From Bradyrhizobium septentrionale (lineage in GTDB: Bacteria > Pseudomonadota > Alphaproteobacteria > Rhizobiales > Xanthobacteraceae), in contig NZ_CP088285.1 of assembly GCF_011516645.4 (NCBI RefSeq), positions 7,644,501 to 7,708,500 of the forward strand: a DNA stretch of 64,000 nucleotides, written 5' to 3'. The notes below the pieces were generated by a model that did no database searches, had not been told where the DNA came from, and worked only from the letters and a program-made list of their open reading frames with translations. A program made the position numbers and the translations under genes. Below are positions 1 to 64,000 of this stretch, one piece after another (position 1 is the first letter of the stretch; every line of letters starts with the position of its first letter).

Positions 1-34
1 GCAGCCCAGGCTTCCGGGCTGGTGATCAATTGCA

Positions 35-763
35 TCATGCTCTGAAGGCTTTCATCCGGCGGATCACGGTATCGCTGCCGACGATGTAGACGGCGATGGC
101 GCAGAGACCGAAGGTGATCGGGGCGCCGACCACGAAATCGTTGGCGAGCGTGTACGCGCCGAGCAGCGCCCAGGCGCCGAGCAGCCACAGCGTCAGCCAG
201 CGCAGCCGCACCACGCGGAGCGGGTGCAGCACATGGAACGGGGCAAAGGTCAGCGCGATCAGCGCCGCGACCACGATCGTCGACAGCACCGGCGGCAAAT
301 GCAGCAGGAACAGATAGAACGCCGCCGCATTCCACAGCGCCGGGAAGCCACGGAAATGGTTGTCGTCGGCCTTCATGCGGCGGTCGGCGAAATACAGCGC
401 GCTCGACACCACGATGCCGATGCCGAGGATCGGCGCGGCCAGTGGCAGCAGCAGGCCGCTCGCGGTGATCGCATAGGCCGGCACGAACACATAGGTGACG
501 AAATCGACCACCAGGTCGAGCACCTCGCCCGACCAGTTCGGCTGCAGCCGCACCACGTCGAACCGGCGCGCCAGCGGGCCATCGATCCCGTCGATGATCA
601 GCGCGATCCCGAGCCAGGCGAACATGTTGGCCCAGTGCTCGCGCACGGCTTCCAGCATCGCCAGCAGCGCGACCCCGGCGCCGAGCGCCGTGAAAATATG
701 AACGGTGAATGCGGCGGTCCGCATCCGCTCTCTCAACGCATCCCCCTGGCTGGTGTGATCCAT
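35..763 (-). CDS. pcs: Phosphatidylcholine synthase
   Basis: Predicted to condense CDP-diacylglycerol with choline to give phosphatidylcholine in the inner membrane, a pathway typical of rhizobia. The CDP-alcohol phosphotransferase signature is visible as DGIDGPLAR followed by G-EVLDLVVDF, which supplies the metal-binding aspartates. About eight hydrophobic segments follow. I place the start at the ATG at 763 (MDHTSQGDAL); the frame stays open to 829, but the extra 22 residues look non-native. The family is normally about 240 residues, which fits. It is divergent from the hydroxylase gene at 897. Confidence 0.9.
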   Translation of the reverse strand: MDHTSQGDALRERMRTAAFTVHIFTALGAGVALLAMLEAVREHWANMFAWLGIALIIDGIDGPLARRFDVVRLQPNWSGEVLDLVVDFVTYVFVPAYAITASGLLLPLAAPILGIGIVVSSALYFADRRMKADDNHFRGFPALWNAAAFYLFLLHLPPVLSTIVVAALIALTFAPFHVLHPLRVVRLRWLTLWLLGAWALLGAYTLANDFVVGAPITFGLCAIAVYIVGSDTVIRRMKAFRA

Positions 764-896
764 CGGCCGAAGTGCTATCAGGAATCGGCCCGCTTTGCAT
801 ATGCAGTCTTGCGGCGTTCCGCCGCGCAAACCGTTGGAAACTTTTGGTGGTTACCGATGGCTTGAAAATCGGGCCAACCATGTCAAATGTCCTGAT

Positions 897-2081
897 ATGA
901 CCGACAGCCCGCAGGATTATGACGTTATCGTAATAGGCGGCGGCCCGGCCGGATTGACGGCCGCGATCGCCCTGGCGGATACCGGCGCGCGGACAGCGCT
1001 CTTGGCCCGCCGCGTGCCCTACGCCGACAACCGGACCACCGCCCTGCTCGGCGCCTCGACCGATATCCTGGACCGGCTCGACGTCTGGCGGCGCTGCAGC
1101 GACAAGGCGGCGGCGCTCAAGACCATGCGCCTCGTCGACGATACAGGCCGGCTGATCCGCGCGCCCGAGGTGCGCTTCACCTCCGAGGAGATCGGCCGCG
1201 AGCAGTTCGGCTTCAATATCGACAATCGCTCGCTGGTCGCAGCGCTCGAGGACCGCGCCGGCGAGATGGCCGCGCTGACGCGGTTCGACGACGAGGCCGC
1301 CTCGGTGCGACCGGATGATGGCGCGGTCGCCGTGGTGACGCGGCAGGGTCAGGCGCTTCGGGCCCGGCTCGTGGTCGGCGCCGACGGGCGCAATTCATTG
1401 TCCCGGGAGGCCGCCGGCATCGAGGTGGTCAGCCGCGAGCTCGGGCAGTCCGCCCTCACCTTCAACATCACCCATACAAGGCCGCACCGGAACATCTCGA
1501 CCGAGTTTCACACCGAGCACGGCCCCTGCGTGTTCGTGCCGCTCAGCGGCAACAGAAGCAGCGTGGTCTGGGTCTCGGCGCCCAGGGAGGCCGAACGGCT
1601 GATGGCGCTCGGCGACGGCGAATTGTCCGATGCGGCGGAGCGGCAGTCGCATTCGATCCTCGGCCGCGTTGAGGTCCAGCCCGGCCGCCACGTGTTCCCG
1701 CTCGCCATCGAGCGGCCCCGGCAGTTTGCCAAAGATCGCGTCGCGCTGGTCGGGGAATCCGCGCATGTGTTGCCGCCGATCGGCGCGCAGGGTCTCAATA
1801 TGGGACTGCGCGATGCCGCCGATATCGCCGAGATCACAGGCCAAGCGATCGCGCGCGGCGAAGATCCCGGCGCGCCAAATGTGCTGTCGCGCTACCAGGC
1901 AGCGCGGCGCCCTGACGTCGCCAGCCGGACCTGGGCGATCGACATCGCCAACCGGTCGCTGCTGAGCGACTTCCTCGGCGTGCAGACGGCGCGGGCTGCC
2001 GGCCTGCATCTGATCGGCGCATTCGGTCCGCTGCGGCGGCTCGCGATGCGCGAGGGCCTCGCGCCGTCATGGCGGCGCTGA
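897..2081 (+). CDS. UbiH/UbiF/Coq6-family FAD-dependent hydroxylase
   Basis: Flavoprotein monooxygenase of the ubiquinone-hydroxylase group. The N-terminal dinucleotide-binding motif is VIVIGGGPAGLTAA. The second FAD motif is ALVGESAHVLPPIGAQGLNMGLRDA, given here only as its key elements: GESAHV and the GAQGLNMG stretch near residue 300. It probably adds a ring hydroxyl group in coenzyme Q synthesis, but the family also contains unrelated hydroxylases. The ATG at 897 is chosen because the FAD motif begins about ten residues later; an open extension back to 795 is unlikely to be translated. The stop is 13 bases from the convergent carrier gene. Confidence 0.82.
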   Translation: MTDSPQDYDVIVIGGGPAGLTAAIALADTGARTALLARRVPYADNRTTALLGASTDILDRLDVWRRCSDKAAALKTMRLVDDTGRLIRAPEVRFTSEEIGREQFGFNIDNRSLVAALEDRAGEMAALTRFDDEAASVRPDDGAVAVVTRQGQALRARLVVGADGRNSLSREAAGIEVVSRELGQSALTFNITHTRPHRNISTEFHTEHGPCVFVPLSGNRSSVVWVSAPREAERLMALGDGELSDAAERQSHSILGRVEVQPGRHVFPLAIERPRQFAKDRVALVGESAHVLPPIGAQGLNMGLRDAADIAEITGQAIARGEDPGAPNVLSRYQAARRPDVASRTWAIDIANRSLLSDFLGVQTARAAGLHLIGAFGPLRRLAMREGLAPSWRR

Positions 2082-2094
2082 TCTTCAGGGCCTC

Positions 2095-3048
2095 TTAAGG
2101 AAACACCAGCCGCCCGCTCTGGATGAACCACATCACGCTGGTCAGCGTGACCACCGAGGCGAAGGTGCCGATCAAGACCGCGACCGACGCCGGCTCGATC
2201 CAGGTGTCGTTCTGCCGTGCGATCACAAAGACATTGAGCGCCGGCGGCAGCGAGGCCATCAGCACCGCGGTCGCAGCCCAGGGCTGCGCGAACGGGCCGA
2301 ACAGCAGCATCAGGGCGAATGCCAGCAGGGGATGGATCAGGAGCTTGATCGCAACCACGCCGGGCACCTCCCACGGCACCCGCTCGAACGGCCGCAGCGC
2401 CACGGTGATGCCGAGCACGAACAGCGCCATCGGCGCCGCGGCGTTCTGCAGGAACTGGATGGTGTGGTCGAGCGCGACCGGCAGCGGAATGTGGAACGCG
2501 GCGACCAGCGCTCCGAACACGGCCGACATGATCAGCGGGTTCTGCACGATCTGCCGCAGCACCACGCCGAAGGCGTGCAGCAACGAGGGATGGTCGCGGT
2601 CGGTGAGCTCGATCAGGAGCGGCACGATCGAGAACAGGAAGATGCTGTCGCAGCAGAAGATCAGCGCGGTCGGCGCCGCCGCCTTGGTGCCGAGCACGGC
2701 GAGCGCGAGGCCTGGGCCCATATAGCCGATATTGCCGTAAGCGCCCGACAGGCCCGCGAGCGTCGCCTCGCGCAGCGAGAGCCCTCCGATCAGCTTGCCT
2801 GCGAGCATCGCCAGGAAGAACGCGGTCACGGTTCCGAGCGTGGTGGCGATCAGGAATGGTGGGTTGTTCAGCTCCGCGAACGGGGTCTTGGACATGATCC
2901 CGAACAGCAGCGCTGGCAACGAAACGTAAAGCAGGAAGAAATTCATCCAGGCGAGCCCGCTCTCGGGCAAACCTTTGGCTTTGCCGCACGCGTAACCGAT
3001 GAAGATCAAGCCGAAATACGGCAGCGCCAGATTGAGGATATCGATCAT
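2095..3048 (-). CDS. AEC-family (auxin efflux carrier type) transporter
   Basis: Integral membrane carrier of 317 residues with about ten hydrophobic helices, in the two halves usual for the AEC family. It begins directly with a membrane helix (LALPYFGLIFIGYACGK). Bacterial members export or import small organic acids or malonate-like compounds. The substrate cannot be read from this sequence, and neighbours do not help: upstream lies divergent hspQ and downstream a convergent hydroxylase. Confidence 0.85.
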   Translation of the reverse strand: MIDILNLALPYFGLIFIGYACGKAKGLPESGLAWMNFFLLYVSLPALLFGIMSKTPFAELNNPPFLIATTLGTVTAFFLAMLAGKLIGGLSLREATLAGLSGAYGNIGYMGPGLALAVLGTKAAAPTALIFCCDSIFLFSIVPLLIELTDRDHPSLLHAFGVVLRQIVQNPLIMSAVFGALVAAFHIPLPVALDHTIQFLQNAAAPMALFVLGITVALRPFERVPWEVPGVVAIKLLIHPLLAFALMLLFGPFAQPWAATAVLMASLPPALNVFVIARQNDTWIEPASVAVLIGTFASVVTLTSVMWFIQSGRLVFP

Positions 3049-3169
3049 TCTGAAAGTAGTTTCTCGGCCAGATTCTGGGTCGTTTTTGCAGGGCTGGAAT
3101 CGGTAAACCCTGGGTTAATTCGCCGCCATGCCCCTAGCATCGGCCACAATGTTGGTCTATCGACGAACC

Positions 3170-3502
3170 ATGATCAAAGCGCGCACCGCCAAGTTTCAGA
3201 TCGGGCAGATCGTCCGTCACCGGGTGTTCTCCTTCCGGGGCGTGATTTTTGATATCGACCCGGAGTTCAACAACACCGAGGAATGGTGGCTGTCGATCCC
3301 CGAGGACATGCGGCCGCACAAGGACCAGCCGTTCTACCATCTGCTCGCGGAAAACTCGGAGACCGAGTACGTCGCCTATGTGTCTGAGCAGAACCTCTTG
3401 CCCGACGATTCCGGCGAGCCGATCCGGCATTCGCAGGTCGCGGAGATCTTCGTGAAGGACAAGTCGGGCGGCTACCGTCCGCGCAATCCGTCGCTGAACT
3501 GA
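3170..3502 (+). CDS. hspQ: Heat shock protein HspQ (YccV-like, hemimethylated-DNA-binding family)
   Basis: Small cytosolic protein of 110 residues with the family pattern FQIGQIVRHRVFSFRGVIFDIDP near the start (quoted in parts: FQIGQIVRH, FRGVIFDIDP), then EWW and a FYHLL stretch. In enterobacteria HspQ binds hemimethylated oriC and acts as a specificity factor for Lon. The start is placed at the second in-frame ATG (MIKARTAK), since the 14 upstream residues are not family-like. Confidence 0.88.
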   Translation: MIKARTAKFQIGQIVRHRVFSFRGVIFDIDPEFNNTEEWWLSIPEDMRPHKDQPFYHLLAENSETEYVAYVSEQNLLPDDSGEPIRHSQVAEIFVKDKSGGYRPRNPSLN

Positions 3503-3549
3503 CCCACGGCGCTCGTCCGGCAAACGCCGCGGCATTAGCGCTGCTCTGC

Positions 3550-4824
3550 TCATACCCCCTCCCGCGCGGCCAGCGCCGCGGCGATCGCCCAGACCGCAAA
3601 GCCCGCCAGTGCCAGTCCTGCGCCGACAAGGCCGGTCGACGTCCAGCCATAGCTGGCGGCAACCGCCATTCCGCCGAGCCACGGCCCCAGCGCGTTGGCG
3701 ACGTTGAAGGCGGAATGGTTGAGCGCCGCAGCGAGGCTCTGCGCTTCGCCCGCGACGTCCATCAGCCGGGTCTGCAACACGGTCGCAAGCGCGCCGCCCA
3801 GTCCGATCAGGAACACGTCGGCGCTCAGCGTCCAGAAATTGGTGGCCGCCAGCGGATACAGCGCCAGCGTCGCCGCCGACCACAGCAGGAGCCCGCCGGC
3901 CGTGGCCATCAGCGCGCGATCGGCGAAGCGCGGCACGATGATGTTGCCGGCGGTGAGGCCGGCGCCGAACACGCACAGCGTGACCGGCACCAGCGCGGGC
4001 GATGTGTGCGTCACCGCCAGCATGGTCGATGCCAGATAGGTGTAGACCGAGAACAGGCCGCCGAAACCGATCGCGCCGATCCCAAGCGTCAGCCAGACAT
4101 GCTTGCGCCCGAGCGCCGAGAGTTCACGCAACGGGCTCGCGTTGCCGTTGGCGGCATCGCGCGGCGCAAAGATCAGGACCAGGATGGCGGTCAGTAGCGC
4201 CAGACCGGCCACGATCGCGAATGCCCAGCGCCAGCCGATCGCCTGCCCCACCCCGTTGGCCAGTGGCACGCCGATCGTCGTCGCGATGGTGAGCCCGAGC
4301 AGCACGCGGCCGACGGCCGCCGTGCGCTTGTCGGTCGGGACCAGCGATGCCGCGACCAGCATGGCGATCCCGAAATAGGCGCCATGCGGCAGCCCGGCGA
4401 GGAAGCGCAGCGCCAGCATCGTGTGGTAGTCGGGTGCGAGCCCCGAAAGGCCGTTCATCAGCGCGAAGAAGCCCATCAGCGCGATCAGCAGCGTCCGCCG
4501 GCTCATGCGCGCCGACAGCACCGCAATCACGGGCGCGCCGACGACGACGCCGAGCGCATAGGCGCTGATCGCGTGACCGGCCTGGGGTTCGCTGATGTGG
4601 AGATCATGTGCGAAGAACGGCAGCAGGCTCATGGTCGCGAATTCGGCGATGCCGATCGCGAACCCGCCCATCGCCAGCGCGAGATGCACGATGCCGGGAT
4701 GAAAGGCGCTGGGGACATTGTCCTGGTGGACGCGGACACCAGCATCCGCCGCGGCACGGCCGGTCGGCTGCTGCGAAGGCCGGGAGACCGGCTCGCGCCG
4801 CTGCGTTTTGACTTGGTGGGACAT
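3550..4824 (-). CDS. MFS transporter, DHA1/AraJ-like exporter
   Basis: Major facilitator protein of about 424 residues with 12 predicted helices. The motif between helices 2 and 3 is degenerate (VLSARMSRR). The closest family feel is the AraJ/sugar-efflux or drug-efflux DHA1 group; the substrate is unknown. The start is the ATG at 4824 (MSHQVKTQRR); the frame stays open to 5082, but that stretch is Arg/Cys-rich and not membrane-like. The upstream 370 bases hold two perfect palindromes that could be operators. Confidence 0.85.
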   Translation of the reverse strand: MSHQVKTQRREPVSRPSQQPTGRAAADAGVRVHQDNVPSAFHPGIVHLALAMGGFAIGIAEFATMSLLPFFAHDLHISEPQAGHAISAYALGVVVGAPVIAVLSARMSRRTLLIALMGFFALMNGLSGLAPDYHTMLALRFLAGLPHGAYFGIAMLVAASLVPTDKRTAAVGRVLLGLTIATTIGVPLANGVGQAIGWRWAFAIVAGLALLTAILVLIFAPRDAANGNASPLRELSALGRKHVWLTLGIGAIGFGGLFSVYTYLASTMLAVTHTSPALVPVTLCVFGAGLTAGNIIVPRFADRALMATAGGLLLWSAATLALYPLAATNFWTLSADVFLIGLGGALATVLQTRLMDVAGEAQSLAAALNHSAFNVANALGPWLGGMAVAASYGWTSTGLVGAGLALAGFAVWAIAAALAAREGV

Positions 4825-4998
4825 TGAGCGACTTCCATGACTGCGAACGACGGATGTCCGATCGTCTCGCGTCATCACTTGTCCGCACGGCAGCCAGGGT
4901 TCGCGGAAACAAACGCGCGTGCTTGCGCGTCGAAGGCGCTTACCGCGCTTTCGTCTGGCCTCCCGTATCGGATTTATGATTGTGCTTCGACGCCGGAA

Positions 4999-5080
4999 TT
5001 GTCCGGACAAGACACCAACGATGCGCGCTCGCAGCTCGGCGCAATCGAAGTGCCTGCAACCAACATCGCACACGATGTGC
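4999..5080. promoter_or_regulatory. Two palindromes upstream of the MFS gene
   Basis: This is the only notable content of the 370-base gap 4825-5194, apart from the terminator at 5131. TTGTCCGGACAA at 4999-5010 is a perfect 12-base palindrome. GCACA-CGA-TGTGC at 5068-5080 is a perfect 5-base arm repeat with a 3-base spacer. They lie 175-255 bases upstream of the MFS start and could be repressor sites; no regulator gene is adjacent. Confidence 0.3.
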
Positions 5081-5130
5081 ACGACAACCAGCGCGGCAGG
5101 CTGCCATCAGCCAGTCTGTATCGCATGACA

Positions 5131-5157
5131 AAAAAGGCGCCCTTCCGGGCGCCTTTT
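5131..5157 (-). terminator. Rho-independent terminator of the ialB-like gene
   Basis: A GC-rich stem (GGCGCCC / GGGCGCC, short TTCC-type loop) flanked by A and T runs. Read on the minus strand it ends in six T residues, 38 bases after the stop of the ialB-like gene. Confidence 0.85.
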
Positions 5158-5194
5158 GCTGGTCTCGCGTTGTTTTGAACGCTTGATAGTATTT

Positions 5195-6043
5195 TTACTT
5201 GGAAGCCGGGTTGGCCGGCGCCGGAGCCGGCGTAGCGCCACTGCCGCCCGCGCCTTCCAGCTTCTTGCGCTGCTCTTCGGCGCGCTTCTGCAACTCTTCC
5301 TGCAGCTTCTTCGAGTTTTCCTCGAACACCTTCGGATCGGTCGGCGGGCCGTCATAGGCCTTGGCGAATTCGGTGTTGAGCGGCAGCGGCAGCGTCAGCG
5401 GCGCGCCGTTCGAATTGATCGCCTGGACCACGAGGTTCTGGCCCTTCTTCATGTTGGCGATCAGCTCGGGCGTTGCTTCATAGTCGGACATGCAGCCGTT
5501 CTGGAAGCAGATCACATAGGGCGCCTGCTGCGGCGGGTTGCCGTCGACGATGATGCGGGTGCCGTGAACGAGCTGCATGCCGAGCGGCAGCGTGACGCGC
5601 AGGATCTTCTTCGGCTCGCCTTCCGGCTCGATGATCACGGCGGCGATCACCGGCTGGCCGGACTCGATGCGGCCGTCCTTGCCGGTGAAGCACACCTGCT
5701 TGGCGTTGGCTTCCTGGCCCTTCAGGCAGAACTTGGTCCAGGGGGCGTAGATCAGCTGGATCTGCTGGTCCTGCGGCGGCTGCTGGGCGGCCGCAGCGGG
5801 CGGCTGACCGGCGGCGGCCGGTGCCTGGGCCGGCGCCTGGGCTGCCGGAGCCGGCGCCTTCGGAGCTGCCTTGGGTGCCGCCTTGGGCGCTGCCTTCGGT
5901 GCCGTTGGCGCGGGCGTCGGCGCTGCGGGCTGCTGGGCCTGAGCGGCAGGAACCAGGAGCGCTGCAGACAGAGCCGTCGCCGCCATCAGGGCGACAATTC
6001 GCCCATGCGGCCGGACCGGGGCGGCCAAGATACGGAAATTCAT
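5195..6043 (-). CDS. Invasion-associated locus B (IalB) family periplasmic protein
   Basis: Secreted protein of about 282 residues. It has a signal peptide ending in PAAQAQ, then a long Ala/Pro/Lys-rich linker (KAAPKAAPKA), then the IalB domain with paired cysteines (FCLKG, VCFTGKD, CFQNGC). A Lys/Glu-rich C-terminal tail ends in Ala/Pro. IalB was named for Bartonella erythrocyte invasion, but the family is common in non-pathogenic rhizobia. The ATG at 6043 is chosen because AGAAAGGG lies nine bases upstream and the signal peptide follows. Confidence 0.82.
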   Translation of the reverse strand: MNFRILAAPVRPHGRIVALMAATALSAALLVPAAQAQQPAAPTPAPTAPKAAPKAAPKAAPKAPAPAAQAPAQAPAAAGQPPAAAAQQPPQDQQIQLIYAPWTKFCLKGQEANAKQVCFTGKDGRIESGQPVIAAVIIEPEGEPKKILRVTLPLGMQLVHGTRIIVDGNPPQQAPYVICFQNGCMSDYEATPELIANMKKGQNLVVQAINSNGAPLTLPLPLNTEFAKAYDGPPTDPKVFEENSKKLQEELQKRAEEQRKKLEGAGGSGATPAPAPANPASK

Positions 6044-6203
6044 TGCGGAAAACCCTTTCTGAACGGCAGCGCCCGAAACCGCTGCAGGCGCCGACACATA
6101 GCCGTTTGGGCGGCTGTCTCCTAGTCAATTGAGGCGGATACGTGACTGGCGTTCCCGCCCATCCAATTGCACGCCTTCAATACAGCGGCGCACGGAAAGA
6201 TCA

Positions 6204-8165
6204 ATGCCGACAAGCGCATTTGCGAGCTTGTCACGGCGGGTTTCAGCAGCCTGTGATAAACCTTGGGGCGTGACGTTTCGCGAATCAAAACCGGCGCCTC
6301 ACAGACGCGTTCCCGGGCGTGTGGGGCGCGCCGCGTCGGCCGTACTCTGGCTCGCCTCGGCTTTCGTCCTGGCATTCCTGACGATCGGGCTTGCCCCTGC
6401 GCCAGCCGCCGAGAGCCACGCGATCGCGATGCATGGCGCCCCGGCGCTGCCGCCGGACTTCACCCATTTGCCCTACGCCAATCCCGACGCCCCCAAGGGT
6501 GGCCGGCTGGTGCTGAGCCCCCGGGACGGCACCTTCGACAGCCTCAATCCGCTGATCGTCAGGGGGCTCGCCGTGCAGCAGCTCCGGGGCTACGCCTACG
6601 AGCGCGGCTATGTCTACGAGAGCCTGATGGTGCGGAACAATGACGAGCCGTTCACCCTGTACGGCCTGCTCGCCCGCAGCGTCGAGACCGACGACAACAG
6701 GAGCTACGTCACCTTCCATATCGATTCGCGCGCGCGCTTCTCGGACGGGCAACCGGTGACCGCCGACGACGTGGTGTTCTCGCTGGCGCTGCTCCGCGAT
6801 CACGGCCGTCCGCTGCATCACCAGTATTATTCGAAAGTCGCAAAGGCCGAAGTGCTCGACCCGCTCACGGTGCGGTTCGATTTTGGCGGCGTCTCGGATC
6901 GCGAATTGCCGCTGATCCTCGGCCTGATGCCGATCCTGCCGCGCCACGCCACGGACGTCGCCAAATTCGAGGAGACGACATTCGCGCCGCCGATCGGCTC
7001 CGGCCCGTACCGCGTGACGGCGGTCAGGCCCGGCGCCAGCGTGACCTTCACCCGCAATCCCGACTATTGGGGGCGCGAGCTGCCGGTCAACCGCGGCATG
7101 TGGAATTTCGACGAGATCCGGCTCGATTACTACCGCGACGTCAACAGCCAGTTCGAGGCGTTCAAGCGCGGCCTGTACGATTTCCGCACCGAGCCCGAGC
7201 CGCTGCGCTGGCACGACGGCTACGACTTCTCCGCGGTGAAGAATGGCGAGGTGCTCCGCGACGCCATCAAGATCGGCACGCCGCGGCCCTCCGAATATTT
7301 GGTGTTCAACAGCCGGCGGCCGAAATTCGCCGACGTCAGAGTGCGTCAGGCCCTGGCGCTGCTGTTCGATTTCGAATGGGTCAATCGCATCTACTATTTC
7401 GAGCTCTATTCGCGCGCGGGCGGCTACTTTGCCGGATCGGAATTGTCAGCCTATGAGCGCCCCGCCGACGCGCGCGAGCGCGAACTCCTGAAACCGTATG
7501 CGTCGCATATCCAGCCCGACATTCTCGATGGCCGCTACCGCCTGCCGGTCACGGACGGATCAGGGCGCGACCGCATTGCTCTCCGCAATGCGCTGACGCT
7601 GCTATCCGACGCGGGCTACGCGCTCGACGGCACCGTGTTGAAGCAGCGCTCGACCGGGACGCCGCTCCGGATCGAGATCTTGGTCACGACCCGCGAACAC
7701 GAGCGGATCGCCCTTGCCTACCAGCGCGACCTCAAGCGCGCCGGCATCGACGCCGCGGTGCGGGTGGTCGACGCCGTGCAGTTCGAGCAGCGCAGGGTCG
7801 CCTACGACTTCGACATGATCCCGATCCGCTGGGACCAGTCGCTGTCGCCGGGCAACGAGCAGTGGTTCTACTGGGGCAGCCAGGCCGCCGACGTGCCGGG
7901 CACACGAAACTACATGGGCGTCAAGGATCCGGCGATCGACGCCATGATCGAGGCGCTGCTGGTGGCGCGGGAGCAGCCGGCCTTCGTCTCGGCGGTGCGC
8001 GCGCTGGACCGGGCCTTGATGTCGGGCTTCTACGCTATCCCCCTATTTAACTCGGGAGAGCAATGGATCGCGCGCTGGAATCGGATAGAACGGCCTTCGA
8101 CCACGGCGTTGACGGGCTACCTGCCGGAGACCTGGTGGGAGAGGCCCAGCGCGCAACCCAGGTGA
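6204..8165 (+). CDS. Extracellular solute-binding protein, family 5 (YejA/oligopeptide type)
   Basis: Periplasmic binding protein of about 650 residues. A hydrophobic export segment (about residues 48-68) is followed by a long SBP_bac_5 domain with the usual GTFDSLNPLIVRG start and a DYWGRELPVN stretch. The group serves ABC importers of peptides or microcin C-like compounds, but no permease or ATPase gene is next to it. The start is uncertain: the ATG at 6204 has GGAAAGA four bases upstream, while a GTG at 6270 would give a shorter signal peptide. Confidence 0.85.
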   Translation: MPTSAFASLSRRVSAACDKPWGVTFRESKPAPHRRVPGRVGRAASAVLWLASAFVLAFLTIGLAPAPAAESHAIAMHGAPALPPDFTHLPYANPDAPKGGRLVLSPRDGTFDSLNPLIVRGLAVQQLRGYAYERGYVYESLMVRNNDEPFTLYGLLARSVETDDNRSYVTFHIDSRARFSDGQPVTADDVVFSLALLRDHGRPLHHQYYSKVAKAEVLDPLTVRFDFGGVSDRELPLILGLMPILPRHATDVAKFEETTFAPPIGSGPYRVTAVRPGASVTFTRNPDYWGRELPVNRGMWNFDEIRLDYYRDVNSQFEAFKRGLYDFRTEPEPLRWHDGYDFSAVKNGEVLRDAIKIGTPRPSEYLVFNSRRPKFADVRVRQALALLFDFEWVNRIYYFELYSRAGGYFAGSELSAYERPADARERELLKPYASHIQPDILDGRYRLPVTDGSGRDRIALRNALTLLSDAGYALDGTVLKQRSTGTPLRIEILVTTREHERIALAYQRDLKRAGIDAAVRVVDAVQFEQRRVAYDFDMIPIRWDQSLSPGNEQWFYWGSQAADVPGTRNYMGVKDPAIDAMIEALLVAREQPAFVSAVRALDRALMSGFYAIPLFNSGEQWIARWNRIERPSTTALTGYLPETWWERPSAQPR

Positions 8166-8207
8166 CGCGACCCGTCCGATCGAAGCGATGCAACCGACGT
8201 TGAACCC

Positions 8208-9719
8208 GTGAACCAGTCGATCACCTCGCCAACGCTCGATACCCTGTTCAAGCGCACCCTGGCGCGGCAGCCCGATGCGCTGGCGCTGGTCGACCCGCTC
8301 AACAAGCAGCGCATCACCGGCCAGACCCGCAAGCGCCTGACCTATGCCCAGGCCGACCGCGCGATCTCGGCGATCGCAGCCCACTTCGTCGAGAACGGGC
8401 TGCCGGCCAACACCGTGATCGCAGTCCAGATGCCCTCCACGGTCGAGTTCGCCCTGACGGTGCTGGCCGCCTATCGGGTTGGCCTCGTGGTGGTGCCGCT
8501 GCCGCTGTTGTGGCGGCAGGCCGAACTGATATCCGCCCTCAACCGCACCGCGGCGCGGGCGATCGTCACCTGCGGCAGGATCGACGGCGTCTCCTATGCC
8601 GACATCGCGATGAACGCCGCGGCGGAAGCCTTCTCGATCCGCCATGTCTGCGGCTTCGGCACCGATCTGCCCGAAGGCATGGCGTCGCTCGATCAGGCGA
8701 TCCTGCAGGACTCCCGGACCTCGCGGCCGATGCTCCAGGATGGCCGCAAGCCGGCGCTGATCTCTTTCGACGTGACCAGCGAGGGCCTTCGTCCGGTGCC
8801 GCGCGCCCATTTCGGCCTGATCGCCGGCGGGCTCGCGATGTCGCTGGAGAGCGATCTGGCGCAGGGCGCCACGATCATGTCGGCGTTCGCGCCAATGTCG
8901 TTTGCCGGCATCTGCGCGTCGCTGGTGGCCTGGCTGGTGTCGGGCGGCACGCTCGTGCTGCATCACCCGTTCGACGATGAGGCGTTCGAGACGCAGTTCA
9001 ACGACCACGGCTGCGACACGCTGATCGCGCCGGCGCAGCTCGCGCTGCGGCTCGACGAGCGCGGCCTGTCGGAGCGCCTGCCCACCCTGCGCAACGTGAT
9101 CGGGCTCTGGCGTACGCCGGAACAGGTTGCCTCCAGCGCGCACTGGAGCTCGCGGCGCGTGACCATGACCGACGTCTACCTGTTCGGCGAGGCCGGGCTG
9201 TTCGGCGCCCGCCGCACCGCCGAAGACGGCTCGCCGTCACAGATCAAGCCCGGTCCGCACAGCGCGCCGCGTGAGGCGCCCGGCGCATCGATCGCCGGCG
9301 AGATCCTGCTGACGCCGAAGGGCACGCTCGGCCTGCGCGGCCCGATGGTGCCGGTCGCGGCCTATGCGCCGCCGCCTCCGCCGGGCGACACCCTGATCGC
9401 GCCGCCGCCGCGCGATTATGTCGATACCGAATATGCCGCGCGGGTCGATCGCGTGACCGGCGCCATCAACATCACCGCCCCGCCGTCGGGGGTGATGACG
9501 GTCGGCGGCTACCGCTTCCTCGCGCAGGAGCTGCAGGAATGGTCGCGGCGCCTCGGCCAGGGCGCGTTGTTGACGGCGCTACCCGACCGCCTGAGCGGCC
9601 ACCGGCTCGCCGGACGCGCCCAGGACAATGCGCGGGCCCGCGACGCGCTGACAGAACTTGGCCTTAACCCCTTGATGGTCGAGGCATTTCGCGACCGCGG
9701 CGGCGCTGGATTGAGTTAA
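8208..9719 (+). CDS. Degenerate class I adenylate-forming (acyl-CoA synthetase-like) protein
   Basis: 503-residue protein with the AMP-binding fold: an N-terminal TYAQADRAISAIAAHF motif and an IAVQMPSTVEF motif. The phosphate-binding loop, normally an SSGTTGxPK type, is replaced by FDVTSEGLRPVPR around residue 190. No catalytic lysine is evident in the short C-terminal part. It may therefore bind an acyl or nucleotide ligand without catalysis. The start is GTG at 8208; no in-frame ATG is nearby. It lies 42 bases after the binding-protein gene, and a degenerate GGDEF gene follows on the same strand. Confidence 0.7.
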   Translation: MNQSITSPTLDTLFKRTLARQPDALALVDPLNKQRITGQTRKRLTYAQADRAISAIAAHFVENGLPANTVIAVQMPSTVEFALTVLAAYRVGLVVVPLPLLWRQAELISALNRTAARAIVTCGRIDGVSYADIAMNAAAEAFSIRHVCGFGTDLPEGMASLDQAILQDSRTSRPMLQDGRKPALISFDVTSEGLRPVPRAHFGLIAGGLAMSLESDLAQGATIMSAFAPMSFAGICASLVAWLVSGGTLVLHHPFDDEAFETQFNDHGCDTLIAPAQLALRLDERGLSERLPTLRNVIGLWRTPEQVASSAHWSSRRVTMTDVYLFGEAGLFGARRTAEDGSPSQIKPGPHSAPREAPGASIAGEILLTPKGTLGLRGPMVPVAAYAPPPPPGDTLIAPPPRDYVDTEYAARVDRVTGAINITAPPSGVMTVGGYRFLAQELQEWSRRLGQGALLTALPDRLSGHRLAGRAQDNARARDALTELGLNPLMVEAFRDRGGAGLS

Positions 9720-9721
9720 AA

Positions 9722-9778
9722 TCTTATCATTACGTTAGTCTTATCATTGTGTTGACGCCGCATTAAGCCATGCGAACT
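9722..9778 (+). promoter_or_regulatory. Direct repeat and possible promoter of the degenerate GGDEF gene
   Basis: TCTTATCATT occurs twice at 9722-9731 and 9739-9748, a 17-base period. Right after it is TTGACG (9753-9758), then 17 bases and AACTAG, a plausible sigma-70 promoter. The repeat could be an activator site. AT-rich compared with its surroundings. Confidence 0.35.
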
Positions 9779-9824
9779 AGCATCGCCTCCTTTGCTGATC
9801 TCTGCATTGGTTTCGAGCGTTCGA

Positions 9825-11051
9825 ATGTCCCAACAAGGTCCGGTCCTCATCGTATCGGCGGCAGCCAGGCCGCCGTTTGCCGCGGTCCTCGATGAGACCA
9901 AGCTGTTCCCGGTCGTGGTCACCGACTGGAACGAGGCCGGGCGGGCCATCGAGCAGGTCAAGCCGGCAGCGATCATCGCGGCCGCCGAGGGCGTCGATTT
10001 CGTCACCCTGTCCGGCCTCGCCAGGCGCGCCGCCGCCCGCGCGCCCTATCTGCCGCTGATCGCGGTCGATCCCGCGACCACCCTGCCCGACACCGCGATC
10101 GCATTCTTCCAGAAGCCGGGCCTGCCGGATCGCCTGACCGCCCGGCTCAACGCCAGCCTGCGCGTGCGCGCGCTGCATGCGACGGTGATGCGCCGCCTGG
10201 TTCCGCCGACACCGGTCGCACTGACGGATATCGATCCGGTCGGAGAAGCCACCGCGCTGTTGATCGGCCGCGGCGGCGCCTACCCGACGCTGTCGGTTGC
10301 GCTCGGCGAACGCGCCGGCGTGGTCGGGGCGCTCAGCATCGAGGCCGCAGCCAAGCATCTCAGCAACCGCGATATCGATGGCATCGTGCTGGCCGAAGGC
10401 TTCACACCGCGCGTGATGGATGCCTTCCTGACCGTCTTGACCGAGGACGTCCGCTTCCGCCCGTTGCCCGTGATCGTTGCATCGAGCGAGCTCACGCCGC
10501 GTTACGAACTGCCCAATCTCGAGATCGTCACGGCCGGGCCGACACGCGTCGCCGACATGGTGTTACCGATGATCCGGCAGCACGCTTTCGAAGCGCGGCT
10601 CGGCCGCATGCTGCGCGCGATCGACGCCAAGGGCCTGATCGATCCCCGCACCGGCCTGCTCACCAAGGCCGCGTTCGAGCGCGATTTTGCAACCGCCGTC
10701 TACCAGACCGCCGAGCGCGGCGGTGCGCTCTCGGTGGCGCGGTTCACTTTCGACAACGCGCAGCCCCGCGCGCAATTCGACGGCGCGCGGATCATCAGCC
10801 GGCTGATGCGTCAGACCGATTTCGGCGCGGTGCATGACGACCGCTCGATCGTGGTGGCGTTCGCCGGCACCGACCTGCGCAACGCGCAGGCGATCACGCG
10901 GCGGCTGGCAAGCGTGATGCGCCACACCCAGAACGGCCGCCGCGACGTCAGATCCGAGCCGGCCGTCAGCGTCGCAACGCTGCTGCCGACCGATTCCGCG
11001 ATGTCACTGCTCGGGCGCCTGTTCGGAGCGGCGGAGCGGGCGGCGTCGTAG
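9825..11051 (+). CDS. Protein with a degenerate GGDEF domain
   Basis: 408-residue protein. The N-terminal two thirds resemble tandem receiver-like folds without clear phospho-acceptor motifs. The C-terminal part starts IDPRTGLLTKAAFERDF, a typical entry to a GGDEF domain. The GGDEF loop itself reads VHDDRS, so cyclic-di-GMP synthesis is not expected. No EAL domain is present. The start is the ATG at 9825 (MSQQGPVLIV); an in-frame TTG at 9792 is less likely. It may be a signalling scaffold; no function is proven. Confidence 0.65.
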   Translation: MSQQGPVLIVSAAARPPFAAVLDETKLFPVVVTDWNEAGRAIEQVKPAAIIAAAEGVDFVTLSGLARRAAARAPYLPLIAVDPATTLPDTAIAFFQKPGLPDRLTARLNASLRVRALHATVMRRLVPPTPVALTDIDPVGEATALLIGRGGAYPTLSVALGERAGVVGALSIEAAAKHLSNRDIDGIVLAEGFTPRVMDAFLTVLTEDVRFRPLPVIVASSELTPRYELPNLEIVTAGPTRVADMVLPMIRQHAFEARLGRMLRAIDAKGLIDPRTGLLTKAAFERDFATAVYQTAERGGALSVARFTFDNAQPRAQFDGARIISRLMRQTDFGAVHDDRSIVVAFAGTDLRNAQAITRRLASVMRHTQNGRRDVRSEPAVSVATLLPTDSAMSLLGRLFGAAERAAS

Positions 11052-11253
11052 CAAGTTGTGTGCTGCTTATCAGCTCCCAAATCTTTCGAATATCGTCCGT
11101 AATCGCCGATCTCGGACAAGAAGCACGCTGATCTTCCGCCAGCGCGCCACACCGGATTGTGCAAGGTAAGCAGTGACAACGCATCTCGCGCACGCCAACG
11201 TGTTGCCACTTACAGCTGTTAAATTTTGACTCGCAACCCATTGGGCGCGACCC

Positions 11254-12090
11254 GTGCCGAAGATCTTTGTTAGCTACCGAAGGGACGATAGCGCCGCATC
11301 GGCGGGCCGCTTATGTGATCGGTTGAAGGGAGAGTTTGGCGAGGATCGCGTATTCATTGATGTCGATAACGTCCCTCTCGGCGCCGATTTCGTCAAGCTG
11401 ATCAGGGAGCGAGTTAAAGACTGCGATACGCTGCTCGCCGTCATTGGCCCGCAGTGGCTGGACATCCGTGATGAGCATGGATCTAGACGCCTCGAAGCAC
11501 CAGATGATTTCGTCCGTGTAGAGATCGGGACCGCGCTCCAGAGCAATATTCCGGTGGTGCCGATTTTGCTGGAAGGAGCCGCCATCCCAAGAGCGAGTAT
11601 TCTGCCGGATGATTTGAAACCCTTGACAGGCCTGAACGCGCTTAAGCTCAGGAATGAAAGCTTCAAGCAAGACGTGAATAAGTTGATCAAGCAACTGAGG
11701 CCAAGACGCTTTCCCCTCTACATTGCACTGGCGATCCTTCTGGCAGCCCTCGTTGGAGCGTTAGTTTACTATTCTTTGGTGCGAAGTTATCGTGGATCAA
11801 TTCTGCAACGGATATCCTGCGATCGGGAGACGACCCTTCAGTCGCATCCGTCAGCCACCAACTCGCCTAGAACCATCGTCTTCGTAAACACCAGATCCGA
11901 CCCAGTGCGGGTGAATTGGCTCGATGGGACCGGCAGTCGAAAGTTTTACGCAGAGCTTTCTTCGGGTCAGAGGTATGAACAGCCCACGTTTGAAGGTCAC
12001 CCTTGGCTCGTCACAGATGCGCAGGATCGCTGCATCGGAATCTATGTTCCGGGCGCCTCTGTAGTTGCATCGGCAGTCATTTCCGACTGA
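11254..12090 (+). CDS. TIR domain - transmembrane helix - VHL beta-like domain protein
   Basis: 278 residues. Residues 1-145 form a bacterial TIR domain (FVSYRRDD; DFVRVEIGTAL with candidate NADase glutamate E90). Residues 154-176 are a single membrane helix preceded by basic RPRR, predicting TIR inside and the C-terminus in the periplasm. Residues 204-274 match the von Hippel-Lindau beta domain. VHL landmarks N78, W88, Y98, S111, H115 and W117 align without gaps to N212, W222, Y232, T245, H249 and W251 (GHPWLVTDA here, GHLWLFRDA in human VHL). Starts at GTG. Base composition is more AT-rich than the flanking mfd and GGDEF genes, suggesting acquisition. The TIR call is firm; the VHL call rests on my own alignment. 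Ligand and role are unknown. Confidence 0.82.
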   Translation: MPKIFVSYRRDDSAASAGRLCDRLKGEFGEDRVFIDVDNVPLGADFVKLIRERVKDCDTLLAVIGPQWLDIRDEHGSRRLEAPDDFVRVEIGTALQSNIPVVPILLEGAAIPRASILPDDLKPLTGLNALKLRNESFKQDVNKLIKQLRPRRFPLYIALAILLAALVGALVYYSLVRSYRGSILQRISCDRETTLQSHPSATNSPRTIVFVNTRSDPVRVNWLDGTGSRKFYAELSSGQRYEQPTFEGHPWLVTDAQDRCIGIYVPGASVVASAVISD

Positions 12091-12105
12091 AAGTCTCATG
12101 GCCGC

Positions 12106-12144
12106 GGCAACATTGACTCTGGTCCTCCGGTACACAATGTTGCC
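12106..12144. terminator. Candidate bidirectional terminator hairpin
   Basis: GGCAACATTG (12106-12115) and CAATGTTGCC (12135-12144) form a perfect 10-base inverted repeat with a 19-base loop. It lies in the 66-base gap between the convergent TIR and mfd genes. There is no long T run, so it may act as an mRNA 3' stabiliser instead. Confidence 0.45.
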
Positions 12145-12156
12145 TGGTGCCTAACC

Positions 12157-15100
12157 CTAAGCCGCCTTCTTGCTCTCAGCGAGATTGGCGAGCTGGCGCA
12201 GGATCTCGGTGGTGCCGGCGAGCCGTTCTTCCGGCGTATCCCATTCCTGGAAGAACACCACCTTCATGTCGGGCCGCACCTTGGCGGCCTGGCCGTGCTG
12301 GCGGATGAATGACACCAGCCGCTCCGGATGCGCAAAGCTGTTGTCGCGGAACGCGATCACGGCGCCCTTCGGCCCGGCATCGACCTTCCCGACATTGGCC
12401 CGGCGGCAATAGGCCTTGATCGCGGCGACCTTGAAAAGATAGCGGACCTCGTCCGGCAGCACGCCGAAGCGATCGCGCATCTCGGCGGCGAAATTGTCGA
12501 TCTCCTCGTCGGTATCGAGATCGGCGAGCCGGCGATAGAGCGACAGCCGCACGCTGAGATCGTTGACGTAGTCCTCGGGGATCAGGACCGGCATGCCGAT
12601 CGTGATCTGCGGCGACCAGCGGTCGGCGGCGGGCTCGGCGACGCCGGCCTTGAGGTTGACGATCGCCTCCTCGAGCATCGACTGGTACAGCTCGAAGCCG
12701 ACTTCCTTGATGTGGCCGGACTGTTCCTCGCCCAACAGATTGCCGGCGCCGCGGATGTCGAGGTCGTGCGAGGCGAGCTGGAAGCCGGCCCCTAACGTCT
12801 CCAGCGATTGCAGCACCTTCAGCCGCCGCTCCGCTTGCGCGGTGATCTTCTGCTGCGCCGGCAAGGTGAACAACGCATAGGCGCGCAGCTTGGAGCGGCC
12901 GACGCGGCCGCGCAGCTGATAGAGCTGGGCGAGGCCGAACATGTCGGCGCGGTGCACGATCAGCGTGTTGGCGTTCGGAATGTCGAGGCCGGATTCGACG
13001 ATCGTGGTCGACAGCAGGATGTCGTATTTGCCGTCGTAGAACGCCGACATGATGTCCTCGATCACGGTCGGCGGCATCTGGCCGTGGGCGACCGCGACCT
13101 TCATCTCCGGCACGTTCTTGTCGAGGAAATCCTTGACGCCGGCGAGGTCCTCGATCCGCGGCACGACATAGAACGCCTGCCCGCCGCGATAGCGTTCGCG
13201 CAGCAGCGCCTCGCGGATCATCAGGGGATCGTGCGGCGCGACGAAGGTGCGCACCGCGAGGCGGTCGACCGGCGGCGAGGCAATGATCGAGAGCTCGCGG
13301 ACACCGGTCAAAGCCAATTGCAGGGTGCGCGGGATCGGGGTCGCCGACAGCGTCAGCACATGGACCTGGGCGCGGAGCTGCTTCAGCCGCTCCTTGTGGC
13401 TGACGCCGAAATGTTGCTCCTCGTCGACGATCAGAAGGCCGAGATCCTTGAACTTGATGGCCTTGCCGAGCAGCGCGTGGGTGCCGACGACGATGTCGAC
13501 CTGGCCATCTGTGAGCCCCTTCTTGACCTGGTTCAATTCCTTGGTCGAGACCAGCCGCGAGGCCTGCGCGATGTTGACCGGGAAGCCGCGGAAGCGCTCG
13601 GTGAAGGTCCTTGAGTGCTGACGCGCCAGCAGCGTGGTCGGGACCACGACCGCGACCTGCTTGCCCTCCAGCGCCACGGCGAATGCCGCGCGCAGCGCCA
13701 CCTCGGTCTTGCCGAAGCCGACGTCGCCGCAGATCAGCCGGTCCATCGGCCGGCCGATTTCGAGGTCCTTCAAGGTCGAGGTGATGGCACCGAGCTGATC
13801 CTCGGTCTCTTCGTATGGGAATCGCGCGCAGAACTCGTCATAGACATGCGGCTGCAGCGGGAATTTCGGCGCCTCGTGCAGCTGTCGTTCGGCGGCGATC
13901 TTGATCAGCTCGCCCGCGATCTCGCGGATGCGGTTCTTCAGCTTCGCCTTGCGCGCCTGCCAGCCGCCGCCGCCGAGACGGTCGAGCTCGACATTGGCGC
14001 TGTCGGAGCCGTAGCGCGACAGCAGCTCGATGTTCTCGACCGGGAGGAACAGCTTTGTCTCGGCGGCGTAATGCAGCTCAAGACAGTCATGCGGCGCGCC
14101 GGAGACTTCCAGCGTCTGCAGCCCGACGAAGCGGCCGATGCCGTGCTCGACATGCACGACGAGATCGCCGGTCGCCAGGCTCGTCACCTCCGAGATGAAA
14201 TTGTCGAGCTTGCGGCTCGCCTTGCGCGGCCGCACCAGGCGGTCGCCGAGAATGTCCTGCTCGCTGATGACGGCGAATTCATCGGTCTCGAAGCCGGATT
14301 CCATGCCGACCACGGCCAGCATGGTCTCGTTACGCGGCGTCGCCTGCACGATCCGCCAGGTATTGACGCTGGTCGTGTTGAGCAGCTTGTGGTCGCGCAG
14401 CATCGCGCCCATGCGGTCGCGCGAGCCTTCGCTCCACAGCGCGACGATGACCTTCTTGCGCTGCGACTGCAGCGCGCCGATGTGACCGACGACGGCTTCG
14501 AACACGTTGACGTTGCCGTCGGTGCGCTCCGGTGCGAAATTGCGGCCCTGCCGCGCGCCGGCGTCGAACATGTCGGGCGAGCCTTCCGGCACCGCGAACG
14601 GTGTCAGCCGCGCCAGCGGCGCGTCGCCGAGCAGTTTTGTCCATTCGGCCTCGGTCAGATAGAGCTGGTCCGGCGGCAGCGGCTTGTAAATCGCGCCGCT
14701 GCCCGGATGCTCCAGCGCCTCGCGCCGCGCCTCGTAATAGTCGGCGATTTGCGTGAAGCGCTCGCGCGCGGCGTCCTCGGTCTGCGGCTCGATCGCAACC
14801 GCTGCACCATCGAGATAGTCGAACAGTGTGTCCATCCGCTCCTGGAACAGCGGCAGCCAGTGCTCCATGCCGGGATGGCGCCGCCCCTCGGAGACCGCCT
14901 CATAGAGCTGGTCGTCGCGCTCCGGCGCGCCGAACGCTGCAACATAGCCCATGCGGAAGCGGCGGATGGTTTCGGTGGTGAGCTGGAATTCCGAGACCGG
15001 CACGAGGTCGAGCCCGCGCATGTCGAGCAGCGTGCGCTGGGTCTCGGCATCGAAAGCGCGGATCGATTCCAGGCTATCGCCGAAGAAGTCGAACCGCACC

Positions 15101-15675
15101 GGCTGGTCGAGGCCGGCCGGAAACAGGTCGAGAATGCCGCCGCGCACGGCGTATTCGCCAGGCTCGCGCACCGTGGACGAGCGGGTGTAGCCGTTGTGCT
15201 CGAGCCAGGCCACGACCGAGTCCATCGGCACCACGTTGCCCGGCGCAACCGACAGCGCTTGGGCTGCGACCAGCCCGCGCGCCGGCACCCGCTGCACGGC
15301 CGCGTTCACGGTGGTGAGCACGATCAGCGGCTTGTCGGAGCCCACCAGCCGCGACAGTTTTGCCAGCGCCGTCAGGCGTTGCGCCAGAATGCCGGAATGC
15401 GGCGAGACGCGGTCATAGGGCTGGCAGTCCCAGGCCGGAACCTGCATCACCGCGATATCGGGCGCGAAGAACTCCAGCGCGCGGGCGAGCTGCTGCATCC
15501 GCGCGCCGTCGCGGCACACCACGGCGAGGCTGACCGCCGGCCGCTTCGGCTGCGCGGCGATGGCGCGCGCCAGATCCGAAATGACGAGCCCCTCGGCGCC
15601 TTCGGCGACGTTGGCGATGGTCAGCACCCGGCCGGGCGCGAGCATCGCGGCCGGCGATTTCATCGGCTGTTTCAT
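12157..15675 (-). CDS. mfd: Transcription-repair coupling factor Mfd
   Basis: 1172-residue DNA translocase that frees RNA polymerase stalled at lesions and recruits UvrA. The UvrB-like module is N-terminal, followed by an RNA-polymerase-interaction region (GDLVVHVEHGIGRFVGL). The helicase core has GDVGFGKTEVALRAAF (Walker A) and DEEQHFG, with the TRG region (RSKLRAYALF) and the TRCF C-terminal domain. The start at 15675 overlaps the sdhE stop (ATGA arrangement), suggesting translational coupling. The open frame further upstream is the sdhE shadow. Confidence 0.95.
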   Translation of the reverse strand: MKQPMKSPAAMLAPGRVLTIANVAEGAEGLVISDLARAIAAQPKRPAVSLAVVCRDGARMQQLARALEFFAPDIAVMQVPAWDCQPYDRVSPHSGILAQRLTALAKLSRLVGSDKPLIVLTTVNAAVQRVPARGLVAAQALSVAPGNVVPMDSVVAWLEHNGYTRSSTVREPGEYAVRGGILDLFPAGLDQPVRFDFFGDSLESIRAFDAETQRTLLDMRGLDLVPVSEFQLTTETIRRFRMGYVAAFGAPERDDQLYEAVSEGRRHPGMEHWLPLFQERMDTLFDYLDGAAVAIEPQTEDAARERFTQIADYYEARREALEHPGSGAIYKPLPPDQLYLTEAEWTKLLGDAPLARLTPFAVPEGSPDMFDAGARQGRNFAPERTDGNVNVFEAVVGHIGALQSQRKKVIVALWSEGSRDRMGAMLRDHKLLNTTSVNTWRIVQATPRNETMLAVVGMESGFETDEFAVISEQDILGDRLVRPRKASRKLDNFISEVTSLATGDLVVHVEHGIGRFVGLQTLEVSGAPHDCLELHYAAETKLFLPVENIELLSRYGSDSANVELDRLGGGGWQARKAKLKNRIREIAGELIKIAAERQLHEAPKFPLQPHVYDEFCARFPYEETEDQLGAITSTLKDLEIGRPMDRLICGDVGFGKTEVALRAAFAVALEGKQVAVVVPTTLLARQHSRTFTERFRGFPVNIAQASRLVSTKELNQVKKGLTDGQVDIVVGTHALLGKAIKFKDLGLLIVDEEQHFGVSHKERLKQLRAQVHVLTLSATPIPRTLQLALTGVRELSIIASPPVDRLAVRTFVAPHDPLMIREALLRERYRGGQAFYVVPRIEDLAGVKDFLDKNVPEMKVAVAHGQMPPTVIEDIMSAFYDGKYDILLSTTIVESGLDIPNANTLIVHRADMFGLAQLYQLRGRVGRSKLRAYALFTLPAQQKITAQAERRLKVLQSLETLGAGFQLASHDLDIRGAGNLLGEEQSGHIKEVGFELYQSMLEEAIVNLKAGVAEPAADRWSPQITIGMPVLIPEDYVNDLSVRLSLYRRLADLDTDEEIDNFAAEMRDRFGVLPDEVRYLFKVAAIKAYCRRANVGKVDAGPKGAVIAFRDNSFAHPERLVSFIRQHGQAAKVRPDMKVVFFQEWDTPEERLAGTTEILRQLANLAESKKAA

Positions 15676-15962
15676 GCGCCGTGATCCGCCACCCGGAACG
15701 CCTTGATGCGGGCAAACAGCGCGGTCGCGTATTCGGCCGGCAGCACCCTGTCGCCGGTCAGCGCGGCATAGAGGTCGGGATCCGGCACCTCGATCAGGTG
15801 CTCGAGCTCGCCGAGCTCCTGGTCGGTCAGATCGGCAATGGTCGCGTCGGCAAAGCGGCCGAGGATCAGGTCCATCTCCCGGGTGCCGCGATGCCAACAG
15901 CGAAACAAAAGCCGCTTGCGGCGGTCATCGAGCCCGTTGCTCGATCGCGTCGATCCCGTCAT
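15672..15962 (-). CDS. sdhE: Succinate dehydrogenase assembly factor 2 (SdhE/YgfY family)
   Basis: Small cytosolic protein of 96 residues that in other bacteria promotes flavin attachment to SdhA. The family motif is visible: RLLFRCWHRGTREMDLILGRFAD, quoted as RCWHRGTREMD. The start is the ATG at 15962 (MTGSTRSSNG). Its stop overlaps the mfd start by four bases, a common alphaproteobacterial arrangement. Confidence 0.88.
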   Translation of the reverse strand: MTGSTRSSNGLDDRRKRLLFRCWHRGTREMDLILGRFADATIADLTDQELGELEHLIEVPDPDLYAALTGDRVLPAEYATALFARIKAFRVADHGA

Positions 15963-16076
15963 GTCCCAAAATCCATCGAACGCCAAAAGCCCGGACGTGC
16001 CGGGCGGGCCTTGATATAGCGACGGCGATGGCCGATGTCAGCCCTCTTTAGCCGCTCTTTGGGATGCTTGTGGCGC

Positions 16077-16154
16077 ATGCCGTCATTGCCGGGCTTGACC
16101 CGGCAATCCATCCTCTTGTGAAGATGGATGCGCGGGTCAAGCCCGCGCATGACG
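16077..16154. repeat. Palindromic intergenic repeat
   Basis: Two linked hairpins: TTGCCGGGCTTGACCCGGCAA near 16086-16106 (arms TTGCCGGG / CCCGGCAA) and GCGCGGGTCAAGCCCGCGC near 16130-16148. An ATCCATCC / GATGGAT pair lies between them. It sits in the divergent sdhE/recG gap. The form matches short palindromic repeats dispersed in rhizobial genomes. Confidence 0.6.
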
Positions 16155-16177
16155 TGAGTCGTGTGTAAAGGACACCG

Positions 16178-18286
16178 ATGCGCCCTAGTCTGCTCAATCC
16201 GCTGTTTGCCCAGGTCACGACCCTGCAAGGGGTCGGCCCGAAGCAGGACAAGCTATTGCGCTATCTGCTCGACCGCAGCGAGACGCCGCGGCTGGTCGAC
16301 CTCCTGCTGCATTTGCCGGCGAGCGTGATCGACCGCCGCGCGCGGCCGAAGATCCGCGATGCCGCGGTCGGAACCATGGTGACGCTGGAGGTCACCGTCG
16401 ACCGCCATCGTCCGCCACCGCCGCGCAATTCGCGCGCGCCCTACCTCGTCTATGCCAGCGACGACACCGGCGACGTCGTCCTGACCTTCTTCCGCGCGCA
16501 GCCCGGCTATGTCGAAAAACTGCTGCCGGTCGGCGAGAAGCGTTACGTCTCGGGCACACTGGCGATGTATGACGGCATCCCGCAGATCGTGCATCCCGAT
16601 CGCGTGGTCGATGAAGCCGGCTTTGCAAAACTGTCCGGTATCGACCCGGTCTATCCGCTGACCGAGGGGCTGGCGATCGGCTCGCTCCGCCGCGCGATCG
16701 CGCAGGCGCTGATCAAGCTGCCGGATCTGCCGGAATGGATCAGCCCCGAAGTGCTGCGCCGCTGCAGTTTCCCGCCGATCCGGGAGGCGCTGACCCGCGT
16801 CCATGTTCCGGTCGAGCTGACCGACATTCTGCCCGACGGCCCGTTCTGGTCGCGGCTCGCCTTCGACGAACTGCTGGCCGGCCAGCTCGCGCTAGCCCTG
16901 GTCCGCGCCACGCTGCGCCGCCCCGCCGGCGTCCGCAATGCCGGCGACGGCCATCTGCGCAAGAGGATCATCGACGCCCTGCCCTATGCCCTGACCAAGT
17001 CGCAACAGGAGGCGGTGGCCGCGATCATCGCAGACCTGCAACAGCCGGTGCGGATGCTGCGCCTCGTGCAGGGCGATGTCGGTTCCGGCAAGACCGTGGT
17101 GGCGCTGCTTGCCGCTGCCGCCGTCGCGGAAGCCGGCAAGCAGGCCGCGCTGATGGCGCCGACCGAAATTCTGGCGCGCCAGCACATCAAGACCATCGCG
17201 CCGCTCGCCGAACGCGCCGGCGTGCGGGTTGCGATCCTCACCGGCCGCGAGAAGGGCAAGGAGCGCCGCGAGCTCCTGGAGCGGCTCGAGGCCGGCGAAA
17301 TCGATCTCCTGGTCGGCACCCATGCGCTGATCCAGGACGACGTAATCTACAAGGCGCTGGCGCTCGCCGTGGTCGACGAGCAGCATCGTTTTGGCGTGCG
17401 CGAACGGCTTGCGCTGACCTCCAAGGGCGAGGCCGTCGACGTGCTGGTGCTGAGCGCGACCCCGATCCCGCGCACGCTGGTGCTGACATATTTTGGCGAC
17501 ATGGATGTCTCGGAGCTGCGCGAAAAGCCGGCCGGCCGCCAGCCGATCGACACCCGAGCGGTGCCGATGAGCCGGATCGAGGATGTGATGGACGGCGTTG
17601 GCCGCGCGCTCCATGCGGGCAAGCTGGTCTACTGGATCTGCCCGCTGGTCGATGAATCGGAGGCCGAAGGCACCGAGCATCTCACCAACGCGACCGAACG
17701 GTTCGAGTCGCTGCAAAAGCGGTTCGGCGATCGCGTCGGGCTGGTGCACGGCCAGATGAAGGGCACCGAGAAGGATCGCGTGATGGCGCAATTCGCCGCG
17801 CACGAGATCGGGCTCCTGGTCGCAACGACCGTCGTCGAGGTCGGCGTCGACGTGCCGGCCGCGACCATCATGGTGATCGAGAACGCCGAACGCTTTGGTC
17901 TGGCGCAATTGCATCAGCTGCGCGGCCGCATCGGCCGCGGCTCGGAAGCCTCGACCTGCCTGTTGCTCTACAAGGAGCCGCTCGGCGAGATGTCGAAGGC
18001 GCGGCTGAAAGTGATCCGCGAGACCACCGACGGCTTCCGGATCGCCGAGGAGGATCTGAAGCTGCGCGGCGAAGGCGACGTGCTCGGCATCCGCCAGAGC
18101 GGCCTGCCCGGCTACCACATCGCGCGCTCCGAGGTGCACGGCCAGCTGATCACCCAGGCCCGCGACGAGGCGCTGCGCATCATGAAGGACAATCCGAAGC
18201 TGAAGGGCGAGCGCGGCGAGGCGCTGCGCGCCCTGCTCTATCTCTACGAGCGCGACGAGGCCGTGCCGCTGATCGGCGCGGGGTGA
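16178..18286 (+). CDS. recG: ATP-dependent DNA helicase RecG
   Basis: 702-residue branch-migration helicase that remodels stalled forks and Holliday junctions. The N-terminal wedge/OB domain spans about residues 1-260. The helicase core has GDVGSGKTVVALLAA (Walker A), VVDEQHRFGV (DEQH box), ATPIPRTL and the HQLRGRIGRG motif. Length is usual for the family. It converges on the DUF502 gene with six bases between stops. Confidence 0.95.
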   Translation: MRPSLLNPLFAQVTTLQGVGPKQDKLLRYLLDRSETPRLVDLLLHLPASVIDRRARPKIRDAAVGTMVTLEVTVDRHRPPPPRNSRAPYLVYASDDTGDVVLTFFRAQPGYVEKLLPVGEKRYVSGTLAMYDGIPQIVHPDRVVDEAGFAKLSGIDPVYPLTEGLAIGSLRRAIAQALIKLPDLPEWISPEVLRRCSFPPIREALTRVHVPVELTDILPDGPFWSRLAFDELLAGQLALALVRATLRRPAGVRNAGDGHLRKRIIDALPYALTKSQQEAVAAIIADLQQPVRMLRLVQGDVGSGKTVVALLAAAAVAEAGKQAALMAPTEILARQHIKTIAPLAERAGVRVAILTGREKGKERRELLERLEAGEIDLLVGTHALIQDDVIYKALALAVVDEQHRFGVRERLALTSKGEAVDVLVLSATPIPRTLVLTYFGDMDVSELREKPAGRQPIDTRAVPMSRIEDVMDGVGRALHAGKLVYWICPLVDESEAEGTEHLTNATERFESLQKRFGDRVGLVHGQMKGTEKDRVMAQFAAHEIGLLVATTVVEVGVDVPAATIMVIENAERFGLAQLHQLRGRIGRGSEASTCLLLYKEPLGEMSKARLKVIRETTDGFRIAEEDLKLRGEGDVLGIRQSGLPGYHIARSEVHGQLITQARDEALRIMKDNPKLKGERGEALRALLYLYERDEAVPLIGAG

Positions 18287-18292
18287 CTCCCG

Positions 18293-19078
18293 CTACTCAA
18301 CCTTCGCCGGCGCAGGCTGTGTGGCCGGCTGCAGCGAGGCCTGGTTGGCGATGCGCGCGGCGTTGGCCATGCCGGCGAGTGCCGCGGCGCGCTTCTGATC
18401 GTTGGCGCCGCCGGGCTGCACCACACCACACGACATGATCAGGGTTGCGGCGTCCTCGGTGCTCATCTCGATTTCGATGATCTTGCTCTTCGGCACGTAG
18501 AAGAAGAAGCCGGTGGTCGGGTTCGGCGCGCAGGGCAGGAACACCGAGATGTGCTCCTCCTCTGCGGGCAGGCTGGCGGCGAGCTCGGCGTTCGGCGCCT
18601 GCGAGATCAGCACGATCGACCACATCCCGGGCGACGGAAACTCGACCAGGCCGACGCGGCGAAAGCTCGAGCCGTTGCCTGAGAACAGCGTCTCGAACAC
18701 CTGCTTCAGGCCGCGATAGATCGCCCGCACCGCCGGAATCCGCCCGAGCAGCCGCTCGCCGAGATCGACCAGGGTCCGCCCGATCAGATTGGCGGTGAGG
18801 AACCCAAGCAGCGTCAGCGCGATGACGGCGACGATCAGGCCGGAACCGGGCAGCCCGAACGGCAGGTAGGTTTCCGGCCGGTAGGCCGTCGGCACAAACG
18901 GCCGGACCAGATTGTCGACCCAGTTCACGAACCACCAGGTCAGATAGAAGGTGATCGCGATCGGCCCGGCCACCACCAGGCCGGTCAGGAAATAGTTGCG
19001 AAACCGCGCCATCAGCCCTCGGGGAGCGTCCGGGGGCAGGTCACCTGGCGCGGGGGGAGGCACTTTGTTGGAAGTCAT
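18293..19078 (-). CDS. DUF502 family inner-membrane protein
   Basis: 261-residue membrane protein. After a Pro-rich N-terminus there are two hydrophobic helices (about residues 30-55 and 75-105), then a soluble domain with the family core (FPSPGMWSIVLIS, PCAPNPTTGFFFYVP). The function of DUF502 is not established. It lies downstream of glmS on the same strand (106-base gap), a common neighbour in alphaproteobacteria. Confidence 0.8.
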   Translation of the reverse strand: MTSNKVPPPAPGDLPPDAPRGLMARFRNYFLTGLVVAGPIAITFYLTWWFVNWVDNLVRPFVPTAYRPETYLPFGLPGSGLIVAVIALTLLGFLTANLIGRTLVDLGERLLGRIPAVRAIYRGLKQVFETLFSGNGSSFRRVGLVEFPSPGMWSIVLISQAPNAELAASLPAEEEHISVFLPCAPNPTTGFFFYVPKSKIIEIEMSTEDAATLIMSCGVVQPGGANDQKRAAALAGMANAARIANQASLQPATQPAPAKVE

Positions 19079-19184
19079 TGCGGTTCCTAGGTCGTCGAAG
19101 CGGCGTCGAAGCGGCCGTAGTCCAACACCCAGCTAAGCCATTCTGACGCATTTTTGAAGGGCCACGTGAAGCCGCGGCTTGCGG

Positions 19185-21011
<1,827 letters not shown>

Positions 21012-21190
21012 GCGGTTCACTATCCCCAAAATCGCCGAAAATTTGCCAAAGCGGCGACACGGTCCCTTAACGGGAATCGCCGGCCGCAAGATACTCAATA
21101 ATTATTGCCGATTGCGACAGTCTTAAACGGCAAGGTTGACGCACAAGGCTGGTTAATCGGGGCTAACTATTTTGGCAAGAGTGCGTCGGT

Positions 21191-21847
21191 TCAATGGACC
21201 CCCGCCGGTGCGGGCCACGGCTTCGCCTCCCAGATCGTGGTCCATTCCCGACCCGCGCCACACGCGGGCGCGCTGACCTCGACGCGAACGACGATAAAGC
21301 TTTCTCGATTGGTCATGCCCAGCCGATAGACGTGCCGTACCCGTGAAGTGGGGCACTCGTCCGATGAGGTTTCGGCCTGAAACAGGCCAGTGTCTTCCTT
21401 CCATGTGACAATGCCCGGAGTGTCGGTCGTGCCGAACCCCTGCGCCGCTACGTAGGGAAATTCCAGTGGCTTTGGCCTGCTCACATCGGAGAGGTCGAAC
21501 GCGCGATCCGATCCCGTCACGGAAAACCGACAGAACATGAGCGCGAGACGATGGCCGGCCACGTTCATGACGCGAACCGGCAATTTTTCGATGTCATCCT
21601 TGTATTTGCAGCTGGATTGCTCGGCCGCAAGTGCAAGCATTCTCGGCACCAAGGCCGGATCGGAAATTTCAAAATTCGTCCGCCCATTGGCAAGGCTGCT
21701 CCATTCGCGGAGCGCCTCGCGTCGTGCAACGCTTGAAGTTTCATCGCCGTGCGCAATCGACGCTATCGCCAGGCTACCCACCAGAAGACACGCGAATATC
21801 GCGAAGATGGCGGGCGACCCAACGCGTCGACGAAGCGCTTTCCTCAC
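21191..21847 (-). CDS. Secreted hypothetical protein
   Basis: 218 residues with an N-terminal signal or anchor (FAIFACLLVGSLAIASIAHG). The mature part has several cysteines (SSCKYKD, MFCRFS, DECPTSR, SAPACGAG) that could form disulfides in the periplasm, and short Trp-containing strands near the C-terminus. It slightly recalls DUF1176-type periplasmic proteins but the match is weak. I do not recognise a function. Confidence 0.6.
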   Translation of the reverse strand: MRKALRRRVGSPAIFAIFACLLVGSLAIASIAHGDETSSVARREALREWSSLANGRTNFEISDPALVPRMLALAAEQSSCKYKDDIEKLPVRVMNVAGHRLALMFCRFSVTGSDRAFDLSDVSRPKPLEFPYVAAQGFGTTDTPGIVTWKEDTGLFQAETSSDECPTSRVRHVYRLGMTNRESFIVVRVEVSAPACGAGREWTTIWEAKPWPAPAGVH

Positions 21848-22054
21848 TCAGGCCTCCGATCAGCCATGCAGTCCGCAGCACTCGAACAACGCTCCAACCA
21901 AGAGACGGATTAGGCTGTCGCCCACGGTTCCCATCCTTTAGCACGGAGCCAACCGTCACGGCACGCCCAGAGCATGCCGCCGGCAAACGCCGTTGACTGC
22001 GTCAACGCACCATTAACGCCTTTCGGCGAGGGTGCCGCCGCCGGAGGTAGCCCG

Positions 22055-23253
22055 ATGCAGACTGCGCATGATCGCGAGGCACGTCGCCTCGATACGCTCG
22101 CGGAACTCGACATCCTCGACACGCCGCCTGACCTCGCTTTGCCGCAAGATGTTTCGCGTGCCGATGTCGACGCTGACCTTCATCGACGGCCACCGGCAGT
22201 GGTTCAAGGCCTCCGACGGCCTGGACCTGCGCGAAACCGACCGGCGGCCGGCGCCGTGCAATTTGACCATCGCGCTGGATGAGCCGCTGGTTGTCCCGGA
22301 TATGCTGCGCGACGCGCGCTTCGCGGACAACATCTTCGTGCGTGGGGCGCCGTTCGTCCGCTTCTATGCCGGCGCACAGCTCAAGGTGTCCGGCGTCGTG
22401 ATTGGAAGCCTGTGCGCCATCGACACCCGGCCGCGCGATGACTTCGACGCCGAGGCGACCAGCATGCTGGTCGATCTCGCCGCGATCGCCGTCGATGAAT
22501 TGAAGTTGCGGAACTTGTCGATGCAGGACAGCCTCACCGGCTGCTCGTCGCGGCGCGCGTTCCGCGGCGAAGGCGAACGGCTGACCGCGCTGGCCATGCG
22601 GCACCTCACTCCGCTCGCCTGTGCCGTGCTCGATGTCGATCACTTCAAGCAGGGTCAACGATACCTACGGACACGTGGTCGGCGACATGGTGCTTGCGGC
22701 GGTCGCGGAGGCCGCGCGTTGCGCTCTGCGCGGCTCCGACGTGATCGGCCGGCTCGGCGGCGAAGAGTTCGGCATCCTGTTGCCGCATACGAGACTCGAC
22801 CAGGCGATGGGCGTGCTCGAAAAGGTGCGCGCCGCGGTCGCTGCGACGCTGATCGAGACGCCGGCCGGCACGATCGGCGTCACCTGCAGCCTCGGCGGCT
22901 CCGCGCTTTCGCCCGGCAACTGCTTCGACGACATGCTGCGCGGTGCCGATCTTGCGATGTACGGCGCCAAGCAGGCCGGCCGCAATCAGGCGCTAGCCTG
23001 GGTCGACCGCGCGCCGTCGGTCGCACCGACCGCGCGGCGCGTCTTCAAGGCCGGCACGATCAGCTTCAACGCCGGCCATTCGACGATCGACTGCACGGTG
23101 CGCGGCCTGTCGCGCGACACGGCGACGATCGAGGTGCTCTCCACCTCGGGCATCCCCGACCAGTTCAAGCTCGCGATCGCCGCCGACACGCTGTCGCGGG
23201 CCTGCCGGGTCACCGGAAAGGCCGACAACCGGATCGAGGTCGCCTTCACCTGA
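22055..23253 (+). pseudogene. Broken GAF-GGDEF-PilZ diguanylate cyclase
   Basis: Three frames together encode one protein. The first (ATG 22055) gives MQTAHDREARRLDTLAELD and stops matching after ILDTPP near 22126. A second frame resumes with KMFRVPMSTLTFIDGHRQWF, so some bases are missing there. It carries the GAF domain to DVDHFKQ near 22650. One extra G in the GGG run after AAGCA then shifts the frame. The third frame continues VNDTYGHVVGD, with an intact GGEEF motif and a C-terminal PilZ-like segment to 23253. A second-site repair or sequencing error cannot be excluded. Confidence 0.75.
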
Positions 23254-23282
23254 CGAGCCAAGCGAGATAGGCTGTTCTCCAT

Positions 23283-23325
23283 CGTCATTCCGAGACTAGC
23301 GAAGCGAAAGCCCGGAATCCATTGC
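23283..23325. repeat. Short dispersed intergenic repeat fragment
   Basis: Begins CGTCATTCCGAGACTAGCG and runs to GCCCGGAATCCATTG. This is the form of the common 'CGTCATTCCG...GGAATCC' repeats of rhizobial and related genomes. Only a partial copy is visible. Confidence 0.45.
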
Positions 23326-23345
23326 ACCACTTGTTCGGGGGCCCG

Positions 23346-23708
23346 ATGCAGTTCGTAGACTCCCCGGAGATCACCGAAATCCTCCACCAGGCCGACGGAC
23401 AACCACCCAGCCTTGCTGACGTGCAACGAACGCTGGTCGAAGTAGCCGAGCGGCTCAACACCCCGATCAAAGTGCGCATGCACGAGCCCGAGAAGATATG
23501 GCCGGTTCGGCTGTTGCTTACGGAACGCCACACGCAAGGATTAATGACGACAATCAACAATGTCACACTGAATGAGAAGGGTTTCGTCTGTCACACGCAG
23601 ATAGGCGCCGACCGTTTCGACACGCCCTTTGCCGAAGCGTCAAAGCTGATTTGCTTTATATTGCAGATCAAACTCGCTTCGCGCACAACGGGCGAGAAGC
23701 GAGATTGA
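23346..23708 (+). CDS. Small hypothetical protein
   Basis: About 120 residues from the ATG at 23346 (MQFVDSPEIT); an earlier in-frame ATG at 23322 lies inside the repeat fragment. Soluble, mixed charge, one hydrophobic stretch near the end (KLICFILQIKLA). Composition is less GC-rich than the neighbours. I do not recognise a family. Confidence 0.45.
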   Translation: MQFVDSPEITEILHQADGQPPSLADVQRTLVEVAERLNTPIKVRMHEPEKIWPVRLLLTERHTQGLMTTINNVTLNEKGFVCHTQIGADRFDTPFAEASKLICFILQIKLASRTTGEKRD

Positions 23709-23749
23709 AACAGGCTTCGGCCTGATCGGCTCAGTCCCCCCTGCCACCC

Positions 23750-24544
23750 TTAAGGTTCGACCCGGTAGAGCCGCCATCGCTCCGGCACGCCCTTGAGCTG
23801 GTGCGCGCCGCGATCCTTGAAGCGGACTGCTGACTCCGGCATCAGGTCCTTGACCGCGCTGGAGACCAGCACTTCGCCGGCACGCGCCTTGGCGGCGACG
23901 CGCGCGCCGATGTGGAATGCGAGACCGATCACCTCCGCCCCACTCACCTTGTATTCGCCCGCGTGCAGTCCGACCCTGATCTCCAGCCCCAGCGTGCGCA
24001 CGGCCTCAACGATCGCGGTCGCGCAACGGATCCCGGCGGCCGGCGCGCCGAACGTCGCCAGCACGCCGTCTCCTGTCGTCACGACTTCCTTGCCGCGCAA
24101 GGCCTTCAGCTCCCGACGAACGGCGGCGTAATAATGATTCATCACCGTTGCCCAGCGTGAATCGCCGAGCCGCGCGGCCTTTTCGGTGGATCGGACGATA
24201 TCGACAAAAAGGATGGTGGCGAGCGCCTGTTTGAGCTCCGAGGCTCGATTGGCGGTTCGACGCCGGTTCGCAATATTTCCACTCAGTGGCTCATAGCGAT
24301 GGCTGCGTCGCCGTGCGACTGCGGCCTTTGTGTAGTCCTGGGCACGCTGCACCGTGCGGCAGCGAACAGTTTTTTCCTGCGGTGGAAACGTCCAGTAGAC
24401 CTTGCGCCCGACTCCAGCGCCCTGAACCTCCACGGCGCCCCATTTCAGGAAGACCGTCGAACCAACCCGTCGAATGCACCATGCCTTTGACGTGTATCCG
24501 GACACGTTCGACTGATGGACTCCGATGCGAAGGAATTTGGGCAT
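23750..24544 (-). CDS. Class III adenylate/guanylate cyclase-domain protein with WGR-like N-terminus
   Basis: 264 residues. Residues about 1-90 contain W-IRRVG-TVFLKWGAVEV and a later RAQDYTKAA stretch that resembles a WGR domain. Residues about 105-264 are a class III cyclase catalytic domain: FVDIVRSTE (first metal aspartate), TTGDGVLATFG (second), HIGARV in place of the usual VNxAAR, and the KGVPERWRLY end. It is likely soluble and makes cAMP or a relative. It has no membrane segment. Confidence 0.75.
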   Translation of the reverse strand: MPKFLRIGVHQSNVSGYTSKAWCIRRVGSTVFLKWGAVEVQGAGVGRKVYWTFPPQEKTVRCRTVQRAQDYTKAAVARRRSHRYEPLSGNIANRRRTANRASELKQALATILFVDIVRSTEKAARLGDSRWATVMNHYYAAVRRELKALRGKEVVTTGDGVLATFGAPAAGIRCATAIVEAVRTLGLEIRVGLHAGEYKVSGAEVIGLAFHIGARVAAKARAGEVLVSSAVKDLMPESAVRFKDRGAHQLKGVPERWRLYRVEP

Positions 24545-24679
24545 GAGCGTCCGGCCGATCGAATGAGCGCTGAGGTGCCAACCTGGGGTAAAGCGTAATC
24601 AACCATTCCCCTATTGGCAACAGCACCGGCATGCAGCTACCCAAGCCGCCTCCGATCGCCCATTTCGCTCGAACCGCCG

Positions 24680-25771
24680 TCAGGCACCAAACGTGCGACT
24701 GCGATTGAACCTGGTCACATCGCGCCGCTCCCCGTTCGAGACAGCGTCAGCATCGACGGATGGAATTGCCTCGTCTTGCGCTTCCGCTGTCGGCTGTTCT
24801 TCATCGCGAAATCGTGCCGGGGTCAGCCGGCTGCGGTCGACCGTCACGTCAAAGATGTCGAACCGGTTGTAGTAACCGACCACGTCGTGAAACTGTTTCG
24901 GCTCGACGCAACGATTGAGATCGATCTCCGCGTAGGCGATCCCCTCCTGATCCTGCAATGCGTCGCCAAAGACGTTGCCCGTCGGATCGACGAAGAAGCT
25001 CGCGGCACGTGGTGTCTGGTCGATCACATCGGCGATGCTTCGATCGCGCTCAATGAGGAAGGCACGCATTGCCTCGTCCATATAGCCGGCTGTCACGATC
25101 CCGAAGACTTTGGCTTCGAAGCAGTGGGCGCTGGCCCGGATCCGGTTGGCGGCGACGTTGTCGAAATTGCCACCGCCTGCCGGGCGCCTTGTGGGCCACA
25201 TTGGTGGCCAGCTCGAGATGTGCACCTGTTCGCCCTGTGCCATCAGCGCGAAGCGGGCCAATGGATTGGTGTTCTCGCCACAGATCAACCCGCCGATCCG
25301 GCCCTGCCGCGTCTCCGCGACCTTGAGGCCCGCACCATCCCCCGACGACCACACCAGCTTCTCATAGAAGGTCGGAACCAGCTTGCGGTGGTGGACCAGA
25401 ATTTCACCAGTCTCTCCGATCAACAGATTCGAGTTCCACAGCCCCCCAACGCTGACGGCCGAGCGCTCGCTGATGCCGATCGAGACGGTGACGCCGAGGG
25501 CGCGCGCCTCGGCGCAAAGCTGCGCCACTTCCGGTCCGTCCGCCAGCACGGATTGCTCCGCCATGCGCACGAACAGGTCGTGATTGTCGATCGGAGGCCA
25601 CAGCGCGGCCCAAACCGGAAAGGCGGGAATATAGGTTTCCGGAAACGCGATCAGCTCGGCGCCGGCCCTGGCCGCCTCGCGAATGATGGCGATCGCCTTC
25701 TCGGTGGTCGCCCGGCTGTCGAGGAAGACGGGCGCAGCGTGGACGGCAGCGGCCTTGAAACGAGGGAGCAT
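24680..25771 (-). CDS. Nitrilase (carbon-nitrogen hydrolase family)
   Basis: Hydrolyses organic nitriles to acids and ammonia. The triad is visible from the start used here: E45 in FPETYIP, K130 in HHRKLVPT and C164 in LICGENTNP. About 363 residues, normal for true nitrilases, with a polar C-terminal tail. The ATG at 25771 (MLPRFKAAAV) fits family starts. An ATG at 25813 has a better ribosome site (GGGAAGG five bases before) and would add 14 residues. It is divergent from a LysR regulator, which probably controls it. Substrate unknown. Confidence 0.85.
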   Translation of the reverse strand: MLPRFKAAAVHAAPVFLDSRATTEKAIAIIREAARAGAELIAFPETYIPAFPVWAALWPPIDNHDLFVRMAEQSVLADGPEVAQLCAEARALGVTVSIGISERSAVSVGGLWNSNLLIGETGEILVHHRKLVPTFYEKLVWSSGDGAGLKVAETRQGRIGGLICGENTNPLARFALMAQGEQVHISSWPPMWPTRRPAGGGNFDNVAANRIRASAHCFEAKVFGIVTAGYMDEAMRAFLIERDRSIADVIDQTPRAASFFVDPTGNVFGDALQDQEGIAYAEIDLNRCVEPKQFHDVVGYYNRFDIFDVTVDRSRLTPARFRDEEQPTAEAQDEAIPSVDADAVSNGERRDVTRFNRSRTFGA

Positions 25772-25842
25772 GTCGAAAATCCCGGCTAGGATGGGTGGGC
25801 GAAGCGCTATCATCCCTGCCTTCCCGGCGTGCATCGGAATTG

Positions 25843-25860
25843 TCGCAAGGTCGGTTGCGA
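25843..25860. promoter_or_regulatory. Candidate LysR operator between nitrilase and lysR genes
   Basis: Perfect inverted repeat TCGCAA-N6-TTGCGA in the divergent gap, 30-70 bases from both starts. This is the place and size expected of a LysR-type binding site. Confidence 0.5.
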
Positions 25861-25930
25861 AGGATCGGAGCCGCCGGGCGTTGGAACGGGAATTGCTTTG
25901 CTGACAAGGTCCGCAATCGGGAGGCAGGTC

Positions 25931-26851
25931 ATGTTCGATACGATCAACTGGGACGATTTGCGGGTCTTTCTCTGCGCCGCCCGCGCCGGAAATTTGAGCC
26001 AGACAGCAAAGCGGCTGCGGCTGGACCATTCCACCGTCAGCCGGCGCATCGCCCAGATGGAGGCTTCCCTCGGGGTTGCGGTGTTCGAACGCCACCGCAC
26101 CGGGCTCAAGCTCAACGAAATCGGCGAGCGGTTGCTGCGTCATGCCGAGCGGGTCGAGAGCGCGGTGATCGCCATTCGCGAGGAGGCCAGCGCCGGCGAC
26201 ACCCAGGAGCTCGTCGGGAACGTGCGGCTCGCCACCATGGAGGGGATCGCCTCGCTCTACCTTGCGCAACGCTTTGCCAAGCTGCGTCGCACCACGCCGC
26301 AACTCACCGTCGAACTCGTCACATCAGCCCAGACGGTCTACGTCCACAAGCGCGAAGCGGATCTGTTCGTGTCCTTCTTCCGGCCGCCCGGTCCGGGCCT
26401 GATCTCGGAGCGCATCGGCAAGTTTCGGCTCGGGCTATTCGCGAGCCAGACCTATCTCGATCATCACGGCACGCCGGCAAGCCTTCGCGACCTCGGGGAT
26501 CATTGGTTCGTCTCCTACATCGAGGACCTGGTCCAGGTCGATTCAGTGCGCTGGCTCGCCGACGTCATCGAAGAGCCGAAAATCGCCTTCCACTCCAACA
26601 GCATGATCGCGCAGATGAATGCCGCGGCGGGCGGCCTCGGCATCGTGATGCTCCCGAGCTTTGCCACAAACGACCGGCCCGACCTCATCCCCGTGCTACC
26701 CGCCCTCGCCGGCACCGTTCGCGAGGTCTGGCTCAACGTCCACAGCGACCTGCAATTTGCCCCGCGCATCCGCGCCGTCCGCGCGTTCCTGAAAAACACC
26801 CTGAAGCAGGACCCCGACATGCAGGTCACCCTGGCCGATGCCGTGCCGTAG
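25931..26851 (+). CDS. LysR-family transcriptional regulator
   Basis: 306 residues. The N-terminal winged helix-turn-helix starts NWDDLRVFLCAARAGNLSQTA (quoted in part: DDLRVFLCAAR) and includes HSTVSRRIAQMEASLG. It is followed by a periplasmic-binding-like effector domain. The start is at the ATG 25931, since the helix-turn-helix begins within ten residues. It is divergent from the nitrilase gene and followed by a DUF485/ActP pair on its own strand; it may control both. Confidence 0.9.
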   Translation: MFDTINWDDLRVFLCAARAGNLSQTAKRLRLDHSTVSRRIAQMEASLGVAVFERHRTGLKLNEIGERLLRHAERVESAVIAIREEASAGDTQELVGNVRLATMEGIASLYLAQRFAKLRRTTPQLTVELVTSAQTVYVHKREADLFVSFFRPPGPGLISERIGKFRLGLFASQTYLDHHGTPASLRDLGDHWFVSYIEDLVQVDSVRWLADVIEEPKIAFHSNSMIAQMNAAAGGLGIVMLPSFATNDRPDLIPVLPALAGTVREVWLNVHSDLQFAPRIRAVRAFLKNTLKQDPDMQVTLADAVP

Positions 26852-26958
26852 CCGCGCACGGCAGATTGCAAAAATCCATAATTCCCTTCCGTCGGAGCCC
26901 GGCTGAAGCTCCTGCGATTGGCGCCAGGCAGGGGCGCTGAAGTTTTGAGGGGCCAAAT

Positions 26959-27249
26959 ATGAAGGTGGTTACATCAGGTAATGTCGATCCGGCGTCGAGC
27001 GTCGGCGCCCTGGCCAAGAAGCGGCTGACGGTCGCGCTCGTTCTCAGCGTCGCGATGATGGTGATCTATTTCGGCTTCATGGGGCTTTTCGCGTTCGACA
27101 AGCCGCTGCTCGGCACCATCCTGATGCCCGGCCTGACGCTCTGCATTGTGCTCGGCCCGCTCGTCATCATTTCGTCCTTCGCGCTTTGCCTGGTCTACGT
27201 GCTGTGGGCGAACCGGGTGTTCGACGCTGGCATCCGCAACCTTCGCTAA
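26959..27249 (+). CDS. DUF485 small inner-membrane protein (YjcH-like)
   Basis: 96 residues with two membrane helices (about 25-45 and 55-80). DUF485 genes usually precede an ActP-type solute:sodium symporter, as here, with a 13-base gap to the next gene. Preceded by GAGGGG as ribosome site. Its exact role beside the carrier is unknown. Confidence 0.85.
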   Translation: MKVVTSGNVDPASSVGALAKKRLTVALVLSVAMMVIYFGFMGLFAFDKPLLGTILMPGLTLCIVLGPLVIISSFALCLVYVLWANRVFDAGIRNLR

Positions 27250-27262
27250 AGGGGCAGAGAAA

Positions 27263-28846
27263 ATGGGCAGCAGCGCGCTTTCTATCGGGTTCTTCTTCGC
27301 CTTCATGGCGTTGACGCTGGCGATCACCTATTGGGCCGCACGGCGCACGCGCACCACCGAGCACTTCTTTGCCGCCGGCGGCCAGGTCACGCCGTGGCAG
27401 AATGGCTGGGCACTCGCGGGAGACTTCCTGAGCGCCGCCGCCTTGCTCGGAATTGCCGGCATCGTCACTTCAAACGGCTTCGACGGCATGATCTATTCGA
27501 TCGGCTGGCTGGTCGGCTGGCCGATCATTCTGTTCCTGATCGTCGAACCGTTGCGCAATGTCGGCCGCTTCACCTTCGCCGACGTCGTGGCCTATCGCCT
27601 GCGTCAGCGCCCGGTGCGCCTCGCCGGCGCCGTCGGTACACTTGCCGTCATCCTGTTCTATCTGATCGCCCAGATGGTCGCGACGGGATCGCTGATCAAG
27701 CTGCTGTTCGGCCTGCCCTACACCTGGTCGGTCGTCATCGTCGGCAGCGTGATGCTGGTCTATGTGCTGTTCGGCGGGATGTTGGCGACCACCTGGGTGC
27801 AGGTGGTCAAGGCTGCGTTGCTGATGGGCGGCGGCATTCTGCTCGCCTTCCTCGTCTTGACCCATTTCGACATGAACCCGCTGAAGCTGTTCGCCGCGGC
27901 GTCCGAGAAATACGGCACCAAGGTTCTGCAGCCGGGATCGAGGGTGATCTCCGGCCAATGGGATGCCATCTCGCTCGGGCTCGGCCTGATGTTCGGGACC
28001 GCCGCGATGCCGCATGTGCTGATGCGGGCCTATACGGTGAAGGATTCCAAGGCCGCGCGGCTGTCGATCCTCTATGCCACCGGCCTGATCGGTGTCTTTC
28101 ATCTCATGGTCTTCATCATCGGCTTCGGCGCCATGGTGCTGGTCGGCCCAGAGGCGGTGGCAAAGGCCGGAGGCGGCGGCAACATGGCAGCGCCCCTGCT
28201 CGCGCTCACCGTCGGCGGCAATGCGTTCTTCGGCTTCATCTGCGCGGTCGCCTTCGCGACGATGCTCGCCGTCGTTGCGGGGCTGACGTTGTCGGGCGTC
28301 GCAACGCTCTGCCACGACGTCTGGACCAATGTGATCCGGGACGGTACCGCTTCGGAGGCCGAGCAGCTCAAGGTCGCGCGCGTCGCGACCGTGATGATTT
28401 CCATCCTCGCCATCATTCTCGGGGTCGCGTTCGAAGGCCAGAACGTCGCCTTCATGGCGGGGCTTGCGTTCTCGATCGCCTGCGCCGCGAATTTCCCCTC
28501 GCTCGTGCTCGCCATCACCTGGCGCCGCTTCACGACGCCTGCAGCCGTGGCGAGCATCCTCGTCGGCACGCTGAGCTCCCTGGTGCTGATCTATCTGTCG
28601 CCCACCATCCAGGTCGACATTCTCGGCAAGCCGCTGGCCGCGATCCAGCATGAATGGTGGTTCGTGTCGCTGCGCAATCCCGCGATCATCAGCATGCCGC
28701 TATCGTTTGCGGTCGCGATCCTGCTATCGCTGGTCACGCGGGAGAAGAACGCAAATCTCGCTTTTGACGAGATGCAGCGGCGCATCCTGTTCGGACCGGT
28801 CCAGCCGAACACCGACGCGCCGCGTCAGGCGAAGAGTGCCGCCTGA
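27263..28846 (+). CDS. Sodium:solute symporter, ActP (acetate permease) type
   Basis: 527-residue carrier with about 13 membrane helices. The N-terminus after AARRTRTTEHFFAAGG and the GDFLSAAALLGIAG motif are typical of monocarboxylate symporters of the SSS family. The start is the ATG at 27263, with GGGGCAGAG upstream. It probably forms an operon with the DUF485 gene. Substrates of the group are acetate, pyruvate or related short acids; products of the nearby nitrilase are a speculative candidate. Confidence 0.87.
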   Translation: MGSSALSIGFFFAFMALTLAITYWAARRTRTTEHFFAAGGQVTPWQNGWALAGDFLSAAALLGIAGIVTSNGFDGMIYSIGWLVGWPIILFLIVEPLRNVGRFTFADVVAYRLRQRPVRLAGAVGTLAVILFYLIAQMVATGSLIKLLFGLPYTWSVVIVGSVMLVYVLFGGMLATTWVQVVKAALLMGGGILLAFLVLTHFDMNPLKLFAAASEKYGTKVLQPGSRVISGQWDAISLGLGLMFGTAAMPHVLMRAYTVKDSKAARLSILYATGLIGVFHLMVFIIGFGAMVLVGPEAVAKAGGGGNMAAPLLALTVGGNAFFGFICAVAFATMLAVVAGLTLSGVATLCHDVWTNVIRDGTASEAEQLKVARVATVMISILAIILGVAFEGQNVAFMAGLAFSIACAANFPSLVLAITWRRFTTPAAVASILVGTLSSLVLIYLSPTIQVDILGKPLAAIQHEWWFVSLRNPAIISMPLSFAVAILLSLVTREKNANLAFDEMQRRILFGPVQPNTDAPRQAKSAA

Positions 28847-28926
28847 ACCGTATCGCTAGCCCGAAACGCAGCGCGTGCAAGACTGGAGTCGAGTTCGCGA
28901 CAGGGAGCGGCGATGCCGGCCAGCCA

Positions 28927-30336
28927 TCATTTGGTCTCCGGCACGCTACGAGGCGGCACGCTCGAAAACAATGAGCTTAGCCCTTCGGCCATCGTCGGGT
29001 GGGCAAAATCTGCGTCGGCAAGACTTGAATAGGCAAGGCCCGCCAACATTGCCGTTTGGACCGCAGCCATGACTTCACCGGCCGAGGCCCCAATCATCGT
29101 GAATCCGAGTATCCGATCGTCGTTGTTCCCGACAACAACTTTCATAAAGCCCTGCCTTTGATCGGTAGCTTGCGCCCCAAGTACGGAGTCCATCGGCAGC
29201 GTTGCGACGCGAGCGAGCACGCCTTGGCGTTTGGCTTCACCTTCGCTGAGCCCTACCCGGGCGAGCGGGGGATCGGTGAACATGCAATATGGAACCAGCC
29301 GGTCGCCCGTACTGCGATGTCCTCCGGCGAGATTGTCACGGATGATACGAAAATCGTCTTCGGATATGTGCGTGAACTGCGGACTGCCGGCGCATTCTCC
29401 GACTGCCCATACATCCGGCGCACTTGTCTCCAGTCTGCCGTTGACGCTGACGTAACCACGCCCGTCCAGTTCAACGCCGGCCTCCTTCAGACCAATTCCG
29501 GCGGTGTTCGGAATGCGCCCAGCCGCGACCAGAATATCGCTGCCATCAATTTGTTGCTCGCCTGACGGGGTGCGCAGGGAAAGCGTAACCGTGTCTCCCG
29601 ATCGTCCGCCGACTTGCAGCAACTGGGCTCCCGCGAGAATCTGGATACCTTCGTCGCCGAGAACGCGCCGTATCTCATCCGAGACGTCGACATCCTCACG
29701 CGTCATCAGGCGAGGACCGGACTCGACGACGGTCACGGCGCTGCCAAAGCGGCGAAAAGCCTGTGCCAATTCAAGGCCAGAATAGCCGCCGCCGATCACT
29801 ATCAGGTGCTTCGGGACATAATCCAGCTCCAGCGCCTCGATATGCGTGAGTGGACGAGCCGCCTCCAGGCCAGGCACATTCGGAACCGCTGCATGCGTTC
29901 CAACATTGAGGAATATTTTGTCGGCCGCGAGCACTCGCGTTCCGCCGTCGTTGAGTTTCACCTCAAGGGTCTTCGGCGCTACAAAACGGCCGCTTCCCAT
30001 GATCAGTTCGGCACCGCTTTCCTGGTAGATTCGAAGGTGTTTCGCAACCTGGCGTTCCACCATCTCGCGCTTGCGTCGACGAACCAGCGCCAAATCGACA
30101 GCGACCGCCCCACTTATTGTACCGTGTCGCGCGCCATGCCGCGCGACGTGCGCTGTACTTGCGCTGGAGATTTGGTTTTTGGTCGGCATACAGGCGATGT
30201 TGGGACAGGAGCCGCCGATCCAGCGTCGCTCCACGACGGCGGTTCGCCGTCCCGATTGCGCCATGTGCCATGCGATGAGCTTGCCACCAGCCCCGCTGCC
30301 CAGGACGAGAACCTCAAATTGCTCTGCTTGAATCAT
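28927..30336 (-). CDS. FAD-dependent pyridine nucleotide-disulfide oxidoreductase (MerA-like fold)
   Basis: 469 residues. FAD motif VLVLGSGAGGKLIAWHMA, then the redox-active pair in GGSCPNIACMPTK. An NAD(P)-binding motif IGGGYSGLELAQAF follows, and a C-terminal dimerisation domain. It lacks the N-terminal metal-binding domain and the C-terminal vicinal cysteines of true mercuric reductase, so mercury reduction is unlikely. It follows the dehalogenase gene by 54 bases on the same strand, with AGGAAAG before its ATG, so the two are probably co-transcribed. Confidence 0.83.
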   Translation of the reverse strand: MIQAEQFEVLVLGSGAGGKLIAWHMAQSGRRTAVVERRWIGGSCPNIACMPTKNQISSASTAHVARHGARHGTISGAVAVDLALVRRRKREMVERQVAKHLRIYQESGAELIMGSGRFVAPKTLEVKLNDGGTRVLAADKIFLNVGTHAAVPNVPGLEAARPLTHIEALELDYVPKHLIVIGGGYSGLELAQAFRRFGSAVTVVESGPRLMTREDVDVSDEIRRVLGDEGIQILAGAQLLQVGGRSGDTVTLSLRTPSGEQQIDGSDILVAAGRIPNTAGIGLKEAGVELDGRGYVSVNGRLETSAPDVWAVGECAGSPQFTHISEDDFRIIRDNLAGGHRSTGDRLVPYCMFTDPPLARVGLSEGEAKRQGVLARVATLPMDSVLGAQATDQRQGFMKVVVGNNDDRILGFTMIGASAGEVMAAVQTAMLAGLAYSSLADADFAHPTMAEGLSSLFSSVPPRSVPETK

Positions 30337-30390
30337 ATCTTCTTTCCTGATGCACTCGCACGCGCCCCGTATTGCGGTCTGGACGCCCCA

Positions 30391-31278
30391 TCAGCCCAGT
30401 GTCTTTAACCAGCCAGCGACGGCCTGCCCGATTTCGTTTGGCGAATCTTCCTGGACGAAATGGACTCCCTTGACCGTCACTTCGGTCTGCGCCGGGAAGC
30501 TTTGGGCGAGTTCAAGAACCTTGCCGTCAGCCAGGATTCCGCCGGGCTCGGCCTTCAGAAACAGCTTCGGCACGCGGCTGGTCTTCAGCCAGTTCGCATA
30601 GGCGTCCACAATCGCAGTGACGTCGGCGGGATCGCCTTCGATCGGGATTTGCCGAGGCCACGTCAGTGTCGGCCGCCGATCCTCGCCGGGCTCGGCGAAC
30701 GGCCGGCGGTACTCCGCCATCTCCTCGTCCGAGAGCTTGCGCAGGATGGCTCCGGGCAAGACCTTCTCGATGAAGAAATTATCTTGCAGGACCATCTGTT
30801 CGCCGGCCTCGGAACGCAGTCCCTGCAAGACGGGCCGCATTCCGAATTTGTCCCAGTGGTCCCAATACTGCCGCCCCACGATCGCTTCCATGTATGCGAT
30901 ACCCCTCACTGCATCGCGGTGGCGGTTGGCCCAGTCGAAGCCAAGGGCCGATCCCCAGTCGTGGATGACCAAGGTCACGCGCTCGCGCACGTTCAGCGCC
31001 TCGAGCAGAGCGTCGAGGTAGCGGCGGTGCTCGACGAACCGATAGGAGCCAGGCCCACTGTCTGGCAGCTTGTCGGAGTCGCCCATGCCGATCAGATCGG
31101 GGACGATGCAGCGGCCTAGCGGCTCCAGGTGCGGCAGCACGTTGCGCCACAAGTACGACGAGGTTGGATTGCCGTGCAGCAGCACGATGGGGTCGCCCTT
31201 TCCAACCTCCACATACGCCATCTCAAGGCCAAGGATCTGGCGCCGCTGCTTATTGTAGGGAAATGCTGCAGATATCAT
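30391..31278 (-). CDS. Haloalkane dehalogenase (alpha/beta hydrolase, subfamily II-like)
   Basis: Hydrolyses carbon-halogen bonds of haloalkanes. Triad by position: nucleophile D107 (IHDWGSALGFDWA), base H273 (GVHFVQED) and acid E131 (AYMEAIV). Halide-binding N37 (LLHGNPTSSYLWR) and W108 are present, which is the layout of LinB, DhaA and DbjA from rhizobia. 295 residues, full length. The start has AGGAGAAA upstream. Some alpha/beta hydrolases of this type act on other esters or ethers, so substrate tests are needed before naming it. Confidence 0.82.
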   Translation of the reverse strand: MISAAFPYNKQRRQILGLEMAYVEVGKGDPIVLLHGNPTSSYLWRNVLPHLEPLGRCIVPDLIGMGDSDKLPDSGPGSYRFVEHRRYLDALLEALNVRERVTLVIHDWGSALGFDWANRHRDAVRGIAYMEAIVGRQYWDHWDKFGMRPVLQGLRSEAGEQMVLQDNFFIEKVLPGAILRKLSDEEMAEYRRPFAEPGEDRRPTLTWPRQIPIEGDPADVTAIVDAYANWLKTSRVPKLFLKAEPGGILADGKVLELAQSFPAQTEVTVKGVHFVQEDSPNEIGQAVAGWLKTLG

Positions 31279-31383
31279 GATTGTTTCTCCTGACGCAGAA
31301 TCGGCGACGACAGAGCCTTCTCGTTAAGTTGCTGGTTGCGCTGGATGTTTTTCTTCCGCTTGAAACCCGGCGCGTGCTAACGT

Positions 31384-31399
31384 CCGAGTGATCACACGG
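31384..31399. promoter_or_regulatory. Candidate operator between dehalogenase and SARP regulator genes
   Basis: CCGA-GTGATCAC-ACGG is a near-perfect 16-base dyad centred on a palindromic GTGATCAC, in the 176-base divergent gap. It is the best symmetrical site there. Confidence 0.35.
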
Positions 31400-31454
31400 C
31401 GTCCAAGATCTCCTGCTGTAGGCGGCTATCGTTGGTGCCAGCGTTGGAGCGATC

Positions 31455-33443
31455 ATGGAAATGGCGAGCTTGTTCGCGGATCGCCTGCTTTTGTTGGGAC
31501 CGTTGCAGGTCATCCACAATGGAAGCCCGGTGGCGCAGCCGCCTTCGCGCAAAGTCCGCGCTCTGCTTGCCTATCTCGCGATGGCGGCACGGCCGGTTTC
31601 CCGCGAAAAATTGTGCGAGTTCCTTTGGGACGTCGCTGACGACCCGCGAGGCGAATTGCGCTGGTGCCTGTCCAAGCTGCGACCATTGGTCGACGGGCCA
31701 ACAACGATGCGACTTGTTGCGGACCGCAAGCAGGTCTGCATCGAAACCAGCGCACTCGATATCGACGCACTCCTCGTCGCGCGCCGTACCCAGAAGACTT
31801 TGACCTGCGGGTCGCCGAGCGACCTTCGGGCGCTCCTCAATCTGTTCCGGGGTGACTTTCTCGAGGGTCTTTCTGTCGAAAGAGCCCCCTCGTTCGAAAA
31901 CTGGCTGGCGGGCCAACGGCACCGCTTTGGTCAATTGCGGCAGCAGCTTCTCGAACGACTAAGCTCGCTCCTGCCGCCGGAGAGCGAAGACCGTATCGAA
32001 GTCCTGCGCGAGTGCCTCGACATTGCGCCGTTCGACGAGGCGGTTCATATCGAACTCGTTCGCGCTCTGCTTGGTCGAGGGCTTTACGCGGAAGCCGAGC
32101 ATCAGATCGATGCGTCGGTTACTCGCTTTCAGACCGAAGGCATCGACCCGTCGTCGCTGAAAGCCGCCTTTGCCACTGCACAACAGTCAATTTCGAAGCC
32201 CATCAGCGTGAGTTTGGTGGGCGTCGCGCATTCCGGCATTCCGCCCGCACGACCGAGGCATGATACACGCGGGCCAACACTCCTGTTGCTACCTTTTACG
32301 GCCGCGCCGGGAGACGTTGCGGATGCCGACAGCGTCACCAGCGACATAATTTTCGGCATTGCCAAATTGCGAAGTATCAGCGTGATTGCTCGCGGCACCG
32401 CCCTTTCGTTGCGGAATCAAACGCCCGCGGCAGCTGCTACCCTGGTTAATGCGCAATATGTCGCGTCAGGCCACTTACGACGTGACGGCAAGAAATATCT
32501 CGTCACAGTGGAACTGATCGACCCCAGGAGCGATCGCATCTTCTGGGTCGACGAATTCAGTTGCAACACCGTTGATTCCTTTTCCGTACCTCCGTTGCTG
32601 GCCGCGCGCATCATAACGGGCCTTGATGCCGAAATTCATGTCATTGAACGGAACCGTGCGCTGCTCATGCCACCAGCCTCCCTTGATGCCTGGCAGGCGT
32701 ATCATCGTGGCCTCGCATGCATGTACCGCTTTACGACCGACAGCAATCGTGAGGCACAGCATTTCTTCAAGAGGGCGATCACTCTCGATCCAACTTTCTC
32801 TCGAAGCCATGCCGGGCTGTCCTTCACGCATTTCCAGAATGCGTTCCATCTGCATGTGAGCCAACCCGAGCGTGAAATTTCGTTGGCCTTTGAGACAGCC
32901 GAACAGGCATTGATGTCGGACCCCAACGACCCGGCAGCGCATTGCGCTATCGGCCGTGCGCTTTGGCTTCAGCATGCGCATGATGGAGCTCTCGGCGAGC
33001 TCAATCAGTCCGTTCGCTTGAGTCCCAATTATGCCTTCGCTCACTACACGCTTGCATTCGTACAAGCTCAGACCGGGGACCCTGCGCGCGCAATTGACGC
33101 AGCCGATATCGCATCTCATCTCAGCCCGCTTGATCCGATGATGTTCGGTACCCATCGGGTGCGGACGTTCGCGTTGCTCCGACTGGGTAAAATCGAGGAA
33201 GCCGCCGATTTTGCCAAGCTTGTTGGCGAGCATGCCGGCGATCATGTTCACGCGCATGCCGTGTCGGCGCTGACGCTCGCCGCCGCTGGACGCGTCGAGG
33301 AAGCCCAAGCCGCACGTCGACGCATCAGCGCATTGCGCCCGGATTATAACTTTAAGCTATTCAAAGAGGCACTTCATATGCTGGACGATCTGACAGGTAT
33401 CTACCAGAAAGCCGCGAAGTTACTGCAAATCCCGGAATGCTAG
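31455..33443 (+). CDS. SARP-type regulator with BTAD, TolB-like and TPR regions
   Basis: 662 residues. An N-terminal OmpR/SARP DNA-binding domain (LLLLGPLQVIHNG to LSKLRPLVD, about residues 8-80) is followed by a bacterial transcriptional activation domain (about 110-255). Next is a TolB-N-like segment (about 275-390) and TPR repeats to the end. This layout is common in adenylate-cyclase-type regulators of rhizobia. It is divergent from the dehalogenase operon and is its likely regulator. No sensor domain for a small molecule is obvious. Base composition is more AT-rich than backbone genes. Confidence 0.75.
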   Translation: MEMASLFADRLLLLGPLQVIHNGSPVAQPPSRKVRALLAYLAMAARPVSREKLCEFLWDVADDPRGELRWCLSKLRPLVDGPTTMRLVADRKQVCIETSALDIDALLVARRTQKTLTCGSPSDLRALLNLFRGDFLEGLSVERAPSFENWLAGQRHRFGQLRQQLLERLSSLLPPESEDRIEVLRECLDIAPFDEAVHIELVRALLGRGLYAEAEHQIDASVTRFQTEGIDPSSLKAAFATAQQSISKPISVSLVGVAHSGIPPARPRHDTRGPTLLLLPFTAAPGDVADADSVTSDIIFGIAKLRSISVIARGTALSLRNQTPAAAATLVNAQYVASGHLRRDGKKYLVTVELIDPRSDRIFWVDEFSCNTVDSFSVPPLLAARIITGLDAEIHVIERNRALLMPPASLDAWQAYHRGLACMYRFTTDSNREAQHFFKRAITLDPTFSRSHAGLSFTHFQNAFHLHVSQPEREISLAFETAEQALMSDPNDPAAHCAIGRALWLQHAHDGALGELNQSVRLSPNYAFAHYTLAFVQAQTGDPARAIDAADIASHLSPLDPMMFGTHRVRTFALLRLGKIEEAADFAKLVGEHAGDHVHAHAVSALTLAAAGRVEEAQAARRRISALRPDYNFKLFKEALHMLDDLTGIYQKAAKLLQIPEC

Positions 33444-33532
33444 GACATCGATGTCGACTATTGGCATCGGATCGAAATGCTTTGTTGGGTGACGCTGGGG
33501 CAACAGCCTGTTTCCAACAACACAACCCTGTG

Positions 33533-33721
33533 GTTATGGGTCCCGGCATTCGCCGGGACGACGGTGGAGTGTGCGGACAAAGTCGCGCAATGAACGCGAA
33601 GCTGCATCCCCACCAACACAGTCATCGCCCGCCTCGACCGGGCGATCCAGTACGCCGCGGCCTCTCGGCTTAACAACCGGTGCCTCTGGAATACTGGATC
33701 ACTCGCATGCGCGGGTGATGA
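33533..33721. repeat. Pair of dispersed palindromic repeats in the 343-base gap before glmU
   Basis: The first part has GTCCCGGCATTCGCCGGGAC (33540-33559), a strong hairpin. The second (about 33620-33721) begins GTCATCGCCCGCCTCGACCG and ends GCATGCGCGGGTGATGAC, with ATCCAGTA / TACTGGAT arms inside. They form a long-range inverted repeat. I see no gene in 33444-33786. Confidence 0.55.
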
Positions 33722-33786
33722 CACCTCGGATTGGGATGCGCAGCCGCGACATCGTCAGGCAGGTGCATGCCGGCGACGCGAACGCC

Positions 33787-35151
33787 TCACTTCCCCTTCG
33801 CAGCCTTCGCCTTCATCTTGGCCTGGCGATAGCGCGCGGCGCCGCCTTCGCGGATGGATTGTTCACTACGCTCAATGGACATCGCATCGTCAGGGACGTC
33901 CTTGGTGATGACCGAGCCCGAGCCGATATAGGCGCCCTTGCCGATCGTCACAGGCGCGACCAGCGACGTATTGGTGCCGACGAAAGCGCCCTCGCCGATC
34001 AGCGTCTTGTGCTTGAGGAAGCCGTCATAGTTGCAGGTGATGGTGCCGGCACCGAGGTTGGAATTGGCGCCGACATGGGCGTCGCCGACATAGGAGAGAT
34101 GGTTGACCTTGACGCCGGCCTCCAGCGTCGCGGCCTTGGTCTCGACGAAATTGCCGATCCGCGCGCCGTCGCCGAGCGAGGTGCCGGGCCGCAGCCGCGC
34201 ATAGGGACCGACCGACACCTTCTTGCCGATGCTGGCCTCGACGATGTGCGAGAAGGAATGGATCACGGCGCCGTCGTCGATCGAAACGCCGGGGCCGATC
34301 ACCACGAACGGCTCGATCGTGACGTCCTTGCCGAATTGGGTGTCGGCCGCGAGATAGACCGTCTCCGGCGCGATCAGGGTCACGCCGGCGTCGAGCGCCT
34401 GCTTGCGCAGCCGCGCCTGCATCACGGCCTCGGCCTCCGCGAGCTGCGCCTTGGTGTTGATGCCGCGTACTTCGTCTTCGCTGGTTTCGATCACGACGGC
34501 CTCCAGTCCCAGTTCCCTGACAATGCCGACGGCATCGGTCAGATAATATTCGCCCTTGGCGTTGGCGTTGCCGATCTTCTCGATGATCGCGAGCGCGGTC
34601 TTGCCGCCGAACGCCATCACGCCGGCGTTGCACAGCGAGATATTGCGCTCCTCGGGGCTGGCGTCGGCCTGCTCGCGGATCGCGACCAGTCTGCCGTTCT
34701 CGACCACCAGCCGCCCGTAACCGGTCGGGTCGGCGGCACGGAAGCCGAGCACCGCGAGCGCCGCGCCGTCGCGCAGCGGCGCGCGCATTCGCGCAAAGGT
34801 CTCGGCCGAAATCAGTGGCGTGTCGCCGAACGCGACCAGCAAATCGTCGGCACCGCGCGCGATCGCCTCGCGCGCGGCCAGCACCGCATGCGCGGTGCCG
34901 AGCCGTTCGCGCTGCACGAAGGTCTGCGCGTCTGGACGCACCCGCCGCACCTCGGCGGCAACCGCCTCATGGTCGGGGCCGATCACGACCGCAAGCTGCG
35001 ATCCTTCGCCGGCGGTGGCGGCGTTGAGCACATGCGACAGCAGCGCCTGCCCGGCCACCGGATGCAACACCTTCGGCAGCGACGAGCGCATCCGCGTGCC
35101 CTCACCGGCCGCAAGCACCACAGTCAGGCTGGTTCGCGCAGTCATTCGCAA
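33787..35151 (-). CDS. glmU: Bifunctional UDP-GlcNAc pyrophosphorylase / glucosamine-1-phosphate acetyltransferase
   Basis: 454 residues. N-terminal nucleotidyltransferase with [20 protein letters not shown]-terminal left-handed beta-helix hexapeptide repeats ([26 protein letters not shown]) carry the acetyltransferase. Produces UDP-GlcNAc for peptidoglycan, LPS and Nod-factor precursors. The start may be two codons later (ATG at 35145). A divergent SPOR-like gene begins 141 bases upstream. Confidence 0.95.
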
Positions 35152-35292
35152 TCCTCGATCTCCGGCGCAGTTCGCTGCGCAAAGCTTACTTTGAGGCCGT
35201 CTTTAATTGTTTTCCCCGGCAGAAGAAACCGTTTCGCCCCCGCCGCTCCTCAGAATCAAGTTCCCGGTCCATTTCCTGTTAATCTTTACCTC

Positions 35293-36717
35293 GTGATTCG
35301 GCGGGCCTTGAGGAGGGCCAAGCGGGCTTTGGCCAAAGATCGCGACAATCTGGCGGCGGATTTCGACACCGAGAGCACCACCGGCTTTTTGGCCGAGGAG
35401 GAAGCTCTCGATCGCCGCATGCTGTGGCGACTCGGCTCGTGGGGCGTCGCCGCGGTCGGCGCCGTGATCGTCGCCGTGCTGGCCAACCAGTCGGCGCTGA
35501 CGCTGAAGCGCGACCAGCTCGCGGCCTCGGACATTGCCCGCCAGGCCCAGCAACTGCAGACGCTGGCGAAAGAGAGCCACAACGAGACGCGCCGGCTGGC
35601 GTCCGCGATCGATACGCTCAACGGCGACCGCGACCGGCTCTATTCACGCATCACCAGCCTGGAACAGGGCCTCGACTCCGTGACCGGCACGATCGCCAAG
35701 CAGGCCACGGCGCCGTCGAGCTCTGCAGCGGCGGCCCCCACACAACCCGTTCCCGCCAATTCAGCGCCCGCCGTTCCGGCGCCCGTGCCGGCCGTCGCCC
35801 CCGTCGCAACCACATCGCCGGACAAGGCGGCGCTAACAGACAAGGCGGCGGCATCAACCGAGACCAAGCCCGCTGCACCGGTCGAGAAGCCGGTTGCTGC
35901 GGCCGAGAAGCCCGCGGTGGCGGACAAGAAACCCGCTCCCGCGACCAAACCGCAGGCCGCGGCCGAGAAGCCGCCGACTGCGGAGAACACGCAGCCACCG
36001 TCTTCGCAACCGGGCTCCGGCGCCGCGGCAACGATTGCGAGCCCGATGACCGCCGCCGCGGCGACCAGCCCGGAGGATGCGAAAGCGGCTGCGCCGGTGC
36101 CCTTGGCCACGCCAGTCGCGGACAAGCAGCTGGTGGCATCGCGCGAGCCCGCGTCGAACAAGGCAACCGAGGCCGGCAAGCCGCCGACCGTCAACGACGT
36201 GACCGCGGCACCGATGCCGCCGCTGGTCATCACTCCCGATCCGGACTCCGACGTCGACGACGATGCCAGCGCGCCGAAGGCGCAGATCCAGCGCACCGAA
36301 TTCGGCGTCGATCTCGGCACCGCGAATTCGGTCAACGGGCTACGCGCGCTGTGGCGCGGTCTCTTGAAGTCCAAGGCCAACGCGCCGCTGGCCGCGCTGC
36401 GGCCGATCATCGTGATCAAGGAGAACAGCAACGGGCTCGGCATGCAGCTGCGCCTGGTGGCCGGACCGCTGAACGACGCCGGCACCGCCGCCAAGATTTG
36501 CGCGGGCCTCAGCCTGATCCAGCGGACCTGCGAGACGGCGATCTATGACGGCCAGCGGCTCGCCCTGAACGAGCCGCCGGCTGGCAGCAAGCCTGTCCCG
36601 GCGCATCGGCGGATGGCGCCGAAGCGGGCTGCTGCACCACCCCCGCAGCCTGTGGCCGAGGACAAGAAGCCGGAGCCGACGACGATTTCGTCGATGTTCC
36701 GGCGGAATAGCCAATAA
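35293..36717 (+). CDS. Membrane-anchored Ala/Pro-rich protein with SPOR-like C-terminus
   Basis: About 474 residues from a GTG at 35293; no ATG precedes the first domain in frame except far upstream, inside the glmU shadow. A cytoplasmic N-terminus of about 45 residues is followed by one membrane helix (VAAVGAVIVAVLAN). A coiled-coil segment (about 75-125) and a 200-residue low-complexity linker rich in Ala, Pro and Lys come next. The C-terminal domain (FGVDLGTANSVNGLRALW onward, about 340-425) resembles SPOR peptidoglycan-binding folds. Probably an envelope or division protein. Confidence 0.7.
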   Translation: MIRRALRRAKRALAKDRDNLAADFDTESTTGFLAEEEALDRRMLWRLGSWGVAAVGAVIVAVLANQSALTLKRDQLAASDIARQAQQLQTLAKESHNETRRLASAIDTLNGDRDRLYSRITSLEQGLDSVTGTIAKQATAPSSSAAAAPTQPVPANSAPAVPAPVPAVAPVATTSPDKAALTDKAAASTETKPAAPVEKPVAAAEKPAVADKKPAPATKPQAAAEKPPTAENTQPPSSQPGSGAAATIASPMTAAAATSPEDAKAAAPVPLATPVADKQLVASREPASNKATEAGKPPTVNDVTAAPMPPLVITPDPDSDVDDDASAPKAQIQRTEFGVDLGTANSVNGLRALWRGLLKSKANAPLAALRPIIVIKENSNGLGMQLRLVAGPLNDAGTAAKICAGLSLIQRTCETAIYDGQRLALNEPPAGSKPVPAHRRMAPKRAAAPPPQPVAEDKKPEPTTISSMFRRNSQ

Positions 36718-36812
36718 TCATGTCCGGCAAGGGATTACGGCCAAATTCTCAACCGATTTCACTGCTCTGACCGAGCCTTGTCCCAGAACCTTTTCCCGAC
36801 CATAGTGCCGCG

Positions 36813-37193
36813 ATGACAAAACCTCCGTTTCGCCTCTCGCCCTATCAGGTCCAGTTCCTGCTGGTCATCGGCTTCCTCACCGTCGGTTACGCACTGTATG
36901 TGCGCTATCTGGCGATCGAATTCTCACCCGTTGCGCTGGCCTGCGACGCGGGCACGCAGAACATGCTCTGCAAGGCGCGCGCGCTCTCGACCGTGCTGTT
37001 CAAGAATTCGGTGTTCGGCATCACCGCGCTGGTGATTGCGGTGCTGAACCTGACCCGGCCGTCGATCGTGCTGCTGACCGTCGGGCTGATCGCCGCCGGG
37101 CTCGGCATCGTGCTCTACAATGTCGTGCTGTCGGGGCTCGCGATCGGGCTGTTTATCCTGGGTTTTGCGCGGCCCGCGCCCGCCACAGCGTAG
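36813..37193 (+). CDS. Small membrane protein of unknown function
   Basis: 126 residues, with three to four membrane helices and a short periplasmic loop holding two cysteines (LACDAGTQNMLCKA). No family recognised. Its last 41 bases overlap the 3' end of the convergent NdvC-like gene. Confidence 0.7.
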   Translation: MTKPPFRLSPYQVQFLLVIGFLTVGYALYVRYLAIEFSPVALACDAGTQNMLCKARALSTVLFKNSVFGITALVIAVLNLTRPSIVLLTVGLIAAGLGIVLYNVVLSGLAIGLFILGFARPAPATA

Positions 37194-38781
37194 CCGCCAG
37201 CAGCAGATACATCACGCAGGTCCAGACCGACTGCCAGTTGATGGTGCCCTCGTTGAAGATCATGTAGCCGGCTGCGATCGCCAACAGGCCGGCGAACACC
37301 GATTCCGCGATCGGCCGGACGCCCTCCTTCGGGCGATTGAGCATGGTCAGCAGCGCGAACGGCACCACGGCCATGGTCAGCGAAGCATACGGGAAATCGC
37401 GATAGCGCGGATCGAAGGTGAAGCCCAGAGCGGTCTCGGCCGCGATCACGGTGGTCACCGCCAGCACGATCGCCAGCAACGCGCCGATCGCGCCCTTGCC
37501 GCGATAGTCGCGCGGCCCGACCAGTTCGAGGAAGGTCGGCAGCGAGCGCCCGGCGATCAGCGCATGCGCCGTCAGCAAGGGCGAGGCGATCGCGGCCGCG
37601 AGCAGCACGCCCCAATGCAGCCAGCCACCGGCGCCGTAGCTCTCATAATACATCTTGTCGCCGGCGATCCCGAGCAGCGTCCCCGCCGTCGTCGCCGAAA
37701 TGGCGACCGCGAACCAGGCCGACGGCCGCGGCGTCCAGGGCCGACGGCGCAGCGTCAGCCAGGCCACCAGGAAGGTAGCGACCGACAGCGCCATGCCGCC
37801 CGCCATCTGCAGCTTCCAGGCCGGATAGTTGCTGATCGCAACGCCCGGCGGATACTTCACCTGCCGCTTGATCGAATCGAACAGGCCCCAATAGCCGCCG
37901 ACGGTGCCCTCGAGCCTGCGCTTCCAGGGCTGGTCATAGGCCTCGATTAAATTGACCCGAAACCCCTCGCGCTTGGCGAGATCGAGGATCTCGGACACCA
38001 CCCGCGCCTGGTTGGTGCGCGACGGCAAGGCGCCCTCCCGCATCCGCCCGGTGCTCGGCCAGCCGGTCTCGCCGATCAGGATCTCCTTGCCCGGGAACGT
38101 CACCGCCATCCGCTTGCGGATGTCGTCGACATGGGCGGCGGCGTATTTGGCCTTGATCGGGACGTCCTCCCAATACGGCAGGATGTGAATCGTGACGAAA
38201 TCGACGGCCTCATAGATCTCGCGATTCTTCAGCCAGTATTCCCAGACGTCGGCATAGGTGACAGGGACATTGCCCGCCGCGGCCTTCACCGCGCGGATGT
38301 TGCCGGCGAGATCGGCGGCCGTCATCTCGCCGCGCAGCAGCACCTCATTGCCGACGATCAGCGCGGTGACGACACCGGGATATTCCTTGGAGAGCCGTAC
38401 CGCGATCGCGATCTGCTGCAGGTTCTTGAAGCGATTGCTGCCGAGCCAGATGCCCTGCATCACCTTCAAGCCGACCTTAGCCGCGACGCCGGGGACCTGA
38501 TCGAGGCCGTTCTCGATCGAATAGGTGCGCACGCAATCGGTGACCTTGGCGAGATCGGCGAGGTCCTGCTCGATCTGCTCGACCGGGATTTGCGTGGTCG
38601 GATCCAGCGGCGTCTGGGCGCCGCGGAACGGCGTGTAGGACACGCATTGCAGCTTTGCGGCAGGATCGATCGGCGCGCGCACGAGCGTGATCGGCGTGGC
38701 GAGCCACCACCACACGGCTGCAATCACGGCGAGCGAGATCAGGAGAAGCGCCAGCGGCGTACGAAGCGAAATCGGTTCCAT
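37153..38781 (-). CDS. ndvC: GH17-like membrane glucan synthase, NdvC-like
   Basis: 542 residues. After an N-terminal membrane anchor comes a glycoside hydrolase 17-type domain with both catalytic glutamates: IVGNEVLLRG (acid/base) and ILIGETGWPS (nucleophile). About seven membrane helices follow in the C-terminal half. In Bradyrhizobium, NdvC is required for beta-1,6 linkages of cyclic glucans, important for osmotic adaptation and nodule development. It is divergent from the ndvD-like gene. The symbol rests on family and gene context. Confidence 0.78.
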   Translation of the reverse strand: MEPISLRTPLALLLISLAVIAAVWWWLATPITLVRAPIDPAAKLQCVSYTPFRGAQTPLDPTTQIPVEQIEQDLADLAKVTDCVRTYSIENGLDQVPGVAAKVGLKVMQGIWLGSNRFKNLQQIAIAVRLSKEYPGVVTALIVGNEVLLRGEMTAADLAGNIRAVKAAAGNVPVTYADVWEYWLKNREIYEAVDFVTIHILPYWEDVPIKAKYAAAHVDDIRKRMAVTFPGKEILIGETGWPSTGRMREGALPSRTNQARVVSEILDLAKREGFRVNLIEAYDQPWKRRLEGTVGGYWGLFDSIKRQVKYPPGVAISNYPAWKLQMAGGMALSVATFLVAWLTLRRRPWTPRPSAWFAVAISATTAGTLLGIAGDKMYYESYGAGGWLHWGVLLAAAIASPLLTAHALIAGRSLPTFLELVGPRDYRGKGAIGALLAIVLAVTTVIAAETALGFTFDPRYRDFPYASLTMAVVPFALLTMLNRPKEGVRPIAESVFAGLLAIAAGYMIFNEGTINWQSVWTCVMYLLLAATLWRARAAQNPG

Positions 38782-39025
38782 CCTCCGGGGGACCGTCGAA
38801 TTAGACGGTCACAGCCCATCTGCCAAGAGTAGGATTAGGTCAATACCATGGTTGTCCTGCGACAGTTTTGCGCTGGTGCGATAAAGTTGTGAGTTTGCTG
38901 GACAAAATACCAAATTCCAGTCATGGGATTCCGCCAGAGTCTCCGCCGCGCTGGAGACCTATTTGGACGGCATCACGCGAGCCGTTAGGATGATCCCGCG
39001 GGGGCAGGAACATATCGGGGAATGC

Positions 39026-39637
39026 ATGCGTCGACGGCTGCTTGAGTTGAAGAACACTGCTTTGCGCCACCTTGCCGTAACCGGCCTTGTGGCAGGCCTT
39101 GCGCTCCTGACCGGAGCCGGCGGCGCTTTCGCCCAGTCAGGCACGCCGAATCCGCCGGATCAGGCCAAACAGCAGTCCGGAAATCCGGACGCCGCTGCCA
39201 ATGCAGCGAAGGAAGCCAACCAGCGCAAGGTCGAGGAATTCGTCGAGGCCCAGCAGGCCATCAACGGTCCGGCAGGCAACCCGGAATGCGTCTGGCTCGG
39301 CCGCCGCGTGGTCCGTCTGATGTGGAACGACGACCTCGACACCGCCTTCCGCCATCTCGACCTCTATGACCGGTTCGGCTGCCCCGGCGGCCACGTCCAG
39401 GCTGCGTTCCGCTGCCTGACCCGGTTCGGCGCCCAGATCGACGACAAGGTGCGCGGCAGCCTCGACGGCCGCATCCACGCCTGCTGGATCAATCCGGGCG
39501 CCCAGCCGCAGGCCGCGGCTGCGGCCGCAACGCCCACCCCGGCACCAGCGACAGCCGGCAACGCTGCGCCTGCGCCGGCCGCGTCGCCCTCGCCCGCGCC
39601 GACCCCGTCGGCATCACCGGCGCCGGCATCGAAATAG
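39026..39637 (+). CDS. Secreted Ala/Pro-rich protein between ndvC and ndvB, NdvD-like position
   Basis: About 203 residues. Signal peptide ends at GGAFAQ. The middle holds conserved-looking WLGRRVVRLMWNDD and cysteines (PECVW, FGCPGG, RCLTRF, HACWIN). The C-terminus is a low-complexity Ala/Pro/Thr tail. The ATG at 39026 is chosen because GGGGAA lies four bases upstream and the signal peptide follows. A third cyclic-glucan gene, ndvD, is reported between ndvB and ndvC in Bradyrhizobium, and this ORF occupies that place; equivalence is inferred from position. Confidence 0.7.
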   Translation: MRRRLLELKNTALRHLAVTGLVAGLALLTGAGGAFAQSGTPNPPDQAKQQSGNPDAAANAAKEANQRKVEEFVEAQQAINGPAGNPECVWLGRRVVRLMWNDDLDTAFRHLDLYDRFGCPGGHVQAAFRCLTRFGAQIDDKVRGSLDGRIHACWINPGAQPQAAAAAATPTPAPATAGNAAPAPAASPSPAPTPSASPAPASK

Positions 39638-39659
39638 CCGCATTCCGCGATCGGGTCCG

Positions 39660-39680
39660 GCCGCGATTTTTTTTCGCGGC
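39660..39680. terminator. Hairpin with T-tract loop between ndvD-like and ndvB-like genes
   Basis: GCCGCGA / TCGCGGC arms of seven bases around a T7 loop, 23 bases after the ndvD-like stop. Could attenuate or process the transcript. It is not a classic terminator, since no T run follows the stem. Confidence 0.3.
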
Positions 39681-39831
39681 TGGAACGGCTTGCGCCCTTA
39701 AAACGCCATTGCGGCACACCAGTTGTTAAATCAGATGGCGGAGATATCCTTCCCTCCGTCGTCGTGTTGGCCGAACCCAGGGGACGGGTTCGCTTCGTCC
39801 TCAATCTCAGGCCCCGTATGGTTTAACCGCG

Positions 39832-42699
39832 ATGCGCGCCGTCGTCGCCGTCCTGTTGCTTGTCACCGCCGCCCACGCCGCCCTGTGGGGTCTCTTCCAG
39901 GAGAAGCAGTCGGCGCCCGATTTCCGTGGCACGCTGCCGAGCCTGTCCTATACGCCATTCGAGCCGAAGCACACCGTCGTCGATGGCGATATCGACAAGG
40001 TGCGCGCCGATATGAAGAAACTGTCCACGCTCACGCGGGCAGTCCGTGGATACTCCTCGACCGAGGGCAATGAACTTGTGCCGCCGATTGCCGCCGAGTT
40101 CGGCATGAAGGTCATGATTGGCGTCTGGATCGGCACGGATGCCGACCGCAATAGCCGCGAACTTGCAGCTGCTGTCGAGCTCGCCAAGAGCAACAGCAAT
40201 GTCACGGGCATCGTGATCGGCAACGAAACCATCTATCGCGGTGAGCAGGTTCCAATCGAAAACCTCGGGCCGATACCAAAGGTCAATCCAAGCCCTGAAG
40301 AGAAGGAGCGCTTCCTTGGTGAAACCGCGCGCTTCCTTCGCGAGGAAACCCCGCGCATCGATCAAGAGGAAGAGGCACGGCTTCAAGACGCCAAGGCGCA
40401 GCCGGAGGACAAGCGCGCTGAAGCCGTGAACTGGGCGATTGCCGAAAACAACGTGCACCGGCTGATCAAGGTGATCCAACGGGTCAAGAAGTCGGTCAAC
40501 ATTCCCGTCACCACCGGCGAAATCTGGAACATCTGGCGCGACCATCCGCAACTTGCCAATTCGGCCGATTTCGTCGCCGCGCATGTGCTGCCCTATTGGG
40601 AAAACTTCACCGACAAGCAGGCGGTGGACCAGGCGGTCGACCGCTACAATTTGTTGCGCGATTCATTTCCCGGCAAGCGCATCCTGATCGCCGAGTTCGG
40701 CTGGCCGAGCCAGGGCTACAATTTGCGCAGCGCCGAGCCCGGTGCGTTCCAGCAGGCAACCGTGCTGCGCAACTTCGTCGCGCGGGCTGACGCCATCGGC
40801 ATGGACTACAACATCGTCGAGGCGATCGATCAGCCCTGGAAGTACTCTGAAGGCGGCGTCGGCCCCTATTGGGGCATCCTCAATGCCGACCGCGAGGCGA
40901 AATTCTCCTGGACCGGGCCGATCACCAATCTGGACTACTGGAAGCTCGCGCTGGTCGCCGTGCTGGTCGGGCTCTTCATGTCGCTGCCGATCCTGCGGCT
41001 GGACCAGCCAACCGTGATGCAGGCGCTGCTGCTGTCGGCCGCTGCCAACGGTGTCGGCGCCTGGGTTGCGACCGTGTTCTCTTACTGGACCACGCATTAC
41101 TTCGTCTGGGGCTCGGCTTTTGCGCTCAGCCTCGGCCTGGTGCTGCTGGTTCCGCTGGTCCTGATCGCGATGGCGCGAATCGAGGAGATCGCTGCGGTGG
41201 CATTCGGTCGCGGCCCGCGCCGGTTGATCGGCAAGAGCGAGCCGCTTGCGCCCGCCACGGTCGGCGAGAGCGTGACGTTTCCGAAAGTCTCGATCCACAT
41301 CCCGGCCTATTTCGAACCGGTTGAGATGCTGAAGCAGACGCTCGATGCGGTGTCGCGGCTCGACTATCCGAATTTCGAGTGCGTCTGCATCATCAACAAC
41401 ACGCCCGATCCCGACTTCTGGCGGCCGATCCAGGATCACTGCCGGCTGCTCGGCGAGCGCTTCAAGTTCATCAATGCCGAGAAGGTGCAGGGCTTCAAGG
41501 CTGGCGCGCTGCGCATCGCGATGGAGCGCACCGCTGTTGATGCCGAGATCATCGGCATCATCGACGCCGACTATGTCGTGCATCCGGACTGGCTGAAGGA
41601 TCTCGTGCCGGCCTTCGCCGATCCGCGCGTCGGCCTGGTGCAGGCGCCGCAGGAGCATCGCGACGGTGACCGCTCGCTGATGCACTACATCATGAACGGC
41701 GAATATGCCGGCTTCTTCGACATCGGCATGGTCCAGCGCAACGAGTTCAACGCCATCATCGTGCACGGCACGATGTGCCTGATCCGCCGCGCCGCGATGG
41801 ACAAGGCCGGCGGCTGGTCCAGCGACACGATCTGCGAGGACACCGATCTCGGCCTCTCGATCCAGCAGCAGGGCTGGCTCACGCACTATACGAATGTGCG
41901 CTACGGCGAAGGCCTGCTGCCCGACACCTATGAGGCCTTCAAGAAGCAGCGCCACCGCTGGGCCTATGGCGGCTTCCAGATCGTCAAGAAGCACTGGCGG
42001 CGCTTCCTGCCCGGCGCCAGCCGGCTGACGCCGGATCAGCGCCGCGAATTCTCGCTCGGCTGGCTCAACTGGCTCGGCGCGGAGAGCCTCGGCGTGGTGG
42101 TCGCGATCCTCAACCTGATCTGGGTGCCGATCGTCGCCTTCGCCGATATCGCGATCCCCGACAAGATCCTGACCTTGCCGATCATCGCCTCCTTCATCGT
42201 CTCGCTGGTGCATTTTGTCGCGCTCTACCGGCTGCGGGTGAACATCAAGGCCGGCCAGATGCTGGGCGCCATGATCGCGGCGATGAGCGTGCAGTGGACG
42301 GTGTCGCGCGCGGTGGCGCAGGGCCTGATCACCGAGCACCTCGCCTTCGCCCGCACCTCCAAGGGCGGCCTGTCGCGGATGTCGATCGAGTTCCAGGCGT
42401 TCTGGGAAGCAGTAATCGGCGTGCTGCTCTTGGTCGGCGCCGTCGTGCTGGTCGTCACCAACGGCTACAAGCAGGTGCGCGAGATCTACATCTTCGCCGG
42501 CGTGCTGGTGCTGCAAAGCCTGCCATTCCTCGCCGCGGTTTCCATCGCGATCCTGGAGAATTCGCGGATCAACGAGTTCTCGTTCTGGCGCAACAGCGCG
42601 ATCCGGACCGCGGAACTGATCGGGTTGCGCCCGGTCAGCCTGCCCTCGGTCGCCGCCCCGCCGCAGCCGGTCGGATCGGAAATCCGCCACGACGGCTGA
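39832..42699 (+). CDS. ndvB: GH17 - glycosyltransferase 2 cyclic beta-glucan synthase, NdvB-like
   Basis: 955 residues. Residues about 30-350 form a GH17-type domain with catalytic glutamates in VIGNETIYRG and ILIAEFGWPSQG. Four membrane helices follow. Then a family-2 glycosyltransferase domain shows HIPAYFEP, IDADYVV (DxD), CEDTDLG and KKQRHRW (QxxRW), the processive beta-glycan synthase pattern. A C-terminal membrane region follows. Consistent with the Bradyrhizobium beta-1,3-glucan synthase that works with NdvC on cyclic beta-1,3/1,6-glucan. Confidence 0.83.
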   Translation: MRAVVAVLLLVTAAHAALWGLFQEKQSAPDFRGTLPSLSYTPFEPKHTVVDGDIDKVRADMKKLSTLTRAVRGYSSTEGNELVPPIAAEFGMKVMIGVWIGTDADRNSRELAAAVELAKSNSNVTGIVIGNETIYRGEQVPIENLGPIPKVNPSPEEKERFLGETARFLREETPRIDQEEEARLQDAKAQPEDKRAEAVNWAIAENNVHRLIKVIQRVKKSVNIPVTTGEIWNIWRDHPQLANSADFVAAHVLPYWENFTDKQAVDQAVDRYNLLRDSFPGKRILIAEFGWPSQGYNLRSAEPGAFQQATVLRNFVARADAIGMDYNIVEAIDQPWKYSEGGVGPYWGILNADREAKFSWTGPITNLDYWKLALVAVLVGLFMSLPILRLDQPTVMQALLLSAAANGVGAWVATVFSYWTTHYFVWGSAFALSLGLVLLVPLVLIAMARIEEIAAVAFGRGPRRLIGKSEPLAPATVGESVTFPKVSIHIPAYFEPVEMLKQTLDAVSRLDYPNFECVCIINNTPDPDFWRPIQDHCRLLGERFKFINAEKVQGFKAGALRIAMERTAVDAEIIGIIDADYVVHPDWLKDLVPAFADPRVGLVQAPQEHRDGDRSLMHYIMNGEYAGFFDIGMVQRNEFNAIIVHGTMCLIRRAAMDKAGGWSSDTICEDTDLGLSIQQQGWLTHYTNVRYGEGLLPDTYEAFKKQRHRWAYGGFQIVKKHWRRFLPGASRLTPDQRREFSLGWLNWLGAESLGVVVAILNLIWVPIVAFADIAIPDKILTLPIIASFIVSLVHFVALYRLRVNIKAGQMLGAMIAAMSVQWTVSRAVAQGLITEHLAFARTSKGGLSRMSIEFQAFWEAVIGVLLLVGAVVLVVTNGYKQVREIYIFAGVLVLQSLPFLAAVSIAILENSRINEFSFWRNSAIRTAELIGLRPVSLPSVAAPPQPVGSEIRHDG

Positions 42700-42893
42700 G
42701 CCGACTTCAAGAAACGGCCCTAACCACAGGTGCCGGAACAGCAAATCCGGCGGATCGATGCACAATTGACCGCCCTTCGGCTATTGACCCGATGGGCCCT
42801 GCCCCCTACACAGCGCGGGCTGGAGCACGATCCCAAGTACGGGCTAACCTGCGGGTTAACCTGCTGACGTCCGGATCCGATGTTCAGGTGAGT

Positions 42894-42969
42894 GAGCGCG
42901 TAGCTCAGGCGGTAGAGCACGTGACTTTTAATCATGGGGTCGAGGGTTCGAGTCCCTCCGCGCTCACCA
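42894..42969 (+). tRNA. tRNA-Lys (anticodon TTT)
   Basis: A full cloverleaf can be drawn: acceptor GAGCGCG / CGCGCTC, D arm GCTC...GAGC, anticodon loop CTTTTAA, T arm GAGGG-TTCGAGT-CCCTC, and an encoded CCA end. A mobile region starts just after it, so it may be an integration site. I could not find a copied 3' end downstream in the window. Confidence 0.93.
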
Positions 42970-43112
42970 TGTAACATCAAAGACTTAACCGAGTAGTAGG
43001 CTATTTTTACAGAGTGATTACTTTTCGTGTGCACACGCTATGCACCCTTTCCGGACCAAGAATTTGCTGAGTGGTGCGCCTTTTATTTTGGCGAATGGTA
43101 GCAAGTCGTCGG

Positions 43113-43736
43113 TTAAGAAGCCGATTTGAGTGGTGTGCGGTGGCTGGTGACTGAGAAGAAGGCAGCCAGGAAGAGGTACCAAAGAGCCCTTAGCCAGGCG
43201 AGGATGCGGCGGAAGTTGTAACCGACGGCGGAGAGGATGACGTTGGCGGTATCGCCGGCGCGGCCTTTGAGGTAGCAGCGGCCGAGGTGTCCGTCAGCCT
43301 TCAAATGGCCGATCACGGGCTCGATAGCGGAGCGGCGCCGCAGCTGGCGCTTGATAGTGCCGAAGACGCCGCGCTTCTGGCCGGAGATGAAGACGCGGCG
43401 CGGGTTCTGTGCGTCATGGCCGCGGTATCCCTTGTCGACAAAGGCGCACTCGATCGCGCAGCCGGTGAGTGTCTCGGTTCGGTCGATGACGTCCCGCAGG
43501 GTGTGACCGTCGTAAGGGTTATCGGGCAGCGCCTTGGCGTGCAGCACGAACTGGCCGCCGGGAGCAGGCCGGTTGTTGGTGACGATGGAAGCCTTCACGC
43601 CGAACTCGTAAGGCGCGCTGGCCTTGCCCTTGCCGATGCACTCCACCTCGGGGGCATGGAAGGAATACAGCTTCCAGCCGCGCTGGCGCTGCTGCTGCGA
43701 GCGAATCTGCGTGGCCCGGCTCAACGGGAGTGCGAA
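43113..43736 (-). pseudogene. IS5-type transposase remnant, N-terminus lost
   Basis: C-terminal part of a DDE transposase: FVDKGYRGHDA and RRRSAIEPVIGHLKADGHL, as in IS5-type elements of rhizobia. The reading frame enters from the border at 43736, where another IS end begins, so the N-terminal half is gone. The first residues of the open frame (MTFALP) come from that IS end. Inactive remnant. Confidence 0.8.
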
Positions 43737-45880
43737 TGTCAATCGGCGTTCAAATTTGACCCCTCGTATTGCCTCAGGAAGTAATGTTACCCGGGATGAA
43801 GGTCTACGAACTGCCCCAGACCGGTCTCGAGCCGCGGCCAGCTCGGTGGAGAGGCTGTGGGCGGGGCGGAGTGCTCATCACACGCAGCGCCGTCCACAGC
43901 CTCGGGCCGTATTTCATCCACGGGCATGGATACGATGGCTGTCTCCGCCACCTTCCGCCGGAGGGACCGAAGCAGGCGCTGAACGATCGAATGCTGCTTG
44001 TCGCTGAACATCGAGGGATCGATCGTGGCGAGCCTGCCCACGATGGCCAGTGCAGTGAGCTGTGGCTCGACGGCGAGCCAGTTCTCGATGATCGCGAGAT
44101 GGGGATCGAGCTTCGAGGGCATGCGAATACGCGTTTTGTATCGCTGTTTCGGCCGGCGGTGCGTGGCCCGCACTTCGGCGGTTTTTGCCGCCGTGCCGAG
44201 CGATCGGGCAAACGAGAGCGGATCAGCCGGCGATACGGTGGGAACCTTCGCAAGACCGCGCTTGCCGATCCGTTCGCCGAGCTCTTCCTGCGCCGTGCGG
44301 ATCGTGGCAAGCAATTGTATGGGATCGAGAGTCCGATACGTGTGGCGCAGACGGCGCTTGACCGCTGATGGGAGTTTCGGGTGCCCCAGTGCACGTTCGT
44401 ATGGTGTGGCAGGCGGATGATAGCGTTTGATGATCTTGGCACCCTCGCGGCGCTTCTCTTTGAGCTTGAATGACGGCTGGAAGAAGTTCACCAGCAGGCG
44501 CGCCGCCGCGTAGAGACGTGCCATCACGCGGGCCGTCTCGACCCCGTCGAAGCGCCCGTATCCGACGAGCCGCCGGACCACCGCACCGTTCTTCTGCTCC
44601 ACGAAAGCCTGATCGTTCTTTTTGTAGGCACGTGACCGCGTTACCTCGATCTTCTGTGCTCGGCACCATGGAACGACGACGTCGTTCATGAACGCGCTGT
44701 CGTTATCGAAGTCGGCGCCACAGATCACCCACGGGAACAGGCCCTGCGCTCGCTTCATCGCTTCCACGACGAGGCTGCCATCGCGTGTCACCAGGGGCAG
44801 GCATTCCGTCCATCCTGTTGCGATGTCCAAGCCGTCGAAGCGGCCGGCATAGGGAACGAGTTTGGGGCGTTCGGCTTCGAACACTTCCCAGATCGTCTGA
44901 TCGACCAGCTCCGGATGGCGATGAGCCTTGGCGTAGGCGATGCATTTGTCGAGCAGCCAGACGTTTAACTCGTCGAGGTTTTTGAACCGCAGCCGCGGCG
45001 TGAAGAAGCGTTCCCTGACCAGCCCGACCTGGTTCTCGACCTGCCCCTTCTCCCAGCCCGACGCTGGCGTGCAGGCGACCGGATCGACCAGATAGTGGCT
45101 GCACATCTGCAGGAAGCGGCGATTGTAGAGACGCCCTTTACCGACGAAGATCGTCTCTACGGCGGTCTTCATGTTGTCGTAGATGCCGCGGGTGCAGGTG
45201 CCTTTGAACAGGGCGAACGCCCGGTCGTGGGCGTCGAACACCATCTCCTGCGTCTCCCGCGGATAGGCCCGCACGAACAGCATGCGGCTGTGACAGAGCC
45301 GGACATGGGCGGCCTTCACCATCACCGTGGTGCCGCTCAGCAAGACCACCTCGTGGCTCCAGTCGAACTGGTAGGCTTCGCCGGGGGCAAAGCTCAGCGG
45401 GACATAAGCGGCCGCGGTCGATTGCCCGCGTTCTTTGCTCCACCGCCTGGCGTAACGCCGCACGGCATCGTAACCGCCGTCGTAGCCGCTCCCGCGCAGC
45501 TCTTCGAAGATCCGGATCAGCGTCAGCTGTTCACGAGCCGGTTTGGTCGCGTTCGCCGCCAGCAGCCTATCGAGCTCCGATGCCCACCGCCCCAGCTTTG
45601 GTCGTGGCTGCACCTGCCGCTCGTACTCGAAGGAGGTCCCTCCGGACCTCAGCACCTTCCGGACCGTGTTCCGCGACACCTTCAGGTCGCGGGCGATCTC
45701 CTTGATCGTCTTGCCCTTGATGAAGTGCTCGCGCCGAATCCGCGCAATCGTCTCCACGACCAGCATCCCCGACCACCTGCTTCATTCCAAAGCAGGCAGC
45801 GCAACAGACCAACCTACAGGGGGTCAATTTTGGACGCCGATCCCCCGGCTTAGGGGGTCAATATTGCAGGCCGAATGACA
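43737..45880 (-). mobile_element. 2.1 kb IS element with IS21-like ends and a chimeric transposase
   Basis: The ends form a 27-base imperfect inverted repeat: TGTCAATCGGCGTTCAAATT onward at 43737-43763 and its counterpart at 45854-45880, 22 of 27 matching, ending in TGT/ACA as in IS21. An extra internal repeat (GGGGTCAATTTTGGACGCC near 45821) is also IS21-like. No istB gene is present. Flanks (GCGAA and CCCAG) show no target duplication, which suggests recombination between two elements. It interrupts the IS5 remnant and the ClpP-like fragment. Confidence 0.75.
43787..45766 (-). CDS. Chimeric transposase: IS21 IstA N-terminus joined to another DDE transposase C-terminus
   Basis: 659 residues. 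Residues 1-312 read as IstA: helix-turn-helix (KTIKEIARDLKVSRNTV) and a full DDE set (D135 in FDWSH, D197 in YDN, E244 in GQVEN). After GRFDG the sequence changes without a frame break to DIATGWTECL, FDNDSAF and KKNDQAFVEQKNGAVVRRL. These are signatures of a different rve-type transposase that runs to the C-terminus (PSKLDPHLAIIENWL). The junction is at about 44830. Whether it can move DNA is unknown. Confidence 0.75.
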   Translation of the reverse strand: MLVVETIARIRREHFIKGKTIKEIARDLKVSRNTVRKVLRSGGTSFEYERQVQPRPKLGRWASELDRLLAANATKPAREQLTLIRIFEELRGSGYDGGYDAVRRYARRWSKERGQSTAAAYVPLSFAPGEAYQFDWSHEVVLLSGTTVMVKAAHVRLCHSRMLFVRAYPRETQEMVFDAHDRAFALFKGTCTRGIYDNMKTAVETIFVGKGRLYNRRFLQMCSHYLVDPVACTPASGWEKGQVENQVGLVRERFFTPRLRFKNLDELNVWLLDKCIAYAKAHRHPELVDQTIWEVFEAERPKLVPYAGRFDGLDIATGWTECLPLVTRDGSLVVEAMKRAQGLFPWVICGADFDNDSAFMNDVVVPWCRAQKIEVTRSRAYKKNDQAFVEQKNGAVVRRLVGYGRFDGVETARVMARLYAAARLLVNFFQPSFKLKEKRREGAKIIKRYHPPATPYERALGHPKLPSAVKRRLRHTYRTLDPIQLLATIRTAQEELGERIGKRGLAKVPTVSPADPLSFARSLGTAAKTAEVRATHRRPKQRYKTRIRMPSKLDPHLAIIENWLAVEPQLTALAIVGRLATIDPSMFSDKQHSIVQRLLRSLRRKVAETAIVSMPVDEIRPEAVDGAACDEHSAPPTASPPSWPRLETGLGQFVDLHPG

Positions 45881-46267
45881 CCCAGGGGGCAGATAAGCCC
45901 CGAAGCGGTCCGCAACGCATACACCGCGATGCTAACCAACATCCGAACCTACCTGACCGAGATGAACGTCTCGCCGCAGCTCGCGGATGAAATGCTTAAA
46001 ACTGCTCCCTCCGACGTTCGATACCTGTCCGCGAAAGAACAGGAAAAATTCGGCCTGACCATCATCGATCCAATCGAGCTCGAAACGACGAGTCTCCAGC
46101 AAGCGCAGGAGTTGGGAATTTCCCGGCGCGAACATATTCGACGCGAAGCTCTTTCGCGGTCGCAGTGCCCGGCTGATGCGAGCTTTGGCGACTGCTGCCA
46201 GCAGGTGATGAAGACCGGCAGTCTCCCCTTGGTAGATCTGAGCCGATTTGGCACGCCCGTCGATTAG
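45881..46267 (+). pseudogene. C-terminal fragment of a ClpP-fold (COG3904-like) secreted protein
   Basis: In frame from the IS border: a helical stretch RTYLTEMNVSPQLADEMLK, then KEQEKFGLTIIDPIE, then two Cys-containing stretches (RSQCPADASFGDCCQQV). This resembles the tail of rhizobial periplasmic proteins related to Clp protease. The N-terminal catalytic part is missing because the IS replaced it. No native start remains. Confidence 0.5.
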
Positions 46268-46305
46268 GCGAGCCGAAGACCTCTCGGCAAGGCCGCCTTA
46301 GCGGG

Positions 46306-47373
46306 TCACGGAATGTCGCCCGTAGTGTAGAAGCGATGCCTCGGGGCAACCTTATCGACGAACAGTGAGGCGATGCGATCCCTGTTCGCGTCGTAATCTG
46401 CTCTCGCCTGCGCGGGCAGTATAGTTATCGCGCCGCGCCAGTCGTCGATGTCAATTTCTGCGCCGCAGCCCTTCGGTTCGAGCCGCAAGATGTTCTCCGG
46501 CCCCAGCAACAAGCACGCCTGAGCTTGCGCATTGTCGGTTGTAAGAAACATTGCACCCTTGATAATTTCCCTCCACTGAAACAGCCCGCCGCGCAACGCG
46601 AACGCACCGATATCATATGGTGCATTGCCGGTGCCGATGGAGAAGATCTGGATTTGCTCGCGCGCAACGTCGTACGCTGACAGCGTGTCGACAATCGCAG
46701 CCATGATCGGGTTGTTTGCCCACACGCCGCCATCGAGAAACACGTAGTCGTCGCCTGCTGTGTGTCCTTGAAAGAACGTCGGAGCTGCAGACGTAGCGCG
46801 AGCTGCCTCCCACGCCGCCATCAGATAGTCCTTCTTGAAATCCTCGTGATGGTCCGTCTTCAGAACCGCTATCTGCGTCTTCGGGCTGAGAAACGCCGGT
46901 ATCACGAGGCGCGTCGATGAGTCGCCGACCGTCTCGTCTTGGAACGTGTCGTACAACAGCCGCTCCAGCTCCGTGTGATCGAGCAGCGAGCCGCAAAGCT
47001 GCCGCAGCCAGCGACGAAGCGGGCGCTTTCGCCAATGCTCGGGAAAGACGAGGTGCCCATCCTCCACGTAGAGCTTCTCGATCTTGGCGGCTGACTTCTT
47101 GAGACCAAGACCGAGCGCGATAATGCCACCCGTGGACGTGCCGGCGATGGTGTCGAAGTAGTCGGCTATCGGCTCGCCGCCCGTGATCTCTTTCTCGATC
47201 AAGGCGAGGATCGAAGCAGCATAGACGCCCCGAATGCCGCCGCCATCCAGCGACAGTATCTTGAAGGGCTTATCCTTCGGCCACGGCAGCGGCTTGCGTC
47301 TCTCCTTCAGCGAGTGGGCTCGCCTGTCGGTAAACGCCGGCAGCCCGCGCTTCGGCGATACTCTCGTGACCAA
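46306..47373 (-). CDS. capV: CBASS effector: patatin-like phospholipase (CapV type)
   Basis: About 355 residues. Patatin core: LSLDGGGIRGVYAAS (oxyanion loop), GTSTGG (nucleophile Ser) and DGGVWANNP (Asp of the dyad). In CBASS this effector is activated by a cyclic dinucleotide and degrades the inner membrane, killing the infected cell. It follows the CD-NTase and E2 genes on the same strand. No ATG or GTG fits the N-terminus. The TTG at 47373 is used here and overlaps the E2 gene by 104 bases; translation may begin later, near an AAGGAGAG at about 47310. Confidence 0.85.
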   Translation of the reverse strand: MVTRVSPKRGLPAFTDRRAHSLKERRKPLPWPKDKPFKILSLDGGGIRGVYAASILALIEKEITGGEPIADYFDTIAGTSTGGIIALGLGLKKSAAKIEKLYVEDGHLVFPEHWRKRPLRRWLRQLCGSLLDHTELERLLYDTFQDETVGDSSTRLVIPAFLSPKTQIAVLKTDHHEDFKKDYLMAAWEAARATSAAPTFFQGHTAGDDYVFLDGGVWANNPIMAAIVDTLSAYDVAREQIQIFSIGTGNAPYDIGAFALRGGLFQWREIIKGAMFLTTDNAQAQACLLLGPENILRLEPKGCGAEIDIDDWRGAITILPAQARADYDANRDRIASLFVDKVAPRHRFYTTGDIP

Positions 47374-47803
47374 CGCCGCCTCCTTGCCACTCGCCCGTGA
47401 GGTGCCACAGTTCGTAGTACAAGAGCCACTCTGCGGCCCACGGAATCGTGGTGTCCGCGATGAGCAGCCGATTGGACCATTCGCCACCGTCCGGGTCGAA
47501 CAGACACAGGCCGGATGAGGCCGGATTGTCGCTGTCGAACAGCAGGTGCGGAATCTGGTCGAACGTGCCGCCGTCGCGGGGCCGCAGCGGTGGATCGAGA
47601 AGAAATAGGTACGGCTTGTACGAGCCATCTGCCAGCCAAAGCACGCGAACCAAGTACCACTTCTGAGCGCCGCGTATCGCTCCATCCCAGCCGACGAGAT
47701 TCTGGCTGAAGACCCTGAATTTGAAGTCAGGCCAGCGCCCCGCCATCCGCGCCTGCTGCGCACCCAGCGACCTCGGCTTCTTGTGGTACGACAGCTCGCG
47801 CAC
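47270..47803 (-). CDS. CBASS E2-like (ubiquitin-conjugating fold) protein
   Basis: 177 residues. Pattern of the E2-like proteins of short type II CBASS: IPHLLF, then GLCLF with candidate catalytic Cys100, then a LLIADTTIPWAAEWLLYYELW-type block (quoted in part: IPWAAEWLLYYELW) and TGEWQGGG near 136-143. E2 proteins of this kind conjugate the C-terminus of the CD-NTase and prime it. The start is GTG at 47803 and shares one base with the CD-NTase TAG stop. No separate E1 or JAB gene is present, which defines the short form. Confidence 0.8.
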   Translation of the reverse strand: MRELSYHKKPRSLGAQQARMAGRWPDFKFRVFSQNLVGWDGAIRGAQKWYLVRVLWLADGSYKPYLFLLDPPLRPRDGGTFDQIPHLLFDSDNPASSGLCLFDPDGGEWSNRLLIADTTIPWAAEWLLYYELWHLTGEWQGGGVGHESIAEARAAGVYRQASPLAEGETQAAAVAEG

Positions 47804-49041
47804 TATTCCTCGCAGTGGAAATTGTGCGACGGCGCTGCCACGGCTGCGCTCGCCACCGAAGCGGCTGCGGCGGCAGCAACGGGAATGATAGTGCCGGAAC
47901 CGCGTTCGTACCTGAAGGTCTCGCGTCCTGAGCCCTTGCCCATGCGCTTCGAGAATGTGTCGATGGTGCGCGTGCTGACCCGCTCGCCGAACAGGTTGTC
48001 GAAGATAGCGGCGATGTCCTTCAGCTCGGCGGTGCGTGCGATCCTTAGCGCGTTCAGGAGATAGTCCATGTCAGCGCTGAGGGTTCTGCGGTCGTCCTGG
48101 CTCGTCGGCCAGCGATCATTCAGCCGGTCTGGCTGATGAGTAGGGTTGCGCTCGTCCGGCCCGGCGTTCTTGGCAAACGCGGCATCCATCTCGGCCTTGA
48201 CCTTGGCGGCAAACCGTTCGAGCTGGGTCGTGAGACCGCTCGGCTCGTAGCCGCAGGTGACTGCGAGCTTGGTGAAGTAGATCGATGGCGGCCGGCGGAT
48301 GGTACGGGTCTGGAACCGAAGATTGACGAAGCGCTTCATCAGTTTCAGCGCCAGAACCTGCTGAGCGTCGAGCCGTGTGGGAATGACGTCAGGCAGATTT
48401 TCCTGATCCACCTCAGCCTTGATGGAAGACTCGGGAAGACGGTCAACGCCGTATATTCGCCGGCGCGACTGCAGCGACCTCTCGAAGTCGTAGGTCGGTT
48501 GCGTGACGCTCTCCCGAAACCACGTCGAGAAGCCGTATGGATTCGAGGGCACGCGGTAGCCAGTGCCCGTATCCGGGCTGTGAAAGATTTCGCCAACACG
48601 CTCGATGCGCGGCTGCCTCGCAGCGTCGAGTATTGTCACGTCCATGTGCATGAAGGCAAAGTGCATCTGTACGCAGCGGGTGCATCGCGCGATCTTGCGG
48701 ACGTCGGGAAAGCCCTGCAGCGCGTCGAAAAGATAGTCGAGCACGTCGTCGTCCGACCAGTGCCCCGGCGTGGTCATGTCGACCAGTGCATCTACATCGA
48801 ACCGGTCTTCGTCCGTGCCGCTGATGATGGTCGCGCCGATCGCCATGGACCCTTGCGCGTAGATCATACTGGCGCTGTTCATGAGCGGTTCGCGGAGAGG
48901 GCTGGACGGCCTCTCAAGGTGCGGCTTCAGGCGACGGTAACGGTTCTCGGCAACTTGCCGGTCGTGGTCACTCAGTTCGATGACGGTAACGACGTCCAGC
49001 AGGAGATCATCCAAGATCGGCGCGGTATTCGGTGCGAGCAT
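47803..49041 (-). CDS. CBASS CD-NTase (cGAS/DncV-like nucleotidyltransferase)
   Basis: 412 residues. Nucleotidyltransferase motifs: GSMAIGATI (G64-S65), the metal pair D82 and D84 in DRFDVDALVDM, and a third acid D134 in MHMDVTILD. An OAS1-like helical C-terminal half follows. On phage infection such enzymes make cyclic oligonucleotides that activate the patatin effector. The protein ends with an Ala-rich stretch and NFHCEE, not the Gly or Ala usually joined by Cap2-type enzymes. The ATG has GGGACAGGGA just upstream. Confidence 0.88.
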   Translation of the reverse strand: MLAPNTAPILDDLLLDVVTVIELSDHDRQVAENRYRRLKPHLERPSSPLREPLMNSASMIYAQGSMAIGATIISGTDEDRFDVDALVDMTTPGHWSDDDVLDYLFDALQGFPDVRKIARCTRCVQMHFAFMHMDVTILDAARQPRIERVGEIFHSPDTGTGYRVPSNPYGFSTWFRESVTQPTYDFERSLQSRRRIYGVDRLPESSIKAEVDQENLPDVIPTRLDAQQVLALKLMKRFVNLRFQTRTIRRPPSIYFTKLAVTCGYEPSGLTTQLERFAAKVKAEMDAAFAKNAGPDERNPTHQPDRLNDRWPTSQDDRRTLSADMDYLLNALRIARTAELKDIAAIFDNLFGERVSTRTIDTFSKRMGKGSGRETFRYERGSGTIIPVAAAAAASVASAAVAAPSHNFHCEE

Positions 49042-49055
49042 TTCCCTGTCCCCAA

Positions 49056-49070
49056 GGAGGTGAGACCTCC
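49056..49070 (-). promoter_or_regulatory. Hairpin in the CBASS leader
   Basis: GGAGGT-GAG-ACCTCC, a perfect 6-base arm hairpin 15 bases upstream of the CD-NTase ATG. It contains Shine-Dalgarno-like GGAGG in both orientations and could modulate translation. The rest of the 300-base divergent gap 49042-49341 is AT-rich and holds no other feature I can support. Confidence 0.35.
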
Positions 49071-49341
49071 ACTAGAGATAGGAACAAATAGAGAAAACAC
49101 AAGATCTAGACTTCGGAACCGGATAATTCGCAAGATATCGCGTGAATTCAACGACTTATCGTTGAGTTGAGGCAAATTGCGCGGGTTCTGACCCATAAAT
49201 TGTCACCGCCGGACCAACCCAAGTGATCGCGCTACCGGACCAGGTATCCACAAGTTTTCCCGCCAGCCGCGACGGCGCCACTTGAGCGACCATAAGCCGG
49301 TCAGTCACCGTCCGGACTATGTCTTGTTCGAAAGCAAACGC

Positions 49342-50049
49342 ATGACTCCGATCGAATATCTGTCCAGACGTGAGGCCATTGAAATTATTGCTGCCGCCAA
49401 GTGTGCAGGCGTTCCCGACCGCGACGTTGTGAGTGAAATGCGGCAGAACGGGATCGACGTCGAAGACGGCAAAGCCAATGACGACGCTAATGCCGAGATT
49501 TGGAGCGCGGTCGATCAAAACAAGGTTCAGACCCACATTTACGGTCCCGGCGATCGCTGGCTAAAAATGAGTCCTTTCGAGACAGGACTGGTTCCCCTCC
49601 TCCGCTCGCCACGGGGTGGGGACTTCATGTTTCTTCGCCCGGGGAATTCCCTCCACGAGAGAATAACAGCCGAGTTTGGGCCGCGGCGCCTCGGTTTACT
49701 AAAGTTGGTGTTCCGAAAAGTTGAGATCGAAAAACTAGCAGGCTTGGTCCGCCGGCGACAACGCAGGGCTGCTGCGCCGAAACCCGGCTCTCCTGCCATC
49801 GGCCGCCCCAGCCGTCGCGATCAGGTCCGTGATTGCGTTCGCCAGCAGATTGAAGAAGGCCACTGGAACACAAGCAGGCCGCTAAAGGCTTTGGTCCAAC
49901 TCGTTCAGCGATCGTTGAAATGGGACAAGGGACTGAGTGAGTCGACCGTCGCACGCGCGCTCGATGGACTCCACGAAAGCAACCCGGATCGCAAATTCCA
50001 AAGGCCACGCCGAAAACCTAGCCCGTCTTATTCGCGAGAGGGCGCCTGA
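49342..50049 (+). CDS. Hypothetical protein, 3' end replaced by IS1380
   Basis: 235 residues from the ATG at 49342 (MTPIEYLSRR); a TTG at 49282 would add 20. A basic middle region (RRRQRRAAAPKPG) is followed by a helical segment (RDQVRDCVRQQIEEGHW to STVARALDGL) that could be a DNA-binding helix-turn-helix. The last 11 codons lie inside the IS1380 element. Without the IS, the frame would run on from the base after the right duplication for 24 codons to a TGA at 51720-51722. Unknown function; divergent from CBASS. Confidence 0.6.
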   Translation: MTPIEYLSRREAIEIIAAAKCAGVPDRDVVSEMRQNGIDVEDGKANDDANAEIWSAVDQNKVQTHIYGPGDRWLKMSPFETGLVPLLRSPRGGDFMFLRPGNSLHERITAEFGPRRLGLLKLVFRKVEIEKLAGLVRRRQRRAAAPKPGSPAIGRPSRRDQVRDCVRQQIEEGHWNTSRPLKALVQLVQRSLKWDKGLSESTVARALDGLHESNPDRKFQRPRRKPSPSYSREGA

Positions 50050-51647
50050 GAGGCTGGCGAGCGTGGTGTAAAGCGCTGATGCGGCGTAGGATTCGGTTGC
50101 AAAGCCAACCCCATCACCTCAACCGCGAACGCCAGGCCCGCCATGACCGATGATACGATTCTGCCCTTCTCGTTTCCAGCCGTTCACGCCAAGAAAGTCA
50201 CAGCTGCCTTCGATGGCGGTCGGCTGACCTCGAACGGGGGCGTGATGCTTCTGGCGATGGCCGAGCGGCGTCTCGGCTTGGCCGACAATTTGGCCCGGGT
50301 GTTCCCGGATCGGCGCGATCCGACGCGGGTCGTGCACAGCCTTGTCGATATGTTCCGCGCGCGCATGTTCGCGATCTGCTGCGGCTACGAGGACGCCGAC
50401 GACCTCGATCATCTGCGGTCCGATCCCGCATTCAAGCTGGCCTGCGGACGGCTGCCGGACACGGGTCGCGATCTGTGTTCCCAACCGACGCTGTCGCGGC
50501 TGGAGAATGCTCCGCGCCTGCGCGACGTGATCCGACTGACCTACACTTTGGTCGACGCATGGATGGATAGCTACCCGCGCGAGCCGGCATCCGTCACGCT
50601 CGACATCGATGATACCTGCGATGTCGTCCACGGCCATCAGCAGCTCTCGCTGTTCAACGCTCATTATGACGAACGCTGCTTCCTGCCGATCCACGTCTAC
50701 GACACGGAGAAGAGCCGGCCCGTGGCGGTCGTGCTGCGGCCCGGCAAGACGCCGGGCGGGGTCGAGGTGCGTGCCCATCTGCGCCGCCTGATACGGCATA
50801 TCCGGACGCGGTGGCACAACACGCGAATTACGTTCCGTGGCGACGGGCACTATGCCCGGCCGGAGGCAATGGCGTGGTGCGAGACCAACGGCATCGACTA
50901 CATCTTCGGTCTGTCCGGCACCAAGCCGCTCGCCAGAAAAGTCGACGAGGTCGCCGACGATATCCGCACCCGACGCGCCATCGAGAACCTAGCTGTTCTG
51001 CGCGGCTATACCGAGACGCGCCACAAGGCAAAGTCCTGGGATCGCGAACGGCGCACCGTCGCCCGTATTGAGGCGACGATGCTCGGCCTCGACATCCGCT
51101 TCGTCGTCACCAGCCTCGATGTCGGCTCGGCCGAGTGGATCTACGACAGCCTGTATTGCGCGCGCGGCCAAGCCGAGAATCTGATCAAGCTGCATAAGAC
51201 GCAGCTCGCCTCCGATCGCACCAGTTGCCGTTCGGCGCTCGCCAACCAGGTCCGTCTCGTTCTCCACACCGCCGCTTATTGGTTGATGCTGACCGTGCGC
51301 GGCGCCATTCCCAAAGTCCGGGAATTGGCCACTGCCGAGTTCGCGACGCTGCGTCTTCGTCTCTTGAAAATCGCAGCCCGGGTCGTCGAAACCGCGAGCC
51401 GCATTCGCCTTGCGTTCGCCGCGGCATGCCCCGAAGCCGACCTCTTCCGCAGCTTGCCCGGCGCGCTGCTCCCGCTCGGCCCGTAACCGACCGGGCCTGC
51501 GCCCGCTCACCCGCCCCACTCCTCCAACGCGTACAAAACAGCTTGATGTAGAACCCGGTGACAAAAGGCCGGACGGTCACCCACGCCAGCCGCCAGCCCC
51601 CGTCAGACGTCAAGAACGACCGTGCTCTCGTGAATAGATCGGGCTAG
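50018..51647 (+). mobile_element. IS1380-family insertion sequence, complete
   Basis: 1630 bases. Inverted ends CTAGCCCGTCTTATTCGCGAG (50018 on) and its counterpart ending CGGGCTAG at 51647, 19 of 23 bases matching. The direct duplication AAAC lies at 50014-50017 and 51648-51651, the 4-base size usual for the family. One full transposase gene inside. Confidence 0.88.
50143..51486 (+). CDS. IS1380-family transposase
   Basis: 447 residues. DDE transposase with the family's typical N-terminus (AFDGGRLTSNGGVMLL), TLDIDDTCDVVHGHQQLSLFN (aspartate motif, quoted in part: DIDDTCDVVHG), RGDGHYARPE and CRGQAENLIKLHK-like YCARGQAENLIK near 345. Full length and intact. Confidence 0.93.
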   Translation: MTDDTILPFSFPAVHAKKVTAAFDGGRLTSNGGVMLLAMAERRLGLADNLARVFPDRRDPTRVVHSLVDMFRARMFAICCGYEDADDLDHLRSDPAFKLACGRLPDTGRDLCSQPTLSRLENAPRLRDVIRLTYTLVDAWMDSYPREPASVTLDIDDTCDVVHGHQQLSLFNAHYDERCFLPIHVYDTEKSRPVAVVLRPGKTPGGVEVRAHLRRLIRHIRTRWHNTRITFRGDGHYARPEAMAWCETNGIDYIFGLSGTKPLARKVDEVADDIRTRRAIENLAVLRGYTETRHKAKSWDRERRTVARIEATMLGLDIRFVVTSLDVGSAEWIYDSLYCARGQAENLIKLHKTQLASDRTSCRSALANQVRLVLHTAAYWLMLTVRGAIPKVRELATAEFATLRLRLLKIAARVVETASRIRLAFAAACPEADLFRSLPGALLPLGP

Positions 51648-51778
51648 AAACATCAGCGCTATCCAAAGCGCCGTTTAATACGGGCGGTGCCGCAAAAGAC
51701 TTTTGCCGGAACGAGCCGGTGATTTGCGGGAATGCCTACGTCAACTTCTGTCCAACGTTTTCCACGGCAGGACAGACC

Positions 51779-51991
51779 ATGACCTCGAATTCAAAAGCTA
51801 ACCATCCCGATGCGCTCCTGACGCCCGATGATGCTGCGGCCTATCTGAAGCTCAGCAAGAGCTGGCTCGCTAAAGCGCGCCTCAACGGCAACGGCCCCCC
51901 GTACCACAAGCTGGGCGGCTGCGTCCGCTACAGCGTCACTGCGTTGCAGCAGTGGATCAAGTCCAACCAGCACATCTCCACGAGCGCGTAG
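51779..51991 (+). CDS. AlpA/excisionase-like helix-turn-helix protein
   Basis: 70 residues with the MerR-like/AlpA pattern LLTPDDAAAYLKLSKSWL followed by GPPYHKLGGCVRYSVTAL, ending in a helix (QQWIKSN). Such proteins direct excision or control integrase genes. It stands 192 bases ahead of two recombinase genes. The AT-rich stretch 51992-52183 between them may hold a promoter or attachment site, but I see no clear repeat. Confidence 0.8.
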   Translation: MTSNSKANHPDALLTPDDAAAYLKLSKSWLAKARLNGNGPPYHKLGGCVRYSVTALQQWIKSNQHISTSA

Positions 51992-52183
51992 CAATGCGTC
52001 AAAAATCGACGTCATTGGAGGAATAAGCAGGAACGCGAATACATCAAACAACATCAATATATACTTCTGACAACAAAGATTAGGATCATTATTAGAAGTA
52101 TAGATAGCCATTATACTATTGACATCTTCCAAAAATTCATCAGTATCCATCCGCAGGATACTTGGTCCAACAACAGCGCGCCC

Positions 52184-53881
52184 GTGGCGGTCCCAATGAC
52201 CTTACAAGTAGCCCTCCTCGAACCCAGCTTTGCCGACGCCATCGCAGCCATAGACAGGGCCGATGATCTCAGTGTTTCCAGGAAGAGCCACTGGCGATGT
52301 TCGCTTGGGAAGATCGGCGAATGGCTCGACCGTCCGCTCGAAACGATCCCAGCCCGCTGGACCGCCGTGGTCCTCTCGGTCGGGCAGTTACACCACGCTC
52401 CCTTGGACGTGACCGCGAAGACCCTTGCCAACCACAGGGCCAACGCAGCTGCCGCGCTCCGCTGGTTCGCCAAGGAAAGCAACGTCTCTCCTCGTGGCGT
52501 TTTGCTCCTGCCCGCGTGGGCGGCGCTGCGAGATGGAATTGATCACTATGGGCGCAAAGCCAGACTATCCGGCTTCTTCCGTTATTGCTCCGGCATGGGC
52601 ATTTCGCCCGATGCGGTCGGCGACGAGACGCTGGCTGATTATTTCAGATATCGAGCCGCAACGACCTCGTTGGAGACAAGCGTAGCAGCCCGCCGCTCTG
52701 TCGCCCGAGAGTGGAACGTCAGCGCGGGGCTCGACCCCGCTTGGCCCACTCAGCGACTGACGGAGCCGCCGCTGTCTGTGGCCAGTGGGTTGGCGTGGAG
52801 CGATTTCCCGAATGGCCTACGTGAGGATATCGAAGATTACCTAGTTTCACTCAGCAAAATCCGAAGGAGCCCCACAGGCCGGCGCTCTCGCCCCTGCTCG
52901 CCAAGGACCATCAAGACTTGCCGTGCAGAACTGGTGGCGGTCATAAAGAAGGCCGTAGGCGCAGGAATTCAGTTGGAAAATCTGACTTCTCTCGCCTCCC
53001 TCGTGCATCCCGACGTTGTCGAACCCGTCATAGAAGCTTATTGGCGCGAAGACGGCGACGAACCGAATGTTTTCACGATTGATGTTGGCCAGAAACTGAT
53101 GCGTCTGGGTCGGCTATCGGGCCTCGAATCGACAGCAATTGATCGGCTCGAAGAGATCGCGGCTCGCCTTGAAGAATATCGTCATGGTGGAATGACCGAG
53201 AAGAACCTTAGCCTCATTCGAAAGGTGACTGCTCCCGGCGTTTGGAGGCGGGTGACGGATCTGCCCGCCGCACTCATGATCGAGGCGCGTCACACGAATG
53301 CTCACGCCCCCGTCAAGGCAGCTTTGACCGCTCAAATTGCAGCGGCCATCGCCATTCTGACCTACGCACCGGTACGGCTCGCCAATTTGGCGGCCATCGA
53401 ATTGGAGAGAAACCTCATCAAACCGGGCGGTCCCGCCTCGCCGTTCTGGCTAACCTTTCCGCGATTTGACGTGAAAAACAGGGTCGATCTTAACTTCCAA
53501 TTGGATGCGGACGTGTCGCTCCTCATCGACGAATACATTCACGATTTCCGACCCGCGCTGCTCAGAGGGGCAAACGCTAATTGGCTCTTCCCGGGGACGG
53601 CAGGTCAGCCGAAGACGGCAAACATGTTCAGCGGTCAAATCACCGACCGCATAGAATCTGCGACCGGCCTGCGGGTAACAGCCCATCAATTCCGCCACGC
53701 CAGCGCCGCCATCTATCTCAAACACTATCCGGGTGAGTATGAAACCGTTCGCCGCTTCCTCGGTCACCGGAATATTCAAACGACCATCAACTTCTACTGT
53801 GGACTTGAAACTACTCACGCCAATGCACGATACGCGAGCACTCTTCGCCAGCATGTAACGTTTGATGCAGAAAATGTTTGA
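52184..53881 (+). CDS. Tyrosine recombinase (integrase), 565 residues
   Basis: C-terminal catalytic domain with R in APVRLANLAAIEL, the HQFRHASA box, LGHRNIQTT and the nucleophile Tyr in FYCGLE. The long N-terminal half has two core-binding-like regions. Starts at GTG 52184, or ATG at 52196. It overlaps the next recombinase gene by 20 bases, so the two are translated as a pair. Confidence 0.87.
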   Translation: MAVPMTLQVALLEPSFADAIAAIDRADDLSVSRKSHWRCSLGKIGEWLDRPLETIPARWTAVVLSVGQLHHAPLDVTAKTLANHRANAAAALRWFAKESNVSPRGVLLLPAWAALRDGIDHYGRKARLSGFFRYCSGMGISPDAVGDETLADYFRYRAATTSLETSVAARRSVAREWNVSAGLDPAWPTQRLTEPPLSVASGLAWSDFPNGLREDIEDYLVSLSKIRRSPTGRRSRPCSPRTIKTCRAELVAVIKKAVGAGIQLENLTSLASLVHPDVVEPVIEAYWREDGDEPNVFTIDVGQKLMRLGRLSGLESTAIDRLEEIAARLEEYRHGGMTEKNLSLIRKVTAPGVWRRVTDLPAALMIEARHTNAHAPVKAALTAQIAAAIAILTYAPVRLANLAAIELERNLIKPGGPASPFWLTFPRFDVKNRVDLNFQLDADVSLLIDEYIHDFRPALLRGANANWLFPGTAGQPKTANMFSGQITDRIESATGLRVTAHQFRHASAAIYLKHYPGEYETVRRFLGHRNIQTTINFYCGLETTHANARYASTLRQHVTFDAENV

Positions 53882-54554
53882 GATCGACGACGTGCAGAAA
53901 GTTCGCTCCCTTCCAATTGAACTCTGGCCCGTCGCCGATCGCGCGGCATGGCAGGCTGCCCGGCAGCCGCGGGAACGTCTCAGGCGCGGTGGCGCGGCAA
54001 GTCATCTGAAAGCTATAACATTCGCCGATTTGGGCCGAAGGTACGGCTATTTCTTAGATTTTCTTGTCCGGAGCGGCACTCTCGCCTTAGAGGCGCCACC
54101 GGCTGCCCAAGTAACTCCGGCGAATGTTGAAGGATTCCTGACCGAGCTGCGTAGCCGGGTCGGCTCGGTTACGCAGCACGGCACAATCTACAAGCTCAGA
54201 CGCGCGGCTAAACTGCTCGATCCCACATGCGATCTCGATTGGTTGATGGAAATCGAAACGGATCTGGCCCTCGTAATGCAGCCGAGATCGAAGGCGGATC
54301 AACTTGTTTTGGCCGAAAGGCTTGTTGAAGCAGGTCTGACATTGGTCGAGGCCGCGATACTTTCGAGCGGAATGTCTGAAACAGCAAAGGCGCGTCAGGT
54401 CAGAAACGGTCTGATGATTGCAATCCTGGCTCTTCACCCCATCCGTTTGAAGAACTTCGCGAGCCTGGAGATCGACCGTACGCATACGACGAGGACCGCG
54501 TGATGGACGCATGCGCGCGGGTACGGCGAGCTCTATGATGGCGTTGCGTGAAGG

Positions 54555-56228
54555 TCAGGCGGCCTGCTGATCGGCGGGCTTGTCGGCTTGGCGCAGGAGC
54601 TTCCATTCCCAGGGCAGCAATTCGTGCAGACGCGATGCGGGAAGATCGGCGATACGGGCGAGGACGTCGGCGAGCCAGGCTTTCGGATCGACGTCGTTGA
54701 GACGACAGGTCGTGATCATCGTCAGCATGATGGCGGCACGGTCGGCACCACGCTGGCTGCCGGCGAAGGTCCAGTTGCGCCTTCCCAAGGCGATGCCTCT
54801 CAATGCGCGCTCAGCACAATTGTTGGTCAAGCAGATCCTGCCATCGTCGAGGAAGCGGGCGAAGTCGTCCCAGCGCCTGAGCATGTAATTCATAGGCTTC
54901 AGGACCTCGGAGGAGCGAGAGAGGGTTTCGCGCTCACGCAGCAACCAGGCGTGCATGTCCCCGAGGAGCGGCTTGCTCTTTTCCTGGCGCACGGCGCGCC
55001 GCTCTTCGGCGCCGCAGCCGTTAATGGCGCGCTCGATCTCGAACAACACATCCAGGCGCCTGACCGCCTCCAGCGCGATCGGAGAGACCGGTTTACCTCT
55101 CTTGCCTTCCCGGGCATTCTTCTCGATGTCAGCCAGCTCGAAGAAGCCCCGCCGCGCATGGGCGAAGCAAAACGCCGGCGTAATCGGCAGCACCTTCTTC
55201 TGCGGGTCGAACAGTGGCTCGAAGCCGTTGTAGCAATCGGCTTGCAGGATGCCGGCGAAGGCGGCCAGATGCTTCTGCGGATGCTCGCCTCGTCGGTCGC
55301 TCGAGGCGTAATAGACCGCCGCCGGCGGCGCAGGCCCGGCAAAGGGCCGGTTATCCCGCACATAAGTCCAGATCCGCCCGGTCGTGCACTTGCCCTTCGC
55401 CAGGATACGGATGGTGGTGTCATCGCCATGAAGGCGCTCAGCAGCGAGCACATGGCGTTCGATCAAGTGGAAGAGTGGCATGACGGCGAAGGTCCCGTGG
55501 CCGACCTGGTCGGCCAGCGTCGACAGCGGCAAATCGATCCTCTCGGCCTTAAAGCGCGCACTCTGGCGGTTGAGCGGGATATGCATGCCGAACTTGTCGA
55601 ACAGGATCGTCGCCAGCAATTGTGGGCCGATGAAGCCGCGCGGCGTGGCATGGAACGGCGCAGGCGGCTGGCTGATCTTCTCGCAATCGCGGCAGGTGAA
55701 CTTCTCGCGCACTGTTTCGATGACCTTGAAGCGACGCGGGATCTCCTCCAGCGTCTTGGTCACATCCTCGCCGACCTTCGCCAGCCGCGATCCGCCGCAG
55801 CAGGCGCAGCTCGTCGGAGCGTCAATGACGACGCGCTCGTGTTCGATGTCGTCCGGCCAAGGCTTGCGCACCGGCCGCTTGCGCGTGAAGGGGCGGACGT
55901 TCTGCGTCTTCGCCGCTGCGGCCTGCGCCGCAAGCTCATCCTCGCTCGCCGTGGCGACGAGGTCTTCGAGCTCCAGTTCCAACTGCTCGAGCAGCCGCGC
56001 CGTGCGCTCGGAGCGCTGCCCGTACAGTTCGCGTTTCAGCTTCTCGATGCGCAACTCGAGATGAGCGATCAGCGCCTCGGTATCCGACAGTTTCGCCTGC
56101 GCATTCGCGGCTTGCGCCTGCCAGTTGGCGGCCTTCGCCTCGGCTTTCTGTCGCGCCTCACGCTCGGCCTGCAGCGCCGCCAGGGCACTGACAAGGTCCG
56201 ATGGAAGATCATCCGGCTTCGATATCAT
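54555..56228 (-). CDS. tnpC: IS66 transposase TnpC
   Basis: 557 residues. A coiled-coil N-terminus, a zinc-finger-like CACCG / CRDC pair, then the DDE region: HGDDTTIR, DCYNGFEPLF and TNNCAERALRGIALGRRNW, quoted as NNCAERALRG. Intact. Confidence 0.93.
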   Translation of the reverse strand: MISKPDDLPSDLVSALAALQAEREARQKAEAKAANWQAQAANAQAKLSDTEALIAHLELRIEKLKRELYGQRSERTARLLEQLELELEDLVATASEDELAAQAAAAKTQNVRPFTRKRPVRKPWPDDIEHERVVIDAPTSCACCGGSRLAKVGEDVTKTLEEIPRRFKVIETVREKFTCRDCEKISQPPAPFHATPRGFIGPQLLATILFDKFGMHIPLNRQSARFKAERIDLPLSTLADQVGHGTFAVMPLFHLIERHVLAAERLHGDDTTIRILAKGKCTTGRIWTYVRDNRPFAGPAPPAAVYYASSDRRGEHPQKHLAAFAGILQADCYNGFEPLFDPQKKVLPITPAFCFAHARRGFFELADIEKNAREGKRGKPVSPIALEAVRRLDVLFEIERAINGCGAEERRAVRQEKSKPLLGDMHAWLLRERETLSRSSEVLKPMNYMLRRWDDFARFLDDGRICLTNNCAERALRGIALGRRNWTFAGSQRGADRAAIMLTMITTCRLNDVDPKAWLADVLARIADLPASRLHELLPWEWKLLRQADKPADQQAA

Positions 56229-56274
56229 GGAGCCATTGAATCAGATCGAGCCGCAGATTCAAACCGTAAAACGA

Positions 56275-56622
56275 CTATCCGACCCGCGTCGGACGCTGGG
56301 TTTCTTGAGGGTTGCGCCAATCGATCCCGGACAACAGATAGCTCAACTGCGCCGGAGAGATCGTTACCGATTCACCAGCAACCGATGGCCAGATGAACCT
56401 GCCTCTCTCGAGTCTTTTGGTGAACAAGCAGGCGCCCTGGCCATCGTGCCAAATGACCTTCAATAGATCACCGCGTTTGCCCCGGAAGCAGAAAAGACCG
56501 CCGCCCATGGCGTCGCGCTTGAGCACTTCCTGCACGCGCAGAGCCAGGCTCGGAAAGCCGCACCGCATGTCGGTATGGCCCGTCGCCAGCCACACCCGCA
56601 CGCCCGTCGGGATCGGGATCAT
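56275..56622 (-). CDS. tnpB: IS66 accessory protein TnpB
   Basis: 115 residues with the family core GHTDMRCGFPSLA, FCFRGKRGDLLKVIWHDGQG (quoted in part: FRGKRGDLLKV) and LFTKRLERGRF. Its ATG overlaps the tnpA stop by four bases. Needed together with TnpA and TnpC for transposition of this group. Confidence 0.92.
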   Translation of the reverse strand: MIPIPTGVRVWLATGHTDMRCGFPSLALRVQEVLKRDAMGGGLFCFRGKRGDLLKVIWHDGQGACLFTKRLERGRFIWPSVAGESVTISPAQLSYLLSGIDWRNPQETQRPTRVG

Positions 56623-57014
56623 CGGCGCGCCAGGCCCCGAGCAATTCGAACGACCGCCTCGATATCCGCACCGGGGCCGAAGACCACGCGCAGCCCCTGA
56701 GGGCTCACGATTTCGATCTGACCTGTCTCGACAGCTTCCGTCGTTGGCGGCGTACTTGCCGCAACTATCGCAGGGACGAATGTCGGGCCGATCGAATCCT
56801 CTTCGGCCGGATCATGACAGGTCCAAGCCTTGCGCCAGCTCAGCAGAAGCTGACGTGATATCCCATACCGGCGAGCCGTCGCCGACACCAGTCGTGGCCC
56901 CGAGAAGCTCTCCTCTACGATTCTGAGCTTCTCCGCACGCGTCCAGCGTCGCCGCCGACCGGTCTCCACCAAATCCATGCGGCTCAGCACCGCACTGTCC
57001 TTATGTACGTCCAT
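56619..57014 (-). CDS. tnpA: IS66 accessory protein TnpA
   Basis: 131 residues. Helix-turn-helix RRRWTRAEKLRIVEES to ARRYGISRQLLLSWRKAW, as in IS66 OrfA and IS3 OrfA proteins. First gene of the IS66 set, 58 bases from the element end. Confidence 0.92.
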   Translation of the reverse strand: MDVHKDSAVLSRMDLVETGRRRRWTRAEKLRIVEESFSGPRLVSATARRYGISRQLLLSWRKAWTCHDPAEEDSIGPTFVPAIVAASTPPTTEAVETGQIEIVSPQGLRVVFGPGADIEAVVRIARGLARR

Positions 57015-57621
57015 AAGGACAGTCAGCTACAGATCGGAAAAACTCGCAAGACGGCCGCCCTCGGACGGATACGATCGACCGAAACTTCATCGAGACAGAT
57101 GGAGCTTGGTGGATCGCGTTAAAAGCGTCCGAGACCAAGGAGAAACGTCCCGACGAACGGGAAGTTGATGCCATGATCTTGCCAGCGCTGAGAGTGTACT
57201 TGGAGCGCCACCGTCCCGTCCTATTGCGCAGCGAGACCAACGCGCTTTGGATTTCGTCGAACAGAGGCGAAGCCTTAAGCTACGGAGGCATGGAGGCCGC
57301 AATCGCAGAAGCCACACGGAGCACCGTCGGCATCGGGTTAGGTGCCCACATGTTCCGTACCGCGGCAGCGTCCAGTGCCGCGATTCATGTCGGGGACAAT
57401 CCACATTTGGGTAGCGCTTTGCTTCATCATCGAGATCGGCGAATTACAAATAAGCACTACAATTTTGCGTCGAGCCTCAGCAGCAGCGAAAAACTAGGAA
57501 ACTTGATCCGCAAAGGACTGGACTAGATTCCGCGCCAAAAATTCCGAAAGATATGGTTGTACATTTTTACTGTACACCATTACCGTGTCCGTCGTTGTGG
57601 CATTCCATTTTGGGGACGACA

Positions 57622-58020
57622 ATGGCGACCAGCGGGAATTCGATCCAGATCAAAATCTACGCAAAACCATCAGACCCAAACCCTACTCACGTACTTCCTG
57701 ATGTTCCTTGGTACGCCGGGATTACTGCGTTGCAGGCGACGATCATCGGCGAAGCAATGAATTCCACCAATTTCAGCTTCCGAGTCGAATACCGCTCAAT
57801 CTACGGCGCGCAGATCGACAGCATCGATGGAGTAGCAGACGGTTCTACGCCGAATTGCTATTGGCTGCTTTGGATCAACGGGAAGGAATCTCCTGTTGGG
57901 GCAAGCGAGGCTATTCTGTTCGAAGACTTGACGAACCAGACCGCACTGATCGAGTGGAAGTTTCAGGACGTCACAGTCGCTCCACCAGCCTCGCTCAAGT
58001 TGAAAACGGCAGCGCTCTGA
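57622..58020 (+). CDS. DUF4430 (transcobalamin-like C-terminal fold) protein
   Basis: 132 residues from the ATG at 57622, with GGGGAC upstream. Pattern of the DUF4430 fold: GITALQATIIGEA, YGAQIDSIDGVADG, CYWLLWINGKESPVGASEA and LIEWKF. There is no signal peptide, so it is probably cytosolic. The fold binds ligands in eukaryotic B12 carriers, but bacterial members have unknown roles. It lies between the recombinase remnant and the B12-controlled nrd operon; a link is only suggestive. Confidence 0.6.
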   Translation: MATSGNSIQIKIYAKPSDPNPTHVLPDVPWYAGITALQATIIGEAMNSTNFSFRVEYRSIYGAQIDSIDGVADGSTPNCYWLLWINGKESPVGASEAILFEDLTNQTALIEWKFQDVTVAPPASLKLKTAAL

Positions 58021-58047
58021 CACGGGTCAAAGCGCCACCCGTATTCC

Positions 58048-59178
58048 CTACTCCCAGCTCAACGCGCCGCCGTTCTGATACTCGATCACGCGCGTCTCGA
58101 AGAAGTTCTTCTCCTTCTTGAGGTCCATCGCCTCCGACATCCACGGGAACGGGTTTTCCGCCTCGTCGAACACCCGCGCGAGGCCAAGTTGCGCGCAGCG
58201 GCGGTTGGCGATGAAGTGCATGTATTGCTCGCAGAGAGCTGCGTTGAGGCCGAGGAAGCCGCGGGGCATGGTGTCGCGGCCGTAGGCGGCTTCGAGTTCG
58301 GCGGCGGTTCGCACCATGTCGCGGATTTCCTCCTGGAACTCCTTCGTCCAGAGGTGCGGGTTCTCGATCTTGATCTGGTTGATGACGTCGATACCGAAGT
58401 TCAGGTGGATCGATTCATCGCGCAGGATGTACTGGTACTGCTCGGCGATCCCGACCATCTTGTTGCGGCGGCCGAGCGAGAGGATCTGCGCAAAACCCGT
58501 GTAGAACCACATGCCTTCGAAGATGACGTAGAACGCGACGAGGTCGCGCAGGAACGCCTGGTCGGCTTCAGGCGTCCCGGTCTTGAAGTCGGGATCGTCG
58601 AGATGCTGGGTGTGCTTGATTGCCCACGCCGCCTTGTCGGTGATCGAGGGCACTTCGCGGTACATGTTGAACAGCTCGCCCTCGTCGAGGCCGAGGCTTT
58701 CGACAATGTACTGGAAGGTATGGGTGTGCACCGCCTCCTCGAACGCCTGCCGTAGCAGGTACTGCCGGCATTCCGGGTTGGTCAGGTGGCGGTAGATCGC
58801 CAACACGATGTTGTTGGCGACGAGGCTCTCGGAGGCCGCGAAGAAGCCGAGGTTGCGCTTGATGGCGCGGCGCTCGTCTTCGGTCAGGCCATCGCGCGAC
58901 TTCCACAACGCGATGTCGGCCTGCATCGAGACTTCGGTCGGCATCCAGTGATTGTTGCAGCCGGCGAGATACTTCTCCCACGCCCATTTGTACTTTAGCG
59001 GCAGGAGCTGATTTACGTCGGCGCGGCAGTTGATCATCCGCTTTTCGTCGACCGAGACGCGGCCGCCGCTGCGATCGATCGTGCCGAGGCCGGTTGGTTC
59101 CGGCGCCGGCGTGGTGAGCAGGACCGCAGGCGCCGGTTTGCGGGCGGCGGAGGACGCGTTGTCTGACCAGTCAAGCAT
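58048..59178 (-). CDS. nrdB: Ribonucleotide reductase small subunit, class Ic-like (Phe at radical-Tyr position)
   Basis: 376 residues. Makes the metal-oxygen cofactor for NrdA. The ligand pattern is E117 (ASESLVANN), E148 and H151 ([10 protein letters not shown]) and [10 protein letters not shown] further on. The residue seven after E148, the radical tyrosine in E. coli, is F155, and the first ligand is Glu, not Asp. Both are features of the chlamydial Mn/Fe class Ic subunit, whose sequence this protein resembles over its whole length, including the PFPWMSE and [10 protein letters not shown] end. Starts 23 bases after nrdA. Confidence 0.9.
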
Positions 59179-59201
59179 GGTGATTTCCTTTTCTTCTCTG
59201 C

Positions 59202-62105
59202 TTACTGGCAGGCTTCGCAGTCGGGGTTGTCGATCGAGCACGCCATGACCGTGGTCAGGTCCGGCGCGGTGACGGCGGAGGACACGTTGACGGTCGAACC
59301 GGCGGACATCATCGAGACCGAGGTCACGGCGTTGAGCTTGCCGTCGGTGCCCTTCAGCGTCGACTTCTCCACGTGGGTCGCGGAGCGCGAACGCAGGTAG
59401 TAGGTCGTCTTCAGACCGCGGGTCCACGCCAGGCGATACAGCGCATCGAGCTTCTTGCCGGAGGGGTTGGCAATGTAGAGGTTGAGCGACTGGGCCTGGT
59501 CGATCCACTTCTGCCGGCGGGAGGCCGCTTCGATCAGCCAGGCGCTGTCGATCTCGAAGGCGGTCGCATAGAGCGCCTTGAGGTCGTCAGGGATACGGTC
59601 GATCGAACCGACGCTGCCGTCGAAATATTTGAGGTCGTTGACCATCACCTCGTCCCACAGGCCGCGGGCCTTGAGGTCGCGGACCAGGAACTCGTTCACG
59701 ACGGTGAAATCGCCGGACATGTTCGATTTGACGTAGAGGTTCTGGTAGCCGGGCTCGATCGACTGCGCGACGCCGCAGATGTTGGAAATCGTCGCGGTCG
59801 GCGCGATCGCCATCACGTTGGAATTGCGCATGCCGATGGTCCGGACGCGGGCACGCAGGCTGGCCCAGTCGCGGGTGCTGGAGCGGTCCATGTCGAGGCC
59901 GCCGCGGGCGTCGGCCAACAGTTCGATCGAGTCGATCGGCAGGATGCCCTGGCTCCACAGCGATCCCTCGAACGACGGATACTTGCCGCGCTCGGCAGCA
60001 AGATTCACCGAAGCCGAGATCGCGTAGTACGAGATCGCTTCCATGCTGGTGTCGGCGAACGCCACCGCCGCATCGGACGCGATCGCGATCCGCATCGCCT
60101 GCAAGGCATCCTGAAAACCCATCAGGCCGAGGCCGACCGGACGGTGACGCAGGTTGGAACGGCGCGCTTCCGGAATGGTGTAGAAGTTGATGTCGATGAC
60201 ATTGTCGAGTATCCGCATCGCCGTCATCGTCGTGTTCTTCAGCCTGATCTCGTCGAGCGCCCCGTCCTTGATGTGGTTGAGCAGGTTGATCGAACCAAGG
60301 TTGCAGACCGCGGTCTCGTCGTCGGACGTGTTGAGCGTGATCTCGGTACAGAGGTTCGACGAGTGGATGACGCCGGCATGGCGCTGCGGCGAACGCAGGT
60401 TGCAGGGGTCCTTGAACGTGATCCAGGGATGGCCGGTCTCGAACAACATGGTCAGCATCTTGCGCCAGAGGTCGGTGGCGCGGACCTGCTTGAACACGCG
60501 GATCTCACCCCTCGCCGCCTTGGCTTCGTAGAACGCATAGCGTTCCGCGAACGGCTTGCCGTAGAGGTCGTGCAGATCGGGCGTCTCGTCCGGCGAGAAC
60601 AGCGTCCATTCGCCGTCGGCGGCGACGCGCTGCATGAACAGGTCGGGCACCCAGTTGGCGGTGTTCATGTCGTGGGTGCGCCGGCGGTCGTCGCCGGTGT
60701 TCTTGCGCAGGTCGAGGAATTCCTCGATGTCGATGTGCCAGGTCTCAAGATAGGCACAGACTGCGCCCTTGCGTTTGCCACCCTGGTTGACGGCGATCGC
60801 GGTGTCGTTGGCGACCTTGAGGAACGGCACCACGCCCTGGCTCTCGCCATTGGTCCCCTTGATGTGGGCGCCCAGACCGCGCACGCGGGTCCAGTCGTTG
60901 CCGAGGCCGCCGGAATACTTCGCCAGCAGCGCGTTGTCCTTGACCGACTTGAAGATGCCATCGAGATCATCGGCCACGGTGGTGAGGAAGCACGACGAAA
61001 GCTGCGGCCGCAGCGTACCGGAGTTGAACAGCGTTGGCGTCGAGGCCATGAAGTCGAACGATGACAGCAGATTGTAGAACTCGATGGCGCGCGCCTCGCG
61101 GTCGATCTCGCGCACGGCAAGGCCCATCGCGACGCGCATGAAGAATGCCTGCGGCAGTTCGATGCGGTTGCCGCGCTCGTGCAGGAAATAGCGGTCGTAG
61201 AGCGTTTGCAGGCCAAGGAACTGGAACGACAGGTCGCGCTCCGGCTTCAGCGCCGCCGCAAGCCGGGGCAGATCGAATCGTGCGAGGTCAGCGTCGAGCA
61301 GTTCGGCCTTGATGCCGGTCCTGATATAGGCCGGAAAATACTCGGCATAGCGCGTCGCCATGTCGGCCTGCGAGGCGTTGGCCGGCGTGCCTTCGACATA
61401 GGACAGCACTTCGGTGCGCAGCTTGTCGAGCAGCAGGCGCGCGCTGACATAGGCGTAATTCGGCTCCTGCTCTACCAGAGTACGGGCGGCCATCACGGAC
61501 GCAAGCGCAAGTTCGTCCTGGCTGATGCCGTCGTAGAGATTGCGATGGGTTTCGGCGAGCACGGCGGCGGCGTCGACGCCTTCGAGGCCGGCGCAGGCTT
61601 CGTTGGCGATCAGAGCAAGCCGCGCATTGTCCAGCGGCACCTTGCTGCCGTTGGCGAGCGTGACGTTGAATTGCGGACCGGCCTGCGGCTTGACGGCCTC
61701 CTGCTCGGCACGCTGCCGGGTGCGCTCGTCGCGGTACAGCACGTAGGCGCGCGCCACCTTGTGGTGCTCGCTGCGCATCAAGGCCAGTTCGACCTGATCC
61801 TGCACGTCCTCGATATGGAAGGTACGGCCTTCGCTCATGCGGCGCGACAGCGCGGTGACGACTTCCGCCGTCAACTGCTCGACCACTTCATGGACGCGAC
61901 GGGAGGCTGCTGCGGTGTGGCCCTCGACCGCGAGGAACGCCTTGGTCATCGCGACCGAAATCTTGCTGGCGTCGAAGCGCGACACCGTCCCGTTGCGGCG
62001 GATCACCTGCATCGGAAGCTCGGCTTCCGGCGCGGCATGTGAATCTGGACGCAACTGAATGACTGGAGTGGCTTTCGCCAGTTCGCGATCGAGAGACAAA
62101 GACAT
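59202..62105 (-). CDS. nrdA: Ribonucleotide reductase large subunit, class I
   Basis: 967 residues. Reduces ribonucleoside diphosphates. An N-terminal ATP-cone (about 32-120, starting [16 protein letters not shown]) gives dATP control. Active-site regions are visible: [14 protein letters not shown] and VCNLGSINL. The Tyr pair [10 protein letters not shown] lies on the radical path, and the C-terminal CEAC re-reduction pair is present. The start at 62105 (MSLSLDREL) is chosen because the upstream open frame belongs to the riboswitch leader. It is co-transcribed with nrdB. Confidence 0.95.
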
Positions 62106-62235
62106 CGGCAGGCCCCGTGGTAGAAATGCAGTTGTTATGGGGGCTGGATTTGCGACAGGCGCCAGATCGCATGGCCGGCGAACGCCGGGCATGGCAAACG
62201 AGCAACCGCCGGACACCCCGCCCGTGGACGTTCTG

Positions 62236-62430
62236 ATGTCACGGCAGGTCTCCTGGCTCGCAGGTCATCGCCACGCCCTGTCTTCCCAATGCGCACGGCG
62301 CACCAGTGACTTAAATCGGGAGTGACTCACTGCTTACAGTTGCGGGGGCAGCGCCGGAATCTCGCAGCACGTGCGATTCACCGACTTCCCTCTTAGTCAC
62401 CAAATCTTGCGATCCGGTGGAACCATGACA
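62236..62430 (-). ncRNA. Cobalamin (B12) riboswitch
   Basis: Read on the minus strand: GGGAAGTCGGTG near the start, the core GCTGCCCCCGCAACTGTAA at 62352-62334, a GGGAAGACAGGG-like stem, and the B12 box AGCCAGGAGACCTGCC at 62258-62243. The order and spacing are those of adenosylcobalamin riboswitches. It lies in the nrdA leader, so B12 should lower nrdAB expression. A GC-rich hairpin at about 62171-62193, between box and start codon, is a possible output stem without a T run. Confidence 0.92.
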
Positions 62431-62432
62431 GC

Positions 62433-62464
62433 TATATGTGGTGATATTCGTCCCGAAGTGTCAA
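62433..62464 (-). promoter_or_regulatory. Candidate nrdAB promoter
   Basis: TTGACA as -35 at 62464-62459 and a TATA-rich -10 region (CATATA/TATAGC) at about 62440-62431, just before the riboswitch. Spacing to the best -10 is slightly long (19-20 bases). Confidence 0.45.
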
Positions 62465-62529
62465 TGGGCGGTTAATGCCTTTACGCAAAAAACCGCCTCG
62501 CAAGACAGTTCGAAGACAACTTGGCCCCG

Positions 62530-62538
62530 TTATCCACA
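62530..62538 (+). promoter_or_regulatory. DnaA-box consensus upstream of nrdAB promoter
   Basis: Perfect TTATCCACA about 70 bases upstream of the candidate promoter. Single copy. The remaining part of 62465-62669 shows no gene that I can support. Confidence 0.35.
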
Positions 62539-62669
62539 TTGGGGACCGTTTGAACTTCCGTGTTCCTACGGAACGAGACGGGAAAAGGCGCTGATGAGAC
62601 TGCACCGATTCTGTCGGAGCCCGATAGAGACGTTCTCGACCACGTCGATGCGCAAGCCTGATTCTCAAT

Positions 62670-63023
62670 TCAATCGGACTGACCTGCCGAGGCGGACCCA
62701 CTCGCAAGATCCGCCTTCCGCCAGTTCTCGATGATCTCCGGGTTTTTCCAAAGCCGTGCGACTACATCGGGTGAATAGGTCCACAGCCGAATTTTCTGGC
62801 CGCGATCGATGTAGGAATTGCCAGCAGCCGGAAGGCGACCGTCTTTCGTCCAGCGTTGACGCTCAAGCGGAGTGAGAAGCAGGATCTCTTCCAACATTTT
62901 GATCGTGATCTTCTCGTTGCGGAGGCGATCGAGTTTTTCGTCGATGCGCGAGATGAAATCCGAAACGGCGTTCATGTCGGCCATCAAGAAATGCGCGGTG
63001 ACCCCTCCATCCTTTGTCGGCAA
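62670..63023 (-). CDS. Hypothetical protein
   Basis: 117 residues, or 104 from the internal ATG at 62984 (MADMNAVSDF). Helical start (ISRIDEKLDRLRNEK), then LTPLERQRWTKDGRLP and RLWTYSPDVVARLW, which could be a small DNA-binding or adaptor domain, with a polar tail. Family not recognised. The 200 bases upstream carry no clear promoter. Confidence 0.5.
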   Translation of the reverse strand: MPTKDGGVTAHFLMADMNAVSDFISRIDEKLDRLRNEKITIKMLEEILLLTPLERQRWTKDGRLPAAGNSYIDRGQKIRLWTYSPDVVARLWKNPEIIENWRKADLASGSASAGQSD

Positions 63024-63221
63024 ACCGCTTCAGTTGCGTCCTGACCAACCTGATCGATTGACTAGCGCGGCGATGCGAGCCCACGGTCAGATCAGTATTC
63101 GGAACAAAGCGCACAGAGATCGCTTCGCCCTCGTGTGTAACGTCCAAATATTGACTCTCGATTGAGCGGACAGTCCCCACGGTCAATACCCCACGACACA
63201 AAGGTAATGAAAATCATAGTT

Positions 63222-64000
63222 TCACGATCGGGATAGAGACAGCAGTAATCTTCGCCAGCCAATTAGAATTCCCGTGATCGAAAAAAGGAAGCCCAGCGTA
63301 CAAAGCCCGACGACGATCAGCGTACGGGTTGCCGGGTGCTGCACGAGAACCGGAAAATCAAGCGTGTGAAGCGCTTGGTAAGCCCAGCGATACGCGCGAC
63401 GCGAGGAGTCCAGGCGCTGCAACACCATGCCGTTGACGCTGTCGACATCGAACCAGACGTCGCCGCATATCGTACGATAGACAGGCGCCGAAGGGAGTTG
63501 TGATGCAGCCTCATAGGCGTCGTCGGCCGGCACGGCCCCCGGCGCGCCGCATCCAGGCGCCAAGCGCGACATCAGGCCGGTGACATCGTCCGCACCCAGA
63601 AGGCCGGTCGGATCAGATGCCGCTACGCCCGACCGAACCAGCATCTGTTTGTCGAGCGCCACGCGGTCGCGCCGAAACTGCTGTCCGCCAAATGCGAACC
63701 ACTCGACTTCACGTGCACCTGGCGAGACCGGGGGCCAAATTGACGATGCCAGGCCCGCAATGTCGACCCCGGTGACCGCTACCGCCGCTTCAGCGTCAGT
63801 CAATTGCCCGCGCGAAAATAGCCGTCCATGATCCATCGAAAGCCATCCGCTGACGATCCACGTGAGCAGGAAAACGGCTGCTGCCAGTCCGACGACATGA
63901 TGTAAGGCGTGCCAGCCGCGATACGGCGTCGTCAGGTGGCCCTGCCGCCGCTTCAGACGTGCGATACCCAGGATCGCGCCAAGCAAGGCGGCGATCGACG
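63222..64000 (-). CDS. PepSY-type membrane protein, 5' end outside the window
   Basis: At least 259 residues of the C-terminal part; the frame is open to the window edge. A membrane helix (GLAAAVFLLTWIVSGWL) is followed by a periplasmic PepSY-like region (VWFDVDSVNGMVLQRLD) and a last helix pair (TLIVVGLCTLGFLFSITGILIGW). Two cysteines lie in the periplasmic part. Such proteins often accompany siderophore receptors and reduce or handle iron complexes; the neighbour on that side is not visible. Confidence 0.72.
   Translation of the reverse strand, partial: SIAALLGAILGIARLKRRQGHLTTPYRGWHALHHVVGLAAAVFLLTWIVSGWLSMDHGRLFSRGQLTDAEAAVAVTGVDIAGLASSIWPPVSPGAREVEWFAFGGQQFRRDRVALDKQMLVRSGVAASDPTGLLGADDVTGLMSRLAPGCGAPGAVPADDAYEAASQLPSAPVYRTICGDVWFDVDSVNGMVLQRLDSSRRAYRWAYQALHTLDFPVLVQHPATRTLIVVGLCTLGFLFSITGILIGWRRLLLSLSRS

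Follow-up and report, generated by a model that had tools for sequence, protein, structure and literature searches.

What does a bacterial gene do when it joins a TIR domain to a domain of the VHL family? The question is raised by a gene in the window, the whole stretch of 64,000 nucleotides from Bradyrhizobium septentrionale that was analysed (features in Table 1). The preliminary description had read the gene product as TIR, membrane helix and VHL domain, and this architecture was confirmed: both domains passed their Pfam cut-offs (TIR_2, 47.2 bits against 28; VHL, PF01847, 26.9 bits against 21, over residues 205-257, in the profile search that had been proposed as a check), and the protein has a single hydrophobic stretch, residues 153-171, directly after RPRR. 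The starts of homologues fall at about the same place as the GTG, and three of them (P0006, P0007 and P0009) are likewise non-ATG. AlphaFold2 placed a helix at residues 155-178 and modelled the whole protein with a mean pLDDT of 92 and a pTM of 0.62, the latter giving modest confidence in the relative placement of the domains, whereas the last 100 residues alone reached a pLDDT of 90.9 and a pTM of 0.82. By the positive-inside rule, RPRR before the helix puts the TIR domain inside and the VHL domain outside; a layout of outer domain, one membrane helix and inner TIR is thus predicted from hydropathy, charge and the exported relatives described below.

Table 1. Coordinates of the TIR-TM-VHL gene and its features within the window
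Feature	Residues	Position	Strand	Basis or remark
TIR-TM-VHL gene		11254..12090	+	ORF, 278 aa, GTG start
TIR domain, SARM1-like	4-148	11263..11697	+	
E90, position of SARM1 E642	90	11521..11523	+	TIR alignment; invariant in 8 TIR-VHL proteins
Predicted membrane helix, RPRR before	~153-178	11710..11787	+	hydropathy; AF2 helix
C189, first Cys of conserved pair	189	11818..11820	+	possible disulfide
VHL beta domain	194-278	11833..12087	+	
W222 = VHL W88	222	11917..11919	+	pocket
Y232 = VHL Y98	232	11947..11949	+	pocket
T245 = VHL S111	245	11986..11988	+	Hyp contact in human VHL
H249 = VHL H115	249	11998..12000	+	Hyp contact in human VHL
W251 = VHL W117	251	12004..12006	+	pocket
C260, second Cys of pair	260	12031..12033	+	

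Human VHL aligned without gaps to residues 203-258 of the protein, which bears out the gapless alignment from N78 to W117 reported earlier. When the C-terminal 100 residues were searched as a single sequence against PDB sequences, all 24 of the 24 matches were VHL, at weak significance (best E 0.09). A profile built from 40 rows of bacterial VHL domains, the window protein's own included, reached human VHL at E 2e-12 over 61 gapless positions, and its sole non-VHL match had an E of 0.35. Structure prediction, the other check that had been suggested, gave a VHL beta-sandwich fold for the C-terminal part; the predicted fold spans the whole beta domain, the last residue (278) pairing with VHL 153. 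The domain thus shares with the human beta domain its fold, the gapless core alignment and five pocket positions (with Ser replaced by Thr once). It differs from human VHL in being fused to TIR through a membrane helix, in being probably periplasmic and in having a Cys pair; the elongin-C-binding alpha domain of pVHL, which we take to follow the beta domain, is absent, no residues being left after the beta domain.

Regarding the pocket itself, we assume the human numbering used here and take W88, Y98 and W117 to line it. All five pocket residues, W222, Y232, T245 (for Ser), H249 and W251, are present in the window protein; the pairs Y98/Y232, S111/T245, H115/H249 and W117/W251 had been assigned correctly, and W88/W222 is added here. 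H115 and S111 of human VHL are positioned for bonding to hydroxyproline 564 of HIF (PMC4848768). The five positions are invariant across the eight TIR-VHL proteins, and five of the only eight columns invariant in 28 VHL-only and TIR-linked rows are those of the pocket. In 59 distinct bacterial VHL domains obtained by searching family, order and genus, W was found at the W222 column in 51/59, T or S at T245 in 59/59, H at H249 in 52/59, W at W251 in 58/59, and Y or F at Y232 in 45/58 and 4/58, respectively; cysteine occupied the C189 and C260 columns in every domain of this set that covers them (51/51 and 57/57). Dropping rows more than 70% identical reduced 62 aligned rows to 43, five from an M56-linked family discussed below and 38 classed as outside that family, the absence of M56 being read from family membership and unchecked domain by domain. 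Among these 38, the pocket W/[YF]/[ST]/H/W was kept in 36, H249 was H in all, and the pocket columns ranked 3, 4, 8, 9 and 11 of 77 by conservation. Pocket conservation therefore exceeds chance (permutation p 6.5e-5), possibly by less than it appears, since the domains, which are part of the matches from the order and genus searches, were found with profiles containing the pocket columns. In the partly overlapping set from the VHL-profile search, the pocket was present in 120 of 124 domains (18 of 19 non-redundant).

With regard to the inner domain, the predicted TIR fold was closest to SARM1, with E90 aligned to E642, which we take to be the catalytic residue of SARM1. This glutamate is kept in all eight TIR-VHL proteins, and with a SARM1-like fold and a catalytic-site glutamate present the domain probably cleaves NAD. 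SARM1 itself carries ARM/SAM domains; here, in contrast, the TIR domain is membrane tethered, and an outer VHL domain takes their place.

Besides the window's own protein, seven TIR-VHL relatives (P0003-P0009) were found among 120 matches listed of 381. P0009 has no precomputed VHL label yet aligns throughout, and P0010 begins VHL-like and then diverges. Other relatives with a similar TIR end differently, some with the labels PF03781 (formylglycine-generating enzyme type), PF00595 and PF00027, the names of the latter two being presumed. P0008, which has VHL, and P0011, which has none and bears the source name 'lysozyme family protein', are identical at 167 of 216 residues across TIR, linker and TM, where their alignment ends, and P0011 and P0014 are identical at 172 of 190 and then differ. 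Within the eight TIR-VHL proteins, mean pairwise identity was 74% for TIR and 56% for VHL. The outer part has thus been swapped on a constant TIR-TM chassis, the pattern that a receptor family would show. Residues 178-278 alone matched one other protein, the VHL-only P0122. The VHL-profile search scored the best 8000 candidates and listed 120 matches of 197, all labelled PF01847 alone, so more TIR-VHL proteins may exist. In the survey of other genomes that the preliminary description had proposed, covering samples of 265 genus, 394 order and 289 class genomes (overlapping, order and class at E 1e-15, first 5 to 8 candidates scored per genome), a full-length match occurred in the own genome only.

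VHL domains as such are not rare in the host's order, where 66 of 397 genomes carry them, as do 11 of 198 in the family (own genome included in both). A hydrophobic N-terminal segment in 112 of 121 VHL proteins, together with the conserved Cys pair, points to export, and most VHL-only relatives look exported. The one bacterial VHL protein that we found in the open-licence literature, from Litorilituus sediminis, likewise has its VHL beta domain outside the cytoplasm; it differs in being soluble and secreted, with no transmembrane helix and, in the available text, no mention of TIR (PMC9002001). A Pfam scan of 20 VHL proteins found, above the respective cut-offs, CHAT in one, an M56/BlaR1-like peptidase in two and a ricin-type lectin in one, most having VHL alone. 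One CHAT-domain protein, cut at the start of its locus (L113:1-3783, +), has a C-terminal VHL domain with the five pocket residues. No family other than VHL was common to more than two of 20 VHL neighbourhoods (ORFs of at least 120 aa, blastp E 1e-15). Three VHL genes lie on plasmids (Nostoc, Calothrix and Jannaschia), annotated as hypothetical and with no TIR named nearby. The C-terminal 100 residues had no match in phage records, PHROGs gave no match, and two viral-contig loci matched TIR residues only, up to 186 and 102.

The locus was described as more AT-rich than its surroundings, and the base composition of the gene is indeed foreign, with a GC of 54.2% (GC3 0.595) against 69.0% and 66.9% in the neighbours (GC3 about 0.86 each). 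These neighbours are a 419-aa gene without a Pfam match and a 1246-aa mfd-like ORF (the names mfd and recG are presumed), and neither was recognised as a defence gene. The junction between the two (11051-12157) is variable among relatives. The mfd-like gene lies inside the retrieved junction sequence in 22 of 29 relatives, and in 18 of those 22 the alignment of the upstream gene and that of mfd lie 14-218 bp apart; in the other seven junctions no mfd match was found, and four examined further contain other ORFs. In two relatives (L152 and L153) an insert is followed by an additional match to 10895-11073 (about 80%). A promoter/terminator scan was empty, with no sigma-70-type promoter-like site found. 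ARAGORN called a tRNA-Trp at 16333-16425 (-) inside a recG-like ORF on the opposite strand (16178-18286), which is probably spurious.

How, then, might the protein work? The earlier proposal of a one-protein receptor remains the best reading, since outer domains vary on a near-constant TIR-TM chassis and most VHL-only relatives look exported. We envisage a single-gene, single-pass receptor of the inner membrane, whose periplasmic VHL beta domain would bind a ligand in the pocket equivalent to the human hydroxyproline pocket. Binding would gather the TIR domains on the cytoplasmic side, and the clustered, SARM1-like TIR would cleave NAD+ and thereby either arrest the cell or yield a nucleotide signal, presumably for protection. 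We hold this mechanism to be somewhat probable. Counted in its favour, besides the predicted folds, the kept E90 and pocket, the signs of export, the exchanged outer parts and the lower identity of VHL than of TIR, are the low GC with a short junction in 18 of 29 relatives, and the occurrence of VHL or VHL-like domains on CHAT and M56/BlaR1-like proteins as well. Against it stand the neighbours not recognised as defence genes, the small number of TIR-VHL relatives (seven among the 120 matches listed of 381), the missing sigma-70-type site and the modest domain placement (pTM 0.62); moreover, TIR might act as a scaffold, and the outer part might be an anchor and not a sensor.

The predicted layout is that of Toll-like receptors, which have an outer domain, one membrane helix and an inner TIR (PMC7075850). 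It is reversed here, with TIR N-terminal and VHL replacing the leucine-rich repeats. Bacterial TIR effectors also occur in fusion with recognition domains of the NPCBM or FGS type (PMC8195603); these proteins share the combination of TIR effector and recognition domain, whereas in the window protein that domain is VHL, in a single membrane-spanning protein. DGR-diversified lectin-type sensors have been tied to TIR and CHAT (PMC10907252). Effector-plus-sensor TIR proteins are thus already known, but we have not found VHL described as the sensor in that role: the whole word VHL is absent from the main text of PMC8195603, the main text of the TIR-domain survey PMC7075850 gave no match to it, and no description of a TIR-VHL fusion, or of bacterial VHL with TIR, was found in the open-licence literature as far as its text was available, in keeping with the preliminary description, whose author knew of no such described system. 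Should the receptor model be right, bacterial TIR immunity gains an outward-facing, single-gene receptor, and a direct test of bacterial VHL ligands becomes possible.

The ligand is where the earlier interpretation fared less well: the architecture, the homology to VHL, the fold and the conserved pocket stand, whereas hydroxyproline as ligand, which the pocket alone had suggested, was not supported, VHL-bearing genomes showing no PF13640 enrichment, a result that bears on a self-made ligand only. Of the genomes of the order, 66 bore VHL and 325 did not, and PF13640 genes occurred in 29 and 120 of them, respectively (Fisher p 0.33). For this comparison the samples of 397 (VHL) and 391 (PF13640) genomes were handled as a single set of 391, and some six genomes may thus belong to one sample only; 140 of the 149 PF13640 genomes had a match above the family cut-off. 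PF13640 is a broad family and was the only hydroxylase family tried. With a profile of ten mutually similar seeds, a single VHL neighbourhood among 20 proved to contain such a gene, and it had been picked on that account; in this preselected case (L238, G314:C15:26500-42000) two PF13640 (2OG-Fe(II) oxygenase) matches lie at a distance of about 7 kb from the VHL gene.

Envelope components or phage proteins are possible ligands instead. The pocket may be kept for a ligand in the cell's own envelope, be it a cell-wall, lipid or protein feature, and the protein may serve as an alarm for envelope damage or phage entry. We regard this as a tentative and somewhat doubtful reading. It agrees with the lysozyme-like source name for the outer part of P0011, with the export and wide occurrence of VHL proteins given above and with the lack of a link to PF13640 oxygenases, but the hydroxyproline-contact residues would need another reason for being kept.

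An outside source of hydroxyproline is also conceivable. The host carries NodA and is therefore likely a legume nodulator, and legume infection threads contain plant hydroxyproline-rich glycoproteins (PMC8146911). The VHL domain might thus read a hydroxyproline (or proline) peptide from outside, e.g. of plant glycoproteins in roots or infection threads, and gate TIR, in agreement with the five kept pocket residues, both hydroxyproline-contact ones among them. We nevertheless consider this unlikely. The PF13640 result speaks against it to the extent that it bears on a self-made ligand; no match to Pro_racemase (PF05544, hydroxyproline epimerase type) over the cut-off was found in the host, one lying below it; and the fusion, found in one of the 265 genus genomes searched, does not belong to the core symbiosis traits. 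Moreover, some VHL-bearing organisms have no plant link that we know of. The most far-reaching form of the idea, in which a periplasmic reader of hydroxyproline or a hydroxylated ligand switches on a TIR NADase as a one-protein Toll-like receptor, and the animal VHL pocket branches off from a much more ancient bacterial recognition domain, seems to us rather improbable.

Could the VHL domain instead be a structural or dimerisation module, its conserved residues serving folding? Several of the top-conserved columns are indeed cysteine, glycine or other positions outside the pocket. However, the M56-linked VHL-like domains have lost the W88, Y98 and H115 equivalents in 5/5 cases (T245 kept in 5/5, W251 in 4/5, the full pocket in 0/5) and are still recognisable in sequence, so the VHL fold seems not to need the pocket residues. 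It should be underlined that this contrast, drawn from sequence, was noticed in the data and not predicted, the M56 group having been set apart post hoc after the pocket loss was seen. A later check placed all seven pocket-less proteins that were retrieved in a single family, that of two M56 proteins; Pfam M56 was scanned on two of the seven. With the pocket widely kept while the fold seems able to manage without it, we find a purely structural role quite improbable. Most of the bacterial VHL domains examined retain the hydroxyproline pocket, and the M56 domains offer a pocket-less comparison group, which also bears on the origin of the animal oxygen-sensing VHL pocket. The seven pocket-less domains (L120-L123, L128, L129 and L131) are part of an M56/BlaR1-like membrane protein that is conserved in the host genus; the Pfam VHL model gave no match in the two scanned members, and further rows of the genus search match profile positions ~212-296 only, like this set.

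A TIR domain acting as a scaffold without enzyme activity is very doubtful as well, given that the fold resembles SARM1 and that 8/8 TIR-VHL proteins keep the glutamate, even though some TIR domains are adaptors (PMC7075850). Membership of Thoeris ThsB/ThcB was rejected, TIR similarity being all that is in common: PADLOC ThsB scored 33.5 bits and NCBIfam ThcB4 44.4 bits, each over ~67 residues of the TIR, the latter far under its cut-off of 220, and no recognised partner gene is adjacent. PF18185 had no match across the host genome, but its positive control likewise gave none. The host genome contains eight TIR_2 matches, the TIR-TM-VHL gene included, and three such matches lie within 8 kb of one another (G000:C2:473416-481115), possibly a defence locus.
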